Position numbers and translations under genes: made by a program
NCBI GenBank assembly: GCA_021325355.1
Contig: JAJPHI010000019.1
Coordinates: forward strand, 124,001-188,000
Direction: 5' to 3'
Source: Pseudomonadota bacterium
GTDB taxonomy: Bacteria > Desulfobacterota > Binatia > Binatales > Binataceae
DNA: 64,000 bases
Shown here: positions 1 through 64,000 of the stretch, one piece after another
Layout: every line of letters begins with the position of its first letter
Numbering within the stretch: position 1 is the first letter of the stretch
The notes under the pieces: model-generated
What the model saw: the letters and a program-made list of their open reading frames with translations, nothing else
The model's database searches: none
Told to the model about the DNA's origin: nothing

Positions 1-8
1 TTCGCGGT

Positions 9-1148
<1,140 letters not shown>

Positions 1149-1226
1149 CGGCTGGGACCGACTCCTTTCCCGGCAACGCCCGCGGGCGATCTCCACCGAG
1201 GGCGGCGCCCGCCGGGGCGACAACCT

Positions 1227-1424
1227 TCAGGTGGTCTCCGGTTCGACGATTTTAGCCTTGCCCGCGGCGATTTCGCGGAGGGCAGTCACGACTTCCTTAT
1301 TGTCGGATTCGACCAGCGGACGCTCACCCTTCAGCAACTGTTTCGCGCGCCGCGCCGCGCCGAGCACCAGTGCAAAACGGTTCGGGGTCTTTTCCAGACA
1401 ATCTTCGACGGTTATTCGTGCCAT
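1227..1424 (-). CDS. rpoZ: DNA-directed RNA polymerase omega subunit
   Basis: Small subunit that helps fold and assemble the beta-prime subunit of RNA polymerase. The 65-residue product begins [17 protein letters not shown] and continues [15 protein letters not shown], the standard omega signature. The reading frame is open 12 codons further upstream, but the ATG at 1424 matches the family start. It sits 78 bases upstream of the sigma factor gene and 60 bases downstream of the sulfurtransferase gene on the same strand, so the three could be cotranscribed. Confidence 0.93.
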
Positions 1425-1484
1425 CGGTTTAATTGTCTGACCGGCTGCGACCCTTGTCAACGAAGCTCGGGCGCCGGATCGGGA

Positions 1485-2258
1485 TCATTTCTCGGCCGGC
1501 AGACCGGAGCGCGACCACTGCGCCCACGAGCCGTCGAACAGACGCGCACGGTAGCCGGCCTGCCGCAAGGCGAGGTAGCCGAGCGCCGCCCGCGGTCCGG
1601 AGCGGCAGTACGCGACGACCTCGGCGGCGGAACTCAGGCCAACGGCGGCGAAGAGTTCCTTAAGGTCCGCGGCCGATTTCAGGACCATCTCCCCCTGCCC
1701 CAATTCACGCCAGGCGACGTTCGACGAACCGGGGATATGGCCCGGGCGATCGTCGGCAATGGTCCGCGCGCCGCTGAACTCTTCGGCGCTGCGGAAATCG
1801 ACGAAGCGGGTTCCGGGGAGGACGCGGGCTTCTTCGACGCCGATCCTCACCGCAGCATCGGGGCGTGCGGTAAACCTTTGCGCGGCGGCATCGACAGGTT
1901 TGTAGAACACTTCGCGGCCCGACTTCTTCCAGGTCTCGAAGAACTCCAGCATGATCGCCACGTCGTCGCGGCCAAGGTATTCGAGAATCCAGGCAAGCAT
2001 CGCCGCGTTTTGCCCTTCGGGCGAGTCGTAGAGCACGGGCGTTGCGCCATCGCCGAGGCCGCTCGCGCCGAGGAATTGCGCGAGCGCCGTGGGATCGAGC
2101 AAGGCACCATCGGCGGCGAAGCATTTGTAGACGGGTACATTGATGGCGTGCGGGAGGTGACCGGCCAGATACTTCATCGGTCGCCGGGGATCGACCACCG
2201 TGATGGCGTCGGCGCCGATTCGCGCGGCAAGCCACTCGGCATTTACCAGTTTCGCCAA
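1485..2258 (-). CDS. two-domain rhodanese-type sulfurtransferase
   Basis: Probable thiosulfate or 3-mercaptopyruvate sulfurtransferase, 257 residues, with two rhodanese domains. The first domain (about 1-120) is the inactive-type copy. The second holds the active-site loop YCRSGPRA, whose cysteine would carry the persulfide. The loop does not match the CGSGVTA type of classical 3-mercaptopyruvate enzymes, so the substrate cannot be named. It begins with ATG at 2258, has no signal peptide and is divergent from the SDR gene at 2380. It is one of several sulfur-transfer genes in this window. Confidence 0.85.
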   Translation of the reverse strand: MAKLVNAEWLAARIGADAITVVDPRRPMKYLAGHLPHAINVPVYKCFAADGALLDPTALAQFLGASGLGDGATPVLYDSPEGQNAAMLAWILEYLGRDDVAIMLEFFETWKKSGREVFYKPVDAAAQRFTARPDAAVRIGVEEARVLPGTRFVDFRSAEEFSGARTIADDRPGHIPGSSNVAWRELGQGEMVLKSAADLKELFAAVGLSSAAEVVAYCRSGPRAALGYLALRQAGYRARLFDGSWAQWSRSGLPAEK

Positions 2259-2365
2259 GACGTCTCCTTTCGACGCGTCGCGCGCGCATGCTCGGCGCTG
2301 GACGCGACCTACCCAAGTCTCCTAACCTGCGGACACAGTCGCAACTGGATAATGCTTGCAAGCTC

Positions 2366-2372
2366 GAGGAGG
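2366..2372 (+). promoter_or_regulatory. ribosome binding site of the SDR gene
   Basis: GAGGAGG lies 7 bases before the ATG at 2380. It decides the start against an in-frame codon at 2356. Confidence 0.7.
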
Positions 2373-2379
2373 ACACTCG

Positions 2380-3102
2380 ATGGACCTGCTGAAAGATCGC
2401 GTCGCCATGATCACCGGAGGCACCGGGGCGTTGGGTCGCGCCGTCGCGGAGCATTTTCTCGCCAACGGCGCCAAGGTCGCCGTACCGTGGATCGTCGAGC
2501 CGGAAATCCCGCTGTTCCATCAGCGGATGGGCGGGCGCTTCCCGGAATCCTCGATCTTCCTCGCCAGGGTCGATCTCGGGGACGAGGGACAGGTCAAAAA
2601 GTTCGTCGATGACGCTGTCAAGCGCTTCGGCCGGATCGATATCCTGATCAATCTCGTCGGCGGTTTCTGGGGTTTCAAGACCGTCGCCGAAACCACGCTC
2701 GATGAATGGCAGCGGATGTTCGATCTGAACCTGAAACCGACGTTTCTCTGCTGCAAGGCGGTAGTGCCGATCATGCAGAAGAACAAGTACGGCAGGATCG
2801 TCTCGGTCAGTTCGCGCACGGGCCTCACCGGCGCTGGCGAATTCGCCGCTTACGCCATCGCCAAGGGCGCGATCAAGACCTTCACCGCCTCGCTGGCCGA
2901 AGAGGTGCTGGCTGACAACGTGCTGGTCAACGCGATCGCGCCTAGCACGATCGACACCGAGGCCAACCGCCAGGCGATGCCGAACGCCAAGCACGAAAAC
3001 TGGGTGAAACCCGAAGATATCGCCAAAACGCTGGCGTTTCTGAGCTCGGACCAGAACCAGGTGACTTCGGGCGTGGTCGTCCCGGTTTACGGACGCGCCT
3101 GA
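2380..3102 (+). CDS. short-chain dehydrogenase/reductase
   Basis: NAD(P)-dependent oxidoreductase of the SDR superfamily, 240 residues; the substrate is unknown. The Rossmann entry reads ITGGTGALGRAV. It is followed by NLVGG (the NNAG position) and a catalytic Ser with YAIAK as the Tyr-x3-Lys pair. The glycine motif fits GxxGxxG, as in extended SDRs, better than the classical TGxxxGxG, although the length is classical. It is divergent from the sulfurtransferase and convergent with the Rrf2 gene. Confidence 0.85.
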   Translation: MDLLKDRVAMITGGTGALGRAVAEHFLANGAKVAVPWIVEPEIPLFHQRMGGRFPESSIFLARVDLGDEGQVKKFVDDAVKRFGRIDILINLVGGFWGFKTVAETTLDEWQRMFDLNLKPTFLCCKAVVPIMQKNKYGRIVSVSSRTGLTGAGEFAAYAIAKGAIKTFTASLAEEVLADNVLVNAIAPSTIDTEANRQAMPNAKHENWVKPEDIAKTLAFLSSDQNQVTSGVVVPVYGRA

Positions 3103-3160
3103 CCCCCAGCGCGGCGCACGGGCGGCAGGACCTGCGGCGCGATCGGCAAACTCGCTTCGG

Positions 3161-3601
3161 CTAGATCTGATAATGGAGCGCCTTTTTGCGGCGCTCCATC
3201 AGCGATTGCAGCGTCGTGCGTTGGAGGATCGCGCTGACGCTGTCGCGCACCTCGCGCCAGACCTCGCGCATCGTGCAGCCGTCACCGGGCTGACAGAGCG
3301 TGCCGGCCGCGCCCTCCTCCAGGCATTCGACCGGGGCATAGCCGCCTTCGATGATATTGACCACATCGGCCATCGTGATCCGCGATGGATGGCGCGCGAG
3401 GATATAGCCGCCGCTCGGTCCCTTCTGGCTCGCCACCAGGCCCCCGCGTTTGAGTTCGATCAGCAGGCGACGCAGGTAGTTTTCGGGAATATTCTGCGCG
3501 GCTGCGACCTCCTCAACCCTTTGGGGTTGGGCGGTGCCGAAAGATTCGGCCAGCATGATAAGGGCCTTGAGACAGTAATCGATTCCGACGCCGAATTTCA
3601 T
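3161..3601 (-). CDS. Rrf2-family transcriptional regulator
   Basis: DNA-binding regulator of the Rrf2 (IscR/NsrR/CymR) family, 146 residues. The N-terminal winged helix is clear: VEEVAAAQNIPENYLRRLL, then KGPSGGYILAR as the wing. The C-terminal part has Cys93, Cys103 and Cys109, in the place where IscR and NsrR bind an Fe-S cluster, so cluster sensing is likely. It is divergent from the sulfite reductase/APS reductase operon, which suggests that it controls sulfur assimilation. Two direct repeats lie in the shared upstream region (3650-3688). CymR-like cysteine sensing would be the alternative. Confidence 0.9.
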   Translation of the reverse strand: MKFGVGIDYCLKALIMLAESFGTAQPQRVEEVAAAQNIPENYLRRLLIELKRGGLVASQKGPSGGYILARHPSRITMADVVNIIEGGYAPVECLEEGAAGTLCQPGDGCTMREVWREVRDSVSAILQRTTLQSLMERRKKALHYQI

Positions 3602-3649
3602 GGGAGCGCGTCTCGAGTTTTAGCATAATGGGGCACTTTCGGGAATAGC

Positions 3650-3688
3650 TGACTCATCTACTCATATATTTAGTTGACTCGTTTACTC
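3650..3688. promoter_or_regulatory. candidate operator: two direct repeats
   Basis: TGACTCATCTACTC (3650-3663) and TGACTCGTTTACTC (3675-3688) differ at two positions and are 25 bases apart start to start. They lie between the divergent Rrf2 and sulfite reductase genes in a stretch that is AT-rich for this genome. A possible -35 TTGACT (3674-3679) and a weak -10 TACCTT (3697-3702), 17 bases apart, overlap the second copy. Binding by the neighbouring Rrf2 protein is inference. Confidence 0.5.
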
Positions 3689-3736
3689 CACTAAGTTACC
3701 TTTCGCCGGAAGTTTGAGCCGCTGCGGATCGTTATC

Positions 3737-5362
3737 ATGCCCAAGCGTGAACCCCCCTCGCGTGACCTTGTCCTGAAGCGCAACTCGGTTGAAAAGCTCA
3801 AGGCTGAGCTCTTCCCCACCGAGCTCGCTGGACAATGGCAGCGGTTGGTCGATACTCCGTACGAAAAGCTGCCGGAGGAGGATATCGTTCGGCTGCAATG
3901 GTTCGGCCTTTATCACGACAAGCCGAAGGTCGGAACCTTCATGATGCGGGTGAAGATCCCGAGCGGGATCCTGAGCGCGCAGGGGCTGCGGACGATTGGC
4001 GAGGTGGCGGAAGAATTCGGTCGTGATCAGGGCGAACTGACCACCCGTCAGAATATTCAGCTTCACTACATGACTCTCGACCGCTTTCCGCTGATTCTGG
4101 AGCGCCTCAAGGCCGTCGGTTTGACCACGATGGGCGGATGCGGCGACGTTGTGCGCAATATCACCGGATGCCCGGTCGCCGGCATCAACCCCGACGAACT
4201 GTTCGACGTGACCGGCGTTATCCGTGAAGCTGCCGGCTTCTTTTACGGCAATCGCGAGTATTCCGATCTGCCGCGCAAGCACAAGATCACGATCGCGGCC
4301 TGCCCCTTCCAGTGCAATGCGCCGGAGATCAACTGCGTCGCGCTGGTCGCCGTACGCAAGGATGATCGCGAGGGTTTTGCCGTGCGGGTCGGCGGTGGAC
4401 AGTCTTCGACCCCGCGCCTGTCGCGCCATCTGGGGGTCTTCGTGCCGCGCGACGAGGCCACGGCGGTGCTGCGCGCGATCCTCGACGTGTGGCGTCTGAC
4501 TACCGAGTACCGGATTTCGCGGGTCAAGGCGCGGCTCAAATTCATGATCGACGACTACGGCGTCGAGGGCTTCCGCGAGCTGGTCGAACAGCGGCTCGGG
4601 CGCAAGCTCGAAGACCTCGCCGAGCTGCCGCTGCCGGAGAGCGAAAGCGACCATCTGGGAGTTCACGAGCAGAAGCAGCCGGGGCTCTTTTATGCCGGCT
4701 TCCCGGTTTATCTGGGCATGATGAGCGGGCGGCAAATGCAGGCGCTGGCGGATTTGACGATGGAATTCCAGGGCGATATCCGTCTCACTCGCCGCCAAAA
4801 TCTTATCGTGACCGGGATTCCGCAGGCCCGGCTCGACGAGACTCTGGCCCGTGTTGCTGAACTCGGCTTTCCGCTGACCGCCAACGGCCTCTACGGCTCG
4901 TCGATCGGATGTATCGGCGATCCTCACTGCAACTACGCGGTTACGCCGACCAAGGAAAAGCTCGCCAGCGTCGTCCAGCATCTGGTCGGACAGTTTGGCG
5001 ATGCGGTCGCTGGCCTCAAGATCAATCTCGACGGCTGTCCTCACGCCTGCGCGCAGCATTGGACGGGCGATATCGGACTCCAGGGCACCACCGGCCGCGG
5101 ACCCAATGGCGAGCCGCTCGAGGCGTTCGACGTGATTCTGCGCGGCGGGCTCGGCCGCGACGCCGCTATCGGGCGGCCGCTCCTGCGCCGGGTACCCTCG
5201 GCCAAGATCGAAGAGACGGTCGCGCGACTCTTCGCCGGATATCTCGAAGAACGGCTGCCCGGCGAGTCGTTCACGCAATTCTGTAAACGCACGCCGGACG
5301 CTGCCCTGGTGACGATGGGCAGTGCTGAAGCCTCAACCAGTCTGGAGCAGGCACGCTTATGA
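3737..5362 (+). CDS. sirohaem/[4Fe-4S] sulfite (or nitrite) reductase, ferredoxin type
   Basis: Six-electron reductase, 541 residues, most likely reducing sulfite to sulfide in assimilation. It has the duplicated ferrodoxin-like plus nitrite/sulfite reductase architecture. First half: TTRQNIQLHY, then NITGCPVAG. Second half: TRRQNLIVTG. The cluster and sirohaem ligands are Cys392-x5-Cys398 (CIGDPHC) and Cys434-x3-Cys438 (CPHAC). Sequence alone does not separate sulfite from nitrite reductase. The four-base overlap with an APS reductase gene and the Rrf2 neighbour favour sulfite. No clear Shine-Dalgarno is visible before the ATG. Confidence 0.9.
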   Translation: MPKREPPSRDLVLKRNSVEKLKAELFPTELAGQWQRLVDTPYEKLPEEDIVRLQWFGLYHDKPKVGTFMMRVKIPSGILSAQGLRTIGEVAEEFGRDQGELTTRQNIQLHYMTLDRFPLILERLKAVGLTTMGGCGDVVRNITGCPVAGINPDELFDVTGVIREAAGFFYGNREYSDLPRKHKITIAACPFQCNAPEINCVALVAVRKDDREGFAVRVGGGQSSTPRLSRHLGVFVPRDEATAVLRAILDVWRLTTEYRISRVKARLKFMIDDYGVEGFRELVEQRLGRKLEDLAELPLPESESDHLGVHEQKQPGLFYAGFPVYLGMMSGRQMQALADLTMEFQGDIRLTRRQNLIVTGIPQARLDETLARVAELGFPLTANGLYGSSIGCIGDPHCNYAVTPTKEKLASVVQHLVGQFGDAVAGLKINLDGCPHACAQHWTGDIGLQGTTGRGPNGEPLEAFDVILRGGLGRDAAIGRPLLRRVPSAKIEETVARLFAGYLEERLPGESFTQFCKRTPDAALVTMGSAEASTSLEQARL

Positions 5363-6195
5363 TCGAATCGAGCTCGAACGGAAAAGTCGCGGCGATGGAA
5401 CCGCAGGGCGAACATATCGTCATGGACGAACTCGAAGCCGGCGAGGCGGCGGTCGAGCTCGACAGCCAGGAGCCGCAGGAAGTGCTCGCCTGGGCGATCG
5501 CGAAATTCGGCCGACGTCTCGGCCTCTGCTCGAGTTTTCAGGCCGACGGCGTGGCCCTGATCGACATGGCGTGGCGGATCGACCCAGGCATCCGGGTCTT
5601 CACGATCGACACCGGGCGTCAGCCCGAAGAAACCTATCGGCTGATCGACCGAATTCGCGACCGCTACGGGATCCGCACGGAAGTCTTCATGCCGGATACC
5701 GACGTCGTTCAGCAGATGGTCACCCGGCATGGCAATAATCTCTTCTACCGCGACGTCAATCTGCGCCTGCTGTGCTGCCAGGTGCGCAAAGTGCTGCCGC
5801 TCCGCCGTGCCTTGATGAGTTACGACGCGTGGATAACCGGTCTCCGCCGCGATCAATGGGCGACCCGGTCGAATATCCGCAAGCTCGAAATCGATCATGA
5901 CCACGGCGGTATCGTGAAGTTTGCGCCGCTCGCCGATTGGACCGACGAAGAGGTCTGGGACTATATCCGCAGCAACGACGTCCCCTACAACGAGCTTTAC
6001 GACAAGGGCTTCAAATCCATCGGATGCGCTCCCTGCACGCGCCCGGTTGCGGACGGCGAAGATCCGCGTTCCGGTCGCTGGTGGTGGGAGACCGGCGCGC
6101 CGAAAGAGTGCGGGATGCACTGCGCGATCGAGACCGGAGGGTTCGAGCACGAGCTCGCCGCCCTGCTCGGCCATCACGGCAATCCGCGCACGTAG
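5359..6195 (+). CDS. cysH: assimilatory adenylylsulfate (APS) reductase, thioredoxin-dependent
   Basis: Reduces adenosine 5'-phosphosulfate to sulfite with thioredoxin; 278 residues. The PAPS-reductase fold is seen with SSFQADGVAL and FTIDTGRQPEET. Cys139-Cys140 (LLCC) and Cys223-x2-Cys226 (GCAPC) are the CC...CxxC ligands of a [4Fe-4S] cluster, which points to APS rather than PAPS as substrate. The catalytic cysteine is Cys251 in KECGMH. The start codon overlaps the stop of the sulfite reductase gene (ATGA), so the two are translationally coupled. Together they take APS to sulfide. Confidence 0.93.
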   Translation: MIESSSNGKVAAMEPQGEHIVMDELEAGEAAVELDSQEPQEVLAWAIAKFGRRLGLCSSFQADGVALIDMAWRIDPGIRVFTIDTGRQPEETYRLIDRIRDRYGIRTEVFMPDTDVVQQMVTRHGNNLFYRDVNLRLLCCQVRKVLPLRRALMSYDAWITGLRRDQWATRSNIRKLEIDHDHGGIVKFAPLADWTDEEVWDYIRSNDVPYNELYDKGFKSIGCAPCTRPVADGEDPRSGRWWWETGAPKECGMHCAIETGGFEHELAALLGHHGNPRT

Positions 6196-6261
6196 CTGCC
6201 GAGCGGCGCGCCGCGTTCGGATGCTGCACCGGGGCGCGCGGACTGTTAACGTTTCGCGCTG

Positions 6262-7059
6262 ATGAGCTCGCGCGTCGCCCATGGCCTATTCGCCGCCGTA
6301 CTGCTCGCCCTGATGATTCCGGCGGGCTGCAGCTTCATTCTCGGACATACGTTGAACGTATCGGCCGTGCCGAATATCGAAGCCGTGGCCCTGCCGCAGA
6401 GCGTCTTCGCGCTGGACGAGGCGGCCGGTCCGCCGGCGTCCGGCAAGTGGGTCATGGTCAGCTTTCTTAAGGCTGGCGCTTTCCGCAACAGCACCGAGCC
6501 GAACGGCTTCGATCTGTCGCCGATTCTCGCGATGGATCCCTTCGGCAACGTATGGGCGCCGCCGTTGCCGACCGCGCAGGCCGTGTTTGTACCCGCCGCC
6601 AGCTATGAACGGTTGAAGGCCAACCCCGAGGAATGGGACCAGCGCTTTGTTATCGAGCTCGCGATCAACCGCGGCCCCGAGGGAAAGACCGGCATCCGCG
6701 AAGCGTCGCGACTGGCGAGCGAAGACCCCGCGAAAGTAATCTGTCAGGACCATCTGACGCGGCAGATCATCAGCGCGACGCCGGCTGATTTGGTTTATGA
6801 ATCCCGCTTCGCCGATTGTCCCGACTTCGGCCTCGACCGCGTGGTGTTGACGCGCGAGGCCTTTGGTAACTGGGATGCGGCGCGCGGATCGCAGGCAATC
6901 TTTTCCTTCTCGTATGAAGCGCTGGGCGATCGCCTGTCACCGCTGCAACGCCGCGAAGGCAATCGGCTCATCTGGGCGCCACGCCTGTTGCTGCAGGAGC
7001 CGCCCGGCGAAAAGCATCCGATCCTGCTCGTCGAGCAGCTTGATCTCGTGCCTTCCTGA
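6262..7059 (+). CDS. putative lipoprotein of unknown function
   Basis: Unrecognised 265-residue protein. It starts with a short signal peptide ending in a lipobox (IPAGCS, Cys23), so it is probably a lipid-anchored envelope protein. The rest is soluble, without repeats and with no motif I recognise; two further cysteines (in VICQD and FADCPD) could form a disulfide. It begins 66 bases after the APS reductase gene and may simply be read through from it. Nothing links it to sulfur metabolism. Confidence 0.65.
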   Translation: MSSRVAHGLFAAVLLALMIPAGCSFILGHTLNVSAVPNIEAVALPQSVFALDEAAGPPASGKWVMVSFLKAGAFRNSTEPNGFDLSPILAMDPFGNVWAPPLPTAQAVFVPAASYERLKANPEEWDQRFVIELAINRGPEGKTGIREASRLASEDPAKVICQDHLTRQIISATPADLVYESRFADCPDFGLDRVVLTREAFGNWDAARGSQAIFSFSYEALGDRLSPLQRREGNRLIWAPRLLLQEPPGEKHPILLVEQLDLVPS

Positions 7060-7076
7060 GCCGCCCGGTCAACGCT

Positions 7077-7601
7077 TTGCAAACCGATCATGGCTCGACT
7101 GCCACCGTTCACGATAAGCTTCGGTTCATGGCGCCTAACGACGCGATAGTCCTTGATGAGTTGCAGCGCGCCGTGCTCCGCCCGCAGGTCGAGGCGTTCA
7201 TGGCCGCCGCGACGGATGCCGATTCGCGAACCGCCTTCGCCGACTTGGGCGCGCGGATCGATCGCCGCGAAGTGCCGAGCGATCTGGCCGCGCGCCTGGG
7301 AGCCCTCCTCGAAGTCCTGTTAAGTTCGGGCCGCGTGCGTAAAACCTACGGTCCGGGTGCCGAGCTGTCGCTATGGGCGCTCTATCAGAAGACGCCGGCC
7401 GGTCAGGCGCTGGCCTCATCGGTGGACTCGGTGAATCGCGCGCTGCAATCCTTCGCGGGCCGAACGCTCGATTCGGTCGCGATTGTCGCGCGCGGTCCCG
7501 GCGCCTACGCGCTGACGCTCAGGACCACGGACCTGCAGCTCGTGATTCGTCTGGACGCCGGCGGCGCGCGCCTCGAGAGCGCGGAATTGGGCAACGAGTA
7601 G
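7077..7601 (+). CDS. hypothetical protein
   Basis: Unrecognised soluble protein of 174 residues if started at 7077, or 157 if started at the in-frame ATG at 7128. Neither start has a good Shine-Dalgarno. The sequence is Ala/Leu-rich, predicted helical in the first two-thirds and strand-rich near the end (DSVAIVARGPGAYALTLRTT). It follows the lipoprotein gene by 17 bases on the same strand, so the two probably share a transcript. Confidence 0.55.
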   Translation: MQTDHGSTATVHDKLRFMAPNDAIVLDELQRAVLRPQVEAFMAAATDADSRTAFADLGARIDRREVPSDLAARLGALLEVLLSSGRVRKTYGPGAELSLWALYQKTPAGQALASSVDSVNRALQSFAGRTLDSVAIVARGPGAYALTLRTTDLQLVIRLDAGGARLESAELGNE

Positions 7602-7607
7602 CTCGGC

Positions 7608-7961
7608 TCAGAAGCCCATCGCGTCCGCCCAGTCGGCGAGCTGCGGCAGGCGATAGCGTTCGCCGCTGTAAGCCTTGTACATCAGGAAAAGCCATACGAG
7701 GGCGAAGGCGAAATCGATCAGATGCTTGATACCGATCAGCAGGCGTCCCAGCGCACCTGGGAGAATTGCGATAAACACCGAGAAGACCACCGTCACGGCA
7801 ATCCAGGCGACCGAGAAAACGATCGACTGGCGCGCGTGGAACCGCACATAGTCGTCTTTGCTGTAGGGTTCAAGAGCGAGCAAAAGAATGCCCGAGACGA
7901 AGAACAGCAGATACGCCAGGGCGCCGAATAAACGGCTCTGAGGACTCGTCAATGTTTCCAT
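7608..7961 (-). CDS. small membrane protein, DUF4870/Tic20-like
   Basis: 117-residue integral membrane protein with three to four hydrophobic segments: LFGALAYLLFFVSGILLLAL, a central pair around VFSVAWIAVTVVFSVFIAIL, and FAFALVWLFLMYKAY. RFHARQSIVF between the first two matches the conserved 'FHA(R)Q' element of DUF4870/Tic20 proteins. The function is unknown. It is convergent with the hypothetical gene before it. Confidence 0.75.
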   Translation of the reverse strand: METLTSPQSRLFGALAYLLFFVSGILLLALEPYSKDDYVRFHARQSIVFSVAWIAVTVVFSVFIAILPGALGRLLIGIKHLIDFAFALVWLFLMYKAYSGERYRLPQLADWADAMGF

Positions 7962-8145
7962 CGCGATCTTGCCTTTCGCAGCTCCACACCGCCGAGCTTC
8001 AATCCTACAAATGAATCATTCTCAGGGATGCTCGGCAACGTTCAAGGTATCCCTGGCTCGCCTGCCCTTCCGGAGTAAGACTGCCGTCTTGATCCGACGC
8101 CGAAAGAACCGCGCAACCTCCGGGACGCCGGCCAGATGCGCGGCG

Positions 8146-8988
8146 ATGGGGAGGCGCAAAATCGGACTTCGCTTGTGGGCACTGCTCGCCGCCCTGGCGA
8201 GCTGTTTCCTGACCCTCGACGGTTTCGGCCAAGCGGCTTCGACACTCGCTCTGCAAAGCGCCGACTTCCAAATCCTGAGCCCGGCTGACGGGCACCCGAT
8301 CGGCGGCCTCCACTACGATGAGCATCGCGATCGCCTGGGCGTCATCACGCTCACCGGCGTCGCCCGCTATGCGGACGGCCAGCACGACACCGAACACGAC
8401 GTCTTCGTCAAGGAGGCCGACCCTGCCGCGCCGTTGCGGATGTTCAGCTTCGCGCACGAATTCTCGCGCGCCGACGGCTCGCTGATGCTGAGTGCAAGCG
8501 CCAATTTCAGCACCGGCGCCGCGGTCTGTATCGATGGGCGCGGCGGGACCAGCGAAGTCGCCAGCAAAAAGCTCGATTTTCCGCCCGACACCTACGCGGG
8601 CGCCGGAGTGATTCTCAACCTGCAACGCGCGCTCAGCGGCGGCGCGTTCAGCACGATCCGATTCCACGCCTTCTCGTGCGCCTCAGGACCGCAGATCTTC
8701 GCCGTCCAGGCGGAGGCTCTGACGGCGAAGACCTGGGCTTATTTTCCGGGCGATTTGACGCGCATCGATGTCAAACCGGACTTCGGATGGTTGAGTTACG
8801 TGATCGCCCCGTTCGTGCCCAAGATGAACGCGTGGTTCGCGCCGACCTCTTCCGGCACGATTCGCTTCGTGGGCGGCGAGTACGCGCGCTATTACAAGGG
8901 CCCCGTCATCATCCTGAAGCTGGCGACGGACGCCAGCCCGCAATCGTCTTCAGGAGCCTCGCCGGCGAAGAGCAGCAACGTTAATTGA
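8146..8988 (+). CDS. secreted protein of unknown function
   Basis: 280 residues from the ATG at 8146, which gives a good signal peptide: MGRRKIGL, a hydrophobic core LWALLAALASCFL, and a likely cleavage after GFGQA. The frame is open back to 7969 but that part looks non-coding. The mature protein seems rich in beta strands and has two or three cysteines; I recognise no family. A strong terminator hairpin follows at once. Confidence 0.65.
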   Translation: MGRRKIGLRLWALLAALASCFLTLDGFGQAASTLALQSADFQILSPADGHPIGGLHYDEHRDRLGVITLTGVARYADGQHDTEHDVFVKEADPAAPLRMFSFAHEFSRADGSLMLSASANFSTGAAVCIDGRGGTSEVASKKLDFPPDTYAGAGVILNLQRALSGGAFSTIRFHAFSCASGPQIFAVQAEALTAKTWAYFPGDLTRIDVKPDFGWLSYVIAPFVPKMNAWFAPTSSGTIRFVGGEYARYYKGPVIILKLATDASPQSSSGASPAKSSNVN

Positions 8989-8992
8989 AGGT

Positions 8993-9029
8993 ACGATCCG
9001 GCTCCGCTTGCGGCGAAGCCGGATCGTTT
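8993..9029 (+). terminator. rho-independent terminator-like hairpin
   Basis: An 11-bp perfect stem, ACGATCCGGCT (8993-9003) with AGCCGGATCGT (9017-9027), encloses a smaller CCGC/GCGG pair. It is followed by a short T run. It lies 5 bases after the stop of the secreted protein gene. Confidence 0.75.
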
Positions 9030-9047
9030 CATTGATTTCGGCGCCGA

Positions 9048-9072
9048 GACCAGCGGGCGGATGCCCGCGGTC
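9048..9072. terminator. second hairpin, possibly terminating the minus-strand small ORF
   Basis: GACC, one unpaired A, GCGGGC, loop GGAT, GCCCGC, GGTC forms a strong hairpin. It lies 9 bases beyond the stop of the minus-strand reading frame at 9081-9296. There is no T tract. Confidence 0.4.
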
Positions 9073-9080
9073 CTTGCTGG

Positions 9081-9296
9081 TTAGAAGTGCGTCGCGCCTG
9101 CGCCGTCGTAATGTTTCACTCGCGAGCGCTGCGGTTTCTGATAAAGAAACATCACCTCGCATCGCGGGCAAAAACCCTGCGGCTGCGTCTGACCCGATCG
9201 GCGTGTCAGCCGAACGTAGTGAACCGCCCCGTCGCGGCAGAGATGGCCGGCAACGGGAAAATCATAAACAGTGCGAACGGCGGCTACATTTTCCAT
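9081..9296 (-). CDS. possible small zinc-ribbon-like protein
   Basis: 71-residue reading frame, low certainty. It contains a cysteine in LCRDG and a CPRC knuckle (GFCPRCEVMFLYQ), which together could bind zinc. It is the only protein-like sequence in a gap of about 630 bases and is closed by a hairpin (9048-9072) on its 3' side. Against it: no Shine-Dalgarno near the ATG (GAGGGAG is 15 bases away) and no recognised family. Confidence 0.35.
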   Translation of the reverse strand: MENVAAVRTVYDFPVAGHLCRDGAVHYVRLTRRSGQTQPQGFCPRCEVMFLYQKPQRSRVKHYDGAGATHF

Positions 9297-9660
9297 TTTG
9301 CGGCGCTAACGCTCCCTCATGCAGTGTCCCTTTTGTGGTTTACGACCGCGAGATTGCGGCCGCGCGAATTGAACGACAGAAACAAAATAATGATTTGCGT
9401 CTGCGGATCAATCATTTTGCCGGTGCCGCAAAAAAAATTTCTGCCGGCACCGCGTGGATCGTCGCGACACCTTCGGCGCCCCTGCCGCGCAGAGCGGGCC
9501 GTCCCGTCACCGGCGAGCGCCACGGATGCCGTTTCAATCTCTCGCCCCTCGTCTGCAAAGGGCGCGCCGCAGCGAGCCGCGTCCCGAAGACGCTGAAAAC
9601 CGTGCGGCCGTGCGCCCTCCGACTGGCAATCGCCGAAGTGAAGCCTATAAAGTTTCGTCC
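9297..9660. other. gap without a convincing gene; two inverted repeats
   Basis: No reading frame here looks real. AATGATT (9389-9395) pairs with AATCATT (9410-9416). CGGTGCCG (9421-9428) pairs with CGGCACCG (9445-9452) around an A8T3 tract. It may be the leader of the biotin carboxylase gene that starts at 9661. I recognise no known riboswitch. Confidence 0.4.
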
Positions 9661-11163
9661 ATGCCCTCGCGTCGGATAAAAAAATTACTGATCGCCAATC
9701 GCGGCGAGATCGCCGTCAGGATTATCCGTAGCGCGCGGATGATGGGAATCCGCACCGTCGCGATCTTTTCCGCAGCCGATAGCGGCGCGCTGCACGTCGC
9801 ACTCGCCGATGAAGCACAACCGCTCGGCGCCCCCGAACCGGCGCAGAGCTATCTCAATATCAAGGCGATCCTCGAGGCGGCGCTGGCGGCGGGCGCCGAC
9901 GCGATTCATCCGGGTTACGGCTTTCTTTCGGAGAGAGCGGAATTTGCGCAGGCGGTCGCCGATGCGGGGATGACTTTTGTTGGTCCGCCGTCGCGCGTGA
10001 TGGATGCGGTGGGTGACAAGCTCGCCGCGCGCCATCTCGCGATCGCCGTCGGCGTACCCGTCGTGCCCGGTCTCGATCTCGACTCGCGCGATCCCTCAGA
10101 GGCGCGCCGCTTTGGCGAGGAAACGGGCTTTCCGCTTCTGGTCAAGGCTGCGGCCGGCGGCGGCGGCCGCGGGATGCGCGTGGTTGAGACGCCGGCCGAC
10201 CTGGGCGCGGCGCTGGAGGCGGCCTCGCGCGAGGCCGCTGCGGCCTTCGGCGATGGGCGGGTGTACCTGGAGAAATTTGTGGCACGGCCGCGCCATGTCG
10301 AGGTGCAGATCCTTGGCGACAATCATGGCGGGATCGTCGCGCTGGGCGAGCGCGATTGCTCGATCCAACGGCGGCATCAGAAGTTGGTCGAAGAATCGCC
10401 GGCGCCGAATCTACCCGACTCTCTGCGCAGTCGCCTCCTCGACGCGGCGATCCGCCTGGGCCGCGCGGCCGACTATCGCAACGCCGGCACGGTCGAATTC
10501 CTGGTGGCCGGCGATCAGTTCTATTTTCTCGAAGTGAACGCCCGTCTCCAGGTCGAGCATCCGCTGACTGAACTGCGCTTCAATCGTGATCTCGTCGCCG
10601 ATCAGCTCGCGATTGCGATGGGCGAACCGGTGGTCGAGCCCGGCGCGCCTCGCGGCTGCGCGATCGAATGCCGCATCAATGCCGAAGACGCCGCGCACGA
10701 TTTTCGTCCGGCCACCGGCACCATCGCCGAGGTCGTGCTGCCTCAGGGACCGGGGGTGCGTGTGGATACCTACCTCACGCGCAACGCCCAGGTGACGCCC
10801 TATTATGACAGCCTCCTCGCGAAGCTCATCTGCTGGGGCGAGGATCGCGAACAGGCGCGGCGGCGGATGCTCGGCGCGCTGGGCGAGTTTGCGCTGCTCG
10901 GAATCGAAACGACCGCGGCCTTTCTGGCCGATCTGATCGGCAGCGAAGCCTTCGCGGCAGCCGCTCTGTCGACCGCTTTTATCCCGGAATTCCTCGCCAC
11001 CTGGCGTCCCGACGATGCGCGTCTTAAGGCCGCGCTCCTCGCCGCCGCTTTGCGATCGCGGTCAGGCTCGGCGACTCCGGCTGTCGCAGCGGAAAACCAC
11101 CCGAGCCGTACGCGATCGCCATGGACCGCGCTCGGCCGGTTCGAGCCTTGGAGTGATCGATGA
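9661..11163 (+). CDS. biotin carboxylase subunit of an acyl-CoA carboxylase
   Basis: ATP-dependent carboxylation of biotin, first half-reaction of acetyl-, propionyl- or methylcrotonyl-CoA carboxylase. The 500-residue product starts MPSRRIKKLLIANRGEIAVRI, the N-terminal lobe. It has the ATP-grasp glycine loop KAAAGGGGRGMR and the catalytic region EVNARLQVEHPLTE. The ATG at 9661 fits the family; the open frame upstream is not conserved in character. The biotin carrier is a separate gene overlapping by four bases. No carboxyltransferase subunit is in the window, so the acyl substrate cannot be named. Confidence 0.92.
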   Translation: MPSRRIKKLLIANRGEIAVRIIRSARMMGIRTVAIFSAADSGALHVALADEAQPLGAPEPAQSYLNIKAILEAALAAGADAIHPGYGFLSERAEFAQAVADAGMTFVGPPSRVMDAVGDKLAARHLAIAVGVPVVPGLDLDSRDPSEARRFGEETGFPLLVKAAAGGGGRGMRVVETPADLGAALEAASREAAAAFGDGRVYLEKFVARPRHVEVQILGDNHGGIVALGERDCSIQRRHQKLVEESPAPNLPDSLRSRLLDAAIRLGRAADYRNAGTVEFLVAGDQFYFLEVNARLQVEHPLTELRFNRDLVADQLAIAMGEPVVEPGAPRGCAIECRINAEDAAHDFRPATGTIAEVVLPQGPGVRVDTYLTRNAQVTPYYDSLLAKLICWGEDREQARRRMLGALGEFALLGIETTAAFLADLIGSEAFAAAALSTAFIPEFLATWRPDDARLKAALLAAALRSRSGSATPAVAAENHPSRTRSPWTALGRFEPWSDR

Positions 11164-11666
11164 AATTCGTCCTGGCGTCCTCCAATCGAGAGTACGAGGT
11201 CGAGATTATTGACCGCGATGGTTCGACGGTGCGCGCCCGCATCGACGGCGCGGAAGTCGTCGCCCGGATGGAAACAACCGCCCTCGGCAGAGTGGTGCGG
11301 CTTGATGGTGAGACGTTTCGCGTGTTCGACGCGGCGCAGCGCGATTCGCTCGCCGTGGCGGTCGGGCCGGCGCACTTCACCTTCAAAACCGCGGCCGGCG
11401 TCCGCCGCCGAGCGCACGCTTCGGGCGCCCTCCAGGTAACCGCGCCGATGCCCGGCAAGGTGCTGAAAGTCCTGGTCGTCGAGGGACAGGTCGTCGCCGC
11501 CGGCGTTCCGTTAATCACCCTCGAAGCGATGAAAATGGAGACGACGCTGTGCGCTGAGGGCGCCGCCGTCGTCGCGAAAATCCACGTCGCGCCGGAGACC
11601 AAAGTCGATCACGGAGCCGTTCTGATCGACCTCGGTCCGGCCCCTTCGCCCACCGGTTCGAACTGA
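11160..11666 (+). CDS. biotin carboxyl carrier protein of an acyl-CoA carboxylase
   Basis: 168-residue partner of the preceding biotin carboxylase, which it overlaps by ATGA. The C-terminal biotinyl domain (about 92-160) begins VTAPMPGKVLKVLV and contains EAMKMET, with Lys125 as the biotinylation site. The N-terminal 80 residues resemble the linking domain found between the carboxylase and carrier in fused alpha subunits. This therefore looks like a split alpha subunit. Confidence 0.92.
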   Translation: MKFVLASSNREYEVEIIDRDGSTVRARIDGAEVVARMETTALGRVVRLDGETFRVFDAAQRDSLAVAVGPAHFTFKTAAGVRRRAHASGALQVTAPMPGKVLKVLVVEGQVVAAGVPLITLEAMKMETTLCAEGAAVVAKIHVAPETKVDHGAVLIDLGPAPSPTGSN

Positions 11667-11828
11667 CGCCGCCTACCCGCGACCCAGGGCGAGCGGACCG
11701 CCGATGTTGCGCTTTCGGATTTTCGGGCGACCGGCGAGCCTTCAGGACCGCTCGCTCTTCAACCGCGCAGCCGACTCGCCTAAGCTCGATAAGGAGATCG
11801 GAGGGTTTGGCTGCCGGCGGAGGGCCCG

Positions 11829-12032
11829 ATGTTCGGAACGATCAAGAAAGTAATCAAGGACAAAGGTTTCGGCTTCATCATCCCAGATGATGGAACGGAT
11901 GAAGTGTTCTTCCACCGTTCCCGCCTATCGCCGAAGGTGTATTTCGAAGATCTGCGGGAAGGGATGGAAGTGCAGTTTGATATCCGTCAGGGGGAAAAAG
12001 GGCGGCAGGCCTTCAACCTGCGCCTGCGTTAG
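11829..12032 (+). CDS. cold-shock-domain protein
   Basis: 67-residue single-stranded nucleic acid binding protein of the CspA type, an RNA chaperone. RNP1 is KGFGFI and RNP2 is VFFH, in the usual order. GTIKKVIKDKGFGFI has Val-Ile in place of the common GTVKWFN start. A GGAGGG (11819-11824) lies 4 bases from the ATG. It stands alone, 160 bases after the carrier protein gene; I see no defined feature in that gap. Confidence 0.9.
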   Translation: MFGTIKKVIKDKGFGFIIPDDGTDEVFFHRSRLSPKVYFEDLREGMEVQFDIRQGEKGRQAFNLRLR

Positions 12033-12114
12033 CGCGCGCGAGCCATCGAGCCGGGCCAAGGTCGCGGCGCGGATTTCGGCCTGACGTTCGGCGCGCTCGC
12101 CGCGAGGGGGCGGC

Positions 12115-12675
12115 CTAGGAGCGCATCAACTCGGCCTCGTCGGCCGCCAACGTGGCGTACACTTCACGATCAATCTGGCGGTAGCGCTCGAGGATCTCAT
12201 CAGCCTGCTTCTCGTTGCCCTCTTCGCGGGCAAAATCGCGCATCTTCTTTTCGATCCACGACAGATGCCAGGCTTCGTCTTCGGTTACCGCCTTCAAGGT
12301 TTCGAGCGTTTCCGGATCAACATTGGGCAGCGCCGCGTGGGCGGTATAGCGGCTGTGCGCCCGCTCTTCGACGACGACGGTCAATCCGAGGATCTCGATG
12401 ATACTCTTGGGCACCCCCGTGCGGAGCCCGATTCGGCGCTGATAGCCGTCCGCCGGCAGCATCGGGGTGCCGCCGAGGTCGGTGATGCGGCGGGTCCAGA
12501 GCCAGGCGTGGCGGGTCTCGTCGGCGAGATGCTTGGAGAGTTTCAACTGCGAATCGGCGTCCTTGATATGACCAAGGAGGTTGAATAACAGGCGCGCGCC
12601 ACGCAATTCGGCATCGCGATAAAAACTGAATATCAACACCTGCTTTTCCGCGGCCGACATCCCGCTAAGATCCAT
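12115..12675 (-). CDS. ferritin-like di-iron protein
   Basis: 186 residues, four-helix ferritin-like fold. Probable metal ligands from the ATG at 12675 are Glu23 (AELRG), Glu53 with His56 (DETRH), Glu104 with His107 (EERAH) and Glu134 with His137 (EAWH). This spacing is that of rubrerythrin- or MiaE-like carboxylate-bridged di-iron sites. The specific reaction is unknown. The start at 12675 was preferred because the 18 codons upstream are Arg-rich and uncharacteristic. Confidence 0.75.
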   Translation of the reverse strand: MDLSGMSAAEKQVLIFSFYRDAELRGARLLFNLLGHIKDADSQLKLSKHLADETRHAWLWTRRITDLGGTPMLPADGYQRRIGLRTGVPKSIIEILGLTVVVEERAHSRYTAHAALPNVDPETLETLKAVTEDEAWHLSWIEKKMRDFAREEGNEKQADEILERYRQIDREVYATLAADEAELMRS

Positions 12676-12851
12676 CTGCTGCCTTCTCCTCAACCCCGCC
12701 AGACTCGACGGCGACCGGGGCAATCGCAAAGATTCTGCTTTAAGTATGTGATCGGGCGCAGGGGATCAACAATACGGCCGGTCGCTATCCACAGGGGAAA
12801 ATTGCCCGGGAACGTCGATTTACCCTCGGCGAAAACTAATAATGCGCCATC

Positions 12852-13574
12852 ATGCAACCGCTGGCGGTGACGCTCGCTTGTGTAACCTTCTTCTCGACCG
12901 GTCTCGGCGGGCTCGCCGCTATCCGCTTTCGCGACCACATGCATCTGCTGCTGGGCTTCAGCTCGGGAGCCGTTTTGGGCGTCGCCCTGTTCGAGATCAT
13001 TCCGGAAATCTTCAATCTGCGCGACGGCGGCGACGTGATGCCGTTTGCGGCGATCGGATTTCTATTTTTCTTCGCTCTCGAACGCTACACCGCGATGCAT
13101 CGGGCGCGCGAGCACGAGCATGCCGGAAGCGCGCACACGCAGGAGTTTGGCATTCTGGTCGCCGCCGGTCTGTCGATCCACAGCTTCCTCGACGGTGTGG
13201 CGATCGGTGTCGGTTTTCAGACCAGTATCCACGTCGGTCTGCTGATCGCGCTCGCGGTGATTTCTCACGACCTCAGTGACGGGCTCAACACCGTTACGGT
13301 CGTTTTGGCACACGAAAACCCGCTCAATCGTGCGACCTTCTGGCTGTTAATCGATGCTTTGGCGCCGGTGGTGGGCGCCCTTTCGAGCCTCACGCTCACC
13401 TTAAGCCACGATCTCCTGACGTGGCTATTGGCCTTCTTTGTCGGCTCTTTTTTGTTTATAGGCGCTTCCGATCTGCTGCCCGAGGCGCGTGAGCATAATT
13501 CACCCTGGGTGGCGGTGGCGACGGCCGGTGGCATGCTCGCGATGTATCTGACCACGCGTGCGGTAGGCAGTTGA
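12852..13574 (+). CDS. ZIP-family divalent metal transporter
   Basis: 240-residue membrane protein with about eight hydrophobic segments. The metal path of ZIP transporters is seen as SIHSFLDGVAIG (helix IV) and SHDLSDGLNT (helix V), each with the conserved His and Asp/Glu positions. A short His-containing loop (HRAREHEHAGSAH) precedes helix IV. The likely cargo is zinc, iron or manganese. It is divergent from the ferritin-like gene. Confidence 0.85.
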   Translation: MQPLAVTLACVTFFSTGLGGLAAIRFRDHMHLLLGFSSGAVLGVALFEIIPEIFNLRDGGDVMPFAAIGFLFFFALERYTAMHRAREHEHAGSAHTQEFGILVAAGLSIHSFLDGVAIGVGFQTSIHVGLLIALAVISHDLSDGLNTVTVVLAHENPLNRATFWLLIDALAPVVGALSSLTLTLSHDLLTWLLAFFVGSFLFIGASDLLPEAREHNSPWVAVATAGGMLAMYLTTRAVGS

Positions 13575-13685
13575 AATTGTCGCCTTGGGGGCACCAGATG
13601 CGTTTTCCAGCTTGAATTGGAACCAGCTTACTGCCCAAATAGGCCCAGATGCAGTTGGCAAATTGGTTGCTCCCTAGATTGTCCG

Positions 13686-14831
13686 ATGGCGCCGACGTCT
13701 GACGCGTATTGGCTCGCCTTGCGGCGGGTACGCGGAGTTGGTCCGCGCACGGCGGTGCTGCTGCTGCAACGGTTTCAAACCGCGGAGGCGGTTTTCCACG
13801 CGTCCGAGCAGGAGATTCTGGCGGCGGGCATTCCGCGTCCGACGGCGCGTAATATCCGCGAATTTTCGGACTTCGCACCGTTGGAAAGGGAGCTCTGTGA
13901 ACTACCGAAGATTGGCGCTCGTCTTATCCGATGGACCGATGACGAGTATCCGACCAACCTTCGGCATATCGCCGATCCGCCGCCCTATCTATTCGTCCGT
14001 GGAAGTAGTCCCGGGACCAATCCCAAATGTGTTGCGGTGGTCGGTGCGCGCGCCGCGAGCGACGCCGGTCGGCGGATGGCGCAACGACTCGGTCTCGAAC
14101 TCGCCGCCAATGGCTTCGTGGTGGTCAGCGGACTCGCCCGCGGTATCGATGCGGAAGCCCATCAGGCGGCGCTCGATGCGCGCGGGAAAACGGTCGCGGT
14201 GATGGGGTGCGGCGTGGACGTCATCTATCCGCCGGAGCATCGCCGGCTCGCCGAGCTGATTATCGAGAGCGGCGGCGCGCTCGTCTCGGAATTGCCGATG
14301 GGCACCCCGCCTATCGCGGAGAATTTTCCCGGACGCAACCGGATGATCTCGGGGATGGCGCTCGGCGTGGTTATCGTCGAGGCCGCCGAGAAGAGCGGCT
14401 CGCTGATAACCGCGCGGATGGCCCTCGAGCAGGATCGCCAGGTCTTTGCCGTGCCGGGCAGCCCACTGACCGGAAAGACCCGTGGCAGTAACCGCCTGCT
14501 CAAGGAGGGCGCCCGCCTCGTCGAATGCGTCGAGGACGTGATCGAGGAGCTCTTGCCTCAGCTCGGTGAGACCGGAAACACTGCACCGACTCAGCATCCG
14601 GATTCGTCCAATGGTTCAAGCCGCACGACGAGCACAGTCGACGAGAACGCATCGACCGAGACGCAGAGCCTCCTGAGCGTCCTTAAGGGAACTGAAAAGG
14701 TGCACGTTGACGCTTTGATCGAGAGTTCCGGGATGAGTCCGCAAACAGTGCTTAGGTTACTTCTCGAACTGGAACTGGGCGGGACCGTCGTGCAGCATCC
14801 GGGTAAGATGTTTTCCCTGGCGCGACCGTGA
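13686..14831 (+). CDS. dprA: DNA-processing protein DprA
   Basis: Loads RecA on incoming single-stranded DNA during natural transformation; 381 residues. A short helical N-terminal domain (LRRVRGVGPRTAVLLL) is followed by the Rossmann domain: VGARAASDAGRRMA, GLARGIDAEAH, GCGVDVIYPPEH, FPGRNRMISG and SGSLITARMALEQ. The C-terminal 70 residues form the winged-helix domain seen in many DprA proteins. The ATG at 13686 is close to the family start. TopA follows directly, a common dprA-topA arrangement. Confidence 0.93.
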   Translation: MAPTSDAYWLALRRVRGVGPRTAVLLLQRFQTAEAVFHASEQEILAAGIPRPTARNIREFSDFAPLERELCELPKIGARLIRWTDDEYPTNLRHIADPPPYLFVRGSSPGTNPKCVAVVGARAASDAGRRMAQRLGLELAANGFVVVSGLARGIDAEAHQAALDARGKTVAVMGCGVDVIYPPEHRRLAELIIESGGALVSELPMGTPPIAENFPGRNRMISGMALGVVIVEAAEKSGSLITARMALEQDRQVFAVPGSPLTGKTRGSNRLLKEGARLVECVEDVIEELLPQLGETGNTAPTQHPDSSNGSSRTTSTVDENASTETQSLLSVLKGTEKVHVDALIESSGMSPQTVLRLLLELELGGTVVQHPGKMFSLARP

Positions 14832-14869
14832 GGGGGGCGAGCGGTTGCAGGTGTAGCTGTTGTTAACGG

Positions 14870-17209
14870 GTGTCGAAGGTGGCTAAAAATCTCGTTATTG
14901 TCGAATCACCAGCCAAGGCCAAGACCATCAAGCGCTATCTGGGTCGCGACTTCCAGGTTGCGCCGTCGGTGGGCCACGTGGTTGACCTGCCGAAGACCCG
15001 GCTTGGAGTTGATATCAAAAAGAGCTTCAAGCCCGAATACGAGATCATCCCGGCCAAGAAAAAGGTAATCGACGGTATCAGGTCCGCTGCCCACGACAAG
15101 GACAACATCTATCTTGCGACGGACCCGGACCGCGAAGGTGAGGCGATCGCCTGGCATATCGCGCAGTACCTCGACCATAAGTCGGCGGGCAGGATTCATC
15201 GAATTCTACTGCACGAGATAACCGAGCGCGCGGTCAAAAACGCGATCGCCAATCCGGCGCAGCTCGACCAGAATCTGTTCGACGCCCAGCAGGCCCGGCG
15301 CGTGCTCGACCGCCTGGTCGGCTACCAGGTGAGTCCGCTGCTGTGGGACAAGGTCAAACGCGGCATCAGCGCGGGACGCGTGCAGTCGGTCGCCCTGCGG
15401 ATCATCGTCGAGCGCGAAAAGGAGCGCGAGGCCTTCGTTTCCGAGGAGTACTGGACGCTCGACGCTAACCTCGAGGCTGCCGTTCCACCGGCCTTCAAGG
15501 CGCGGCTGTACAGTTACAAAGACGAACGGATCGATAACAAGGCGGTCAAGCTCACCAAGACCCTGGCCGACGAGATAATTGCCGCCTGCGACAAGGCGCC
15601 GTTCACGGTTCGCAAGGTCGAACGCAAGGAGGTTCGCCGCAGCCCCGCTCCGCCCTTCATCACTTCGCGCCTGCAGCAGGAGGCGGCGCGCAAGCTGCAC
15701 TTCTCGCCCTCGCGCACGATGAAAATCGCGCAGCGCCTGTACGAGGGTATCGAACTGGGCGACCAGGGCGCGGTCGGTCTCATTACCTATATGCGGACCG
15801 ACTCGCCGCGCGTCTCGGATGAGGCGCTCGCCGCCGTGCGCAAGTATATCGAGACGCGCTACGGCGAGAATTACGTACCTGAGCGCGCGAACGTCTATCG
15901 TTCCGGCAAGGCGGCGCAAGAGGCGCACGAGGCGATTCGCCCGACCGCGGTCGAACGCGACCCCGAATCGATGGCGCGCTATCTCGACAAGGACGCGCTC
16001 GCGCTCTACACGCTGATTTTCAACCGTTTCGTGTCGAGCCAGATGCCGCCGGCGGTTTACGACCGCACGACGGTCGATATCGAGGCGAAGGACGCGGTTT
16101 TTCGCGCCACCGGCCAGGTGATGAAGTTTGACGGCTTCATGCGCGTTTACCTTGAAGGAGTGGACGAGGCGCCGACTGAAGATGAAGCGGCAACCACCCT
16201 GCCGCCGATGAGCGAAGGCGAGGCGCTGAAGCTGCTCGGCTTTGTTCCCGAGCAGCACTTTACGCAGCCGCCGCCGCGCTTCACGCAGGCGACGCTCATC
16301 AAAGAGCTCGAAGACAAGGGTATTGGTCGGCCCTCAACGTATGCCGCCATCATGACCGGTATCCTGAACCGTGAATACGTCGAAGAGGACGACAGCAAGC
16401 GCTTGCGGCCGACTTCGCTCGGGCGGGTGGTAAGCGATCTGCTGGTGGTGGCGTTTCCGGATATCTTCGAGACCGGCTTTACGGCCTCGATGGAAGAGGA
16501 GCTCGACGGCGTCGAGGAGGGTCGCGAGCACTGGACCAAGGCCCTCAAACGCTTTTACGGGCCATTCGAAAAACGCCTCGGTGAAGCGAAGAAAAAGATG
16601 CCCGAGGTCAAGCGCAAGGGGCTGCCGACCGAGCTCAAGTGCGATCAATGCGGCGGCATGATGGTTATCAAGTGGGGCCGCAACGGCGAGTTCCTCGCCT
16701 GCTCCAATTATCCGAAATGCACCAACACCGCGGAGTTCGGTCGCGACGAACAGGGTAAGATCGTGCTCAAGGAACCGAGCGCGCCGATGCCGACCGACGA
16801 GAGCTGCGACAAGTGCGGCAGTCCGATGGTCCGGCGCCGCTCGCGCTTCGGTGAATTCCTGGGCTGCTCGGCGTACCCCGATTGCGACGGGATCAAGCGC
16901 CTGCAGGCGGAGCCGATCAAAACGGGCGTCGCCTGTCCTGATTGCAAGGAAGGCGAGGTCCTGGAACGCCGCAGCCGCCGCGGCAAGCTCTTCTTCGGCT
17001 GCAATCGCTATCCCAAGTGCAAATTCGCGAGCTGGGATCGCGTGGTGCCGGCCGCCTGCCCGGATTGCGGCTCGAGCTATCTCGTCGAGAAGGTCAGCAA
17101 ACGCGATGGCGCACGCTGGCTATGTCCGAACAAGGAATGCGGCTATCAGACGGCAGCGCCAACCCCCGCGGACAACGCCGAGGGTCAGTCGCTCTCGCCA
17201 GGCGCCTGA
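14870..17209 (+). CDS. topA: DNA topoisomerase I
   Basis: Type IA topoisomerase relaxing negative supercoils; 779 residues, GTG start. The Toprim domain has VIVESPAKAKTI and the acidic triad in ATDPDREGE (Asp85, Asp87, Glu89). The active-site tyrosine is Tyr307 in LITYMRTDSPR. The C-terminus has four Cys4 zinc ribbons in a row (starting CDQC, CDKC, CPDC, CPDC), as in many bacterial TopA. It follows dprA on the same strand and faces an ECF sigma factor gene. Confidence 0.96.
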   Translation: MSKVAKNLVIVESPAKAKTIKRYLGRDFQVAPSVGHVVDLPKTRLGVDIKKSFKPEYEIIPAKKKVIDGIRSAAHDKDNIYLATDPDREGEAIAWHIAQYLDHKSAGRIHRILLHEITERAVKNAIANPAQLDQNLFDAQQARRVLDRLVGYQVSPLLWDKVKRGISAGRVQSVALRIIVEREKEREAFVSEEYWTLDANLEAAVPPAFKARLYSYKDERIDNKAVKLTKTLADEIIAACDKAPFTVRKVERKEVRRSPAPPFITSRLQQEAARKLHFSPSRTMKIAQRLYEGIELGDQGAVGLITYMRTDSPRVSDEALAAVRKYIETRYGENYVPERANVYRSGKAAQEAHEAIRPTAVERDPESMARYLDKDALALYTLIFNRFVSSQMPPAVYDRTTVDIEAKDAVFRATGQVMKFDGFMRVYLEGVDEAPTEDEAATTLPPMSEGEALKLLGFVPEQHFTQPPPRFTQATLIKELEDKGIGRPSTYAAIMTGILNREYVEEDDSKRLRPTSLGRVVSDLLVVAFPDIFETGFTASMEEELDGVEEGREHWTKALKRFYGPFEKRLGEAKKKMPEVKRKGLPTELKCDQCGGMMVIKWGRNGEFLACSNYPKCTNTAEFGRDEQGKIVLKEPSAPMPTDESCDKCGSPMVRRRSRFGEFLGCSAYPDCDGIKRLQAEPIKTGVACPDCKEGEVLERRSRRGKLFFGCNRYPKCKFASWDRVVPAACPDCGSSYLVEKVSKRDGARWLCPNKECGYQTAAPTPADNAEGQSLSPGA

Positions 17210-17254
17210 CGGCCGCGCCGATACCGATGCGTCGAGCGGTGCGGTTATGACGCC

Positions 17255-18541
17255 CTAGCCGCTTCGGCCACGGGGCGTTACCTCCTGCAGCCGCCGCCCG
17301 AGGAAGCGCCGTTCCGGCTCGGTGCTGACGAGTTCGAGCGCGCGCCGATAGGAATCCGCGGCCTCGTTTAGGCGACCGAGTCGGCGCAGCAGGTCAGCCC
17401 GCGCCGACCACATCAGATAGTAGCCGTCCAGCTCCTCGCGCACACGGATTGATTCGAGCAACTGCAGCCCGAGCTCGACGCTCGAGCTCATCGCCACCGC
17501 GACGGCGTGATTCAATTCAATCACCGGCGATGGCGCGAGGCGCATCAGGAGGGCATAGAGCGCCTCGATCTCGCGCCAGTCGGTGTCGGCCGCCCGCGGC
17601 GCGCGCGCATGTACGGCGGCGATCGCGCCCTGGATCGTATAGAAGCCAGCCGGACCGCTGCGCAGGGCGGACTCCACCAGGGTGAGCCCTTCGCGAATCT
17701 GCTCGTGGTTCCATCGCGTGCGATCCTGATTTTCGAGCAGAATAATCTCGCCGTCGGCGGTCATGCGGGCGCTGCGCCGCGAGTCCTGCAGCAGCATCAA
17801 GGCGAGCAAACCCCGCGCCTCGCCGCTTTCGGGCAAGAGCCGGCAGACGACGCGCCCGAGGCGAATCGCTTCGGCGCACATATCTGCCCTGACGATGCGA
17901 TCGCCGTAAGTGGAGGAGTAGCCCTCGTTGAAGACGAGATAGACGACCGCCAACACCGCGGCGAGCCGCTCCGGCAGCACCTCGAGTGGCGGAATCTCGT
18001 AGGGAATCCGCGCGGTGGCAATCTTGCGTTTGGCCCGGACCAGCCGCTGGGCCATGGTTGAGACAGGAACGATGAAGGCGCGCGCAATCTCTTCGGTCGT
18101 AAGGCCGCACAAGGTGCGCAGCGCCAGAGCGACCTGTGCTTCGATCGCGAGCGCAGGATGACAACAGGTAAAAATCAGCCGCAGACGCTCGTCGGGCAAA
18201 TCACTATCGCTCATGGTATCCGGCGAGGAGGCGGCCAGCTCAGCCATCCGGTCGAGCTCATCACGTCGCTCGGCAAAGCGCGTGCTGCGCCGGATGCGGT
18301 CGAGCGCCTTATGGCGCGCGGTGCTGATGATCCAGGCGCGGGGATTGGCGGGAACGCCGTCGCGCGGCCATTGTTCGATCCCCGCGGTGAAAGCCTCCTG
18401 AACCGCGTCCTCGGCCACGTCGAAGTCGCCGACCAGGCGGATAACCGTGGCGAGGATACGGCCAAACTCTTCGCGATACAGCCGCTCGACGGTCGCGTCA
18501 TGCAGTGACATAAGCCGGAACGCGCGGGGCGGGCGGCACAT
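17255..18541 (-). CDS. ECF sigma factor, ECF42-like, with C-terminal extension
   Basis: About 428 residues, far longer than a minimal ECF sigma factor. Region 2 is VEDF-like (GDFDVAEDAVQEAFTAGIEQW) and region 4 is LCGLTTEEIARAFIVPVSTMAQRLVRAKRKI. About 230 extra residues follow with helical, TPR-like character (DGYYLMWSARADLLRRLGRLNEAADSYRRALEL). That layout plus an adjacent DGPF protein gene is the hallmark of the ECF42 group, which lacks an anti-sigma factor. The ATG at 18541 has GGAGGG 6 bases upstream; the ATG at 18511 matches the usual family start and is the alternative. Confidence 0.88.
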   Translation of the reverse strand: MCRPPRAFRLMSLHDATVERLYREEFGRILATVIRLVGDFDVAEDAVQEAFTAGIEQWPRDGVPANPRAWIISTARHKALDRIRRSTRFAERRDELDRMAELAASSPDTMSDSDLPDERLRLIFTCCHPALAIEAQVALALRTLCGLTTEEIARAFIVPVSTMAQRLVRAKRKIATARIPYEIPPLEVLPERLAAVLAVVYLVFNEGYSSTYGDRIVRADMCAEAIRLGRVVCRLLPESGEARGLLALMLLQDSRRSARMTADGEIILLENQDRTRWNHEQIREGLTLVESALRSGPAGFYTIQGAIAAVHARAPRAADTDWREIEALYALLMRLAPSPVIELNHAVAVAMSSSVELGLQLLESIRVREELDGYYLMWSARADLLRRLGRLNEAADSYRRALELVSTEPERRFLGRRLQEVTPRGRSG

Positions 18542-18577
18542 CACCGCCCTCCGCGACTTGCCATTTCGCCTCGCCGC

Positions 18578-18925
18578 CTAACGATTCATCTGAAAGACCG
18601 GTCGCACCTCGATAGAGCCATGTTTCGCTCCGGGAACTCGCGCGGCGATACTCAACGCTTCATCGAGGTCCCGCGCCTCGACGATATAATAGCCGCCGAG
18701 CTGTTCCTTGGTCTCGGCAAAAGGACCGTCGGTGACGATGGCCTTGCCGTTGCGCACCTGGACGGTGGTGGCGTTGGCGGTGGTTTCGAGGCGATCGCCC
18801 GCCTTGAATTTGCCGGACTTGACGATATCCTGCGTGAACGCCATGTATTCCTGCATCAGTTGCGCTTCGTCCTCGACGCCGAGGCGAGTCTTTTCGTTGT
18901 GATAGATCAGCAGCATATACTGCAT
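18578..18925 (-). CDS. DGPF-domain (YCII-related) protein, ECF42 partner
   Basis: 115 residues with the signature [16 protein letters not shown], plus [11 protein letters not shown] at the start, typical of YCII-related proteins of the DGPF type. Such genes nearly always lie next to ECF42 sigma factors, and this one ends 37 bases before the ECF gene. Its biochemical role is not established. GGAGG lies 10 bases before the ATG. Confidence 0.9.
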
Positions 18926-19032
18926 CGTTGGTTAACCTCCGATGGTCGGGCGTTGCATCAGTTAGTCGAATCAAGGCCTCCGGGATCGACAGCCGAACGC
19001 GCGAACCGTCGCGTTTTAAGCAGATGCGGCTC

Positions 19033-20439
19033 ATGAGCACGAAAACGCCCGTCAGCGTCATCGGCGCGGGATTGGCCGGCAGCGAAGCCGCCTGGCAGTT
19101 GGCTCTTCGTGGTATCCCGGTGCGGCTTCATGAGATGCGGCCGAAACGGATGACCGAGGCGCACCGCACGGGGCTGTTCGGCGAACTCGTCTGCTCGAAC
19201 TCGCTGCGCAGCGCTTCCTTCGAAACCGCGGTTGGGGTGCTGAAAGAAGAGATGCGACGCCTCGGATCGCTCGTCATCAGGGCGGCCGACGCCACCGCCG
19301 TGCCCGCGGGATCGGCCCTGGCGGTTGACCGCGAGACGTTTGCGACCGCGCTCACGCGGGCGCTCGAGGACTGTGGCAACGTCGAGATTGTTCGGGAAGA
19401 GGCGCTGTCGATTCCCGAGGGTCCGACGATAATCGCGACGGGTCCGCTGACGAGCGCTGCCCTCGCCGAGGCCCTCAATCGGCTGATCGGCTCCAGCAAG
19501 CTTTATTTCTACGATGCGATCGCACCAATCGTTGCGGCGGAGTCGATCGACATGAACGTCGCCTTCAGGGCCTCACGCTATGGCAAGGGTGGCGAAGATT
19601 ATATCAACTGCCCTTTGGACGAAGCTCAGTACGAAGCCTTCGTCGCTGCGGTCCTGGCGGCCGAAAAGGTCGCCCTGCATCCTTTCGAGCGGCCGGTCTA
19701 TTTTGAGGGCTGTATGCCGATCGAGGAGCTGGCGCGGCGCGGTCCGCGCACGCTCGCCTTCGGACCGATGCGGCCGGTGGGCCTGCACGATCCGCGCAGC
19801 GGGCGGCGGCCTTTCGCCGTTGTGCAGTTGCGTCAGGATGACCGCGCCGGGCGTCTGTACAACATGGTCGGTTTCCAGACCAAGATGACCTACCCGGAGC
19901 AGCGCCGAGTGTTGCGGATGATCCCCGGACTTGAACGGGCCGAGTTCGTGCGTCTCGGCTCACTGCATCGCAACACCTTTATCGATTCGCCGCGGCTGCT
20001 GCGCCCAACGCTGCAGTTGCAGGCGCGCGATGACCTGTTTCTGGCGGGCCAGATGATCGGCGTCGAGGGTTATGTCGAGTCGGCCGCGATGGGCCTGCTG
20101 GCCGCGCTGAACGTCGCGCGCCTCATCCACGGCCGACCGCTGATCGTGCCGCCGGTCGAGACGGCGCTCGGTGCGCTCGTCGCGTATATTACAGATCCGG
20201 CACGACGCGACTTCCAGCCGATGAATGCGAATTACGGTCTGATGCCCGAACTGGCCGAGTCGGTGCGTGGCCGCGAGAAAAAACTCGCGATGAGCCGGCG
20301 CGCGCTCGACCGGATGGATGAATGGATCGCGGGCAACTCGCTCGCCGTCGACGACCGCGATCAGCAGTCGGAGGCGGTCAGCGCCGACACGGTCAGATCA
20401 CCCGATCCTCGCGGAGCTTCAGCCGCTCCCCCTCGCTGA
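19033..20439 (+). CDS. trmFO: tRNA (uracil-54-C5)-methyltransferase, folate/FAD dependent
   Basis: Makes ribothymidine at position 54 of tRNA with methylenetetrahydrofolate and FADH2; 468 residues. The FAD-binding motif is [13 protein letters not shown] at the N-terminus. [13 protein letters not shown] and [15 protein letters not shown], with FGPMRPVGL, are family landmarks, and the latter cysteine region takes part in methyl transfer. I chose the ATG at 19033; another lies at 19024. About 30 tail residues are poorly conserved. Its 3' end overlaps the convergent CoA-transferase gene by 47 bases. Confidence 0.93.
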
Positions 20440-21625
20440 GACCAAGTTCGTCGAGGATCGCGTCAGTGTGCTCACCGAGTTTCGGCGCGCGCGAACGAAT
20501 TCGTAACGGGGTGCGCGAGAGCTTCGCCGCAGGACCGGTCAGCGGGACGGTCCTGCCGTCTTCCTGCTCGACCGGTTGCAGCATATCGCGAACGATGACA
20601 TGGGGGTTCTGCGCGGCCTCGGCATAGGTGCGAACCGCCGCGGCGGGGATTCCAGCGGCGGTCAGCAGACGCTCGACTTCGTGAGCAGCGCGCGGTTTCA
20701 TCCACGCCGCGACGACCGCGTCGGTCGCTTCGCGATGCTCGTGGCGCGACGCCATCGTGGCGAAACGCGGATCATCGGCGAGCTCGGGACGTCCGATCAA
20801 GCGGATGAGCGCGCGCCAATGGGGCTCGAGCAGGACGGCGACGAAAACATGGCCATCGGCGCATTCGAAAGCGTCGACCGGCGCGCTGAACAACGAGCGA
20901 TTCCCCAGGCGTTGCAGCGCGGGATGACGCAAGGCCCCGAGCGTCAGGTAGCCGTCGGACTGAAACAGAATCGAGTCCATCAGGGAAACATCGATATGCT
21001 GCCCTTCGCCGGTCAGGTCACGATGGCGCAAGGCGGCGAGCGCGCTCAGCGCGCCGTGCAGACCGGCAAGATCGTCGCCGAGGTAGGTCGCGCAGCGGAC
21101 CGGGCCGCCGTCAGGCGCGCCGTTGAGCGCCATGAACCCGGCGGCAGCTTCGGCAACCGGATCATATCCCGGGCGATCGTGATCAGGACCGAACTGGCCG
21201 AATCCGCTTATCGAAACATAAACGATATCGGGTTTGACCGCGCGGCAGGCCTCATAGCCGATGCCCCATTTGTCAAAGGTTCCAGGCCGGAAGTTCTGAA
21301 TCACCACATCTGAACGCGCCGCCAGCTTAAGAAAAATGTCGCGGCCAGAGGATGTGCGCAGATCGAGCGTCAGGCTTCGCTTGTTGCGATTGACCGTGGC
21401 GTGAAGGAAGCTCACCCGACTGTCGGGCCCGGTGATAAATGGGGCAACGCGCCGACCGACCTCGCCGTCGGGCGCCTCGACCTTGATCACTTCGGCGCCG
21501 AGGTCGGCGAAGAGGCAGCCGCACATGGGGCCCGCCCAACTGGTCGTCGCTTCGAGCACACGCAGGCCCTGAAGCGGTCCGCTCAGGTCGCCGCGAGCTT
21601 CGCGATAGAAGTCCTCTTTGGTCAT
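20393..21625 (-). CDS. CaiB/BaiF-family acyl-CoA transferase
   Basis: 410-residue family III CoA-transferase, moving CoA between carboxylic acids. The N-terminus [19 protein letters not shown]...[11 protein letters not shown] is standard, followed by [13 protein letters not shown] and the SGFGQFGP loop. The catalytic aspartate is expected in the conserved GDDLAG segment. Substrates cannot be told. A second, distinct copy lies at 45801. It overlaps trmFO tail to tail. Confidence 0.9.
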
Positions 21626-21661
21626 CGATATCTCCTCACAAGAGAGGGCGGTTGCGGGAAA

Positions 21662-22585
21662 TCATGATCGCTCGTGCGAAGCGCGAGCGGGATGGAGGCG
21701 CGCGCGCCAGTAGCCGAAGAAATTGGCGCATTCCAGTTCATGGTAAACCATCCGTTCGCGATCGCGCCGTGCGGCGGCGAGCCCCATACGGAGCAGATTG
21801 CGCACCAGTTTATCCAGCCCATTGTGCGACCGGCCACCGGCAACCGCGCTGCCCATCCCGAAAGCGAAGGCCTTGCGCCGCAGATAGGCCCGCGTCATCC
21901 GCTCGGGTGGAATGAGATGATAGACGCGGGCTTCGGGCACGAAACCCATCCTGCCACCGCCCCGCATAATCCGCTCAAACAGCTCCGTATCCTCACCCGA
22001 CATGGGATTGCTGCCGACCACGCCCAGATCTTCGCGAAAGCCGCCGAACCGGTTGAAAGCCTCACGCCGGAAGCCGACGTTAGCGCTGAAATAGTTGTGA
22101 ATGGAATCGAGACGGGCGGCGGGCGTGATGCTGAACGCCGACTCATCGTGCACCGCCAACTTGATCGCCACGCTGGGCCCGAGCCATCGCGGCGGCGGAC
22201 AGCCCCAACGCGGCAGCACCGCGCCGCAGGCGACATCGAGCGCCCGCGCCTCGATCGCGGCCACCATCCGCGCCGCCCAGTCGGGCTGTGCGACGGCGTC
22301 ATCATCGATGAACAGGATGAAATCGCCGCGCGCTTCCTGAAAGGCGCGGTTACGCGCGAAGCTCGACCCGGGCCGCCGCTCGAAGACGTAGCGAGTATTG
22401 ATGCCTGCACCGGCGCGGAAGGCCTGAACCACCTGAGCGGTATCATCCGTCGAGGCATTGTCGACGATCAGGCATTCGACGGTGAACGTTTCGGGAACCG
22501 TCTGAGCCTCGATGCTATCGAGGGTCTGACGGAGCAGACGTGAGCGGTTATGGGTCGGAACCGCAATCGTAAGATGGCTGGTCAT
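21662..22585 (-). CDS. family 2 glycosyltransferase
   Basis: 307-residue GT-A glycosyltransferase, probably cytoplasmic or membrane-associated, acting in cell-surface polysaccharide synthesis. The start TIAVPTHNRSRLLRQTLDSI is typical. FIDDDAV carries the metal-binding DxD. SGEDTEL carries the acidic residue of the acceptor side. The C-terminus is basic and amphipathic with no clear membrane segment. No other polysaccharide gene is adjacent. Confidence 0.88.
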   Translation of the reverse strand: MTSHLTIAVPTHNRSRLLRQTLDSIEAQTVPETFTVECLIVDNASTDDTAQVVQAFRAGAGINTRYVFERRPGSSFARNRAFQEARGDFILFIDDDAVAQPDWAARMVAAIEARALDVACGAVLPRWGCPPPRWLGPSVAIKLAVHDESAFSITPAARLDSIHNYFSANVGFRREAFNRFGGFREDLGVVGSNPMSGEDTELFERIMRGGGRMGFVPEARVYHLIPPERMTRAYLRRKAFAFGMGSAVAGGRSHNGLDKLVRNLLRMGLAAARRDRERMVYHELECANFFGYWRARLHPARASHERS

Positions 22586-22606
22586 CCGCTGCCGACGACG
22601 CCGAGG

Positions 22607-23764
22607 CTACGGACGGTGTCCGTCGTGACTGGAGGCGTTGGGAACACCCGCCGGACGGACGGCCGCGTGCGGCTTCGACACGGTGGCCGTATTCACGCGC
22701 GGGACGGGAATCCACGAAGGAGTGGACGCCGCCGCGCCAATCGCCACATAGGGAGCGGCGGTCTGCTGAATCTCCGGTGGAGCAAGGGTGACGAAGCCGA
22801 AGTCTCGTGACTCGCCCGGCAGCAACGGCACGATCGGCCGCTCGAAATCGGTGAACTCAAGCGGCATCACCACCACCGGATGCTCCTCGGTGTAGACCGC
22901 CTTCAAGGTCTTGCCGCGACCAGTGTACCAGGTGACAGTAATCGCGACGGCGTCGATCGGACGGCCGCTGTTGTTGCGCAGCGTACCGAAGATGCCCGGG
23001 CTCCGTTCGTCAGACATCTTCATTGCAACTCCCGAAAGGTTCAGTCCGCGGCTCAGGCTCGCGAGATCCTTCTGCATCTCTGCCAGTTGCTCAAGCTGCC
23101 GCAGTTCGCGGCTGTATTGATCGGCGAGGCCCCGGCTTCCGGTCGCCGCCTGCCCTTCGAGCGCCGCCGTCATCTGTCGCCATACAGCTACCGCTTTATC
23201 GTAATGCGGTTCCAGATAGTACTTGCGCAAGGCGTCGTGATGCTGCTCGACGACCGCGTCACGCTGGTCGAAGCCCGCTGCGATACGCCAGTGATGATGC
23301 TCGCGCACGAGGAAAATCGGATCGTCATAGATGCGCTTGGGGAAGTTGCCGAGATCGAGCGAGCGTAAGACGCGCGCCGGATCGGCCTGGCCCGACGGAT
23401 TGGCGGCATCCAGGGTGCGTTCCCAGAGAATCAAATCGGGCGCGGTGATTCGGACCGGGACCTCGGCCGTCAGACCATCGGCGCTGCGCTGTTCCGGTCC
23501 CAACTCATAATGCGTGTGATGAAGCACCTGCCGAAACCAGGCCGGCGTGACCTCGGGAGCGAGGGGTATCTCGGTGAGAAATTCGGCATACGTGCGTTCT
23601 TTCCGATCCTGATCGGACAGAAACGCATAGCACGAGGCGTAATCATAAGCCTGAAGGCTTTCGAGATAGCGCTCGGCGATACCGTGCGGGGCGCGCCGCG
23701 CGCATCCCGCGATCACCAGACCGCAGCCGAGGAGCAGCGCCAGGGAACGATGCAGGATCTTCAT
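22607..23764 (-). CDS. putative lipoprotein with FxLYD-like domain
   Basis: 385 residues with a signal peptide ending in lipobox VIAGC (Cys21). The N-terminal 150 residues look like an NTF2/Cif-type sheet (ERYLESLQAYDYASCYAFLS). A helical, possibly coiled segment follows (about 190-240). Residues about 250-340 resemble an FxLYD immunoglobulin-like domain: GTLRNNSGRPIDAVAITVTWY and LLPGESRDFGF. The function is unknown. It overlaps the VOC gene upstream by ATGA, so the two are coupled. Confidence 0.7.
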   Translation of the reverse strand: MKILHRSLALLLGCGLVIAGCARRAPHGIAERYLESLQAYDYASCYAFLSDQDRKERTYAEFLTEIPLAPEVTPAWFRQVLHHTHYELGPEQRSADGLTAEVPVRITAPDLILWERTLDAANPSGQADPARVLRSLDLGNFPKRIYDDPIFLVREHHHWRIAAGFDQRDAVVEQHHDALRKYYLEPHYDKAVAVWRQMTAALEGQAATGSRGLADQYSRELRQLEQLAEMQKDLASLSRGLNLSGVAMKMSDERSPGIFGTLRNNSGRPIDAVAITVTWYTGRGKTLKAVYTEEHPVVVMPLEFTDFERPIVPLLPGESRDFGFVTLAPPEIQQTAAPYVAIGAAASTPSWIPVPRVNTATVSKPHAAVRPAGVPNASSHDGHRP

Positions 23765-24168
23765 CCACAGCCCGCCCCGTTTGGCATTTGCTTGAGTTCG
23801 ATGACGTTGCCTTCCGGATCGTTGATATAGATCGAGAGACCGGTGCCGCGGGCTCCATAGCGCGCTACGGGCTGCGACGCGACCGGGATATGGCGTTCCT
23901 CGAGGTAAGCGATCGCCGCATCCCAGGCGGACACGGTGATCCCGAGGCAGAAATGATCGACGTTGAGTGAATCGTGGTCAGACCCCCGGCGACCCGGCAC
24001 CAGATCGATCATGCTCGCGCCCGCCCGCAACTGAATCAGTCCCAGACCCTCGACGCGGCGCTCTTCGCGAAGGCCGAGCACGCGAGTGTAAAAATCGAGC
24101 ATCGCACTCTGGTCAAGGCAGCGCACAACTACATGATCGAGTTCGGCAATCTGAAAGGGCCGTTCCAT
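23761..24168 (-). CDS. VOC-superfamily (glyoxalase/dioxygenase fold) protein
   Basis: 135 residues from the ATG at 24168. LDHVVVRCLDQSAMLDFYTRVLGL opens the first beta-alpha-beta-beta-beta module. VDHFCLGI and GLSIYINDPEGNVIELKQ complete the second. Candidate metal ligands are the His of LDHVV, the His of VDHFC and the Glu of NVIEL. It resembles the virulence-type VOC family; the substrate is unknown. The frame is open further upstream, but that would run into the end of the next gene. Confidence 0.85.
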   Translation of the reverse strand: MERPFQIAELDHVVVRCLDQSAMLDFYTRVLGLREERRVEGLGLIQLRAGASMIDLVPGRRGSDHDSLNVDHFCLGITVSAWDAAIAYLEERHIPVASQPVARYGARGTGLSIYINDPEGNVIELKQMPNGAGCG

Positions 24169-24182
24169 GAGAACTGGAAAAA

Positions 24183-25217
24183 TCAGCGTTCCACGGCACG
24201 ATGTTCGGTGTTCCAGTCGAGCATCCCGCCCTTGAGGTTGCAAACGCGCTCGAAGCCGAGGCCGGTCAAAATCGCCGCGGCGGTCGTGCTGCGCACGCCG
24301 ACACGGCAGACCGCGACGATATCGCGATTCTTGTAGCTCTCGATCTCGTGAACGCGTTCCGAGAGCTCACGCAACGGGATACAGACGGCGCCGGGGATAT
24401 GACCGAGCTCGCCGCGAAACTCTTCCGGTTCCCGCACGTCTACCAGTAGCGGAGGCTCCGGACCGGCGAGCGCCGCGCTCAGCTCGGCGCCGTCGATTTG
24501 GCGCACGGCATTCAGTTGCGCGAGCGGCGGAAACTGCAGCGAGGCTGCTTCGATCTCGCTCTGATTGGGCTGCAGGACCTCCTGGATGCTGTCGGGCAGC
24601 GGCAGCCCCAGATGATTCATCAGGTCGACGTACTGCTCGCGGGTCCGTCCCGCGATACGCGGGTTGCTGCGCCGCTCGTCGCCGATGGTCGATTGCGTAT
24701 GGCCGCGATAATCATGCGCGGGAAACATCAAGGTCGCGTCCGGCAGCGTTAGAAGCTTGTGGGTAATTGAATCGAAACTCTGGCCGGGGTCGCCGCCTGG
24801 AAAGTCGCATCGCCCGGTGCCGTGAATCAGCAGCACATCCCCGGTAAATACCCGATCAGCGGCGAGCAGGCTGATCGAATCCGGCGTATGACCGGGCGTA
24901 TAAAGCACGCGCAGCTCCAAATTGCCGACCCGCAGGCGATCGCCTTCCTCGACATGGCGCGTGACACGCGGACTCGGCGACCGCTGATGCATCACCACGG
25001 CGGCGCCGGTCAGATCGGCCAACTCCGCGACGCCGGTGCGATGGTCGGCGTGGGTGTGCGTATCGATCGCGAGCGCGAGCTTCGCCCCATAGTAGGCCAG
25101 CAGGGCGAGATAGCGATCGACGTGGTCGCGCAGGGGGTCGATGAACGCCGCCTGATGGGTCTCGTCACAGATCAGCAAATAGCTCTTACATTTCGCGTGA
25201 TTGGCTTCAAGAAACAT
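24183..25217 (-). CDS. persulfide dioxygenase-rhodanese fusion
   Basis: 344 residues, two domains. Residues 1-230 form an ETHE1-like metallo-beta-lactamase fold with HTHADH (His54, His56, Asp58, His59), His110 in TPGHTPDS, Asp127 and His168. Such proteins oxidise glutathione persulfide to sulfite at a mononuclear iron. Residues 245-340 form a rhodanese domain with Cys304 in VCRVGVRS. This order matches known persulfide dioxygenase-rhodanese fusions, in which sulfite can be joined to a persulfide to form thiosulfate. It would protect against excess sulfide. Confidence 0.88.
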   Translation of the reverse strand: MFLEANHAKCKSYLLICDETHQAAFIDPLRDHVDRYLALLAYYGAKLALAIDTHTHADHRTGVAELADLTGAAVVMHQRSPSPRVTRHVEEGDRLRVGNLELRVLYTPGHTPDSISLLAADRVFTGDVLLIHGTGRCDFPGGDPGQSFDSITHKLLTLPDATLMFPAHDYRGHTQSTIGDERRSNPRIAGRTREQYVDLMNHLGLPLPDSIQEVLQPNQSEIEAASLQFPPLAQLNAVRQIDGAELSAALAGPEPPLLVDVREPEEFRGELGHIPGAVCIPLRELSERVHEIESYKNRDIVAVCRVGVRSTTAAAILTGLGFERVCNLKGGMLDWNTEHRAVER

Positions 25218-25267
25218 AAGCTCTTGTGACGGCTGCCGAAGGCCCGCAGCGCATCGCTGATTTGAGG

Positions 25268-26494
25268 CTACGCTTCGCCGACCTGATCGTCAAAGCGGTG
25301 TGCGCCGGCCGACGGCGGGAAGGAGAATCGCCTGATTTCTCTCCTGGCGACGGCATCAGCCACCATCCCCTCGACGTCGAGCATCGCTTCGGCGGCGCGC
25401 ACCTGATCAAGTTGTGCGTGCGTTTCCGGATGGCGCGGGACAAAGAGCGAGCAGCAGTCCTGGTCGGGCATGATCGAAGTCTCAAACGTGCCGAGACGCC
25501 GCGCCATCTCGATGATCTCGTTCTTGTCCATCCCGATAAGCGGCCGCAGCACCGGCAAAGCGGCGACCTCCGCGATGACCGTCATGTTGTCCAGCGTCTG
25601 CGAGGCGACCTGGCCCAGGCTCTCGCCGGTGATCAGCGCGCGGGCCCCGTCGTGGAGCGCCACGGCGGCGGCGATCCGCAGCATGAAACGCCGATAGAGC
25701 ACCACACGCAAAGGGGTGGGGGCGCGCGCAACGATCGCGCGCTGCGTCTCGGCAAACGGGATCAGCGTCAAGTTCACCTGTGCCTGGAAACGCGTAAGAT
25801 GTTCCGCGAGCTCCTCGGCCTTTTCGCGGCTCGCGGCCGAGACCAACGGATAGCTGTGAAAATGGATGAAATCGAGCCAGAGCCCGCGCCGCATCATCCG
25901 CCACGCCGCGACCGGCGAGTCGATCCCGCCGGAAAGCAACACCAGGCCGCGCCCCGATACGCCGACCGGCAAGCCGCCCGCTCCGGAGAGTTTTCCCGCC
26001 GCGACATAAGCGCCGTCGGGCATAATCTCGATCGTGACCTCGAGGTCGGGCCGCTCAAGGTCGACTCGTAACGGATAGGCCTGCACGATTGCGGCGCCCA
26101 CCAGCCGCTCGATCGCCATCGAGTCAAGCGCAAAGCGCTTTTCCGTGCGGCGCGCTGAAACGCGAAAGGTCGTGTGCTGCGCGCGCGCTTCAGCGACCGT
26201 CACCATCGCCGCCGCGACGATGTCCGCAATCGCCAGCGGCGTCCGGCGACTAATCGAGAAATTCTGCAAACCAAAAACACGCTCCGCACGTTCCCGGATG
26301 CGCGCGACCGCATTCGCATCGGTGATTTCGACCACCAGTCGCCGCCCTTCGGCACGCATCGCCCCCAGTGGCAGATCGGCGCAGAGCATGCGCAGGTTCT
26401 CTTTGAGGGCCTCGACGAAACGCCAGCGATTACGACCCTTCAGTCCGATTTCGTGATACCGGCCAATCAGGAACAGCTTGTCGCCGCCGCTCAT
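25268..26494 (-). CDS. thiI: tRNA 4-thiouridine synthase
   Basis: Activates tRNA U8 with ATP and inserts sulfur; 408 residues. It has a ferredoxin-like N-terminus (FLIGRYHEIGLKGRNR), a THUMP domain to about 165, and a PP-loop ATPase with LLSGGIDSPVA and ITGESLGQVASQTL. MPDQDCCSLFVP holds conserved cysteines. It ends without the C-terminal rhodanese domain of E. coli ThiI, so the sulfur must come from another carrier. It is followed on the same strand by the persulfide dioxygenase fusion, a rhodanese source. Confidence 0.92.
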   Translation of the reverse strand: MSGGDKLFLIGRYHEIGLKGRNRWRFVEALKENLRMLCADLPLGAMRAEGRRLVVEITDANAVARIRERAERVFGLQNFSISRRTPLAIADIVAAAMVTVAEARAQHTTFRVSARRTEKRFALDSMAIERLVGAAIVQAYPLRVDLERPDLEVTIEIMPDGAYVAAGKLSGAGGLPVGVSGRGLVLLSGGIDSPVAAWRMMRRGLWLDFIHFHSYPLVSAASREKAEELAEHLTRFQAQVNLTLIPFAETQRAIVARAPTPLRVVLYRRFMLRIAAAVALHDGARALITGESLGQVASQTLDNMTVIAEVAALPVLRPLIGMDKNEIIEMARRLGTFETSIMPDQDCCSLFVPRHPETHAQLDQVRAAEAMLDVEGMVADAVARREIRRFSFPPSAGAHRFDDQVGEA

Positions 26495-26505
26495 CCGTCC
26501 ACCCT

Positions 26506-26889
26506 TCAGCGGTTGTAGATTTCGAGCCAGGCGCGGCGATCACGCACGATCGGGCGTTTGCTCGACAGCAGCGCGTAGGCTTCGTCAAGACTCAAGCCGC
26601 GACGCTGATTGAGGAACCATGCTACCACTAGAGGGGCGCGCTCGCTGCCTTCCTCGCAATGCACCAGGACCCGCTGGCCCAGCGCCAAGGCGTGATCGAT
26701 CAGCGCGGCCGTGCTCTCCAGAGAGGCGCGACCGTTGGCCAGAAACGGCAACTGAATCGAGCGCCTGGGTTCGCAGGCCGGCACGTCGGCGAGCACGCTG
26801 ATAATGATGCCGTCGAAACGCGTGGCGTCCTGCAGATCGCCGACAAAGAGATTCGGAATTATTTCGCTGGCGCCCCAGGGCAAGATCAA
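26506..26889 (-). CDS. dual-specificity phosphatase-like protein
   Basis: 127 residues. The cysteine phosphatase loop HCEEGSERAP fits HCx5R, and an Asp-containing segment precedes it (LADVPAC). It could act on phosphoproteins or another phosphoester. No ATG is in frame. I chose TTG at 26889 because GGAGGA lies 6-7 bases before it and the protein then starts just before the conserved ASEIIPNLFVGD. A longer frame from TTG at 26976 is possible. It lies 11 bases upstream of thiI and may be cotranscribed. Confidence 0.7.
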   Translation of the reverse strand: MILPWGASEIIPNLFVGDLQDATRFDGIIISVLADVPACEPRRSIQLPFLANGRASLESTAALIDHALALGQRVLVHCEEGSERAPLVVAWFLNQRRGLSLDEAYALLSSKRPIVRDRRAWLEIYNR

Positions 26890-27239
26890 TTGCCGTCCTC
26901 CGCAAAGATCGCTGCGTGAAGTTCGTGCATCAGTGGTTTCGCATTCATGAGCGGGATGATAGCGTCTACGGCCCAAGCTCGGCAGATACCTAGCATGAGG
27001 AACGCAACGCTTCCCACCGGGGCGCAGTTAGTCCAGACAGGCGCTTTTCAGCGACCTGTTGATGCGCGACAGTTTTCTGTTAACTGCCAGTTATCATCGC
27101 TAGCATTTTGACTGGCGTTTGTGCATAATCGTTCTTGTTTAGGCTTGACCGGCCAGCTATTGTCGAGCTGGTAGGCAAATGTTACTTTTAGCAGTATCCG
27201 CTTGCGGAGGAGCGGGCGGAAGCATACGGGGAGTTGGCG
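26890..27239. other. intergenic region with AT-rich core and inverted repeats
   Basis: About 350 bases between the divergent phosphatase and HTH genes. 27060-27190 is AT-rich for this genome. AACTGCCAGTT (27082-27092) is a short palindrome. GCCAGT (27086-27091) also pairs with ACTGGC (27111-27116), and CCAGCT (27153-27158) pairs with AGCTGG (27166-27171). CATAAT (27124-27129) could be a -10 element, but no matching -35 is obvious. Probably regulatory; no tRNA is seen. Confidence 0.4.
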
Positions 27240-27455
27240 ATGGCACATGTGATGACGCTCGAGGAAGTGGCCAGCTATCTGCGGGTTCATCCTTCCACGA
27301 TCTATCGCTTGCTGAAGAAGCGGCAACTGCCCGCCTTCAAGGTCGGCAGTGACTGGCGCTTCAACCAGGAGTCGATCGATCAGTGGCGGACGAACGCCGA
27401 AGGTCTGCAGCGGCCGGATTCCTGGGCCTCGGGCAACAAGACCCCGAGCGTCTGA
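27240..27455 (+). CDS. small helix-turn-helix (excisionase-type) DNA-binding protein
   Basis: 71 residues, MerR/excisionase-like winged helix: MTLEEVASYLRVHPSTIYRLLKKRQLPAFKVGSDWRF, then a short basic/polar tail. Such proteins bind DNA without an effector domain. No integrase, phage gene or restriction system is near, so it is probably a chromosomal regulator, not a recombination factor. The ATG at 27240 is preceded by GGGGAG; an in-frame TTG lies two codons upstream. Confidence 0.85.
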   Translation: MAHVMTLEEVASYLRVHPSTIYRLLKKRQLPAFKVGSDWRFNQESIDQWRTNAEGLQRPDSWASGNKTPSV

Positions 27456-27617
27456 GCGACACGCGAGCCTCCAGTTAGAAAGCGCGGCCCTGTAAGCTCA
27501 AATCGCTGACGCATCGGCGGCGGTGCGATCGTCCGCCGATCTGCCGCCGCCAGCGATAATCCGGCCTCTTGCGTTGTTCAGGCATCGTTGTTTGGATTGC
27601 GGTGAGGAACGCGGGCC

Positions 27618-28169
27618 ATGATTTTGAAAGTAGCGCGCCTGGGCCATCCCGTGATTCGAACCGCGGCGCAGCCGGTAGCGCCTGAGGTGATCACCACGCC
27701 GGGCTTTCAGCGCCTGCTGGACGATATGGTCGAGACGATGCATGAGTACAGCGGCGTCGGGCTCGCGGGACCGCAGGTTCATGTCGGCTTGCAGGTGGCG
27801 GTGCTCGAAGTTGAGAACCATCCGCGGTACCCGGAGATGCCGCGCGTGCCGCTGACCTATCTGATCAATCCCTCGATCACTGTCCTTGACTCCAGCACTG
27901 TCCCGGAATGGGAAGGATGTCTGAGCATCCCGGAGATGCGCGGACTGGTGCCGCGTTTTCGTCAGATACGGGTCAACGCGCTGGGGCGCCAGGGAGAGGC
28001 GCTGGACTTCGTCGCGAGCGACTTCCATGCGCGCGTGATCCAGCACGAGACCGATCATCTGCGCGGCGAGGTGTACCTCGATCGCATGCCTGACATGCGC
28101 TCGCTAAGCCATCTCCTCGAATGGCAGCGCTACGTCCTGGCGCCGGCCGTTGCCGGCAAACAATCCTAG
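27618..28169 (+). CDS. def: peptide deformylase
   Basis: Removes the formyl group from new proteins; 183 residues, metal-dependent. Three family motifs are visible: GVGLAGPQ (46-53), EGCLSIP with ligand Cys101, and QHETDHL with His143, Glu144 and His147. Motif 1 has Gly for the usual second Ala (GxGLAAxQ). The segment between motifs 1 and 2 (EVENHPRYPEMPRVP) is longer than in E. coli. No methionyl-tRNA formyltransferase gene is next to it, unlike the common def-fmt pair. Confidence 0.93.
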   Translation: MILKVARLGHPVIRTAAQPVAPEVITTPGFQRLLDDMVETMHEYSGVGLAGPQVHVGLQVAVLEVENHPRYPEMPRVPLTYLINPSITVLDSSTVPEWEGCLSIPEMRGLVPRFRQIRVNALGRQGEALDFVASDFHARVIQHETDHLRGEVYLDRMPDMRSLSHLLEWQRYVLAPAVAGKQS

Positions 28170-28228
28170 CCGCGCCGCCGCGCCCATGCCTGCCCGGCCG
28201 AACGCGCCGGGGTTGCCGCACCTAGACC

Positions 28229-29404
28229 TTACGCGCCGGCCTCACCGAGGGCCGCCATAATCAGGTCGTGGATACGCGGGCGGAACTCGCGGATCGCCTG
28301 ATTATCGCGGGTCGGATGAACCCGATTCGTAAGAATTGAGATCGCGATCGCCTTTTCCGGTTCGATCCAGATCGACGTACCCGTGAACCCGAGGTGACCA
28401 ACGGCGTGGGGCGAGAAGTGATGACCCGAACTCGAAAAATCCGGTGAAGGCGAGTCCCATCCGAGAGCCCAGGTGGAACCCTTCACACTCTTATCGCGCG
28501 TCCAGAACTCGCGCACGGTGTCGGCGGGAAGGTAATCGGACGCCCCCGCATAGCAGCGCAGCAGCACATGGACGATACGATCGACCTCGCGCACCGGCGC
28601 GAACAACCCGGCATGACCGGCGACACCACCCATCGCATAGGCATTCTCGTCTTCGACCTCGCCAATCAGCAGACGTTTGCGAAAGGCGCAAAACGAGGTG
28701 GCGGCGAACATCTCGGGCACCGGTTCAAAACGGCGAGAGCGCACCAGCGAGATATCGATAAAGTCGGTGGCCCGCAGCCCGAGCGGTCGGAAAATCCGAT
28801 CGCGACAGAAGCGGTTCAGGGCGATCCCACCGATCTGTTCGACCGTCTCGCCGAGCAGCATGAAGTTGAGATCGGAGTAGAGCGCCCGCGAGGCCGGCGC
28901 GTATTCGGGTTTTTCGCGATGGATTTGTTCAAAGATGAATTCCTTGGCGCCCTGACTGGCAACGAAGTTCACCTTGCCGCCGCGTTCGATTTCGGCCACC
29001 TGTTGATAGAACGGCCGCCACGCCGCAAGCCCGGAACAATGCGCGAGCAATTGACGAAAGGTTACATGGGCCTTGCCGTGAACGCCGAAATTATGAAAGA
29101 AGCGCGTCACGCGGTCATCGAGGCGCAGCCGGCCGTCACGCCGGAGCAGCATCACGGCGAGCGTCGTGGCGAGGGGTTTGGTCAGTGACGAGAGATCAAA
29201 GACCGTGTCGAGCTTCATCGGCGAAGTTTCCGGCTCGAGCGTCCGAAAACCGAACGCGCCTTCAAAGACGATGCTGTCGCCCTTCCGCACGACCACCGTC
29301 GCGCCGGAAAAAACCCGTTGTTCGACCGCTGCAATAAAGGCCCGCTCGACTTCTTTCCAGGTCGAATTTCCCACCCTCGCCTGCTCCCCTGGTATCACCG
29401 CCAT
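28229..29404 (-). CDS. serine hydrolase, class C beta-lactamase-like
   Basis: 391-residue penicillin-binding-protein-like hydrolase. SxxK is Ser73-Leu-Thr-Lys76 (SSLTK), the second motif is Tyr176-Ser-Asp, and HLGFTGTS stands for the third (KTG/HxG) motif. It has no signal peptide, so it is probably cytoplasmic and more likely an esterase or amidase than a resistance enzyme. It directly follows the LD-carboxypeptidase gene (13 bases), which suggests joint work on cell-wall fragments during recycling. Confidence 0.85.
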   Translation of the reverse strand: MAVIPGEQARVGNSTWKEVERAFIAAVEQRVFSGATVVVRKGDSIVFEGAFGFRTLEPETSPMKLDTVFDLSSLTKPLATTLAVMLLRRDGRLRLDDRVTRFFHNFGVHGKAHVTFRQLLAHCSGLAAWRPFYQQVAEIERGGKVNFVASQGAKEFIFEQIHREKPEYAPASRALYSDLNFMLLGETVEQIGGIALNRFCRDRIFRPLGLRATDFIDISLVRSRRFEPVPEMFAATSFCAFRKRLLIGEVEDENAYAMGGVAGHAGLFAPVREVDRIVHVLLRCYAGASDYLPADTVREFWTRDKSVKGSTWALGWDSPSPDFSSSGHHFSPHAVGHLGFTGTSIWIEPEKAIAISILTNRVHPTRDNQAIREFRPRIHDLIMAALGEAGA

Positions 29405-29417
29405 CGCCCGGCTCCTT

Positions 29418-30332
29418 CTAGACGCGTACGGCGGCTTCTTTGAAGACTAACCTTCCGCGCTCGCCGTCGAGATGCGCGAAAAGGCCAAGAGGAAGCGTGA
29501 AATTGGCGCTGCCGTGACCGACCTCGAAGCCCGCGACGACCGGACATTCGAGACCGTCGCCGGCGGCGCTCAAGGTATCAGCAATGAGCGCGGCTTCATC
29601 GTAATCAGCGGGGACGGGCTTGAATGCGCCAAAGGCGATGCCGGCCACCTGCCGCAGGATCCCCGACTGTCTGAGCTGCGTGAGCATCCGGTCGAGCCGG
29701 TACGCCTTTTCACCAGTGTCTTCCAGAAAAAGAATGCGACCGGCGAAATCCGGCTGCCACGGCGTCGCCATCATCGCGGCGATCACCGAGAGACAACCGC
29801 CGATCAATTCACCGTCGGCACGTCCGGGACGGATGATCCGCGCGCCCGGCAGCTCCCAATCGGTCAGCTCGCCCGCAAGCAGAGCCTTAAGATGAGCGGA
29901 CGCGGAACCGTCGAGGCCGCGCGCGAAGTCCATCGCGACCATCGGGCCATGGAACGCGACCATCGAAGCCTGCGCAACCAGCGCGTTGAGCAGGAAGGTC
30001 TCATCGGAGAAGCCGAGAAAGATTTTCGGCGAGCGTCTGAGCTCGGCGAAATCGAGCAGCGGCAGCAGGCGCCCGCTGCCGTAACCGCCGCGGGCGGCAA
30101 AAATGGCTCGCACCGAGGGATCCGCAAAGAATCGCGAAAGTTCCCGCGCTCTGACTTCGTCCGTGCCGGCAACGATGCCCGCGCGATTGAGCGCGTGCGT
30201 CGAGACTTTGACCCGGTAACCCATCGCCCGCAGCGCCGCGATGCCTTGTTCGAGCATCTCGGCGCGCACGGCTGCGGCCGGCGCGACCACCCCGATCGTA
30301 TCGCCGACGCGTAGAGCGGGCGGTTTCACCAC
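29418..30332 (-). CDS. ldcA: LD-carboxypeptidase, peptidase family S66
   Basis: Removes the terminal D-alanine from tetrapeptides in peptidoglycan recycling. The nucleophile Ser lies in FLGFSDETFLL. AARGGYGSGRLLPLLDF and the C-terminal GHGSAN (catalytic His) are family landmarks. It has no signal peptide, as expected for a cytoplasmic enzyme. No ATG is in frame. I chose GTG at 30332 because GGGGAG lies 7 bases before it; GTG at 30347 is also possible. It is paired with the downstream beta-lactamase-like hydrolase. Confidence 0.9.
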   Translation of the reverse strand: MVKPPALRVGDTIGVVAPAAAVRAEMLEQGIAALRAMGYRVKVSTHALNRAGIVAGTDEVRARELSRFFADPSVRAIFAARGGYGSGRLLPLLDFAELRRSPKIFLGFSDETFLLNALVAQASMVAFHGPMVAMDFARGLDGSASAHLKALLAGELTDWELPGARIIRPGRADGELIGGCLSVIAAMMATPWQPDFAGRILFLEDTGEKAYRLDRMLTQLRQSGILRQVAGIAFGAFKPVPADYDEAALIADTLSAAGDGLECPVVAGFEVGHGSANFTLPLGLFAHLDGERGRLVFKEAAVRV

Positions 30333-30463
30333 AAACCTGCTCCCCACAGACCATGAGTATTCTATGTGTCATCGGTCTTGTACACCAGTTTCGAGCGGCG
30401 GCACGCAGAATCACGACGCCGGACTTTCGCGGAACAGCCCGGGAGATTAAAATTCTGGCCCTT

Positions 30464-31771
30464 ATGGAAGTTCTGACCGAGGCCCTGACCTGGTTGTATT
30501 CGCTGGAGGGGCGCGGCGAGATCTACAAGCTCGAGCGAATGGACCAGGCGCTCGAGCTGATCGGCAACCCCCATCGACGGCTACGCGCGGTCCACATCGC
30601 GGGCACCAAAGGCAAGGGCTCAGTTGCCGCAATGGTTGACTCGTGCCTGCGCGCCCAGGGTTATCGCTGCGGACTGTACACCAAACCGCACCTGGTCAGC
30701 TTGACGGAGCGCACCCGCATCAACGGCGTCGAGATGGATCAGGAGCGGATGCTTGCTTATATCGCGCGACTACGGACAGTGTTCGAGCGCGCGGGCCTCG
30801 CCCTGACCTTTTTCGAATTCACGGTCTGTCTGATGTTCCTTTACTTCGCCGAGGCGGCGGTGGATCTGGCCGTGATCGAGACCGGCCTCGGCGGGCGGCT
30901 TGACTCGACCAACGTGGTTACTCCGATCTTGAGCGTCATCACGCCGATCGGCTTCGATCACATGGAACAGCTCGGCTACACGATCACCTCGATCGCCCGC
31001 GAAAAAGGCGGCATCATCAAGCGCGGCATCCCGGTCGTGATCGGGACGCGCGACCGTGAAGCTCAGGCAACCCTGCTGCCAATTGCCGCCGAGCGGAGCA
31101 GTCCAGCGACGCTGGTCGATCGCGATTATTCGTACCGCAGCGTCGATCGGCGCCGGATCGATTACACGGGCGGCGACCTGCGCTTGCAGGGGGTGGAACT
31201 CGGCGTTCGCGGGACGTTTCAGCATGAAAATGCCGCGATTGCCCTCGCTGCGCTCGAAGCATTGCGCGCGCAGGGTATCGCGATCAGCGAAGCGGCGCTG
31301 CGACGCGGGATGCGCGACGTTTACTGGCCCGGCCGCTTCGATATCGTCGGCCAACGACCGACCGTCATCCTGGATTGCGCGCACAATGAGCTCGCGATCG
31401 AAGCCTTGCTCGAAAGCCTGAGGGTGGAACTCGGTGATGACGTGCGCCCCATCCTGGTGTTCGGCTGTCTTGAAGACAAGAACTGGCGGCGGATGGCCGC
31501 GATGCTCGCACCGCGCGTCAGCCGCGCCTTCCTCACCCGCGTCAAACCGAAGCGTCCGCTGGAGCCCGAACACCTGCTGCCCCTGTTCGCATCGCAGACG
31601 CCGGCGCAGGTCGTGCGTGAGCCTAGGTCCGCGATAGAGGCAGCCATGGCGCAGGCTGCAGCGAATGATGTAGTTTTGGTGACCGGGTCGGTTTACCTGG
31701 TGGGGGAGATCTATTCGTGGGTGCTGGAACAGTCGGGCCGGCGGGAGCTGTTCCCTGAGCGTCCGGCTTAA
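30464..31771 (+). CDS. folC: dihydrofolate synthase / folylpolyglutamate synthase
   Basis: Adds glutamate to dihydropteroate and to reduced folates; 435 residues from the ATG at 30464. The P-loop is GTKGKGS (47-53). ETGLGGRLDSTN and SVITPIGFDHMEQLG are Mur-ligase-family landmarks, with a C-terminal domain starting near VILDCAHN. The frame is open to 30353 but that part is unlike the family. Its stop lies inside the likely start of lptD. A CADD-type pABA gene elsewhere in the window (57998) would feed the same pathway. Confidence 0.92.
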   Translation: MEVLTEALTWLYSLEGRGEIYKLERMDQALELIGNPHRRLRAVHIAGTKGKGSVAAMVDSCLRAQGYRCGLYTKPHLVSLTERTRINGVEMDQERMLAYIARLRTVFERAGLALTFFEFTVCLMFLYFAEAAVDLAVIETGLGGRLDSTNVVTPILSVITPIGFDHMEQLGYTITSIAREKGGIIKRGIPVVIGTRDREAQATLLPIAAERSSPATLVDRDYSYRSVDRRRIDYTGGDLRLQGVELGVRGTFQHENAAIALAALEALRAQGIAISEAALRRGMRDVYWPGRFDIVGQRPTVILDCAHNELAIEALLESLRVELGDDVRPILVFGCLEDKNWRRMAAMLAPRVSRAFLTRVKPKRPLEPEHLLPLFASQTPAQVVREPRSAIEAAMAQAAANDVVLVTGSVYLVGEIYSWVLEQSGRRELFPERPA

Positions 31772-34220
31772 ATTCATCATCGCTGGGATCGCCTTCTGGA
31801 TCCTGGGCTCGATGGGGCGGCCGGCCTTGGCGCAACAGGACGACGGCCTGGCTGGCTTTATCCAATCGACCCACGAGAGCGGACCGGTGAATATCACCGG
31901 TCAAACCTTCCAGTACGATTACAAGACCGATTCTTTCGTGGTGATCGGCAACGCCGTGGTCAACCAGAACCAGACCACGCTGACCGCCGATCAGGCGGAC
32001 TTTCTGCGTCGCGATCGCGTTCTCTATGCGAAGGGCAAGGTCCACATCGTCGATCCCCTCGGCGAGATCCATGCCGACGAAGGAACGCTGAATCTCAATG
32101 ACGAGAGCATGCTGCTTACCAACGCGACGGTGACCGACCGCGATAAGAATTACCTGCTGAAAGGTCGGCAGATTCAGAAATTGCCGGGCCAGAACTACAA
32201 AGTGCTGCACGGCTTTTTCACGACCTGCGGATGCGATCCGGATAATCCCGACTGGAGCATCCAGGGCGACGACATGAATGTTCATGTCGGCACGTCAGGG
32301 TCCGCGCACAATGCGCATTTTGACGTGCTCGGTTATCCGATCGCGTATTTCCCGTACTTCGTCTTTCCCGCCAACACCGATCGCTCATCGGGGCTTCTGG
32401 GTCCTCGGGTCGGCATCTCCGGCTTTCGCGGATTTCAACTCGTGCAGCCTTGGTATTGGGCGATCAACAAGAGCTCGGACGCAACCGTGGCGCTCGATCT
32501 CGAGACCAACCTGCGCGTCGGCGGCCTGGGCGAGTATCGGCTGATTACCGGCGAGGGCGATTACTTCGTTATCGACGGCGCGTTTTATAATGAGGGGCTG
32601 CGCAGCCAGGACAGTCGGATCGAGGATGTTGTCGACACCCAGCTCGCCGATACCCATATCCCGCTCGATCGTTACGACGTTATCGGCATGATGCGCCAGA
32701 GCCTGGCGCCAGATCTGGTGATGTATGGTGACGGTCTCACGGTCAGCGACAGCCTGACCCTGCGCGAGCTCAACGTCTGGACGCTCTCACGCACGGTCCA
32801 ACCCGGTATCGATTATCCGCTGGCCTTCAACGAGATGCGGACCGCGATCTCCGATTGGGGTCTGCTTTACACCTACGGCAACGGGTTCGCGCGGATGCAG
32901 GGAACCTGGAACCAGGACCTGATTCAGCCACAGGAGTTTGCGATGCAAACGCTGCCCGACCTGCTGCTGAGCGGACGTCAGGAATTGCTCAACGGGCTGG
33001 CTTACGCCGATTACGACGTCCAGGGCGACTACTTCTGGCGTGACCAGGGACAGCAGGGGCTGCGGCTCGATCTGGATCCCAGCCTGACCATACCGATGCG
33101 GCTGGGTGAGTACCTTTATGGCTTCGGCAAGGTCGGCGTGCACGAAACCCTCTACGATGTCTCGGGGGACACCATCGCGGTGACGCCAGTGGGAACCGGC
33201 GGCCGTATCTGGAACAACGGTCTGTCGCTGGGGCCACTGGGCGACGGCGGCTTCCTGCATCGCGAACTGCCCTATGTCAGCACCGGGCTCGCCAGCGAAA
33301 TCGAGCGCATCTTCGATATCAACGCGCTCGGCTTCACGAAGCTGAAGAATACCATCGAACCATTCATCACCTATGCTTATGTTCCTTCGGTTAATCAGGG
33401 TGACTATCCGCTGTTCGACCAGATCGATCGGGTGGAACCGCGCAGCCTGTTCACCTGGGGCGTGACCACGCGCCTCTTCGCCAGGCTCAACCCCGAATAC
33501 GCGCTCGACCTCGGCCAGAATCAGCAGCCGAGCGGCGACGACCAGGGGACCTCGACCTTCATGCCGTTTCGGCCGGAAACCTATTCCAGCGGCGCTTCGT
33601 CGGTGGAAATCCTGCAGCTTTCGCTCCTGCAGGCTTATGACGTGACGCACGCGGTGGCCAAAGGCGCCTCGCGTTTCTCCGATCTCGAACTCTCGGCGAC
33701 GGCCTTCCCGACGAATGTCTGGTCGTTAACGGCGGTCACCGGATACTCGCCCGAAACCGCGGGCATCCAGAACGCCAGCATCACCTTCGACGTCCAGCCC
33801 TGGTGGGTCAACAATAATCCGAAGCTGTTCATGGGACGCAGCGAAACCGGCTCCTTTTTCGAGTTGAGTTACGACTATGTGGCTCCCGGGCCGGACACCA
33901 AACAGCAGGGTATCAACGCGAGCTTGAGTGAATTTCTGAGCGGCCGGCTCTATTACGGTCTCTTTGATCGAATGGGCTTTTACTTCGCGCCTTCATACGA
34001 TCTGGTCAAGGATAAGTTGATATCGTCGGAATATGGTATCCGTTTCAAATCCCCGTGCGATTGCTGGTCGTTTGACGTCGGCATCACCAAGACGATAAAT
34101 CCCAGTGAAACTCAGTATCAATTCCAGCTTACGCTGGGCGGGTTGGGTTCAGTCGGGCAGAGTCCGTTCGGGAAAAATCCCTTTCAGCAGCGGATGAGTG
34201 TGCTGCCCAACTATCAATAA
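31755..34220 (+). CDS. lptD: LPS-assembly protein LptD
   Basis: Outer-membrane beta-barrel that inserts lipopolysaccharide. The N-terminal OstA/LptA-like jellyroll is seen in GQTFQYDYKTDSFVVIGNAVV and LYAKGKVHIVDPLGEIHADE. It is followed by the large LptD barrel (LGYPIAYFPYFVFPAN...RSSGLLGPRVG). Starting at the first ATG (31812) would cut off the signal peptide. The same frame upstream encodes a good one, from CTG at 31755 (LSVRLKFIIAGIAFWILGS, cleavage after PALA), with GGGAG 7 bases before. I therefore place the start there, overlapping folC by 17 bases. A conserved-type cysteine pair occurs at TTCGC and again near SPCDCW. Confidence 0.85.
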   Translation: MSVRLKFIIAGIAFWILGSMGRPALAQQDDGLAGFIQSTHESGPVNITGQTFQYDYKTDSFVVIGNAVVNQNQTTLTADQADFLRRDRVLYAKGKVHIVDPLGEIHADEGTLNLNDESMLLTNATVTDRDKNYLLKGRQIQKLPGQNYKVLHGFFTTCGCDPDNPDWSIQGDDMNVHVGTSGSAHNAHFDVLGYPIAYFPYFVFPANTDRSSGLLGPRVGISGFRGFQLVQPWYWAINKSSDATVALDLETNLRVGGLGEYRLITGEGDYFVIDGAFYNEGLRSQDSRIEDVVDTQLADTHIPLDRYDVIGMMRQSLAPDLVMYGDGLTVSDSLTLRELNVWTLSRTVQPGIDYPLAFNEMRTAISDWGLLYTYGNGFARMQGTWNQDLIQPQEFAMQTLPDLLLSGRQELLNGLAYADYDVQGDYFWRDQGQQGLRLDLDPSLTIPMRLGEYLYGFGKVGVHETLYDVSGDTIAVTPVGTGGRIWNNGLSLGPLGDGGFLHRELPYVSTGLASEIERIFDINALGFTKLKNTIEPFITYAYVPSVNQGDYPLFDQIDRVEPRSLFTWGVTTRLFARLNPEYALDLGQNQQPSGDDQGTSTFMPFRPETYSSGASSVEILQLSLLQAYDVTHAVAKGASRFSDLELSATAFPTNVWSLTAVTGYSPETAGIQNASITFDVQPWWVNNNPKLFMGRSETGSFFELSYDYVAPGPDTKQQGINASLSEFLSGRLYYGLFDRMGFYFAPSYDLVKDKLISSEYGIRFKSPCDCWSFDVGITKTINPSETQYQFQLTLGGLGSVGQSPFGKNPFQQRMSVLPNYQ

Positions 34221-34568
34221 GCATCAACGCAAATCGCGCGCGCTCTTTTAACCTCCGGTACCCCAGTCGCGCCGCGGTGGCTTCATTCCCACCTGACACT
34301 CGTATCGCGCTTTCGCTCTGCGTAGCGATTTCTGCAAATAGCTATCACTCGTCGATATTCTTTGATGTCCACTGACGCAATCGGACGCTCATCGACGACC
34401 AATACGCGACTTCGCCTGCCATGTAATAGCCGAGCAACATCGTTTCATCGACCGATCACGGACCGACCTCTCGGGTTTAACGATCGCATCGGCATTATCT
34501 CGACGCTCGATGCGGATTCGTATCGGCAGCCGTTTCGTTTGTGAGCGGCTAGCGAAGGGAGGAGTCCA
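34221..34568. other. intergenic region, no gene seen
   Basis: 348 bases between lptD and the phosphoesterase gene. I see no convincing reading frame, hairpin terminator or tRNA. The 3' end holds the ribosome binding site GGGAGGAG, 4 bases before the ATG at 34569. Confidence 0.5.
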
Positions 34569-36479
34569 ATGAAGCGATTGAATCGGAAACGATGGCCGGC
34601 GCTGCTGGGCCTCGGAGCGATGCTGACGTCGCAGGGGGCCGCCTCAGTGGCGTTCGCCCAGCCCGGCACGCCTATCACGCCGATTACCCACGTGGTGGTG
34701 CTAATCGGTGAAAATCACACGTTTGATAATCTCTATGCGACCTACAACGGGCCGCAGAAAGTCTCGAACCTGCTGTCGCGCGGCATTATCAATGCAAATG
34801 GAACACCGGGGCCGAACGCCGCATTAGCTACTCAGAATCAGGTCGACACGCCGCTGCCGTCCACATATTTCATCAGCGTGCCGGCCGGCAAGAAAACGCC
34901 CTACTCGGTGCTGCCGCCGCCTAACACCAGCTATGCGCCGGGCGCCGTCACCAGTCTGGCGGAGATCGACGCGAACCCGACCGGCGTGACGCCCCCGTTC
35001 GATAACTCCGTGACCTTCCAGGATCTCGAGGAGATCGAACCGAATATCCCGACGAGCCGTCTGTTCCTTTTGCGTACAGGGCAGACCGGACTGCCGAACT
35101 ACAGCACCGACACGCGCGTCCCCAACGCCACCAGCCTGCCCAACACGGTCTTTCAGTGGACCAGCTCGACCCTCCCCTATGACGCTTACATCGGCGACCA
35201 GGTGCATCGGCTCTTCCATATGTGGCAGCAGTCCGACTGCAACGTGGCGAAGGCGACGCCCGGCAATCCGTCCGGATGCCAGAACGACCTTTATTCGTAT
35301 GTCGGCGTTGCGCGCGACGACGGTTCAGGCTCGAATTCGATGGGCTTCATCAATATGCAGAACGGCGATGCTCCGTACCTGCGCCAGTTATCGCAGCTCT
35401 ACACGATAAGTGACAATTACCATCAGGGAATCATGGGCGGCACGGCCGTCAACCATCAGATGCTCGGCACGGCCGACGATGTTTACTGGACGACTTTCGA
35501 CGGCCTGACGGTCCCGCCGGCGAACATCGCCAATCCGAATCCCTCGTCCTCGACCTCCGACAAGTATGTCGGCGACGGCGATTGGGCCAACTGCTCCGAT
35601 ACGACTCAACCCGGTATTCAGCCGATCGTCAGCTATCTGGCGACTCTGCCGTACCATCCGTCACCGAACTGCGCAGCGGGCACATACTACATGGTGAACA
35701 ACATGAGCCCGGGTTATCTGCCGAACGGCACCATCGACAGCGCGAGTATCGACGCGGGCACGAAAGTACCACCTTCGCCTCTGCGCACGATTGGCGACGA
35801 ACTGAACGAAAACAACATCTCCTGGGCTTACTACGGCGGTGGTTATAATGCGGCCGTCGCAGTAGCTAACGGCTCAACGGATCCGCTGACGCAGATGATT
35901 GGCAGTTACTATTGCGATATCTGTAACTTTGAATCTTATGCGAGTTCGATCATGGGCGATCCGACGCAGATGGCCGCGCATATCCAGGACGCGCAGAACT
36001 GGTTCACCGCGGTTGCCAACGGCACGCTCCCGGCCGTCTCGTTCGTGAAGCCCGACGCTTTCACCGACGGCCATCCGGCGAGCTCCAAGACCGACCTGTT
36101 TGAAGCGCTGGCGAACAAGATGATTACCGCCTTGACGGCAGCAAACATGCTGAGCAACACGGTGCTGTTCATCACGGTGGACGAAGGCGGCGGTTCGTGG
36201 GATTCAGGATATATTCAGCCGCTCGACTTCTTCGGCGACGGGCCGCGTATCCCGCTGATCGCCGTCTCGCAATATACGAAGGGCGGGCACGTGTCGCACG
36301 CGTATGCTGACCACGCCTCGATCCTGAAGTTCATCGAACGCAACTGGGCGCTGCCGCCGCTGACCGCGCGCAGCCGCGACAATCTGCCCAATCCGGTCGC
36401 GGACAGCAGCAATCCCTACGTGCCCACGAACTCGCCGGCAATCAGCGACCTGTTTGACATGTTTACCTTCCCGAGCTGA
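34569..36479 (+). CDS. secreted phosphoesterase (phospholipase C / acid phosphatase family)
   Basis: 636 residues with a clear signal peptide (MKRLNRKRW, hydrophobic core, cleavage after VAFA). The mature start HVVVLIGENHTFDNLYATY is the signature of the PF04185 phosphoesterase family, in which Asn/Glu bind metal and a nearby Thr is phosphorylated. Further landmarks are DNYHQGIMGGTAVNH, FITVDEGGGSWD and HVSHAYADHASILKFIE. It probably hydrolyses phospholipids or phosphomonoesters outside the cytoplasm for phosphate supply. Asn/Thr/Ser content is higher than in neighbouring proteins, as is usual for secreted proteins. Confidence 0.88.
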   Translation: MKRLNRKRWPALLGLGAMLTSQGAASVAFAQPGTPITPITHVVVLIGENHTFDNLYATYNGPQKVSNLLSRGIINANGTPGPNAALATQNQVDTPLPSTYFISVPAGKKTPYSVLPPPNTSYAPGAVTSLAEIDANPTGVTPPFDNSVTFQDLEEIEPNIPTSRLFLLRTGQTGLPNYSTDTRVPNATSLPNTVFQWTSSTLPYDAYIGDQVHRLFHMWQQSDCNVAKATPGNPSGCQNDLYSYVGVARDDGSGSNSMGFINMQNGDAPYLRQLSQLYTISDNYHQGIMGGTAVNHQMLGTADDVYWTTFDGLTVPPANIANPNPSSSTSDKYVGDGDWANCSDTTQPGIQPIVSYLATLPYHPSPNCAAGTYYMVNNMSPGYLPNGTIDSASIDAGTKVPPSPLRTIGDELNENNISWAYYGGGYNAAVAVANGSTDPLTQMIGSYYCDICNFESYASSIMGDPTQMAAHIQDAQNWFTAVANGTLPAVSFVKPDAFTDGHPASSKTDLFEALANKMITALTAANMLSNTVLFITVDEGGGSWDSGYIQPLDFFGDGPRIPLIAVSQYTKGGHVSHAYADHASILKFIERNWALPPLTARSRDNLPNPVADSSNPYVPTNSPAISDLFDMFTFPS

Positions 36480-36500
36480 GCTGGTCTTGCCCGTGACAGA

Positions 36501-36535
36501 CGAGCCGAAGGCGGGGCCTTCGGCTCGTTAATCTT
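36501..36535 (+). terminator. rho-independent terminator
   Basis: CGAGCCGAAGGC, loop GGG, GCCTTCGGCTCG (36501-36527) is a perfect 12-bp stem followed by TTAATCTTT. It lies 22 bases after the phosphoesterase stop. Confidence 0.85.
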
Positions 36536-36621
36536 TCGTCCCTTCGACGCACCGAACCGCACTTCTCGTCGCCTCAAGCGCTGTGCTTAAATGCACCGGC
36601 AGACACGCCTGGAGCTTGACG

Positions 36622-37692
36622 ATGACAGCCGGTTCAGAAATGCACAATGCCGCGCGAGCGCAGATCGATCGGGAGGGCCTGCAGCGCTTTTTACGCGATC
36701 GGAAGCTGGGCGACGCGGAGAATCTGCGGACGGAGAATATCTCGTTCGGCCATTCGAACGAAGTTCATCTGGTTCATTTCGACGGCAAAACCTGGGCGTT
36801 GCGCCGCCCGCCTCGCGGACCGCTGTTGCCGACCGCGCACGACGTGCTGCGCGAGTATCGCATCCTCGAGGCGCTGCAGAATACCGGCGTCCCTCTCCCG
36901 CGCGTCTATGCGAGCTGCGAGGATCCCGGCTATATCGGGGCCCCTTTTTACCTGATGGAACATCTGACCGGACGTGTCATCCGTTCGCCCAATGTTCCCG
37001 ACGCGGGACCGAGCTTCGCCGACACCCCGGAAAAGCGCCGCGCGGTTAGCGAAGGGATGGTGGAGCTGCTGATCGCGCTGCAAGCGGTTGACTATGGCGC
37101 CGTCGGACTGGACAAATTCGGACGTCCGGACGGTTATCTCGAACGCCAACTGAAACGCTGGACCGATCAACTCGAGCGAACCATTCCACAGACCCGGCCG
37201 CTGCCGGTGATGGCGAAACTGCGCGACTGGCTGCGGGAGCATTTTCCCGTATCGCAGCCCGCGACGATCGTGCACGGCGACTTCAAACTCGACAACGTGA
37301 TGTGGAGTACGAGTGATCGGCCGCGCCCCCTCGCGCTGCTTGATTGGGAGATGTCGACCATCGGCGATCCGCTCGCCGACCTTGGCTGGATGCTCACCTA
37401 CTGGAGCGAACCCACCGACAATGAAGCGCGGCGCGCGGTGGTCTCCAGCATGGAACCGGATGCGGGCTACCTCTCACGGCGCGAGATGATCGAGCTGTAC
37501 GAACAGCAGTCCGGACGGCCGATGACGGATATCACCTTCTATCAGGTGTTTGCGCTGTTCAAGCTGGCGATCATTCTCGAAGGCAGCTACGCGCGCCATC
37601 TGAGCGGTCAGGCGGACGACCCGCTGTTCGCCACCTATGATGTTCGGGTGCCTGCAATCGCCGATGTCGCGTGGCAGTTGTGCTGCGCCTGA
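36622..37692 (+). CDS. APH-family phosphotransferase, acyl-CoA-metabolism type
   Basis: 356-residue kinase-like protein of the aminoglycoside phosphotransferase/ACAD10 group, often found beside acyl-CoA dehydrogenases; not a resistance enzyme by context. The catalytic loop is VHGDFKLDNVMW and the metal loop LLDWEMSTIGDPLADLGWML. The nucleotide-binding part is ISFGHSNEVHLVHFDGKTWALRRPP. It may phosphorylate hydroxyacyl-CoA or a similar compound. The ATG at 36622 has GGAG 7 bases upstream. It overlaps the SGNH gene at its 3' end. Confidence 0.85.
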   Translation: MTAGSEMHNAARAQIDREGLQRFLRDRKLGDAENLRTENISFGHSNEVHLVHFDGKTWALRRPPRGPLLPTAHDVLREYRILEALQNTGVPLPRVYASCEDPGYIGAPFYLMEHLTGRVIRSPNVPDAGPSFADTPEKRRAVSEGMVELLIALQAVDYGAVGLDKFGRPDGYLERQLKRWTDQLERTIPQTRPLPVMAKLRDWLREHFPVSQPATIVHGDFKLDNVMWSTSDRPRPLALLDWEMSTIGDPLADLGWMLTYWSEPTDNEARRAVVSSMEPDAGYLSRREMIELYEQQSGRPMTDITFYQVFALFKLAIILEGSYARHLSGQADDPLFATYDVRVPAIADVAWQLCCA

Positions 37693-38921
37693 GGGAGTTC
37701 GGCGCAAACTTCCTTCTGATTATCGCCGGCGTGCTGATGGCCGCCATCGTCGCCGAGCTGGCGATTCGTGCATGCGGACTCGCCAAGCCTGCGTTTTACG
37801 CCTATGACGGTCGGCGGGGATGGGGCATGCGGCCGGGCGCCGCGGGATGGCAGCGCGACGAGGGCCGCGCCTGGGTGCGGATCAACCGCTGGGGCTATCG
37901 CGGCGCGGATTGGTCAACCACCAAGCCGCCGGATACGCTGCGGATCGCCGTGATCGGGGATTCCTTCACCGAAGCGCCGCAGGTGGCCGAAGATCAGACC
38001 TTCACCGCCGTGGCGGCGCGCACGCTGGAGGCGATAAGTCGTACCAAAGACGCCCATCCAATGCGCGTCGAGGGCTTGAACCTCGGCGTGGACGGCTATG
38101 GCACGGCGCAGGAGCTGCTGACCCTGCCGGACGTATGGAAGTTCGCGCCGGACGTGATCGTCCTTGCGTTTTTTCCGGGCAACGACTTTCGCAACAACTC
38201 GGTCGATCTCGAGGGCGACAAGTGCCGCCCTTTTTACGTCTATCGCGATGACAAGCTCGAACTCGGCGGACCGTTTGTCGCGGACCGACGGTTCAGGTTC
38301 TCTTGCTTCGCGCGGTTCGCTTCCGAGCACTCGCAACTTCTGAACGTGCTCGGCAGAGCGCGCAGCGTGATTCGGGCATACCTTCGCCGATGGGCAAACC
38401 CCGCGCGGCCGAAGCTATCACGGCGCGAAGCGCGGCGGCCGGCGCGACCGCGCGAGCCCGGAATCAATGATGCGATCTACGTACCGCCCTTCAATCCGGT
38501 ATGGCGCGCGGCCTGGCGCGTAACCGAGGCGGAGATCGAGATGGCCCATCAGGAGGCCGAGCGCCATCACACAGCTTTTCTGCTGATGGTCCTGAGCGTC
38601 GGGATTCAGGTCTCGCCCGACTCGGCGGAGCGTTCGGCTTTCCTGAAACAAATCGGTGCGACGGACCTCTTCTATCCAGACCAGCGCTTGCGGCAGTTCG
38701 GTGCGGCGCACGGTTTCGACGTCCTCGACCTGCCGCCGGCGATGCAGGCCTATGCCGTCGCCCATCGGGTGTATTTCCACGGCTTCGCCAACACGCACAT
38801 GGGCGTCGGCCATTGGAATCAGCAGGGCCACGAATTCGGTGGTCGGGCGCTCGCTGCCGAGATTGAGCGCCTGATCACGCGGTCGGGAAACGGTGCGCCG
38901 ACGCCGACTAGCGTCCCTTGA
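37671..38921 (+). CDS. membrane-anchored SGNH/GDSL hydrolase-like protein
   Basis: 416 residues. One membrane segment near the N-terminus (NFLLIIAGVLMAAIVAELAI) anchors a probable periplasmic domain. SGNH blocks are visible: IAVIGDSFTEA (Ser), GVDGYGT (Gly), FFPGNDF (Asn) and HWNQQGHE near the end (His). It could be an esterase or an O-acetyl-transfer protein similar to AlgX/DltD-type proteins. The start is GTG at 37671 or 37680, overlapping the preceding gene. The 3' end overlaps the convergent crotonase gene by 14 bases. Confidence 0.75.
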   Translation: MAVVLRLREFGANFLLIIAGVLMAAIVAELAIRACGLAKPAFYAYDGRRGWGMRPGAAGWQRDEGRAWVRINRWGYRGADWSTTKPPDTLRIAVIGDSFTEAPQVAEDQTFTAVAARTLEAISRTKDAHPMRVEGLNLGVDGYGTAQELLTLPDVWKFAPDVIVLAFFPGNDFRNNSVDLEGDKCRPFYVYRDDKLELGGPFVADRRFRFSCFARFASEHSQLLNVLGRARSVIRAYLRRWANPARPKLSRREARRPARPREPGINDAIYVPPFNPVWRAAWRVTEAEIEMAHQEAERHHTAFLLMVLSVGIQVSPDSAERSAFLKQIGATDLFYPDQRLRQFGAAHGFDVLDLPPAMQAYAVAHRVYFHGFANTHMGVGHWNQQGHEFGGRALAAEIERLITRSGNGAPTPTSVP

Positions 38922-39696
38922 ACTGCGGCTTCCGCCGCTCGCGCCAGGCCCGATGGCCCTCGGCCTTGTCCTCGGTCATTTCCAGCGCCATGAAACGATA
39001 AAGATCGCTCAGCGCCGTGTGTTCGAGCGAGCTGTCGAGGCCGCAGTTGAGCGACTCCTTGGCCATCCGCGCGGCGAGCGGCGGCAGTGCGGCAATGTGC
39101 TCGGCCACTGCATTTGCGCGGCTCGGCAGTTCGCCATGGGGAACGACCCACTGCGCAAGGCCGGTCCTGAAGGCTTCGTCGGCCTGCAGCGGAAAGCCGA
39201 GCGCCATCCGCATCGCCATCCCTTTGCCGATCCAGCGTGCGGCCCGCAGCGTCCCCGCCTGTGCGGGCAGGATACCGAGCGCGACCTGCGGCAGCCGCCA
39301 TTCGGCGCGCTCGGAGGCGACGATCAGATCGCAGCAAAACGTAACGATACAGCCGATTCCGATCGCATAGCCGTTGACCGCGGCGACGATCGGCTTGGCA
39401 AAATCCTGCAGCATCATGATCGGGCTCGAGCGGCGGCGCTGCGGTACGCTCTCGAGAAACGCCGCGGCCGAGCTCTCGGTATGCGTCCGCGGGTTCTTGA
39501 GATCGGCACCCGCGCTGAAGGCTTTACCGGCTTCGTCGCCGGTAAGGATGAGACAGCGAATGTCGCGATCGTCTTCGATTTCGGGCAGGCGCTCCTGGAG
39601 ACCGCGCGTGAATTCGTCGCACCAGGCGTTGCGCGCTTCCGGTCGGCTGAAGGTCAGGATGGCGATATGGTCGCGCTTCTCATAGAGGAGTGGCAT
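38908..39696 (-). CDS. crotonase-superfamily protein lacking both hydratase glutamates
   Basis: 262 residues with the crotonase fold: FSAGADLK, AAVNGYAIGIGCIVTFCCDL, and the C-terminal RAWRERRKPQF. Aligned by eye with rat mitochondrial enoyl-CoA hydratase, the two catalytic glutamates are replaced. Glu144 (in QPEI) becomes Gln in LPQV, and Glu164 (in AMEM) becomes Arg in AMRM. It should therefore not be a standard hydratase; another crotonase reaction (isomerase, hydrolase, decarboxylase) or a binding role is more likely. It is followed by the ADC-like and luciferase-like genes on the same strand. Confidence 0.85.
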   Translation of the reverse strand: MPLLYEKRDHIAILTFSRPEARNAWCDEFTRGLQERLPEIEDDRDIRCLILTGDEAGKAFSAGADLKNPRTHTESSAAAFLESVPQRRRSSPIMMLQDFAKPIVAAVNGYAIGIGCIVTFCCDLIVASERAEWRLPQVALGILPAQAGTLRAARWIGKGMAMRMALGFPLQADEAFRTGLAQWVVPHGELPSRANAVAEHIAALPPLAARMAKESLNCGLDSSLEHTALSDLYRFMALEMTEDKAEGHRAWRERRKPQFKGR

Positions 39697-39791
39697 GTCG
39701 TTTTCCCCATAAAGCGACAGGGCGGCGGGTTCTTTATCCCACCGCCCTGCCCTTCAACTAAGCTCCGTTGCGCGATCCCGCCGCCAGCCGC

Positions 39792-40550
39792 CTAGGCAGC
39801 CACGGCTGTCGTCCCTTTGAAGGCATCGACCGTGGGATCGCATACGTAACGAATTTTCGTCAACGTCACATCGCAAGTGGCGAAGGTCGCCGAGATCGGA
39901 TAGTCGGCGCGCAGAAGCTTGCCGGCGCCCCAGGCCTCCGAGTCGAGCGCAACAATATGCGCCTTGCCCCGCTCGACCTTGTGAAAGGTCCATGTCGGAT
40001 CGAGCTGGACGACGACCAGTTTGCCGTCTTCGCGGTTGCGCGCAAGATGCATGCTCGAGTTGTACTGGATATCCGAGCCGGCGATTGCCTCGCGGTCGAT
40101 CATTTCCATCTCGAGGGCATTCTTGCCGTCGCTCGTGGTCACCCGCGCCACCACGCGATCGTGGAAGCCGCGCAAGTAGACCTTGCCGACGACCGTCGGA
40201 TATCCCCATCGCGCCGCGAGTTCGCTCGCCGCCTTGTCGTTATCAACATACGCTCGCAGCACGAAACCCCGCGGACGCACGCCGGCACGGCTACCGATTC
40301 TCACCTCGGCGATCGAGAACGGCCCCACCGGACTCTCCGGATAGTGGGTTACGTGAAAGACCGCCCAGGCCGGGATTGACGGATGGAGCGTCACCGGCAC
40401 GAGATCGCTGATGGTGTCGTTGTCGATCTCATAGTGGAGGTTGAGGATCTGGGCTTTCGGCAGCGTCCAGGCGTCGGTCTTGAAGCCGTTGATCTCGCGG
40501 GCGACGCGGGCCGCGTACGCCTCAACGTCCATACGTCCCGAGAGCGGCAT
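39792..40550 (-). CDS. acetoacetate decarboxylase-like protein
   Basis: 252 residues of the acetoacetate decarboxylase superfamily. The N-terminal half (ILNLHYEIDNDTISDLVPVTLHPS, then VLRAYVDNDKAASELAARWGYP) follows the family layout. The Schiff-base lysine pair of the clostridial enzyme (YPKK) is absent: the aligned residues read YPTV. Decarboxylation by the usual mechanism is therefore unlikely. The start overlaps the stop of the luciferase-like gene, so the two are coupled and probably work together. GGAGG lies 9 bases before the ATG. Confidence 0.7.
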   Translation of the reverse strand: MPLSGRMDVEAYAARVAREINGFKTDAWTLPKAQILNLHYEIDNDTISDLVPVTLHPSIPAWAVFHVTHYPESPVGPFSIAEVRIGSRAGVRPRGFVLRAYVDNDKAASELAARWGYPTVVGKVYLRGFHDRVVARVTTSDGKNALEMEMIDREAIAGSDIQYNSSMHLARNREDGKLVVVQLDPTWTFHKVERGKAHIVALDSEAWGAGKLLRADYPISATFATCDVTLTKIRYVCDPTVDAFKGTTAVAA

Positions 40551-41662
40551 CAGCGACCACCTCCGGCGGCGGCGGCTTGCACCCCGCCCTCCTTGAAGTG
40601 CGGCATCACGTACTTGGCGAACACGCGGAGGCTGTTGAGCACCTGTTCCTGCGGCACGGTTTCGAGCGCATTCAGGAGGAAGTTGACGCGATCCACGCCG
40701 CACTCCTCCCACTTCTTGCACGCGCGCAGGACGCGCTCGGGATCCCCGATCGCGATTCCCTCGGGCACGCCCGCCTCATCGCCCGGATTGGAAGCCTGTT
40801 CGCGCAGCGCCGGGAGCAATCCGGCTGACGGATACGATTTCGTCGGGTACAGCTCACGCGCCGCCGACAGTTGCGCGGCCAGGAAGTTGAAGGTACCGAG
40901 CAGCCGCCGACCGACCTTGTTGCCGATCTCGGTGTCTTCGTGCGTAAACAGGAAGTTGACGGTCGAAACCTTGTCGTTGACGAACTCGCCGACCGGCTCA
41001 CAGTTCTTGATTATCTTGTGATAGACCTTGACCTTCTCTTCCTGCTCCTTGAAGGTGCCGAAGGTGATGCCCAACGCACCGATACCGCGTTCAGCGGCGT
41101 CAATCTCGGTGCCGGGACTCGTCACCGCCACCCACATCGGCGGATGCGGCTTCTGATAGGGCTTGGGAATAATCGCCCGCACCGGCATCGACCACGACCG
41201 TCCCTGATAGCCGAACCGCTCCTGCGTCCACATCTTGGGCAGACAGCGGACGAATTCGTCCCAGGTCTTTTTGGTCTCGTCGGGATTGGCGCGGAATCCG
41301 CCGAGCTCATTCCAAGTGGCCGACCGACCGGTGCCGACCTCGAGCCGTCCGCCCGAGATGATGTCCATCGTGGCGGTGCGCTCGGCGATCTTAATCGGAT
41401 GGTTGAACTCGGGCACGCAGATCACGATCCCGTGACCGACGCGCATCTTCTTGGTCTTCATCGCGCAGGCCGTCAAAAAAATCTCGGGCGCCGAGCAATG
41501 CGAGTACTCTTCGAGGAAATGATGCTCGACACACCAGACCGAGTCGAAGCCCAGTTCATCGGCTAGTTGCACCTGCTCGAGGCAGTTGTCGAAGACCTGC
41601 TTCTCCCGCTCGGCGCTCCATGGCCGGGGCACGGAAATTTCATAGAAGATTCCGAATTTCAT
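40550..41662 (-). CDS. luciferase-like flavin-dependent monooxygenase
   Basis: 370 residues of the bacterial luciferase/F420 superfamily, a TIM barrel using reduced flavin (FMNH2 or F420). Landmarks are MKFGIFYEISVPRPW, ADELGFDSVWCVEHHF, ERTATMDIISGGRLEVGTGR and PPMWVAVTSPGTEIDAAERG. The substrate is unknown. It is followed by the ADC-like gene with overlapping start. A flavin reductase gene at 47497 could supply reduced flavin. The MFS gene upstream on the same strand may import the substrate. Confidence 0.88.
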   Translation of the reverse strand: MKFGIFYEISVPRPWSAEREKQVFDNCLEQVQLADELGFDSVWCVEHHFLEEYSHCSAPEIFLTACAMKTKKMRVGHGIVICVPEFNHPIKIAERTATMDIISGGRLEVGTGRSATWNELGGFRANPDETKKTWDEFVRCLPKMWTQERFGYQGRSWSMPVRAIIPKPYQKPHPPMWVAVTSPGTEIDAAERGIGALGITFGTFKEQEEKVKVYHKIIKNCEPVGEFVNDKVSTVNFLFTHEDTEIGNKVGRRLLGTFNFLAAQLSAARELYPTKSYPSAGLLPALREQASNPGDEAGVPEGIAIGDPERVLRACKKWEECGVDRVNFLLNALETVPQEQVLNSLRVFAKYVMPHFKEGGVQAAAAGGGR

Positions 41663-41813
41663 CTAGTGGCCCTCCACTTATATTTCCCCGTCTAACACAG
41701 AATCGCTAAATCGTACATAGCACCTCGGGGAGCAGCGCCGTCCCTGCGGGAAACCGTCAAGGTTGCGCCTGGACGGCACGCGGCCCCGCGTGGTGATCCG
41801 GACGATCTCCGCC

Positions 41814-43052
41814 TTACTCCGCTTCGTGGAGCGCGCGGCCATGACGTTCACTGCCGAGGGCGACCACGACGGCGTCGGCCAGCAGTACCGTGGTCGCCAC
41901 GATCGCCAGCGCCGTGCTATAGCCGAGGCGTTCCGCGATCAGCGCTTCCACCCAGGCGGCCGGCGATGCGAGCAGCACGCCCAGTTGATAGGCCATCCCG
42001 GAAAAGAGGCCGCGCGCCTCGACGGGCGACATCTCGGCCAGATGCGCCGGAATCACCCCGAAGACGCCCTGCACCATGAACTGCATCAGGAAGGCGCCGA
42101 CCGTCAGCCAAACGAGAGAATGCGACCGACACCACATCGGAACAATGGCGACCGCGCTTAACGCCGCGAGGATCATCGCGCGGCGGCGGCCAAGGTGATC
42201 CGATAGCCAGCCGACGCAAAGACCGCCCAGCAGCGCGCCGAGGTTGTAGATGATCGCGATCGTGGCGACCGTCCGGGCGTCGAGCCCGCGGCTCTTCTGC
42301 AAAAACGTCGGATACAGGTCCTGCGTGCCGTGCGAGATAAGGCTCATCACGGTCATCATCGCGACCAGGTACAGGAAGCGGCCAAAGTTACGGCGGATGG
42401 CGTTCCCGATAACTCCGGGCTCGGGGCGGGCGCGCTCCCACGCCTTCGATTCGGGCACCTTGTTGCGGATATAAAGCGTGAGCAGCGCGGGCGCTCCGCC
42501 GAGAAAAAACAGCGCTCGCCAGCCCAATCGCGGAAAGATGAAAAAGTACGCTGCAGCCGCGAGCAGGTAGCCGACCGCGTAGCCTTCCTGAAGGATTCCC
42601 GAGAGCAGTCCGCGAAAACGCGGCGGAACGGCTTCCATCGCGATGGAAGCGCCGACACCCCATTCGCCGCCCATCCCGATGCCGTAGAGCGCGCGGAAAA
42701 ACAGGAACCATCGGTAGGTCGGCGCCAGTCCGCTCAGCACCTCGACGATGGAATAAAACACGATATCGATCATCAGCGGCAAACGCCGGCCAAAGCGATC
42801 GGCCAGCCAGCCGAAGGCGAACGCGCCGATCGGACGGAGTGCAAGGGTCGCCGTAAGCGTGAATGCCAAATCGGCGACCGAGCGATGGAACTCGCGCGCG
42901 ACCGCCGGCAGCACGAAAACCAGCACGAAGAAGTCGAAGGCGTCGAGCGTCCATCCGAGGAAGCTCGCCAGCAGGGTATGCGTCGCCTCGAGCCGCGTGA
43001 CCACAGTCGTGCGTGCGGAACCGGGTTGTTGTGGGGCGACCGCGGTCGTCAT
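41814..43052 (-). CDS. MFS transporter, metabolite:H+ symporter type
   Basis: 412 residues, twelve probable membrane helices. The loop motif WLADRFGRRLPLM between helices 2 and 3 and its repeat WLSDHLGRRRAMI are classical MFS signatures. GWTLDAFDFFVLVFVLP at helix 1 is typical of the carboxylate (lactate, sialate, shikimate, benzoate) proton symporters. The likely cargo is an organic acid. It is divergent from the tandem SDR genes and lies upstream of the luciferase-like gene on the same strand (150-base gap). Confidence 0.87.
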   Translation of the reverse strand: MTTAVAPQQPGSARTTVVTRLEATHTLLASFLGWTLDAFDFFVLVFVLPAVAREFHRSVADLAFTLTATLALRPIGAFAFGWLADRFGRRLPLMIDIVFYSIVEVLSGLAPTYRWFLFFRALYGIGMGGEWGVGASIAMEAVPPRFRGLLSGILQEGYAVGYLLAAAAYFFIFPRLGWRALFFLGGAPALLTLYIRNKVPESKAWERARPEPGVIGNAIRRNFGRFLYLVAMMTVMSLISHGTQDLYPTFLQKSRGLDARTVATIAIIYNLGALLGGLCVGWLSDHLGRRRAMILAALSAVAIVPMWCRSHSLVWLTVGAFLMQFMVQGVFGVIPAHLAEMSPVEARGLFSGMAYQLGVLLASPAAWVEALIAERLGYSTALAIVATTVLLADAVVVALGSERHGRALHEAE

Positions 43053-43202
43053 GAGGGAAGTTTCGTACCCGAACCGCTGTGTCCGCGCTAGCGGATCGGA
43101 TCGCGCGAGCCCGTCGAGCCCTGGCCCTCAGCGCCGGCGGTCGGCGCCAGATTCTCTGGATCGCCGGCACAAGTGTTATAAAAAGCGCGGGGAGGACCAA
43201 CG

Positions 43203-43955
43203 ATGGATCGATTGAGGGGCAAGGTCGCTTTAATCTCCGGCGGCGCCCGCGGTCAGGGAGCAGCCGAGGCAAAACTCTTTGCCAGCGAGGGTGCCAGGGT
43301 GGTGATCGGCGATGTGCGCGACGATCTCTGCGGCGAAACCGCGAATCTGATCAATGGCGCGATCGGCAGTGCGGTCGTGCGCGCCGTCCATCTCGACGTG
43401 ACCCGCGCGGCCGACTGGCGCGCCGCCGTCGATACCTGCGTCCGCGACTTCGGCGGACTCGATATCCTGGTCAACAACGCTGGCATCTTCAACATGTCCG
43501 GGCTCGAGGATACCAGCGAGGAGCTCTGGGACTCGATCGTCAACATCAATCAGAAAGGCGTCTGGCTCGGAATGAAGGAATGCGTGACCGCGATGCGCCG
43601 GCGCGGCGGCGGCTCGATTATCAACATTTCATCGGTCGCGGGCCTGACCGGCTCGACCGGTTCGACCGCCTATCATGGCACCAAGGGCGCCGTGCGGCTC
43701 CTGACCAAAGCCGCCGCAGTACAATATGGGCCGGAGAAAATCCGCGTCAATTCCGTCCATCCGGGAATCATCAATACGCAGATGGTCGATATCATTCCCG
43801 AGGCGATGCGGTCGCAGTTTCAGAATCTGGTGCCGCTGCGGCGCGAGGGCACGGCCGAAGACGTCGCGAAGCTGGTGCTGTTCCTCGCCAGCGACGATTC
43901 ATCGTATTGTACCGGCGCCGAATTCGTCATCGATGGCGGTCTGACGGCGATCTGA
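43203..43955 (+). CDS. short-chain dehydrogenase/reductase, tandem copy 1
   Basis: 250-residue classical SDR. The glycine motif is SGGARGQG, and the NAD preference is suggested by Asp in VVIGDVRDD. It has NNAG, then the catalytic Ser in NISSVAG with YHGTK as Tyr-x3-Lys. It resembles the 3-alpha/20-beta-hydroxysteroid dehydrogenase and cyclic-alcohol dehydrogenase group. GGGGAGGA lies 7 bases before the ATG, with TATAAA (43177-43182) just upstream as a possible -10. It is followed 18 bases later by a close paralogue. Confidence 0.9.
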   Translation: MDRLRGKVALISGGARGQGAAEAKLFASEGARVVIGDVRDDLCGETANLINGAIGSAVVRAVHLDVTRAADWRAAVDTCVRDFGGLDILVNNAGIFNMSGLEDTSEELWDSIVNINQKGVWLGMKECVTAMRRRGGGSIINISSVAGLTGSTGSTAYHGTKGAVRLLTKAAAVQYGPEKIRVNSVHPGIINTQMVDIIPEAMRSQFQNLVPLRREGTAEDVAKLVLFLASDDSSYCTGAEFVIDGGLTAI

Positions 43956-43973
43956 GGAAAGGAAGCTAGCCAG

Positions 43974-44729
43974 ATGGATCGACTTAAGGGCAAAGTGGCT
44001 TTGATTTCGGGCGGGGCGCGCGGCCAGGGTGCGGCCGAAGCGCGGCTGTTCACGGACGAGGGCGCCCGGGTGGTAATCGGCGACATTCGCGATGACCTGA
44101 CGCGGCAGACTGCCGAAGAGATCAATCGCCGGCATCCCAATGCCGCGCGCGCAATTCATCTGGACGTCACCCGCGCGGCGGACTGGCGGGCGGCGGTCGA
44201 TAGCTGCGTAAAAGAGTTCGGCGGCCTCGATATCCTGGTCAACAACGCGGGTATTGCCAACATGAAGGGTCTCGAGCAGACCTCCGAAGAAGAATGGGAT
44301 GCCGTCGTCAACGTCAATCAGAAGGGCGTGTGGCTCGGGATGAAGGCGGCGGTGCCCGCGATGCGCAATCGGGGCGGCGGCTCGATCATCAATATTTCGT
44401 CGGTGTTCGGGATTATCGGATCAACCGGTTCGACCGCCTACCACGGCACCAAAGGCGCCGTCCGCCTGCTGACCAAGGCGGCGGCCGTCCAATACGGACC
44501 GGACAAGATCCGCGTCAACTCGATCCATCCCGGCGTTATCCTGACGCCGATGGTGTCCGAGGCGATCACCAGCCAGGAACAGCTTGACGCTCTGCTCAAA
44601 ATGACGCCGCTCGGTCGCGGCGCGCAACCGGAGGAGGTCGCCTGGTGCGCGGTCTTCCTGGCCAGCGACGAGGCGTCGTTTGTCACCGGCTCCGAGCTGG
44701 TGGTCGACGGCGGCTGGACCGCGCAGTAG
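43974..44729 (+). CDS. short-chain dehydrogenase/reductase, tandem copy 2
   Basis: 251-residue classical SDR, clearly a duplicate of the preceding gene: it shares GKVALISGGARGQGAAEA, LDVTRAADWRAAVD, NQKGVWLGMK and AYHGTKGAVRLLTKAAAVQY. The copies differ mostly in the substrate-loop region after the Tyr-Lys pair (VHPGIINTQMVDIIPEAM against IHPGVILTPMVSEAITSQ), so substrate or stereo-preference may have diverged. Same NAD-type Asp (VVIGDIRDD) and same catalytic residues. It is convergent with the OsmC gene. Confidence 0.9.
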   Translation: MDRLKGKVALISGGARGQGAAEARLFTDEGARVVIGDIRDDLTRQTAEEINRRHPNAARAIHLDVTRAADWRAAVDSCVKEFGGLDILVNNAGIANMKGLEQTSEEEWDAVVNVNQKGVWLGMKAAVPAMRNRGGGSIINISSVFGIIGSTGSTAYHGTKGAVRLLTKAAAVQYGPDKIRVNSIHPGVILTPMVSEAITSQEQLDALLKMTPLGRGAQPEEVAWCAVFLASDEASFVTGSELVVDGGWTAQ

Positions 44730-44735
44730 CCGTCT

Positions 44736-45167
44736 TCACGCAGTAACCAGCTCCGGTTCGAGGGTGATCGGCGTCCTGAGCGAGTTCGCGACGAGGCATC
44801 CGCGCTCGCTCTTCTCCAGGATGCGGAGGGCGCGCGCCCGATCGGTTGCCGGCGGCAGGCTGAGGCGCGGTCGCAGCACGATCGCGGTGAAGCGGGTGGT
44901 CCCGTCCTGACGGTCGACCACGCCCTCAGCGCGCACCTCGAGAGCCGTGTAGTTGAGCTTCGAGGCCCGGGCGATCGCGTGAAAGGTCAGCACGAAACAG
45001 CCTTCGACCGCGGCGAGCAAGAGGTCGCCGGGACTCAACGCGCCTCCGGGACCGTCGAAGTCCGCCGGCGTCGTTAGGCGCAGTTCGCCCATCTCCGGCA
45101 CCTGCACGGTGGCATAGGCGTCGCCGTTGTTGGTTACAGAGCTCGAGTAATTGTGCGGTAACTTCAT
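44736..45167 (-). CDS. OsmC-family protein
   Basis: 143 residues of the OsmC/Ohr fold, thiol peroxidases acting on organic hydroperoxides. The two redox cysteines are in VEGCFVLTF and ERGCLVANSL. GGALSPGDLLLAAVEGC is the usual lead to the first. Whether it acts on peroxides or another thiol reaction is open, since the OsmC family is broad. Its start overlaps the stop of tag by four bases, so a shared stress or repair operon is likely. Confidence 0.87.
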   Translation of the reverse strand: MKLPHNYSSSVTNNGDAYATVQVPEMGELRLTTPADFDGPGGALSPGDLLLAAVEGCFVLTFHAIARASKLNYTALEVRAEGVVDRQDGTTRFTAIVLRPRLSLPPATDRARALRILEKSERGCLVANSLRTPITLEPELVTA

Positions 45168-45727
45168 GATTGCGCCTCAGGATGCGAATCGGCCGAGGCT
45201 CTCATCCACGGTGGTCGGAGCGCGGCGATTTGGTCATAGATCGGGCAGCTCTCGCGATGTGCTCCCGGCAGATAGCCGGTGCTGATGAGAAATTCGCCGG
45301 TGATTTCGCCGCCGGTGAAGGCGAAGGTCCGTTTGAAGAGCTTGATCCATTCCGGCTTGGTCAAGGGATGATGCCGGTCGAGCCACTGCGCGAACGAGCC
45401 GTGACTCGCGCGTATCTCCTGCAATTTTTTGGCGTTGGTGATGGCCGCTTCGATCTTGAGGCGGTTGCGAATGATCCCCGCGTCGGCGAGCAGCCGTTTG
45501 CGCTCGCGGAGGCCATACCGCGCAACCCGGTCAACCGTGAAGTTATCGTATGCGGCGCGGAAATTCTCGCGCTTGGTGAGAATCGTGAGCCATGACAGGC
45601 CGGCCTGATTGATTTCGAGCACGAGCCGTTCAAACAGTGCGGATTCGTCGCTTACCGGAAAACCGTATTCACGCTCGTGGTAGGGACCGTGAAATGGATG
45701 CCCGGGCGCGATTGCGCAATAGCTCAT
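45164..45727 (-). CDS. tag: DNA-3-methyladenine glycosylase I
   Basis: Removes 3-methyladenine from alkylated DNA; 187 residues. Cys4, His17, His157 and Cys161 match the zinc ligands of E. coli Tag, and Glu38 stands at the catalytic position (LVLEINQAGLSWLTIL). The length fits the family. It is the first gene of a two-gene unit with osmC and is divergent from a CoA-transferase gene. Confidence 0.94.
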   Translation of the reverse strand: MSYCAIAPGHPFHGPYHEREYGFPVSDESALFERLVLEINQAGLSWLTILTKRENFRAAYDNFTVDRVARYGLRERKRLLADAGIIRNRLKIEAAITNAKKLQEIRASHGSFAQWLDRHHPLTKPEWIKLFKRTFAFTGGEITGEFLISTGYLPGAHRESCPIYDQIAALRPPWMRASADSHPEAQS

Positions 45728-45800
45728 GGTAGTTTTGAATTCTACTCTTTAACGGTCTGCGTCTGAACTAGTGACGTAGTCGCGCGATTCGGAGAACCAA

Positions 45801-46991
45801 ATGCCACTCACGCTCGAGGGCCTCAAGGTAATCGACCTAACGCAAAACGTCGCCGGACCCTTTTGCACCCAATTACTGGGAGATTTCGGCGCGGACGTGA
45901 TCAAGATCGAGCGGCCCGGCCGCGGCGATGACGTGCGGGGTTTTGCTCCCCAATGGCGCGGCGAGTCCGCGGCCTATCTGGCCTACAACCGCAACAAGCG
46001 CAGCGTGTGCATCGACCTCGACCACCCGCGCGGCTGCGAGTTGGTTGCGCAGCTCGCGCAGTCGGCCGATATATTCGTCCATTCGATGAAGCCGGGCAGT
46101 ACCGAAGCGCGCGGCCTCGGTTACGCCGATCTGGCGGCGTCCAATCCCGGTCTCATCTACGGGTCGATCAGTGGGTTCGGCGAAAGCGGTCCGCTGCGGA
46201 GTCTTCCCGGGTACGATCCTCTGGGGCAAGCCTACTCCGGCATCATCAGCATGAACGGCCATCCGGGGGCACCGCCGGCACGCGTGGTCGTGCCGATTAT
46301 CGACATGGGATCCGGCTTGTGGCTCTTCACGGGCATCCTTGCGGCCCTCATCGAGCGCAACAAGACGGGCCGGGGCGCAAAGGTCGCCACGAGCCTGCTC
46401 GAAACCGGCGTCGGCTGGACAACGCTCGCCCTGGCCGGCTATCAGGCGAGCGGCGTCGTGCCGGGGCCCGCCGGATCAACTTCACCCGCGGCGGCGCCCT
46501 ATGAAGCGTTTCGCACGGCGGACGGGTGGATCCAGATCGCCGCCGGCAATGATCGTCTCTTCGTGAAACTTTGCGAGGTCCTCGGCTGTGCGGAAGTCGC
46601 CGGCGAAAGCCGCTTCGCCACCAATCAGCAGCGCGTGGCGGCGCGCAACCAACTGCATCAGCTCCTCGAACGCCGCACTGAACAATTCTCAGCGCAACAA
46701 TTGATGGGCCTCCTACGCGAGGCCGGTGTGCCGGCGAGTGTCATCAACACGCTCGACAAGGTCTTTGCCGATGAACAGGTCAATGCCCTCGGTATGCTGC
46801 CCGCCGTTGCCCCGGATTTTCGTATCCCCGAGATGAAACTGGTGGACCTGCCGGTCAGCATCAACGGCGCCCGTGCCAGTCTCCGCCGGATGCCGCCGAT
46901 ACTCGGCGAGCATACTGACGAGGTTTTGCGACAGAGCGGTTATAGCGACGCTGATATTTCAGAGCTCCGCCGACTGGGAATTATCCAATAG
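45801..46991 (+). CDS. CaiB/BaiF-family acyl-CoA transferase
   Basis: 396-residue family III CoA-transferase, second in this window. It starts LEGLKVIDLTQNVAGPFCTQLLGDFGADVIKIE, has NRNKRSVCIDLDHPRG and SGFGESGP, and ends with PPILGEHTDEVLRQSGY. The expected catalytic Asp is in IDMGSGL. It is not a close copy of the one at 20393. The substrate is unknown. It lies divergent from tag. Confidence 0.9.
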   Translation: MPLTLEGLKVIDLTQNVAGPFCTQLLGDFGADVIKIERPGRGDDVRGFAPQWRGESAAYLAYNRNKRSVCIDLDHPRGCELVAQLAQSADIFVHSMKPGSTEARGLGYADLAASNPGLIYGSISGFGESGPLRSLPGYDPLGQAYSGIISMNGHPGAPPARVVVPIIDMGSGLWLFTGILAALIERNKTGRGAKVATSLLETGVGWTTLALAGYQASGVVPGPAGSTSPAAAPYEAFRTADGWIQIAAGNDRLFVKLCEVLGCAEVAGESRFATNQQRVAARNQLHQLLERRTEQFSAQQLMGLLREAGVPASVINTLDKVFADEQVNALGMLPAVAPDFRIPEMKLVDLPVSINGARASLRRMPPILGEHTDEVLRQSGYSDADISELRRLGIIQ

Positions 46992-47027
46992 AACTCGCGC
47001 ATGGCGCGAAGGGCCCAGTCCTGCGTT

Positions 47028-47366
47028 TCAGTCGCCGGTGATGGGACGTTCGGGCTCGCCGGCACAGAGCGCGCAACGGCACAGCTCGCGCAACTGATCG
47101 GTCGTGAAGAGCGTTTCGTGACCGTCACTCCATTCGATGAAGACCGCCTCCTCGCCCAATCTGGCGAAGCGCGCCAGACGCAGGTCGGCCGCCGACAATG
47201 CTTGCCCCGCACCTCCCGCACAGGCATTGCAGCGGCAACCGCGGCGCAGATTTTCCAACGGATAGATGCTGTCATGCCCGTCGCTCCACTGGATCCCGAC
47301 AGCATAGCGTCCGACCTCGTTCAGGCCGCGGATACGAGCGGGCGTCTTTGACTTCACGGACGACAT
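47028..47366 (-). CDS. tandem DUF971-domain protein
   Basis: 112 residues made of two copies of one motif. Residues 23-51 read VGIQWSDGHDSIYPLENL... and 75-103 read VFIEWSDGHETLFTTDQL..., 52 residues apart. Each ends in CxCxxCAG (Cys44, 46, 49 and Cys96, 98, 101). DUF971 is the zinc-type domain also found at the N-terminus of gamma-butyrobetaine hydroxylase and in some Mrp/ApbC proteins. Usually one copy is present. The role is unknown; six cysteines suggest metal or Fe-S cluster binding. Confidence 0.8.
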   Translation of the reverse strand: MSSVKSKTPARIRGLNEVGRYAVGIQWSDGHDSIYPLENLRRGCRCNACAGGAGQALSAADLRLARFARLGEEAVFIEWSDGHETLFTTDQLRELCRCALCAGEPERPITGD

Positions 47367-47496
47367 TGTTGCACTCTGGTTGGCGATAATATCATCGACC
47401 TGACTACCTCACGACCCTTCCTGCCGGCACACGCTGTGCGGGTTAGTGGGAAGTGGATGGGTTATCAACTTACGCTCGACGATAGGAGGATAACAG

Positions 47497-47973
47497 ATGG
47501 ACGAGAATGCGAAGAAAAAGGCGCTGCGGATGATTCCTTACGGCCTGCAGGTGCTGGGCGCCCGTCATGGCGACAAAGCCACCGTCGCAAGTATCAACTG
47601 GACCACCCAGGCGAGCTTTGCCCCGCCGCTCGTGGTGGTCGGAATCAAGACGGACTCGACGGCGCATGAACTCGTCAAGCAGTCGCGCAAGTTCGCGCTT
47701 TCATTCCTGGGTACCGGACAAAAGGACCTGGGTTTTGCCTTCTTCAAACATGTCGATCCGAAGGACGGAAAATTCGGCAACTACGCCTATAAGGACGGCA
47801 ACAACGGCTGCCCGATTATCACCGACGCGCCCGGCGCGGTTGAATGTAAGGTCGTGGATTTCATCGAACGCGGCGACCACAGCATCGTTATCGGCGAAGT
47901 CACGGATGCCTATCTGTCGAAGGATAGCGATCCGCTGACTCTCAAGGAGTGCGGCGTCAACTACGGCGGCTAG
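47497..47973 (+). CDS. flavin reductase-like protein
   Basis: 158 residues of the flavin reductase-like (FMN-binding split barrel) family. It starts MIPYGLQVLGARHGDKATVASINW, then SFAPPLVVVGIK and FALSFLG, the usual flavin-binding strands, and GDHSIVIGEVTDA. It may provide reduced FMN to a monooxygenase such as the luciferase-like protein at 40550. GGAGG lies 8 bases before the ATG. About 120 bases without a feature separate it from the next gene. Confidence 0.85.
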   Translation: MDENAKKKALRMIPYGLQVLGARHGDKATVASINWTTQASFAPPLVVVGIKTDSTAHELVKQSRKFALSFLGTGQKDLGFAFFKHVDPKDGKFGNYAYKDGNNGCPIITDAPGAVECKVVDFIERGDHSIVIGEVTDAYLSKDSDPLTLKECGVNYGG

Positions 47974-48093
47974 CCGCGAAGACTCGCGCGCGTCTTTTCT
48001 CTGGCGCGCGCGACATCCCCTCCGCAGCGCCGGCGCGTCGCCTCGCACGAGGGCCGGCGGCGATCCATTGAAGAGCCCCTGGGAAATAATCAT

Positions 48094-49149
48094 ATGCCGA
48101 CAAAAAAGGTCGTAGTGCTGCCCGGCGATGACACCGCGCCCGACACGGTTGCCGCGGCGATGGAAGTGATGCGCGCGCTGCGGATGGATATTGAATTTGT
48201 CGAGTTTCCGCCCGGCGAGCAGTGGGTGCGCGGCGAGACCGACAAGGCGGCCCGCGCGGCTATCGACACTTCCGACTCAACGCTCTTCGGCTCGACCAGC
48301 GGCAAAACCAACGCGATTGTTTATTTGCGATGGGGCAAGCAGACCTATGCCAACGTTCGTCCCTGTCGCTACCTGAAAGGCTTCCGCAGCCCGCTCGCCG
48401 ATCCTGACGGCATCGATTTCGTGATCGTCCGCGAGAATATGGAAGACCTCTATCTCGGTCTCGAAGGACCGCTTACCGCGCTCGAGCCGCTGCACCTTTA
48501 CAGTCGTCTCATCCGGCGGGAGTTGGATACTTCCGAACGCGGCATTTACGCGATCAAGGTGATCACCGAACGCAATAGCCGCCGAATCGCGCATTTCGCC
48601 TGCAAGCTCGCGATGCGACGCAAGGCCGAAGGGTATCCGGGCAAAGTGACCTGCACGGCGAAGTACAACATGCTGCGCGAGAGCGACGAGCTTTTCCGGC
48701 GGGTCGTCGAGGAGACGGTCGCCGGCTATCCGGAGCTTAAGTACGAGCAATATATCGTTGACGACTTCGCGCGGCGCATCGTGCAGAGCTCAAAGGACCT
48801 CGATGTCGTCGTGATGCCGAATCTATACGGCGATATCCTCTCCGACGCGGCGGCCGGCACGATTGGCGGCCTCGGTTTGGCTCCGTCAGGCTGCTACGGC
48901 GACGATTACGCCTACTTCGAGTCGGTTCACGGAACCGCACCGGACATCAAGGGAATGGGCATCATCAACCCGACCGCGACGATGCTCTCGGCGATCATGA
49001 TGCTCGACTACCTCGGCTTCAGAGACCAAGCGAAGCGCTGGGAAAATGCCCTTCGCAAGGTGTATGCGGAGGGCAAGGTGCTGACCCCGGATCAAGGCGG
49101 GTCGGGCAAGACCGTCGAGTTCACCCGCGCCGTCGTCGCTAACCTCTGA
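48094..49149 (+). CDS. isocitrate/isopropylmalate dehydrogenase-family enzyme
   Basis: 351-residue NAD(P)-dependent beta-decarboxylating dehydrogenase. The active site is visible: FVIVRENMEDLYLGLEG (Arg/Asn/Tyr region), TAKYNMLRESDELF (Lys), NLYGDILSDAAAGTIGGLG (metal Asps), and ESVHGTAPDIKG (NAD loop). Substrate-determining positions do not let me choose between isocitrate, homoisocitrate and isopropylmalate. No leucine genes are adjacent. A 38-bp palindrome follows the stop. Confidence 0.88.
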   Translation: MPTKKVVVLPGDDTAPDTVAAAMEVMRALRMDIEFVEFPPGEQWVRGETDKAARAAIDTSDSTLFGSTSGKTNAIVYLRWGKQTYANVRPCRYLKGFRSPLADPDGIDFVIVRENMEDLYLGLEGPLTALEPLHLYSRLIRRELDTSERGIYAIKVITERNSRRIAHFACKLAMRRKAEGYPGKVTCTAKYNMLRESDELFRRVVEETVAGYPELKYEQYIVDDFARRIVQSSKDLDVVVMPNLYGDILSDAAAGTIGGLGLAPSGCYGDDYAYFESVHGTAPDIKGMGIINPTATMLSAIMMLDYLGFRDQAKRWENALRKVYAEGKVLTPDQGGSGKTVEFTRAVVANL

Positions 49150-49165
49150 GAAAACCGCGCGAGGA

Positions 49166-49203
49166 TGCCGGCGGGGCTGAATCCGGATTCAGCCCCGCCG
49201 GCA
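49166..49203. terminator. 38-bp perfect palindrome between convergent genes
   Basis: A 19-base arm, TGCCGGCGGGGCTGAATCC, is followed directly by its exact reverse complement. It lies 16 bases after the dehydrogenase stop and 10 bases from the stop of the convergent gene, so it is likely a bidirectional terminator. There is no long T tract on either side. Confidence 0.75.
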
Positions 49204-49212
49204 CTGTTGCCG

Positions 49213-49560
49213 TTAGCCGCGTGGACCGGGCGCAGGCGCCTGTGGCGCTTGCGGTCCCGGAGCGCCGCCAGGATTCTCCTGCCACGGCCCCGGATTCCAT
49301 CCGCGCCAGTAGTAGTCGCCCTGACCACCCCATCGCGGTGGCGGCGGCGGTCCGAACTCTCGCGGCCCCATCCACATACCCCATCCCGGAGGCCGCATCA
49401 TCATCGGTCGATGCCGATGACGATGCCCCGCGCACAGGATCGCGAAGCCGATAAACAGCAGTACCGCGATAAGCCCGCCCATCCATAGTCTCTGTTCATG
49501 GACGGTCATCGGCGTCCACGGCTGATGTCCGCTCGGCTCTGTCGTAGGTTCCTCGGGCAT
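49213..49560 (-). CDS. small single-span membrane protein, Gly/Pro/Trp-rich
   Basis: 115 residues of unknown function. A polar N-terminus is followed by one membrane helix (LWMGGLIAVLLFIGFAILCA), then HRHRHRP and a low-complexity tail rich in Gly, Pro, Trp and Met, with PPPPP and repeated PQAP. The tail could be periplasmic and disordered. His and Met suggest possible metal contact, which is inference. It is convergent with the dehydrogenase gene across the 38-bp palindrome. Confidence 0.6.
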   Translation of the reverse strand: MPEEPTTEPSGHQPWTPMTVHEQRLWMGGLIAVLLFIGFAILCAGHRHRHRPMMMRPPGWGMWMGPREFGPPPPPRWGGQGDYYWRGWNPGPWQENPGGAPGPQAPQAPAPGPRG

Positions 49561-49683
49561 ACTTATAAAACCTCCATAGAGTCATCCCAAGCTGACTACC
49601 CCGGGGAGCAGACACTTGGCGGATGTCCTCCAAGCTAGACGAAAGAGCGGAGCGGACGTTGCGCGCGAGCCCGGTCTGAGCCT

Positions 49684-49998
49684 TCAGCTCGGAGCCTCGA
49701 CGAAGACCTCGTCGCCCTCGATCTTCACCGGGAACGTCTGGATCGGCGCGCTCGCGGGCGGCGACAATGGCATCCCGGTGCGGATATCAAACAGCGACGC
49801 GTGATACGGACACTCGACCGTGCATTCCTCGAGGTCGATCTCACCCGCCGACAACGACGACTGCGCATGTGAGCAGGTATCTTCCGTCGCATAAAATCCG
49901 TCTTCCAGCCGATAGAGCGCAATCGGCGGCACCAGGTTAAGGCGCATCGCCTCGCCTGGCTTCAGTTGATCGATCCTGCAGGCCTTCACCAGGGGCAT
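49684..49998 (-). CDS. Rieske-type [2Fe-2S] ferredoxin
   Basis: 104 residues, a single Rieske domain like the ferredoxins of biphenyl or naphthalene dioxygenases. Cluster ligands are CSH (Cys42-x-His44 in DTCSHAQ) and CPYH (Cys63-x2-His66). The rest fits the small soluble electron carriers, and no oxygenase domain is attached. I chose the ATG at 49998, with GGAGG 9 bases upstream. It is divergent from a TetR gene, beyond which lies a di-iron protein; it may supply electrons to that protein. Confidence 0.92.
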   Translation of the reverse strand: MPLVKACRIDQLKPGEAMRLNLVPPIALYRLEDGFYATEDTCSHAQSSLSAGEIDLEECTVECPYHASLFDIRTGMPLSPPASAPIQTFPVKIEGDEVFVEAPS

Positions 49999-50037
49999 GT
50001 TAGGCAACCTCCATCCTTGCGGATAAATATACAGCTC

Positions 50038-50694
50038 ATGAAGCGAAGCGCGCGTACTGCCGCCGATCCCAAACCTCCGCCGCGAGTCCGAAAACGCGCG
50101 GGACGACCCTCCCGGGCTGAGCGCAAGCCCTACGATCTCGGGATGGTACTCGATGCCGCCGTGCGCGTGTTCAATCGCTGCGGCTACGAAGCCAGCTCGA
50201 TGAACGATATCGCGCGCGCCACGGGCCTTTCGAAATCGAGTTTGTATCATCACGTCGCCAGCAAGGAAGAATTGCTGGAACGCGCGCTTGAACGCGCCTT
50301 CACCCCTCTGCTCGCGGTGTTCGAAGAGCCTGCAGCGCTTAGCGGATCGGCGGTGGAGCGGCTGCGCGTCATCATCGATCGCGTGACCTCGATCACGCTC
50401 GAACACGTTCACGAAGTCGAGCTCCTGCAGCGCGTCAAGGGCAACACGCGCACCGAACGCGAGGCGCTGCGCCGCCGCCAGAAGGTGGACAGCGCGGTGC
50501 GCGCCATTGTCGAAGAGGCGATCCGCAGCGGCGACGTTCGCACCGATCTCGATCCGAGCCTGGTGACGCGCCTGATTTTCGGGATGTCGAATTCGGTGAC
50601 GCAATGGTATCGCGCCGACGGCAAGCTTACTCCGCAGGCGATCGCCAGGGCCGTCAGCGCGATCGTCTTCGAAGGTATCGCGCGTAGGAGTTGA
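50038..50694 (+). CDS. TetR-family transcriptional regulator
   Basis: 218 residues. A basic leader (KRSARTAADPKPPPRVRKRAGRPSR) precedes the TetR helix-turn-helix: VLDAAVRVFNRCGYEASSMNDIARATGLSKSSLYHHVASKEELLE. The C-terminal helical domain (about 100-210) would bind the ligand. It is expected to repress. A TetR-type palindrome at 50733-50752 lies just downstream, in front of the di-iron protein gene. The start at 50038 is 39 bases from the start of the divergent Rieske gene. Confidence 0.9.
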   Translation: MKRSARTAADPKPPPRVRKRAGRPSRAERKPYDLGMVLDAAVRVFNRCGYEASSMNDIARATGLSKSSLYHHVASKEELLERALERAFTPLLAVFEEPAALSGSAVERLRVIIDRVTSITLEHVHEVELLQRVKGNTRTEREALRRRQKVDSAVRAIVEEAIRSGDVRTDLDPSLVTRLIFGMSNSVTQWYRADGKLTPQAIARAVSAIVFEGIARRS

Positions 50695-50699
50695 GCCGC

Positions 50700-50728
50700 T
50701 TGACAGCGATTCCGCGACGATCTAGATC
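50700..50728 (+). promoter_or_regulatory. probable sigma-70 promoter of the di-iron protein gene
   Basis: TTGACA (50700-50705, perfect -35), a spacer of 17 bases, then TAGATC (50723-50728, a weak -10). The start point expected a few bases on would fall inside the TetR-type palindrome. Confidence 0.5.
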
Positions 50729-50732
50729 ATTA

Positions 50733-50752
50733 AATCGACCGAACGGTCGATT
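50733..50752. promoter_or_regulatory. TetR-type operator palindrome
   Basis: AATCGACCG, two central A, CGGTCGATT: perfect 9-base arms. The core CCGAACGG is common in TetR operators. It sits directly after the TTGACA/TAGATC promoter and 18 bases before the di-iron gene, and next to a TetR gene. Confidence 0.75.
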
Positions 50753-50770
50753 ACGCACGGGGGCTTCGCC

Positions 50771-51853
50771 ATGTCGCAAAGCAATGGCCACGGTAATGGA
50801 GCAGTGACGGACGCCAAGGGAGGCCGCGGTCCCGCTCGCCTGGTGATCCCGGCTGATGGCTTCCTTGCGCCCCCGCCGATAAGCCAGCCGAATATCTTTC
50901 CGCTCGAATGGCCGGTGCACAATGAGGAGCTCGCCGCGCTGTATGAAAAGGCCAAGCAGCAGGCCTGGAATCCTTCCGACCTACCCTGGGATCAATTGCG
51001 GCCGGAGGATTTCACCCCCGAAGAGCGGCTCGGCATCATGTATTGGTACGCGGTTCTGGCGGTCTTTGACGGGTCGGGGCCGGCGGTTTTTGCCCGGGCG
51101 ATGATCCACACGTACGAAATCCACGCCGAAGACCCGATCCGCAAGTGTTTCTTCGCCGTGGCTCGCGACGAGGTGAATCACGAAGAATGTTGCCAGCGCG
51201 CGATCCAGCGGCTGATGCCCGGCGGACCGCTGCACTTCGGCGCCGCGACGGACCTCGAACGCGCTGCCCTGAACAATATCGAATGGCTGTATCACAACGG
51301 CGGACGTTATTGGCGCGGCTACTCCGCTTCGCTCGACAAGTATCCGCTCTCGGTGCTTTTCACTTCCTTTCTGCTGGGCGAGGTCGCCGCTTCGACATTG
51401 TTCTATGGGATGGCGCAACGGACCAACCGCGCCGTGTTCAAGGAAGTGTTCAAGAAGGTCGGTCAGGACGAAAGCCGCCATCTGGCGACCTGTCTCAAGA
51501 TGCTCGAACGGGATTGGCCGGGGCTCGCGCAGGAACACAAGGATTTGATTACGCGCCAGCTCCGCGCGGGCTTCGTCTTTCTCTCGATGATCCTCTGGGA
51601 ACCGCCGAATCTGTTCTGGGAGCTGCCGCCCTATTTCATCGACAACCATCGTCTGTTGATCGATTGTGCGCGGCAGGGCGGACTCGGCGTGCTGAGTTTC
51701 GACGAACAGGCTGACAACTGGCGTTACGCGATCGCCAAGGTCAAAAAGGTGGTCGAGGACTGGGGCATTAAGTTTCCGGCGATTCCGGAGCTCGATCTGG
51801 ACGGCGTTGACGTCGGCAATATCACCGCCGCGGATATTATCCCGGTCTTCTAG
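50771..51853 (+). CDS. ferritin-like di-iron protein, putative oxygenase
   Basis: 360 residues, helical. Two ExxH motifs frame an inner glutamate, as in ribonucleotide-reductase-R2-like and AurF-like di-iron enzymes: Glu134 with His137 (DEVNHEE), Glu204 (GEVAAST) and Glu234 with His237 (DESRH). Glu116 is a candidate for the remaining ligand. The first 45 residues are Gly/Pro-rich and probably disordered. The reaction is unknown: hydroxylation, N-oxygenation or desaturation are possible. It follows the TetR gene, under a palindrome that should be its operator; the Rieske ferredoxin gene beyond TetR may be the electron donor. Confidence 0.8.
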   Translation: MSQSNGHGNGAVTDAKGGRGPARLVIPADGFLAPPPISQPNIFPLEWPVHNEELAALYEKAKQQAWNPSDLPWDQLRPEDFTPEERLGIMYWYAVLAVFDGSGPAVFARAMIHTYEIHAEDPIRKCFFAVARDEVNHEECCQRAIQRLMPGGPLHFGAATDLERAALNNIEWLYHNGGRYWRGYSASLDKYPLSVLFTSFLLGEVAASTLFYGMAQRTNRAVFKEVFKKVGQDESRHLATCLKMLERDWPGLAQEHKDLITRQLRAGFVFLSMILWEPPNLFWELPPYFIDNHRLLIDCARQGGLGVLSFDEQADNWRYAIAKVKKVVEDWGIKFPAIPELDLDGVDVGNITAADIIPVF

Positions 51854-51865
51854 CTGCGCGACGCC

Positions 51866-52786
51866 TCAGTAAAAGCGCGCTTCGCCGGGAGGACGCGTTT
51901 TCCAGCGGCGATGGATCCAGTTCCAGTGATCCGGATGGCGCCGGATCATTGACTCGATTACCGCGGTATAGCGCCGCGTGTTCTCCAGCACCGCCTCCTC
52001 GCGAGGGCCCTCGCGCACCAGCTCGATCACCGGCAGGCAGGTGATCGAGTGATGGGTGCTGGTCCCGCTTCGCACCATGAAAGCGGGCAGCACCGGCGCC
52101 CCGGTGGCCATGGCGATCCGCGCCAGGGCGGGACTGGTCGCCGCCTTGAGACCGAAGAAATCGACGAACACCCCCTGCCGATTATCGAGGTCGAGCGGCA
52201 CGGCTACCATCCAGTTTTCCCGCAACAGGCGCAGTGCGGTGAGCCCGGCGCCGCGCCGCGGGATCGCGCGATTGCCGAAACGCTCGCGCCGCGCCGTTAC
52301 CGCGGCGTCCAGAACCGGGTTGCGGTTGGGCCGTTGAATCAAGGCCACGCGGTTGCCGTGCAGCGCATGGCCTATAGACAGCAGTTCGAAGTTCCCGAAA
52401 TGTCCCGTCAGCGTGAGGATCCCGCGACCGTCCGAGCGCTGGATCGCGTCGTCCCAGTGTTCGCGGCCCGCATAGCCGACGTAACGATCAATATTGGTCG
52501 GCTTCAGCGCGAAGGCATGCACCCATTCGGCGGCCATCCGGCCGTAGTTCCGGTAGGCATCGCGCAGGATGGTCAGACGCGCTTCGCGGGTGAGTTCGGG
52601 AAAGGCGATTTCGAGGTTGCGCAGACCGATCGATCGGTTGGCATAATCAACCGCGGCGGCGATGCCTCCGAGCAGCGCGCCGACCCGCACCGCGCGCTCG
52701 AGTGGGAGCATCCGCAGGACGCTCCACGGCACGGCGAGGGCGGAGACTTCGAGCCACCCGCGGACGCGACCGATCTGGCGCGCCAT
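51866..52786 (-). CDS. LpxL/HtrB-type lipid A acyltransferase
   Basis: 306 residues of the lysophospholipid acyltransferase (LABLAT) superfamily, which adds secondary acyl chains to lipid A at the inner membrane. The catalytic H-x4-E is His129-Glu134 (TGHFGNFE). Further family blocks are RRGAGLTALRLLRENW, DLDNRQGVFVDFFG and HPDHWNWIHRRWKTRP near the end. The N-terminus is basic with a hydrophobic patch. It is the next gene downstream of gspD on the same strand. Confidence 0.9.
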   Translation of the reverse strand: MARQIGRVRGWLEVSALAVPWSVLRMLPLERAVRVGALLGGIAAAVDYANRSIGLRNLEIAFPELTREARLTILRDAYRNYGRMAAEWVHAFALKPTNIDRYVGYAGREHWDDAIQRSDGRGILTLTGHFGNFELLSIGHALHGNRVALIQRPNRNPVLDAAVTARRERFGNRAIPRRGAGLTALRLLRENWMVAVPLDLDNRQGVFVDFFGLKAATSPALARIAMATGAPVLPAFMVRSGTSTHHSITCLPVIELVREGPREEAVLENTRRYTAVIESMIRRHPDHWNWIHRRWKTRPPGEARFY

Positions 52787-52843
52787 CGGCCTTGTGCTAG
52801 ACGCCGTCCTGCTTCACGGCGAGCGGAGGCACCTTAAGCACTC

Positions 52844-55639
52844 TCATGGTGCGCCGGCACCACTCGTCCTGCTCGACGAGCCGGGACCGGCGCCGCCGAC
52901 TGCACCGCGATAGACCGGCGGCGGCGAATATGGCGCTGCGGGATACGACAATGATGGCGCGGCGCCGGCACCCCCCGGATAGGTCGCGGCGCCCGCCGGA
53001 GCGCTCGCCGGCGCGTAGGCAGACGGCGCGTATGACGTCGAAGGATAGTAGGACGCGGACCCACCCGGCGCGGCGTAGGTCAAGGGCGGATACGCACTCG
53101 ATGATCCCCCCGACGAGGGCATCGCCGAGTTCGGCAGCGACATCCCGTTGGGGGCGATAGGCGCCGACTGTTCGAGGTCCTCCTGCGGCGAGATCGGCGC
53201 ATTGAAAGTCGGCTTGTACAGGCGTTGGAACTGTGACGGCGGCATCACGTTGACCTCTTTCTTGCCCAGTTCCTTGACGAACCGTTGACGTTCGTCGATG
53301 GCGAGCGCGGCCAGGTCGTCGCGCGATCGGATCACGTGGGGCGTGAGAAAGATCAGCAGGTTATCCTTGGTGGTGTCCTTCGAGTTATCAGTGAACAGAT
53401 TGCCGATAACCGGGATATCGGAAAGGAAGGGGACACCGGTCCGCGCCGTGTCGGTCTCGTTCGAGATAAGACCGCCGATCACCGCCGTGCGATGATTCTG
53501 CACGAACACGGTCGTTGAAGCTGATCGGATGGTCGTGGTCGGACCGAGCGGGTTGGTCGCCTGGTTATTCGTGCCGTTGACGACGTTCGATACCTCTTCA
53601 TAGATATCGAGGCGGATCGAGTCGCCCTCCGAAACCTGCGGCACCATATCCAGGGAGATACCGACATTCTGGCGATCAACTGAGTTGAAAATCTGACCCG
53701 AGAGCGCCGAGTTCGCGGCGGCCGAACCGACGAACGGCAGGTTCTGCCCGACGACAATCATCGCCTCCTCATTATCGGCGGTGAGCAAGGTCGGCGCGGA
53801 AAGAATATTCGCGTGCGTGTCGCTCTGCAGCGCGGTCATCAGCGCGATATCGCACGGCACGACTATCGTGCCGGTCGAAGTGCCGGTGGTGGTCGTGGTG
53901 GTTGAACTGGTGCTCGGGATACTGCAATTGTCGCCCGAAGCCAGACCGACCCCCAGTCCGGTCAGTCCCAGCGGATTGCCCAGGGCGGTCTGCAGATTGC
54001 CCGTGTTGAGGACTCCGACCCCCAGCACGTTACCTCCGATCGTGCCGTTGGCGAGCCAGTTGACGCCGATATCCTTGGTATGTTCGACGCTCACTTCGAC
54101 GATTATCGCCTGAACGAATACCTGAGTTCGTGGAATATCGAGCTGATCAATGACCCGTCTCAGGGTCTCGTAGTCCTGCGGAGCGGCGCTGACGATGAGC
54201 GAGTTGGTCGCGAGATCGGCCGTCACACTGACCGGTTCCTCGAAATCGGTGCCGCGGCCGCCACTGGTGCCGGCGGAGGCGACCGGACCACCCTGACTCG
54301 AACGCGATCCGCCGAGGCCGCCCGACGTCCCGAAACCGCCACCGCCCGCTCCACCAATCCCGCCGCCACTCGAGCCGATCCCGCTGAAGCTCGAGCTCCC
54401 ACCGAGGGCGCCGCCGAGACCGCCGCTGACGCTGCTGCCGAAGCTGCTGCTCGAGCCGAAACCGCTGCCGAAGGCCGATCCGTTGAGATTGCCCAAAGCA
54501 CTGCCGCGGCCGAGCGAGTTCCGGCCGGTGGTCGGCGAAAGCGTGCTCGGTCCGCCGCCCCCACCGAGCAGGCCATTCAAGGTATCGACCATCTCGCTGG
54601 CCGGAGCATATTTCAGATGGACGACGTGGATGCGATAGGTTTCGTTGGGGGCGTGGATATCGAGTTGCGCGACGAGTGATCGGATCTGACGCATCTCGAT
54701 CGGACTGGCGAGAACGATTATGGAGTTGGTGCGCTCGTCGGGCACCACCGCGAAATTGACCGACGCGCCCTGCGCCGAGGGCGCCACCACACCGATTCCC
54801 GGCCGCGCGACCGCGCCGTGGGCTGCGGCCTCGCGCGTGGTCATGATTTTCTCGATCTGCTGCGCGACGTCGTCAGCAAAAGCGAGCTTCAAGGGGATAA
54901 CCGCGACGTCCTGTTGCACGCCCTGCACGTCGAGCGCGCCGATAATCCGCAGCAACCTCTGGACGTTGAAGGCGTCGTCCGTGATGATCAGCGTATTGTC
55001 TTGCGGAAACGCGGCGATGAGCCCGTCATGCGAGACCATCGGCTGGATCACGCTCATGATCGAGGCCGCATCGGTATTGCGCAGACGCACCATCCGCGTG
55101 ACGTACTCGTCGCCCTGCGTCAGGCCTGGTTGCTGTGATTCGGTGAGGGCTGCCGATTGCCGGACGTCGCGGGCGGGGACAATCTTGATAACGGGTCCGG
55201 CCTGTTGCGTCGTAAATCCCTTCAGTTGCAAGACTGATTGAAAGATGGAATAAGCCTGGTCCGGCGTCACTTTGGTCGGAGAAATGATACTGATCTTGCC
55301 ACGTACGTTTTCGTCGACCACGAAATTCTTGCCGGTGATCTCGCTGATGAAGTTGGCCAGCACCGGGATATCGACGTTCTGGAAATTCATCGTGATAAGG
55401 TCTTGAGGTCCCGGCCGGCTCGACGCGCCACTCTCGGACGGTGCGCCGCCAACGGCTACCGACGTGGCGGCAGCGCCGGGCGCTTCCGGCATCGCGGCGG
55501 CGGGTGTCGCCGGCGCGGCGGCCTCGGACGAATCGGAATCGTCATCGTCGGACGAGGAATCGTCCTGCGCGCGCGCGGAAGCGATCACCAGGCACACTAT
55601 CAGCATCATTGCGAATGGTACCGTCCACCAACGTTTCAT
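52844..55639 (-). CDS. gspD: type II secretion system secretin GspD
   Basis: 931-residue outer-membrane channel. It has a signal peptide (cleavage after ASARA), an acidic Ser/Asp linker, N0 (about 80-155), N1 and N2 modules, then N3 interrupted by about 100 residues of Gly/Ser repeats (GGGFGTSGGLGGS and similar). The secretin domain includes NILSAPTLLTADNEEAMIVVGQNLPF, VIGGLISNETDTARTGVPFLSDIPVIGNLF and LLIFLTPHVI. The last 110 residues are a Pro/Ala/Ser/Tyr-rich tail in the place of the usual pilotin-binding S domain. No other gsp gene is in the window, so it seems unlinked or at the edge of a split cluster. Confidence 0.9.
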   Translation of the reverse strand: MKRWWTVPFAMMLIVCLVIASARAQDDSSSDDDDSDSSEAAAPATPAAAMPEAPGAAATSVAVGGAPSESGASSRPGPQDLITMNFQNVDIPVLANFISEITGKNFVVDENVRGKISIISPTKVTPDQAYSIFQSVLQLKGFTTQQAGPVIKIVPARDVRQSAALTESQQPGLTQGDEYVTRMVRLRNTDAASIMSVIQPMVSHDGLIAAFPQDNTLIITDDAFNVQRLLRIIGALDVQGVQQDVAVIPLKLAFADDVAQQIEKIMTTREAAAHGAVARPGIGVVAPSAQGASVNFAVVPDERTNSIIVLASPIEMRQIRSLVAQLDIHAPNETYRIHVVHLKYAPASEMVDTLNGLLGGGGGPSTLSPTTGRNSLGRGSALGNLNGSAFGSGFGSSSSFGSSVSGGLGGALGGSSSFSGIGSSGGGIGGAGGGGFGTSGGLGGSRSSQGGPVASAGTSGGRGTDFEEPVSVTADLATNSLIVSAAPQDYETLRRVIDQLDIPRTQVFVQAIIVEVSVEHTKDIGVNWLANGTIGGNVLGVGVLNTGNLQTALGNPLGLTGLGVGLASGDNCSIPSTSSTTTTTTGTSTGTIVVPCDIALMTALQSDTHANILSAPTLLTADNEEAMIVVGQNLPFVGSAAANSALSGQIFNSVDRQNVGISLDMVPQVSEGDSIRLDIYEEVSNVVNGTNNQATNPLGPTTTIRSASTTVFVQNHRTAVIGGLISNETDTARTGVPFLSDIPVIGNLFTDNSKDTTKDNLLIFLTPHVIRSRDDLAALAIDERQRFVKELGKKEVNVMPPSQFQRLYKPTFNAPISPQEDLEQSAPIAPNGMSLPNSAMPSSGGSSSAYPPLTYAAPGGSASYYPSTSYAPSAYAPASAPAGAATYPGGAGAAPSLSYPAAPYSPPPVYRGAVGGAGPGSSSRTSGAGAP

Positions 55640-55860
55640 TCGCGTCCTACCCCCAAAACTGCGGAGTTTGAGCGAGTCTATCGGCGCCGTCCCGACGCGG
55701 CAACCGGCCCCGGCCGTTGCAAAGGCTGGACGGCTTCGGGACTATAAAAATTCAGCCTCAACTACTACTTGGCGAATGCTTTACGAACAAGTAACTTTTT
55801 GCGGCTCGCCAGAGGATCGGAAAGGGCGCACGGTCGGAGACGGCGCGCGCAAGGCTAAGC
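55640..55860. other. divergent intergenic region, gspD and lolC/E
   Basis: 221 bases that must hold both promoters. I see no convincing consensus promoter, hairpin or small gene. Confidence 0.4.
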
Positions 55861-57138
55861 GTGCGTTTTGAACTGTTAATCGCGGCTCGCTATCTCCGCA
55901 CCCGCCGGCGCGATCGTTTCGTTTCGCTGATCGCGGCGATCTCGCTCGGCGGCATCGCGATCGGCACTTTCGCCCTGACCGTGGTGCTGGCGGTGATGAG
56001 CGGCTTCCAGGAGGATCTGCGCGATCGCCTGCTCGCCTTTAACCCCTACGTGAGGCTGACCGCCAGCAACCCCGATAGCGGTTCGCTCGATCAGCTCGCC
56101 GCCAGGATCCGTGGTTTGCCCGGCGTCGTGAATGTCGCGCCCTACGCCGCCTCGGAGGTGCTGACGGTCTCGACGACGCCCGAGGGCGTGCCGGCCTACG
56201 TTGCCGCCGGCGCGCTGCGTGGCCTCGACCTTACCGATCAACAGTCGGCGCATGACCTGCAGAGCACGCTCACGGTCGGCGCGATCGCCTCGCTGGCAGA
56301 TACCCATCCCGTGGTTATCACCGAGCAGAAGACTCGGCGTACGGTCGCTTTACCCGGAGCAATCATTGGCAAAGATCTGGCTGCGGAGTTAGGCGTGGCC
56401 CCGGGTATCCCGATTATCGTCATTTCGCCGGCCAGTCTTGGTCCGGGCGCCACGCCGCGATTGCGGCGCTTTCTCGTCACCGGGCTGTTTCACTCGGGGA
56501 TGTACGAATACGACTCGTCATTGATTTTCGTCGGCCTGCCAGAAGCCCTGCAGTTGCTCGGCGGCGACCCGCAACTCGAACGCGGCCTCGATATTAGGAC
56601 CCGCCATCTGTTCGACGCGCCGCGGGACGCGCAGCGAATCGCTGCGGTTGCCGGAGCGGGCTTTACGGTGAGCGACTGGACAGAGGCCAACGCCCCGCTT
56701 TTTTCCGCGCTTAAACTCGAGAAGTTCACCTACTTCGTGGTCCTGCTGCTGATAGTGCTGGTCGCGGCTTTTAATGTTATCGCCACGCTCGTGATGGTGG
56801 TGATGGAGCGGCGCAAGGAAATCGCCATCCTGCGGGCGATCGGCGCGCGGCCCCGCGCCGTGATGGCGATCTTTCTCGCGCAGGGCACCGCGCTCGGTGT
56901 CGGCGGCACCGCGGTCGGGGTAACCGCGGGCTGGCTCTTCACCGAACTCATGAACCGCTATCATTTCATCCGTCTGCCGGCTGACATGTTTATCATCAGT
57001 GCGGTACCGGTCCGCTTATATGCCGTGAACTTTTATGCGGTGGCGCTGGCCGCGATCGGGCTGTGCGCGGTGGGCGCGCTTTACCCCGCCTTGCGCGCCC
57101 GCGCCCTGCGCCCGGTCGAGGTGCTGCGTTATGAGTGA
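55861..57138 (+). CDS. lipoprotein-releasing ABC transporter permease LolC/LolE
   Basis: 425 residues, inner-membrane part of the Lol system that extracts lipoproteins for the outer membrane. It has the typical start FELLIAARYLRTRRRDRFVSLIAAISLGGIAIG, one helix, a large periplasmic domain (about 50-270), then three helices starting at FTYFVVLLLIVLVAAFNVIATLVMVVMERRKEIAILRAIGA. Only one permease gene is present, so it probably works as a homodimer (LolF type), unlike E. coli LolC plus LolE. GTG start. It overlaps the lolD gene by 8 bases. Confidence 0.9.
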   Translation: MRFELLIAARYLRTRRRDRFVSLIAAISLGGIAIGTFALTVVLAVMSGFQEDLRDRLLAFNPYVRLTASNPDSGSLDQLAARIRGLPGVVNVAPYAASEVLTVSTTPEGVPAYVAAGALRGLDLTDQQSAHDLQSTLTVGAIASLADTHPVVITEQKTRRTVALPGAIIGKDLAAELGVAPGIPIIVISPASLGPGATPRLRRFLVTGLFHSGMYEYDSSLIFVGLPEALQLLGGDPQLERGLDIRTRHLFDAPRDAQRIAAVAGAGFTVSDWTEANAPLFSALKLEKFTYFVVLLLIVLVAAFNVIATLVMVVMERRKEIAILRAIGARPRAVMAIFLAQGTALGVGGTAVGVTAGWLFTELMNRYHFIRLPADMFIISAVPVRLYAVNFYAVALAAIGLCAVGALYPALRARALRPVEVLRYE

Positions 57139-57859
57139 TAAGGCGCGTGCGCTCGCGCCGCGCGTCGATCCTTCGCCGCTGCTGCGCGCCCAGCGAATCG
57201 CCAAGTCCTTTTACGAAGCCGGCCGCGAGATCGTGGTTTTGCGCGAGCTCAATCTCGACGTGGCGGCGGGCGAAGAAATCGCCATCGTCGGCCAGTCCGG
57301 AGTCGGCAAATCGACTTTGCTTCATGTGCTGGGAAGCCTCGAGGTTCCGACCGGGGGCACGATTCTGTTTCAGAACGAAGATGTCTTCGCGATGGACGAT
57401 CGGCGCACCGCCGAATTTCGCAATCATCAGCTCGGCTTCGTGTTTCAGTTTCACTATCTGTTGGGCGACTTCACCGCTCTCGAAAACGTGATGATGCCCG
57501 CGCTGATTGCCCGTCTGCCTGAAAAGGAGGCCGCCGAGCGCGCGGCCGAGATGCTGGCGCTGGTCGGGCTCGGCGACAAACTTCATCGCCGACCCGCCGA
57601 AATGTCCGGTGGCGAGCAACAGCGCGTCGCCGTCGCCCGCGCCGTCGTCATGCGCCCGCAACTGGTTCTCGCCGACGAACCGACGGGCAATCTCGATCCG
57701 CATACTGCTGATGAGGTCCACGGGCTTCTGCACGATCTGAATCGCCGGCTGGGATTGACGCTGATTGTCGCGACGCACAACGAACGCCTGTCGCGGAGCA
57801 TGGGACGGACGCTGCGCCTGCGCGACGGTCAGCTCTTCGACGAGCCGCGCAGTGCGTGA
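57131..57859 (+). CDS. lolD: lipoprotein-releasing ABC transporter ATPase LolD
   Basis: 242 residues. Walker A is GQSGVGKST, the ABC signature MSGGEQQR, and Walker B LVLADEPTGNLD, followed by the switch His in ATHNE. The Q-loop is FVFQFHYLLGDFTALENV, as usual for LolD. The ATG at 57131 overlaps the permease stop, which couples the two. GTG-independent starts further up lie in the permease frame and were left out. Confidence 0.93.
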   Translation: MSDKARALAPRVDPSPLLRAQRIAKSFYEAGREIVVLRELNLDVAAGEEIAIVGQSGVGKSTLLHVLGSLEVPTGGTILFQNEDVFAMDDRRTAEFRNHQLGFVFQFHYLLGDFTALENVMMPALIARLPEKEAAERAAEMLALVGLGDKLHRRPAEMSGGEQQRVAVARAVVMRPQLVLADEPTGNLDPHTADEVHGLLHDLNRRLGLTLIVATHNERLSRSMGRTLRLRDGQLFDEPRSA

Positions 57860-57997
57860 GGTTCTACTCGCGCGCCGCCGTCGCGCGGACCGCAGACTTT
57901 CGCTTCGCACCGCGTCCGGCGGCGATCGCGCTCGACTCGGCGGGCTGCCTCGGCTATCTTCAAGCCGCCGATTTTGGCGGGGAAGCCCAGGACGCAC

Positions 57998-58654
57998 ATG
58001 AGAACGATCATCGACGAAATTGACCAGGTCGTGGCAGGGCGCGCGCTGCTGAACCATCCTTTTTATCAAGCCTGGACCGCAGGAACCCTGAGCCGCGAAG
58101 CTTTGCGCGACTATGCGGCGCAATATTACCGTCACGTCGAGGCCTTTCCGCGCTATCTGAGCGCGGTTCATTCGCGCTGCGACGATCGGTTCGTGCGTCA
58201 GGCATTGCTTGAAAATCTGATCGAAGAGGAGCGCGGCCCCCGGAATCATCCCGAACTGTGGCTGCGCTTTGCCGAGTCGCTTGGGGTTTCGCGCAGCGAG
58301 GTGCAGGCCGCCACACCCCGCCCGACGACTGAGGATCTCGTGACGACGTTTCACCGACTGGCCCGCGAGGGTTCCGTCGCCGACGGCCTGGCCGCGCTCT
58401 ACGTTTACGAATCGCAGATGCCCGCGGTGTCGGTCGCCAAGATTGACGGCCTCCGGCGGTTCTACGGCTTTGTGAACGAGGATTCTTACGCCTTCTTCAG
58501 CGTCCATCGCGAGGCCGACGTCGACCATTCACGCACCATTGCGGGGCTCCTCGAGCGTTCGTGCTCATCCAGAGTCGAGTCCGACGTAGTCGGTGCGGCG
58601 CGGCAGGCGGCCGAGGCACTATGGTCGATGCTCGACGGTATTCCGCTCGGTTAG
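57998..58654 (+). CDS. CADD-family protein, probable non-canonical pABA synthase
   Basis: 218 residues of the PqqC/TenA-like fold. It resembles CADD, which makes p-aminobenzoate for folate by consuming its own tyrosine and a lysine at a di-metal site. All key positions of chlamydial CADD, as I recall them, are found shifted by four: Tyr23 (HPFY), Glu77, His84, Glu138 (YESQ), Lys148 (AKIDG), His170, Asp174 and His177. The ATG at 57998 is nearest to the family start. No pabABC gene is in the window. folC lies 26 kb away. A PqqC-type oxidase is less likely. Confidence 0.82.
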   Translation: MRTIIDEIDQVVAGRALLNHPFYQAWTAGTLSREALRDYAAQYYRHVEAFPRYLSAVHSRCDDRFVRQALLENLIEEERGPRNHPELWLRFAESLGVSRSEVQAATPRPTTEDLVTTFHRLAREGSVADGLAALYVYESQMPAVSVAKIDGLRRFYGFVNEDSYAFFSVHREADVDHSRTIAGLLERSCSSRVESDVVGAARQAAEALWSMLDGIPLG

Positions 58655-58701
58655 TGCCCCGTAGGCGGCGGTCACGCTTTCGCCTGATCGGCGATCGCGG
58701 A

Positions 58702-59196
58702 TCAGCTTGCCGCGCGAGGCCGCGCGCGATCGCTCAAGATAGCTTCCAGTAAACGGCGACTCGACTGGTAGATACCCGGAGCCTCGCTCTCACGCGGCCC
58801 GGCGACGTTAAGTATCAGGTCGTGGGGCAGCCTCTGCAGCCACGCGCGAACGCGCGGCGCGGCGGCAGGATCGTCGGCGCGCACCAGCATCAACGGTCGC
58901 TCGAGTTGTTTCGCGATTGCGATCGTCAGTTCAGTTCCGTGGGAGACGCTTTCGCGGCCGCCTAGCAGAATCAAGGTCGCGTCGCTGTCGCGTGCGTTCA
59001 GCCGCGTGCGCTCGGCGGGATCGGCGTCGGCAGTCGGCCGCATCCGCGGATACCTGGGCAAAATCCCCGGCGGGTCCGGATAATCCTCGGCCCAGCCATC
59101 TTTCGGTACCCATCCCCCGTATTCGAGGCCGAGCGCGATCGCGCTATCGAGAGCGGCGCGATCGACACCGCTCTGTCCGCCCGAGACGATTTTCAT
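58702..59196 (-). CDS. putative molybdenum-cofactor carrier protein
   Basis: 164 residues. MKIVSGGQSGVDRAALDSAIALGLEYGGWVPKDGWAEDY is the hallmark of the MoCo-carrier family, a Rossmann-like fold related to lysine decarboxylase-like (LOG) and DprA proteins. It continues with DATLILLGG and SHGTELTIAIAKQLERPLMLV. It may hold or protect molybdenum cofactor, though for most members this is not shown. No molybdenum enzyme is adjacent. The ATG at 59196 fits the family. Confidence 0.78.
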   Translation of the reverse strand: MKIVSGGQSGVDRAALDSAIALGLEYGGWVPKDGWAEDYPDPPGILPRYPRMRPTADADPAERTRLNARDSDATLILLGGRESVSHGTELTIAIAKQLERPLMLVRADDPAAAPRVRAWLQRLPHDLILNVAGPRESEAPGIYQSSRRLLEAILSDRARPRAAS

Positions 59197-59273
59197 CGAG
59201 CGACGGCGCCCCGGCCTCCTCCGTTCGGTGAACAGCAAGAGGCCAGGAGCGCGATTGGATGATACAGCGTCCG

Positions 59274-60953
59274 CTAGTTGCCGGAACGAAGCACCTGGCC
59301 CGGCAGGACATCGCCGGCGCGTCCATGCTCGTAGAGTGCCTGTCCGTTGACGATCACGTGCTCGACCCCGCGCGCGGGCATCACCAGGCGGCGTCCGCCG
59401 CCCGGCAGATCATGGCGCATCTCGCCGCGCTTGTTGGAGCCGATGGTGTTGTAGTCGAACACGACCACGTCCGCGGCCATCCCCGGACTCAACCGTCCGC
59501 GGTTCCGAATGCCGAAGTAGTCGGCCGGTTCCGAGGTTATCCGTTTGATGGCGTGTTCGAGGGTGAGCGCCTGGCGATCGCGAACCCAGGTACCGAGCAG
59601 GTACGTGCAATAGCCGGCATCGCACAGCATATCGACGTGCGCACCGCCGTCGCTCAGGCCGATCATCGTGCGGGGATCGCGCAATAACTCGGGAATGCGG
59701 CTCTCGTCGGCATTGAACAGCTCGAGCGAGAACTCGACCGCCAAATCGTCCTCGATGGCGAGGTCGAGAAATGCGTCGAGCCCGTCGCATCCGAGGCGCT
59801 GCGCGATCTCCTCGACGGTCTGTCCGATCAACGCCTGAATCGCCGGGCTGCCCGCTTCCTTGACCACCAGCCGCTCCCAGCGATTGGTAAAGATTCCCGA
59901 GCGTCGCAGGGCGTCGCGGGTCTGATTGCGGAATTCCGCGTCGCCGTAGATCTTCTTCTGTTCTTCGCGCGGCTGATTGAAGACCCTGCCCCAGCATTGG
60001 AGATTCGCGAAAATAAAGGGATTGCGCAGGTTGATCTCGACCACCAGGGGTCGGCAGGTGACCTGCGGCACCCCGCCGCGACGAATCAGCGGCTCGACCT
60101 TGCGCAGCGAATCCTGGCAGGCCTCCGGCAGGTCGTCGCGGTTGAGCAGGGCGAGCCACGTCACGGGGCGGCCGCTCTCGGTCAGCATAAAGTCGAGGAA
60201 CTCGGCCTCCTCGTCGGATACCACCGAGACGTTCTTGGTCAGCACCATCTCGATCGTGCCGCGGCCCAGTTCCTTCAGAACATTGGCGTAGGCCTTGTAC
60301 TCGTCGCGGCTCGCGTTGCGGCAGGCCAGCGGACGGCCCTGGTAGCCGATATGCTGTGGCGCGGTGGTCGTGGTAAAGCCAAAGGCGCCGGCCGTCACGG
60401 CCTCCTTGAGCAGCGCTTTGATCCGCGCGGTTTCATCGGGCGTGGCCGCGCGCTCCATCGATTCCTCGCCCATCACATAGTGACGAAACGGGGTCAGCGG
60501 GGCGAGAAATCCAAGGTTAATCCCGCTGCCGCGCCGCGCCGCCGCCTCGAGGTATTGCGGATAGGTCTCCCACTCCCACTTGATGCCCTTGCTCAGGACT
60601 TCGAACGGAATCGCCTCGACGTTCACCAGGTCCCACGCCGCAATCTCGCGAATGGCCGGCTTGCAGGGCGCGATACCGACGCCGCAATTTCCCATCATCA
60701 CGGTGGTCACGCCGTGCCACGATGATGAAGTCAGGTAGGGATCCCAGCAGATCTGCGCATCATAATGGGTATGCGGATCGACGAAGCCGGGCGCGACGAT
60801 CAAATCGCTGGCATCGATCACCCGCTTGGCGCCCTCATTAACCTTGCCGATTTCGGCGATCACGCCCTGGGCGATGGCGACGTCGGCGCGCCGCGATGCT
60901 GCGCCGGTTCCGTCCACCACGGTGCCATTTTTAATCAACAGGTCATAGGCCAT
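59274..60953 (-). CDS. N-acyl-D-amino-acid deacylase-like amidohydrolase
   Basis: 559 residues of the amidohydrolase superfamily (D-aminoacylase group). The first metal site is in VDPHTHYDAQI, and the GNCGVG element follows. The C-terminal LSDGGAHVDML supplies the catalytic Asp, and YFGIRNRGRLSPGMAADVVVFD closes the barrel and small beta domain. It could hydrolyse N-acyl-D-amino acids or related amides; the exact substrate is open. The ATG at 60953 has GGAGG 8 bases upstream; the frame upstream is not conserved in character. Confidence 0.87.
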   Translation of the reverse strand: MAYDLLIKNGTVVDGTGAASRRADVAIAQGVIAEIGKVNEGAKRVIDASDLIVAPGFVDPHTHYDAQICWDPYLTSSSWHGVTTVMMGNCGVGIAPCKPAIREIAAWDLVNVEAIPFEVLSKGIKWEWETYPQYLEAAARRGSGINLGFLAPLTPFRHYVMGEESMERAATPDETARIKALLKEAVTAGAFGFTTTTAPQHIGYQGRPLACRNASRDEYKAYANVLKELGRGTIEMVLTKNVSVVSDEEAEFLDFMLTESGRPVTWLALLNRDDLPEACQDSLRKVEPLIRRGGVPQVTCRPLVVEINLRNPFIFANLQCWGRVFNQPREEQKKIYGDAEFRNQTRDALRRSGIFTNRWERLVVKEAGSPAIQALIGQTVEEIAQRLGCDGLDAFLDLAIEDDLAVEFSLELFNADESRIPELLRDPRTMIGLSDGGAHVDMLCDAGYCTYLLGTWVRDRQALTLEHAIKRITSEPADYFGIRNRGRLSPGMAADVVVFDYNTIGSNKRGEMRHDLPGGGRRLVMPARGVEHVIVNGQALYEHGRAGDVLPGQVLRSGN

Positions 60954-61176
60954 CGACGCTACCTCCGTTAAGTGACGTGCAGGCGGTATCGGTCCCGCCG
61001 CCATCTTTGCCGCTGACTGTCTTTCGCTTCTAACACAGAGGAATATCAATTAGATAGCGCGAGCGCGCCCACCCGGCAGGCGCGCCGAGCCGTCACCTTC
61101 CAGCATGGCAAATGCTCCCGGCGACGTTCGCGAAGGACGGAATCCGCCCGACGCGCCCGCGGCCCGCGCCGCCGGC

Positions 61177-62169
61177 TTATTCATGAGCTTGCGGCGGGTT
61201 GCCTTTCAGCCGATAAACTGCGCCGGTCTTGGTCGTTCCGATCGAGACCCAGTCGCCGCCAATCTCCTGGAGCCGGATGAAGAAGCGCCGACAGCGGTCG
61301 ATGGCTTTTTCATGGAGGTCGCTCGAACGTTGAAACTTGCACTCGTAAGAGAATTCGCCGACGAGCAATTTGTGATGGCCGCGCTCGCGCCATAACGCGG
61401 CGTTGCACTTGGCCACCACCCCTTTGCCGAAATCCAGCTCGCCGAGCTCCTGCAGGACCTCCTCCACCACCGTGTGATTGACCAGATCGATCTTCCGGCT
61501 CTTTTCATCGCGCAGCATCGCGAGCGCCGGAAACAGATTGGCGAGTTCCACCACCGAAGTCCCATTCAGCTTCTGCGCGCGATCGAGCGTGAACTGCACG
61601 TTGTGCGAATAGAGCATCCGGATGCCGCCGACGCGGTCGCGCAAGGGCAGCGCCTCGGCCTTGAACTTGATCAGGTAGGCGACGGGCACGTTCGGACGCA
61701 CGTCGGTGCGGGCCGAAGTCGCGTAATCCGGGTGGCGGAATTTGAACACCACTTCGGGATCGCCCACCGGAAACCCGTCCTCGTAGAGCACGCGCCGCCG
61801 AAGAATGAACGAATGGTTGTAGAGCGCGAAATTTTTAGTATCGAGAAAGATGACCTCGCGAATACGCGGACGCAGGTTCTTGTAACCCTTGGCCGAAAAG
61901 CCCACGCCCTCATCGTCTGCCGCCCGCCGCACCAGTTTGGCGTACTCCTGGAAACTCGCGACGGAGCTGAAAAAGTCCGGCTTCAGGATAATCTTGCACT
62001 CGAGATAATGGATCTGATCGAGAGGGCTGCCGTCACTGTACGTGGCGCGCGCGAGATCGAACTCGGAAGGCACCCTTGCGCCTGCGGCCATAATTTTACC
62101 CTTGCGAGCGCTTCCGGCCTGACGTCTTTCCCGGGCAGTCGGCCGAACCGCGGACGGTTTCCGCTTCAT
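61177..62169 (-). CDS. unknown protein, possibly CYTH-like fold
   Basis: 330 residues, or 304 if started at ATG 62091, which has AAGGG 8 bases upstream. The first 26 residues are very Lys/Arg-rich. The core shows features of triphosphate-tunnel (CYTH/VTC) proteins: an ExK start (HYLECKI), FLDTKNFALYNHSFILRRRV, VFKFRHPD, IKFKAEAL and, late, EFSYECKF with alternating charged residues on strands. The match is by eye and weak. No neighbour suggests a role; it lies between an amidohydrolase and the chromate transporter genes on the same strand. Confidence 0.6.
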   Translation of the reverse strand: MKRKPSAVRPTARERRQAGSARKGKIMAAGARVPSEFDLARATYSDGSPLDQIHYLECKIILKPDFFSSVASFQEYAKLVRRAADDEGVGFSAKGYKNLRPRIREVIFLDTKNFALYNHSFILRRRVLYEDGFPVGDPEVVFKFRHPDYATSARTDVRPNVPVAYLIKFKAEALPLRDRVGGIRMLYSHNVQFTLDRAQKLNGTSVVELANLFPALAMLRDEKSRKIDLVNHTVVEEVLQELGELDFGKGVVAKCNAALWRERGHHKLLVGEFSYECKFQRSSDLHEKAIDRCRRFFIRLQEIGGDWVSIGTTKTGAVYRLKGNPPQAHE

Positions 62170-62221
62170 CGCAGCTTATGCCTGGTCGCCCTTCATTAGA
62201 AAGCTTTTTTTGGTCGCGCGC

Positions 62222-62773
62222 TCACGCTATCCGGAGGGCAAACCATCCGATTGCCGCGGCAAGGAGGATAAGCAGCGCCGGATTGATGCGGCGGAGCAGG
62301 AGCACGGCCGCCACCGAGGCGGTGATCGCGCTGGTGATCAGGTTGTGGCGCAGGGAGTGGTGAAAGTTGAGCGTCGCCACGGTACCGATCGCGTAAACCC
62401 CGGAAAGCATCAGCCCCACCGTGATCGGCGCCATCCCGCGCTGGACGGCGTCGCGCCAGGGCGATTCGCGAAAATGATCCCAAATCCGGCCGGCGGCGAA
62501 GGCCAGCGTACAGGACGGCAGATAGAACGCAATCAGCACCAGCAGCGCCCCCGCCACACCGCCGACTTTGAAACCGATCACCGCCACCATGTTCATGTTG
62601 GGGCCCGGCGCGAGCTGGCCGAGACTGTAGAGGTCGGTGAACTGCTCGGCGGTCATCCAGTGATGGAGTGCGACCACCTCATGCTTCATTTGCGGCAGGA
62701 CGGCAGTGCCGCCGCCGACCGCCAATAACGACAGCAGCGCGAAGACGTTGACGAGGCCAACGAGCCGCTTCAT
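62222..62773 (-). CDS. chrA: chromate transporter, C-terminal half (short-chain CHR)
   Basis: 183 residues with five or six membrane helices, one CHR domain. FALLSLLAVGGGTAVLPQMKHEVV and YSLGQLAPGPNMNMVAVIGFKVGG are the family signature (GGG and PGP). It overlaps the N-terminal-type half by ATGA, so the usual two-domain ChrA is made as two coupled proteins. The cargo is chromate by family; sulfate or another oxyanion is possible. Confidence 0.87.
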   Translation of the reverse strand: MKRLVGLVNVFALLSLLAVGGGTAVLPQMKHEVVALHHWMTAEQFTDLYSLGQLAPGPNMNMVAVIGFKVGGVAGALLVLIAFYLPSCTLAFAAGRIWDHFRESPWRDAVQRGMAPITVGLMLSGVYAIGTVATLNFHHSLRHNLITSAITASVAAVLLLRRINPALLILLAAAIGWFALRIA

Positions 62774-63429
62774 GCTCCCCCCTCGATGCGCTCGGGCGGG
62801 GCTTCCCGATGCTGCGCGGCGCGACGCGCGTGAAACGCCGCCTGCTTCGCATGGTATTCCGCGGCGGCCACGCGATCGGTCGGCCGATAGCTCCAGATCG
62901 CGATCGGCGCAAGCACCACCAGCATCGGCACCAGTGAGACATGCCAGATACCGACCGGCACGAAGGCCGCGGCCACAATCAGCAAATCGGCTAACCGCTG
63001 CACCGCGCGCCTGCCAATCTGTAGCGACACCGCGAGAATCAAACCCACCGCTGCCGCTCCAACGCCGGCCAGCGCGGCCCCGACATCGGGATTGGCCCGC
63101 AGATGCGCATAAAGCACGCCCAGTACGAAAATCATCAGCGCCCCCGGGATGATCATGCCGAGCGCCGCCGCAATCGCCCCACCGACGCCTGCGAGCCGCG
63201 ATCCCACGATCACGGCGACGTTGGTCGAAATCAGTCCCGGGACGGTTTCGCCGATTTCGAGAGCGGCGATGAACTCATCGTCATCCAGCCAGTTAAGCCG
63301 CGAAACCAGGTGATCGCGCAGATAAGCAACCACGCCGCCGCCAAAACTGGTCGCCCCCATGTACAGGAACGCCCAGAAGAGTCTCCCCGGGGTGACCCCG
63401 TTCTCGCCCTCGTGGCTCATTCGCTCCAT
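62770..63429 (-). CDS. chrA: chromate transporter, N-terminal half (short-chain CHR)
   Basis: 219 residues, one CHR domain with about six helices: FLYMGATSFGGGVVAYLRDHLV and ALEIGETVPGLISTNVAVIVGSRLAG. About 40 hydrophilic residues with a coiled-coil look end the protein (EYHAKQAAFHARRAAQHRE), which minimal CHR proteins lack. It is translated before the second half. The start may be ATG 63420, three codons later, which has GGAG just upstream. Confidence 0.87.
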   Translation of the reverse strand: MERMSHEGENGVTPGRLFWAFLYMGATSFGGGVVAYLRDHLVSRLNWLDDDEFIAALEIGETVPGLISTNVAVIVGSRLAGVGGAIAAALGMIIPGALMIFVLGVLYAHLRANPDVGAALAGVGAAAVGLILAVSLQIGRRAVQRLADLLIVAAAFVPVGIWHVSLVPMLVVLAPIAIWSYRPTDRVAAAEYHAKQAAFHARRAAQHREAPPERIEGGA

Positions 63430-63532
63430 TTGCCGGATTCAGTAAGCGCCGCAGGCCCGCCGGACCGTGCCCCCCTCACACTTTGTGTCTCGCCCTGATG
63501 TAAGTACCAATGTATGCGACGGCTTGTAATAC

Positions 63533-63561
63533 TTGACAGCATCCGTCGCGTGCGTTACGAG
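63533..63561 (+). promoter_or_regulatory. possible promoter of the cytochrome c gene
   Basis: TTGACA (63533-63538), 17-base spacer, TACGAG (63556-63561). The -35 is perfect and the -10 weak. Confidence 0.35.
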
Positions 63562-63651
63562 CGAGATGCCCTCGCTGATGGGACAGGTCGGCCGGGGATG
63601 GAGAAACGGTAGGGGGATGCTACCAACAGATTGTTCGACGCAGGGGAGGAA

Positions 63652-64000
63652 ATGATGCGAAGGGATTTCGGCTTGCGGAAGCTGGCGTCCGTGATGGCGG
63701 TAAGCGGCGCGTTGGTTTGGGCGGCATCAGCGGGGGCGCAAACAATGGGCCCCGGTGGTGAGCTTATCACCGGCAAAGGGCTGTTCCGCGCACATTGTGC
63801 GCAGTGCCACGGGATGGACGGGAAAGGTGACGGACCGGTCGCGCCGGCGCTCAAAGTAAAGCCCGCCAACCTGACGTTGCTGGCTCAGAAAAACGGCGGC
63901 ACCTTCCCTGAACAGGAAGTGACTGACGCCATCAAGGGCACCTCGCAGATCAGGGCTCACGGGACGGGTATCGGCCAGTCCCCGATGCCCGTGTGGGGCC
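63652..64000 (+). CDS. c-type cytochrome, cut by the window end
   Basis: At least 116 residues, open at the end of the window. Translation gives MMRRDFGLRKLASVMAV and a signal peptide with likely cleavage after SAGA. It continues GKGLFRAHCAQCHGMDGKGDGP: CAQCH is the haem c site. SPMPVWG near the end supplies the likely axial methionine. It is probably a periplasmic electron carrier or a subunit of a larger complex beyond the window. The start is ATG 63652 or 63655, with GGGGAGGA just upstream. Confidence 0.85.
   Translation, partial: MMRRDFGLRKLASVMAVSGALVWAASAGAQTMGPGGELITGKGLFRAHCAQCHGMDGKGDGPVAPALKVKPANLTLLAQKNGGTFPEQEVTDAIKGTSQIRAHGTGIGQSPMPVWG

Follow-up and report, generated by a model that had tools for sequence, protein, structure and literature searches.

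The window analysed here, a stretch of 64,000 nucleotides from a draft genome of the family Binataceae, carries an open reading frame (ORF) at 57998..58654 on the + strand that raises the question of how this bacterium obtains p-aminobenzoate (pABA) for folate. An earlier note had described the product as a CADD-type self-sacrificing pABA synthase, which would provide the folate route if the genome lacked pabA, pabB and pabC. The ORF starts with an ATG at 57998, as read in the DNA, and its product has 218 residues. The NCBIfam model TIGR04305 (CADD) matched it with 278.1 bits against a cut-off of 200 (E 4.3e-83), far beyond chance. When PDB chains were searched with phmmer, the top entries were two chains named 4-aminobenzoate synthase (9pj4, E 9.8e-55; 8va9, also about 1e-54) and CT610 (1rcw, E 1.5e-54), and the next was BesC (8e-13), whose own model gave the ORF 52 bits, under its cut-off of 500. 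Residues 4-214 aligned with residues 8-217 of CT610/CADD (1rcw) without a gap until near the C-terminus, so that the constant shift of four proposed in the earlier note holds.

The predicted structure led to the same family. An AlphaFold2 model built from 45 aligned sequences reached a mean pLDDT of 95.8, and the best solved matches found by Foldseek were CADD entries (TM 0.93-0.96). VIA-align placed the model on the CADD entries with Z scores of 32.5-33.0 (1rcw_A: Z 33.0, rmsd 1.3 Å over 213 residues, 41% identity), the next entry being PqqC (1otw_A, Z 26.4, 18% identity). In the model, the heme-oxygenase-like helical fold of the ORF is thus closest to CADD. The family assignment of the earlier note was borne out, since the score, the fold and the catalytic residues described below agree with the characterised synthases. 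The ORF shares the Pfam family TENA_THI-4/PQQC with the PQQ synthase PqqC and the thiaminase TenA, and scored 62.7 bits with PqqC and 28.4 with TenA models; these values lie far below the respective cut-offs of 240 and 130, and the genome has a separate PqqC (322.8 bits, G000:C20:66238-66843), making it extremely improbable that the ORF is either of these two enzymes.

We then compared the functional residues. The six dimetal ligands, three histidines and three carboxylates, are present as E77, H84, E138, H170, D174 and H177, and the alignment with 1RCW put Tyr23 and Lys148 on the known positions of CADD Tyr27 and Lys152; all eight residues listed in the earlier note are therefore found where CADD has them. 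According to the roles given in PMC11965152 (in part), the codon at 58064..58066 (+) would encode the sacrificial tyrosine, Tyr23 (Tyr25 in NePabS, the Nitrosomonas europaea enzyme), and that at 58439..58441 (+) the amine donor, Lys148 (Lys159 in NePabS). The same source reports for NePabS that Tyr25, Tyr41 and Lys159 are essential and that Tyr45 and Trp99 matter for pABA output; the equivalents of Tyr41, Tyr45 and Trp99 in the ORF, Tyr39, Tyr43 and Trp88, are all present. The set formed by Tyr23, Tyr39, Tyr43, Trp88, Lys148 and the six ligands was kept in all 15 Binataceae members, which were found by HMM and are free of any selection for Tyr23 or Glu77. It was also kept in 82 out of 82 rows of a wider set made up of the ORF, one sequence from the same genus and 80 named loci, these being the top 80 of 344 when ranked by similarity to the Binataceae group; here the conservation of Tyr23 and Glu77 was partly selected, since the named loci were retrieved with patterns spanning the surroundings of these two residues.

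Heme-oxygenase-like diiron oxygenases (HDOs) are a functionally diverse superfamily (PMC13108848, in part) and further HDOs occur in this genome and its relatives, so the ORF could in principle be an oxygenase of the same fold acting on a small molecule, with the CADD residues kept for structure. Tyr23 and Lys148 were kept in 15 out of 15 family members over the TIGR04305 cut-off, and both were missing from the 15 weaker Binataceae HDO matches that were read among about 60 listed. This pattern, together with the pab genes not being found in the genome, makes a small-molecule oxygenase very unlikely, and a pABA synthase is the reading that we follow. An intermediate HDO class, scoring 120-140 bits with TIGR04305 and thus under the cut-off, was considered as a second pABA synthase and rejected for the known mechanism: in all eight sequences inspected (L024-L031), Tyr23 is replaced by Trp and Lys148 by Phe or Leu. 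The four loci of this class that were compared (L199, L200, L201 and L202) have conserved RibBA-like and DsbD-like neighbours, named from their translations, and GyrB stands nearby in three of the four (by Pfam for one, by homologues otherwise); no folate gene was recognised there. Two other HDOs were observed. One lies in the genome under study (G000:C5:30713-31369, L198), matches PF14518, scores 49 bits with TIGR04305 and is by score neither CADD nor PqqC. The other belongs to a Candidatus Binatia record (L110) carrying a CADD gene with the full motif at 4001-4660 and, 1.4 kb on, an opposite-strand HDO (6068-6754) without the CADD residues.

Whether the enzyme would be needed depends on the remaining pABA genes, and we searched for them in the draft assembly (3.36 Mb in 35 contigs, completeness 95.34%, contamination 0.05%). 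PF00425 gave one match, TrpE (TIGR00564, 569.4 bits, cut-off 517.7). The TrpG/PabA model TIGR00566 gave one match over its cut-off, the TrpG that adjoins trpE (C19:59175-59729), and three further matches of at most 59.7 bits, all under the cut-off. The single PF01063 match was IlvE, with 327 bits versus 57 bits to PabC. With these matches assigned to TrpE, TrpG and the class-IV aminotransferase IlvE, pabB, a separate pabA and pabC were therefore not found with PF00425, TIGR00566 and PF01063, although a gene could be missing from the assembly, which is a 95% complete draft. In contrast, folP and folK were both present. The genome thus encodes the pABA-requiring part of the folate pathway, and no canonical route to pABA was seen in it; this is the situation that the earlier note had considered. 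CADD very probably fills the gap left by the missing pabABC genes in this folate-making genome, as judged from gene content.

In the relatives, the dimetal site is described as activating O2 and a radical as being passed to the tyrosine, which is cleaved at Cα-Cβ to leave glycine; the carboxylate oxygens of pABA come from O2 and its amine from lysine (PMC11965152 and PMC13108848, both in part). By analogy, the dimetal centre formed by E77, H84, E138, H170, D174 and H177 would activate O2, and the oxidising equivalent would pass along aromatic residues, for which Y137, Y43, W88 and Y39 are candidates, to Tyr23. The side chain of Tyr23 would then be cut at Cα-Cβ and oxidised to the carboxylate, with Lys148 supplying the amine, so that each protein molecule would yield at most one pABA. 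FolP would join this pABA to the pterin on the way to folate, and CADD would thereby take the place of pabA, pabB and pabC. Those features that can be checked by sequence and model agree with the published reaction, except for a mixed metal-tuning pair (see below). Binatota are reported to encode aerobic methylotrophy (PMC8262859, in part), which makes an O2-dependent pABA route plausible there. Among the papers listed by literature searches, none dealt with pABA synthesis in Binatota, and the word 'aminobenzoate' is absent from the main text of PMC8262859.

The position of the gene was as the earlier note had described it, after lolD and outside a folate cluster. A LolD-like ABC ATPase (57089..57859, +; TIGR02211, 279.9 bits, under the cut-off of 307.75) lies 138 bases upstream, preceded by a LolC/E-like gene (55861-57138) under its equivalog cut-off, and a circularly permuted YpsA (SLOG) family protein (58702..59199, -; PF12694, 147.6 bits) converges from downstream. 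No folate gene adjoins CADD, which is on contig C17; folK is on C1 and folP on C32, where folP stands in front of genes that read, from their translations, as diadenylate cyclase, a YbbR-like protein, GlmM and PdxJ. A conserved operon with lolD was considered and rejected: none of the 14 further Binataceae CADD loci showed it (their flanks spanned at most 1.5 kb, and 13 of them were also checked by their named copy, most with 4 kb), nor did the remaining named loci; one unrelated locus (L167) has a 30% ABC match. Since neither LolD nor the permuted YpsA was seen beside CADD in the relatives' loci examined, these neighbours give no functional hint, and we do not count them as part of the pABA function. 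Promoter and terminator scans found nothing. Elsewhere in the window, a 360-aa protein (50771-51853, +) contains two E-x-x-H stretches (DEVNHEE and QDESRHL), as might be expected of a ferritin-like diiron protein, and had no Pfam match and no PDB sequence match; a 330-aa ORF (61177-62169, -) had no Pfam match.

To place the genome among its relatives, 41 genomes of the order, all from the one family Binataceae, and 14 control genomes were compared. CADD exceeded the TIGR04305 cut-off in 15 of the 41; the controls gave a single match, under the cut-off. Among the CADD-bearing genomes, 11 had one PF00425 match and four (G018, G024, G025 and G026) had two, the second being an isochorismate synthase over its cut-off. 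PabB was accordingly seen in none of the 15, with the first PF00425 matches (about 311-332 bits) taken as TrpE by score and scanned only for the genome under study. PF01063 had one match in 14 of these genomes and none in the other. Four genomes from a different Binataceae genus (G001, G002, G006 and G007) contained a PabA-PabB fusion; none of them had CADD over the cut-off, and they served as a control that the search detects canonical genes. The fusion of G007 scored 348 bits with TIGR00553, over 328.4, and those of G001, G002 and G006 were called from PF00425 and TIGR00566 matches within one long frame. A PF01063 gene lies directly downstream of PabAB in G001, G002 and G006 (in G007 it is partial and on another contig); the best models for the PabC-like protein of G006 are named 'hypothetical protein', all under cut-off, and its PabC role is assigned by position. 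CADD and PabAB never overlapped, an outcome expected by chance with p about 0.15 and not significant, and 22 of the 41 genomes had neither, so a missing pabB is not in itself proof of replacement by CADD.

These genomes with neither route pose a real puzzle. When the comparison was restricted to the 34 genomes with a completeness of 90% or more and a contamination of 5% or less, CADD was present in 12, PabAB in four and neither in 18. All 34 carried folP and 33 carried folK, the exception (G029) being one of the 18 (G003, G005, G008, G010, G011, G019, G021, G022, G023, G027, G029-G033, G037, G039 and G040). These 18 genomes, all with folP and 17 also with folK, thus keep folate genes with neither of the two pABA routes searched for. 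Import through AbgT, the p-aminobenzoyl-glutamate transporter family (PF03806), was rejected as their source, as it was found in 0 of the 41 genomes. The weaker HDO matches would not supply pABA by the known chemistry, both Tyr23 and Lys148 being missing from the 15 that were read. Second chorismate-binding matches were likewise rejected as PabB for the most part: among 20 proteins scanned, including the TrpE of the genome under study, 15 were best matched by isochorismate-synthase models (two pieces under the cut-off), four by anthranilate synthase (the TrpE just mentioned and TrpE-like proteins under the cut-off in G003, G021 and G022) and one was the PabA-PabB fusion of G007. In G021, the second TrpE-like copy stands beside a second TrpG-type gene, and a pABA role of this pair could be suspected.

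We extended the analysis beyond the family. In a sample of 297 genomes from the phylum, as delimited by the search tool, three exceeded the TIGR04305 cut-off, all of them Binataceae. The 80 named loci fell under some 15 phylum labels, including Ignavibacteriota, Bacteroidota, Verrucomicrobiota, Acidobacteriota, Chloroflexota and Cyanobacteriota; these labels follow the submitters' titles, and Binataceae records alone appear under three of them, including Candidatus Binatota. The surprise implied in the earlier note, a CADD outside chlamydiae, is not new, given this spread and the characterisation of NePabS from Nitrosomonas, and the part of PMC11965152 drawn on here also names Wolbachia, Rickettsia, Chloroflexi and Sphingomonas as carriers. 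The ORF is a further member of an enzyme type known from Chlamydia and Nitrosomonas and is not new in kind. In a quick, unrooted tree of the 82 rows, the 15 Binataceae rows formed one group (SH-aLRT 98), most simply explained by CADD having arisen once in the family and being patchily distributed there. PabB was also looked for in 50 CADD-bearing genomes that do not belong to this group, chosen from 65 named loci by dropping most of the near-identical ones. The PabB model TIGR00553 had no match (E 0.001) in 25 of them and none over its cut-off in any. Since only 4 of the 14 controls passed this cut-off, which overlooks other types of PabB, we scanned each of the 37 matches from the remaining 25 genomes and obtained 22 TrpE (some being TrpE-TrpG fusions or pieces), 13 isochorismate-synthase-like proteins (two under the cut-off), one salicylate synthase and one PabB. 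The count of 0 out of 50 obtained by the TIGR00553 cut-off was thus wrong, and no PabB was seen in 49 of the 50, a figure that covers CADD-bearing genomes only. The exception, an Ignavibacteria draft (G349, CADD locus L122), combines CADD with a PabB that scored 460 bits with the PRK07093 model, over 275 (L216, G349:C20:9300-11400); the pair may reflect redundant routes, a recently gained gene or contigs of mixed origin.

The Ignavibacteria draft and the 18 family genomes that keep folP with neither CADD nor PabAB would suit a CADD-type protein outside the main route to folate, pABA coming from uptake or by another route and the protein having a minor or moonlighting role. We consider this unlikely for the ORF, as a gene with intact catalytic residues has been kept in 15 genomes forming one tree group, and the missing AbgT family speaks against uptake through that family of transporters. 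The reading of CADD as the pABA source of the genome under study was retained.

The one functional residue found to differ from CADD was absent from the list in the earlier note and concerns the metal. According to PMC11965152 (in part), two aromatic positions tune the metal pair: Tyr141 and Tyr170 go with Mn/Fe in CADD, Phe148 and Phe177 with Fe/Fe in NePabS, and the NePabS F148Y variant has similar activity with both metal pairs. In the ORF, the first position is Tyr137 (codon 58406..58408, +), as in CADD, and the second is Phe166 (codon 58493..58495, +), where CADD has Tyr170 and the Nitrosomonas enzyme Phe. This mixed pair matches neither of the studied wild types and equals the state of the dual-metal F148Y variant, so the enzyme is predicted, by analogy with it, to accept either Fe/Fe or Mn/Fe. 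Across the 82 sequences (query, genus-mate and the best 80 of 344 named loci), the pair was Tyr/Phe in 71, Tyr/Tyr in 11 and Phe/Phe in none, and no assayed natural example of the Tyr/Phe class was found in the literature consulted. The predominance of Tyr/Phe in this sample offers a testable prediction.

Altogether, family, fold, residues, the lack of detected pab genes and the presence of folP and folK are shown by sequence and model, and we are highly confident that the gene is a CADD/PabS-type pABA synthase standing in for the pabA, pabB and pabC not found in the genome, with reaction, stoichiometry and metal transferred from the studied relatives. A very unusual self-destroying enzyme for a vitamin precursor would thus operate in bacteria whose genome showed none of the standard pab genes, and CADD would close a gap in how Binataceae bacteria make folate; the remaining question is the pABA of the genomes where neither route was found. 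We tentatively propose, as a whole scheme that is rather doubtful, that pABA supply in Binataceae is divided among CADD, the PabA-PabB fusion and a third route used by more than half of the family, with the CADD described here belonging to the common Tyr/Phe class that would use Fe/Fe or Mn/Fe. The third route is posited because the 18 good genomes described above keep their folate genes with neither known route.

Among the known systems, the PabA-PabB fusion of G001, G002, G006 and G007 is expected to give the same product with unrelated proteins, and none was found in the genome under study. PqqC has the same fold at the lower Z score, identity and model score given above. As for NePabS (NE1434; PMC11965152, in part), the ORF has the equivalents of its Tyr25, Tyr41, Tyr45, Trp99, Lys159 and Phe177, and neither gene lies in a folate cluster, but the Phe148 of NePabS is Tyr137 here. 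Nine residues inserted in 9pj4 after residue 58 are also missing from the ORF, and the paper on NePabS mentions a loop of about 10 residues; 9PJ4 is a close relative of NePabS, as one peptide printed there fits and another is one residue off besides the reacted Tyr. From CADD (CT610 of C. trachomatis, 1RCW and 8VA9), the ORF differs in having Phe166 for Tyr170 and in not being clustered with folate genes, whereas a 2007 survey (PMC1971073, in part) placed CT610 in folate gene clusters and gave the pABA genes of C. trachomatis a question mark. With CADD it shares the fold, the six ligands, the equivalents of Tyr27 and Lys152 and, as Tyr137, that of Tyr141.
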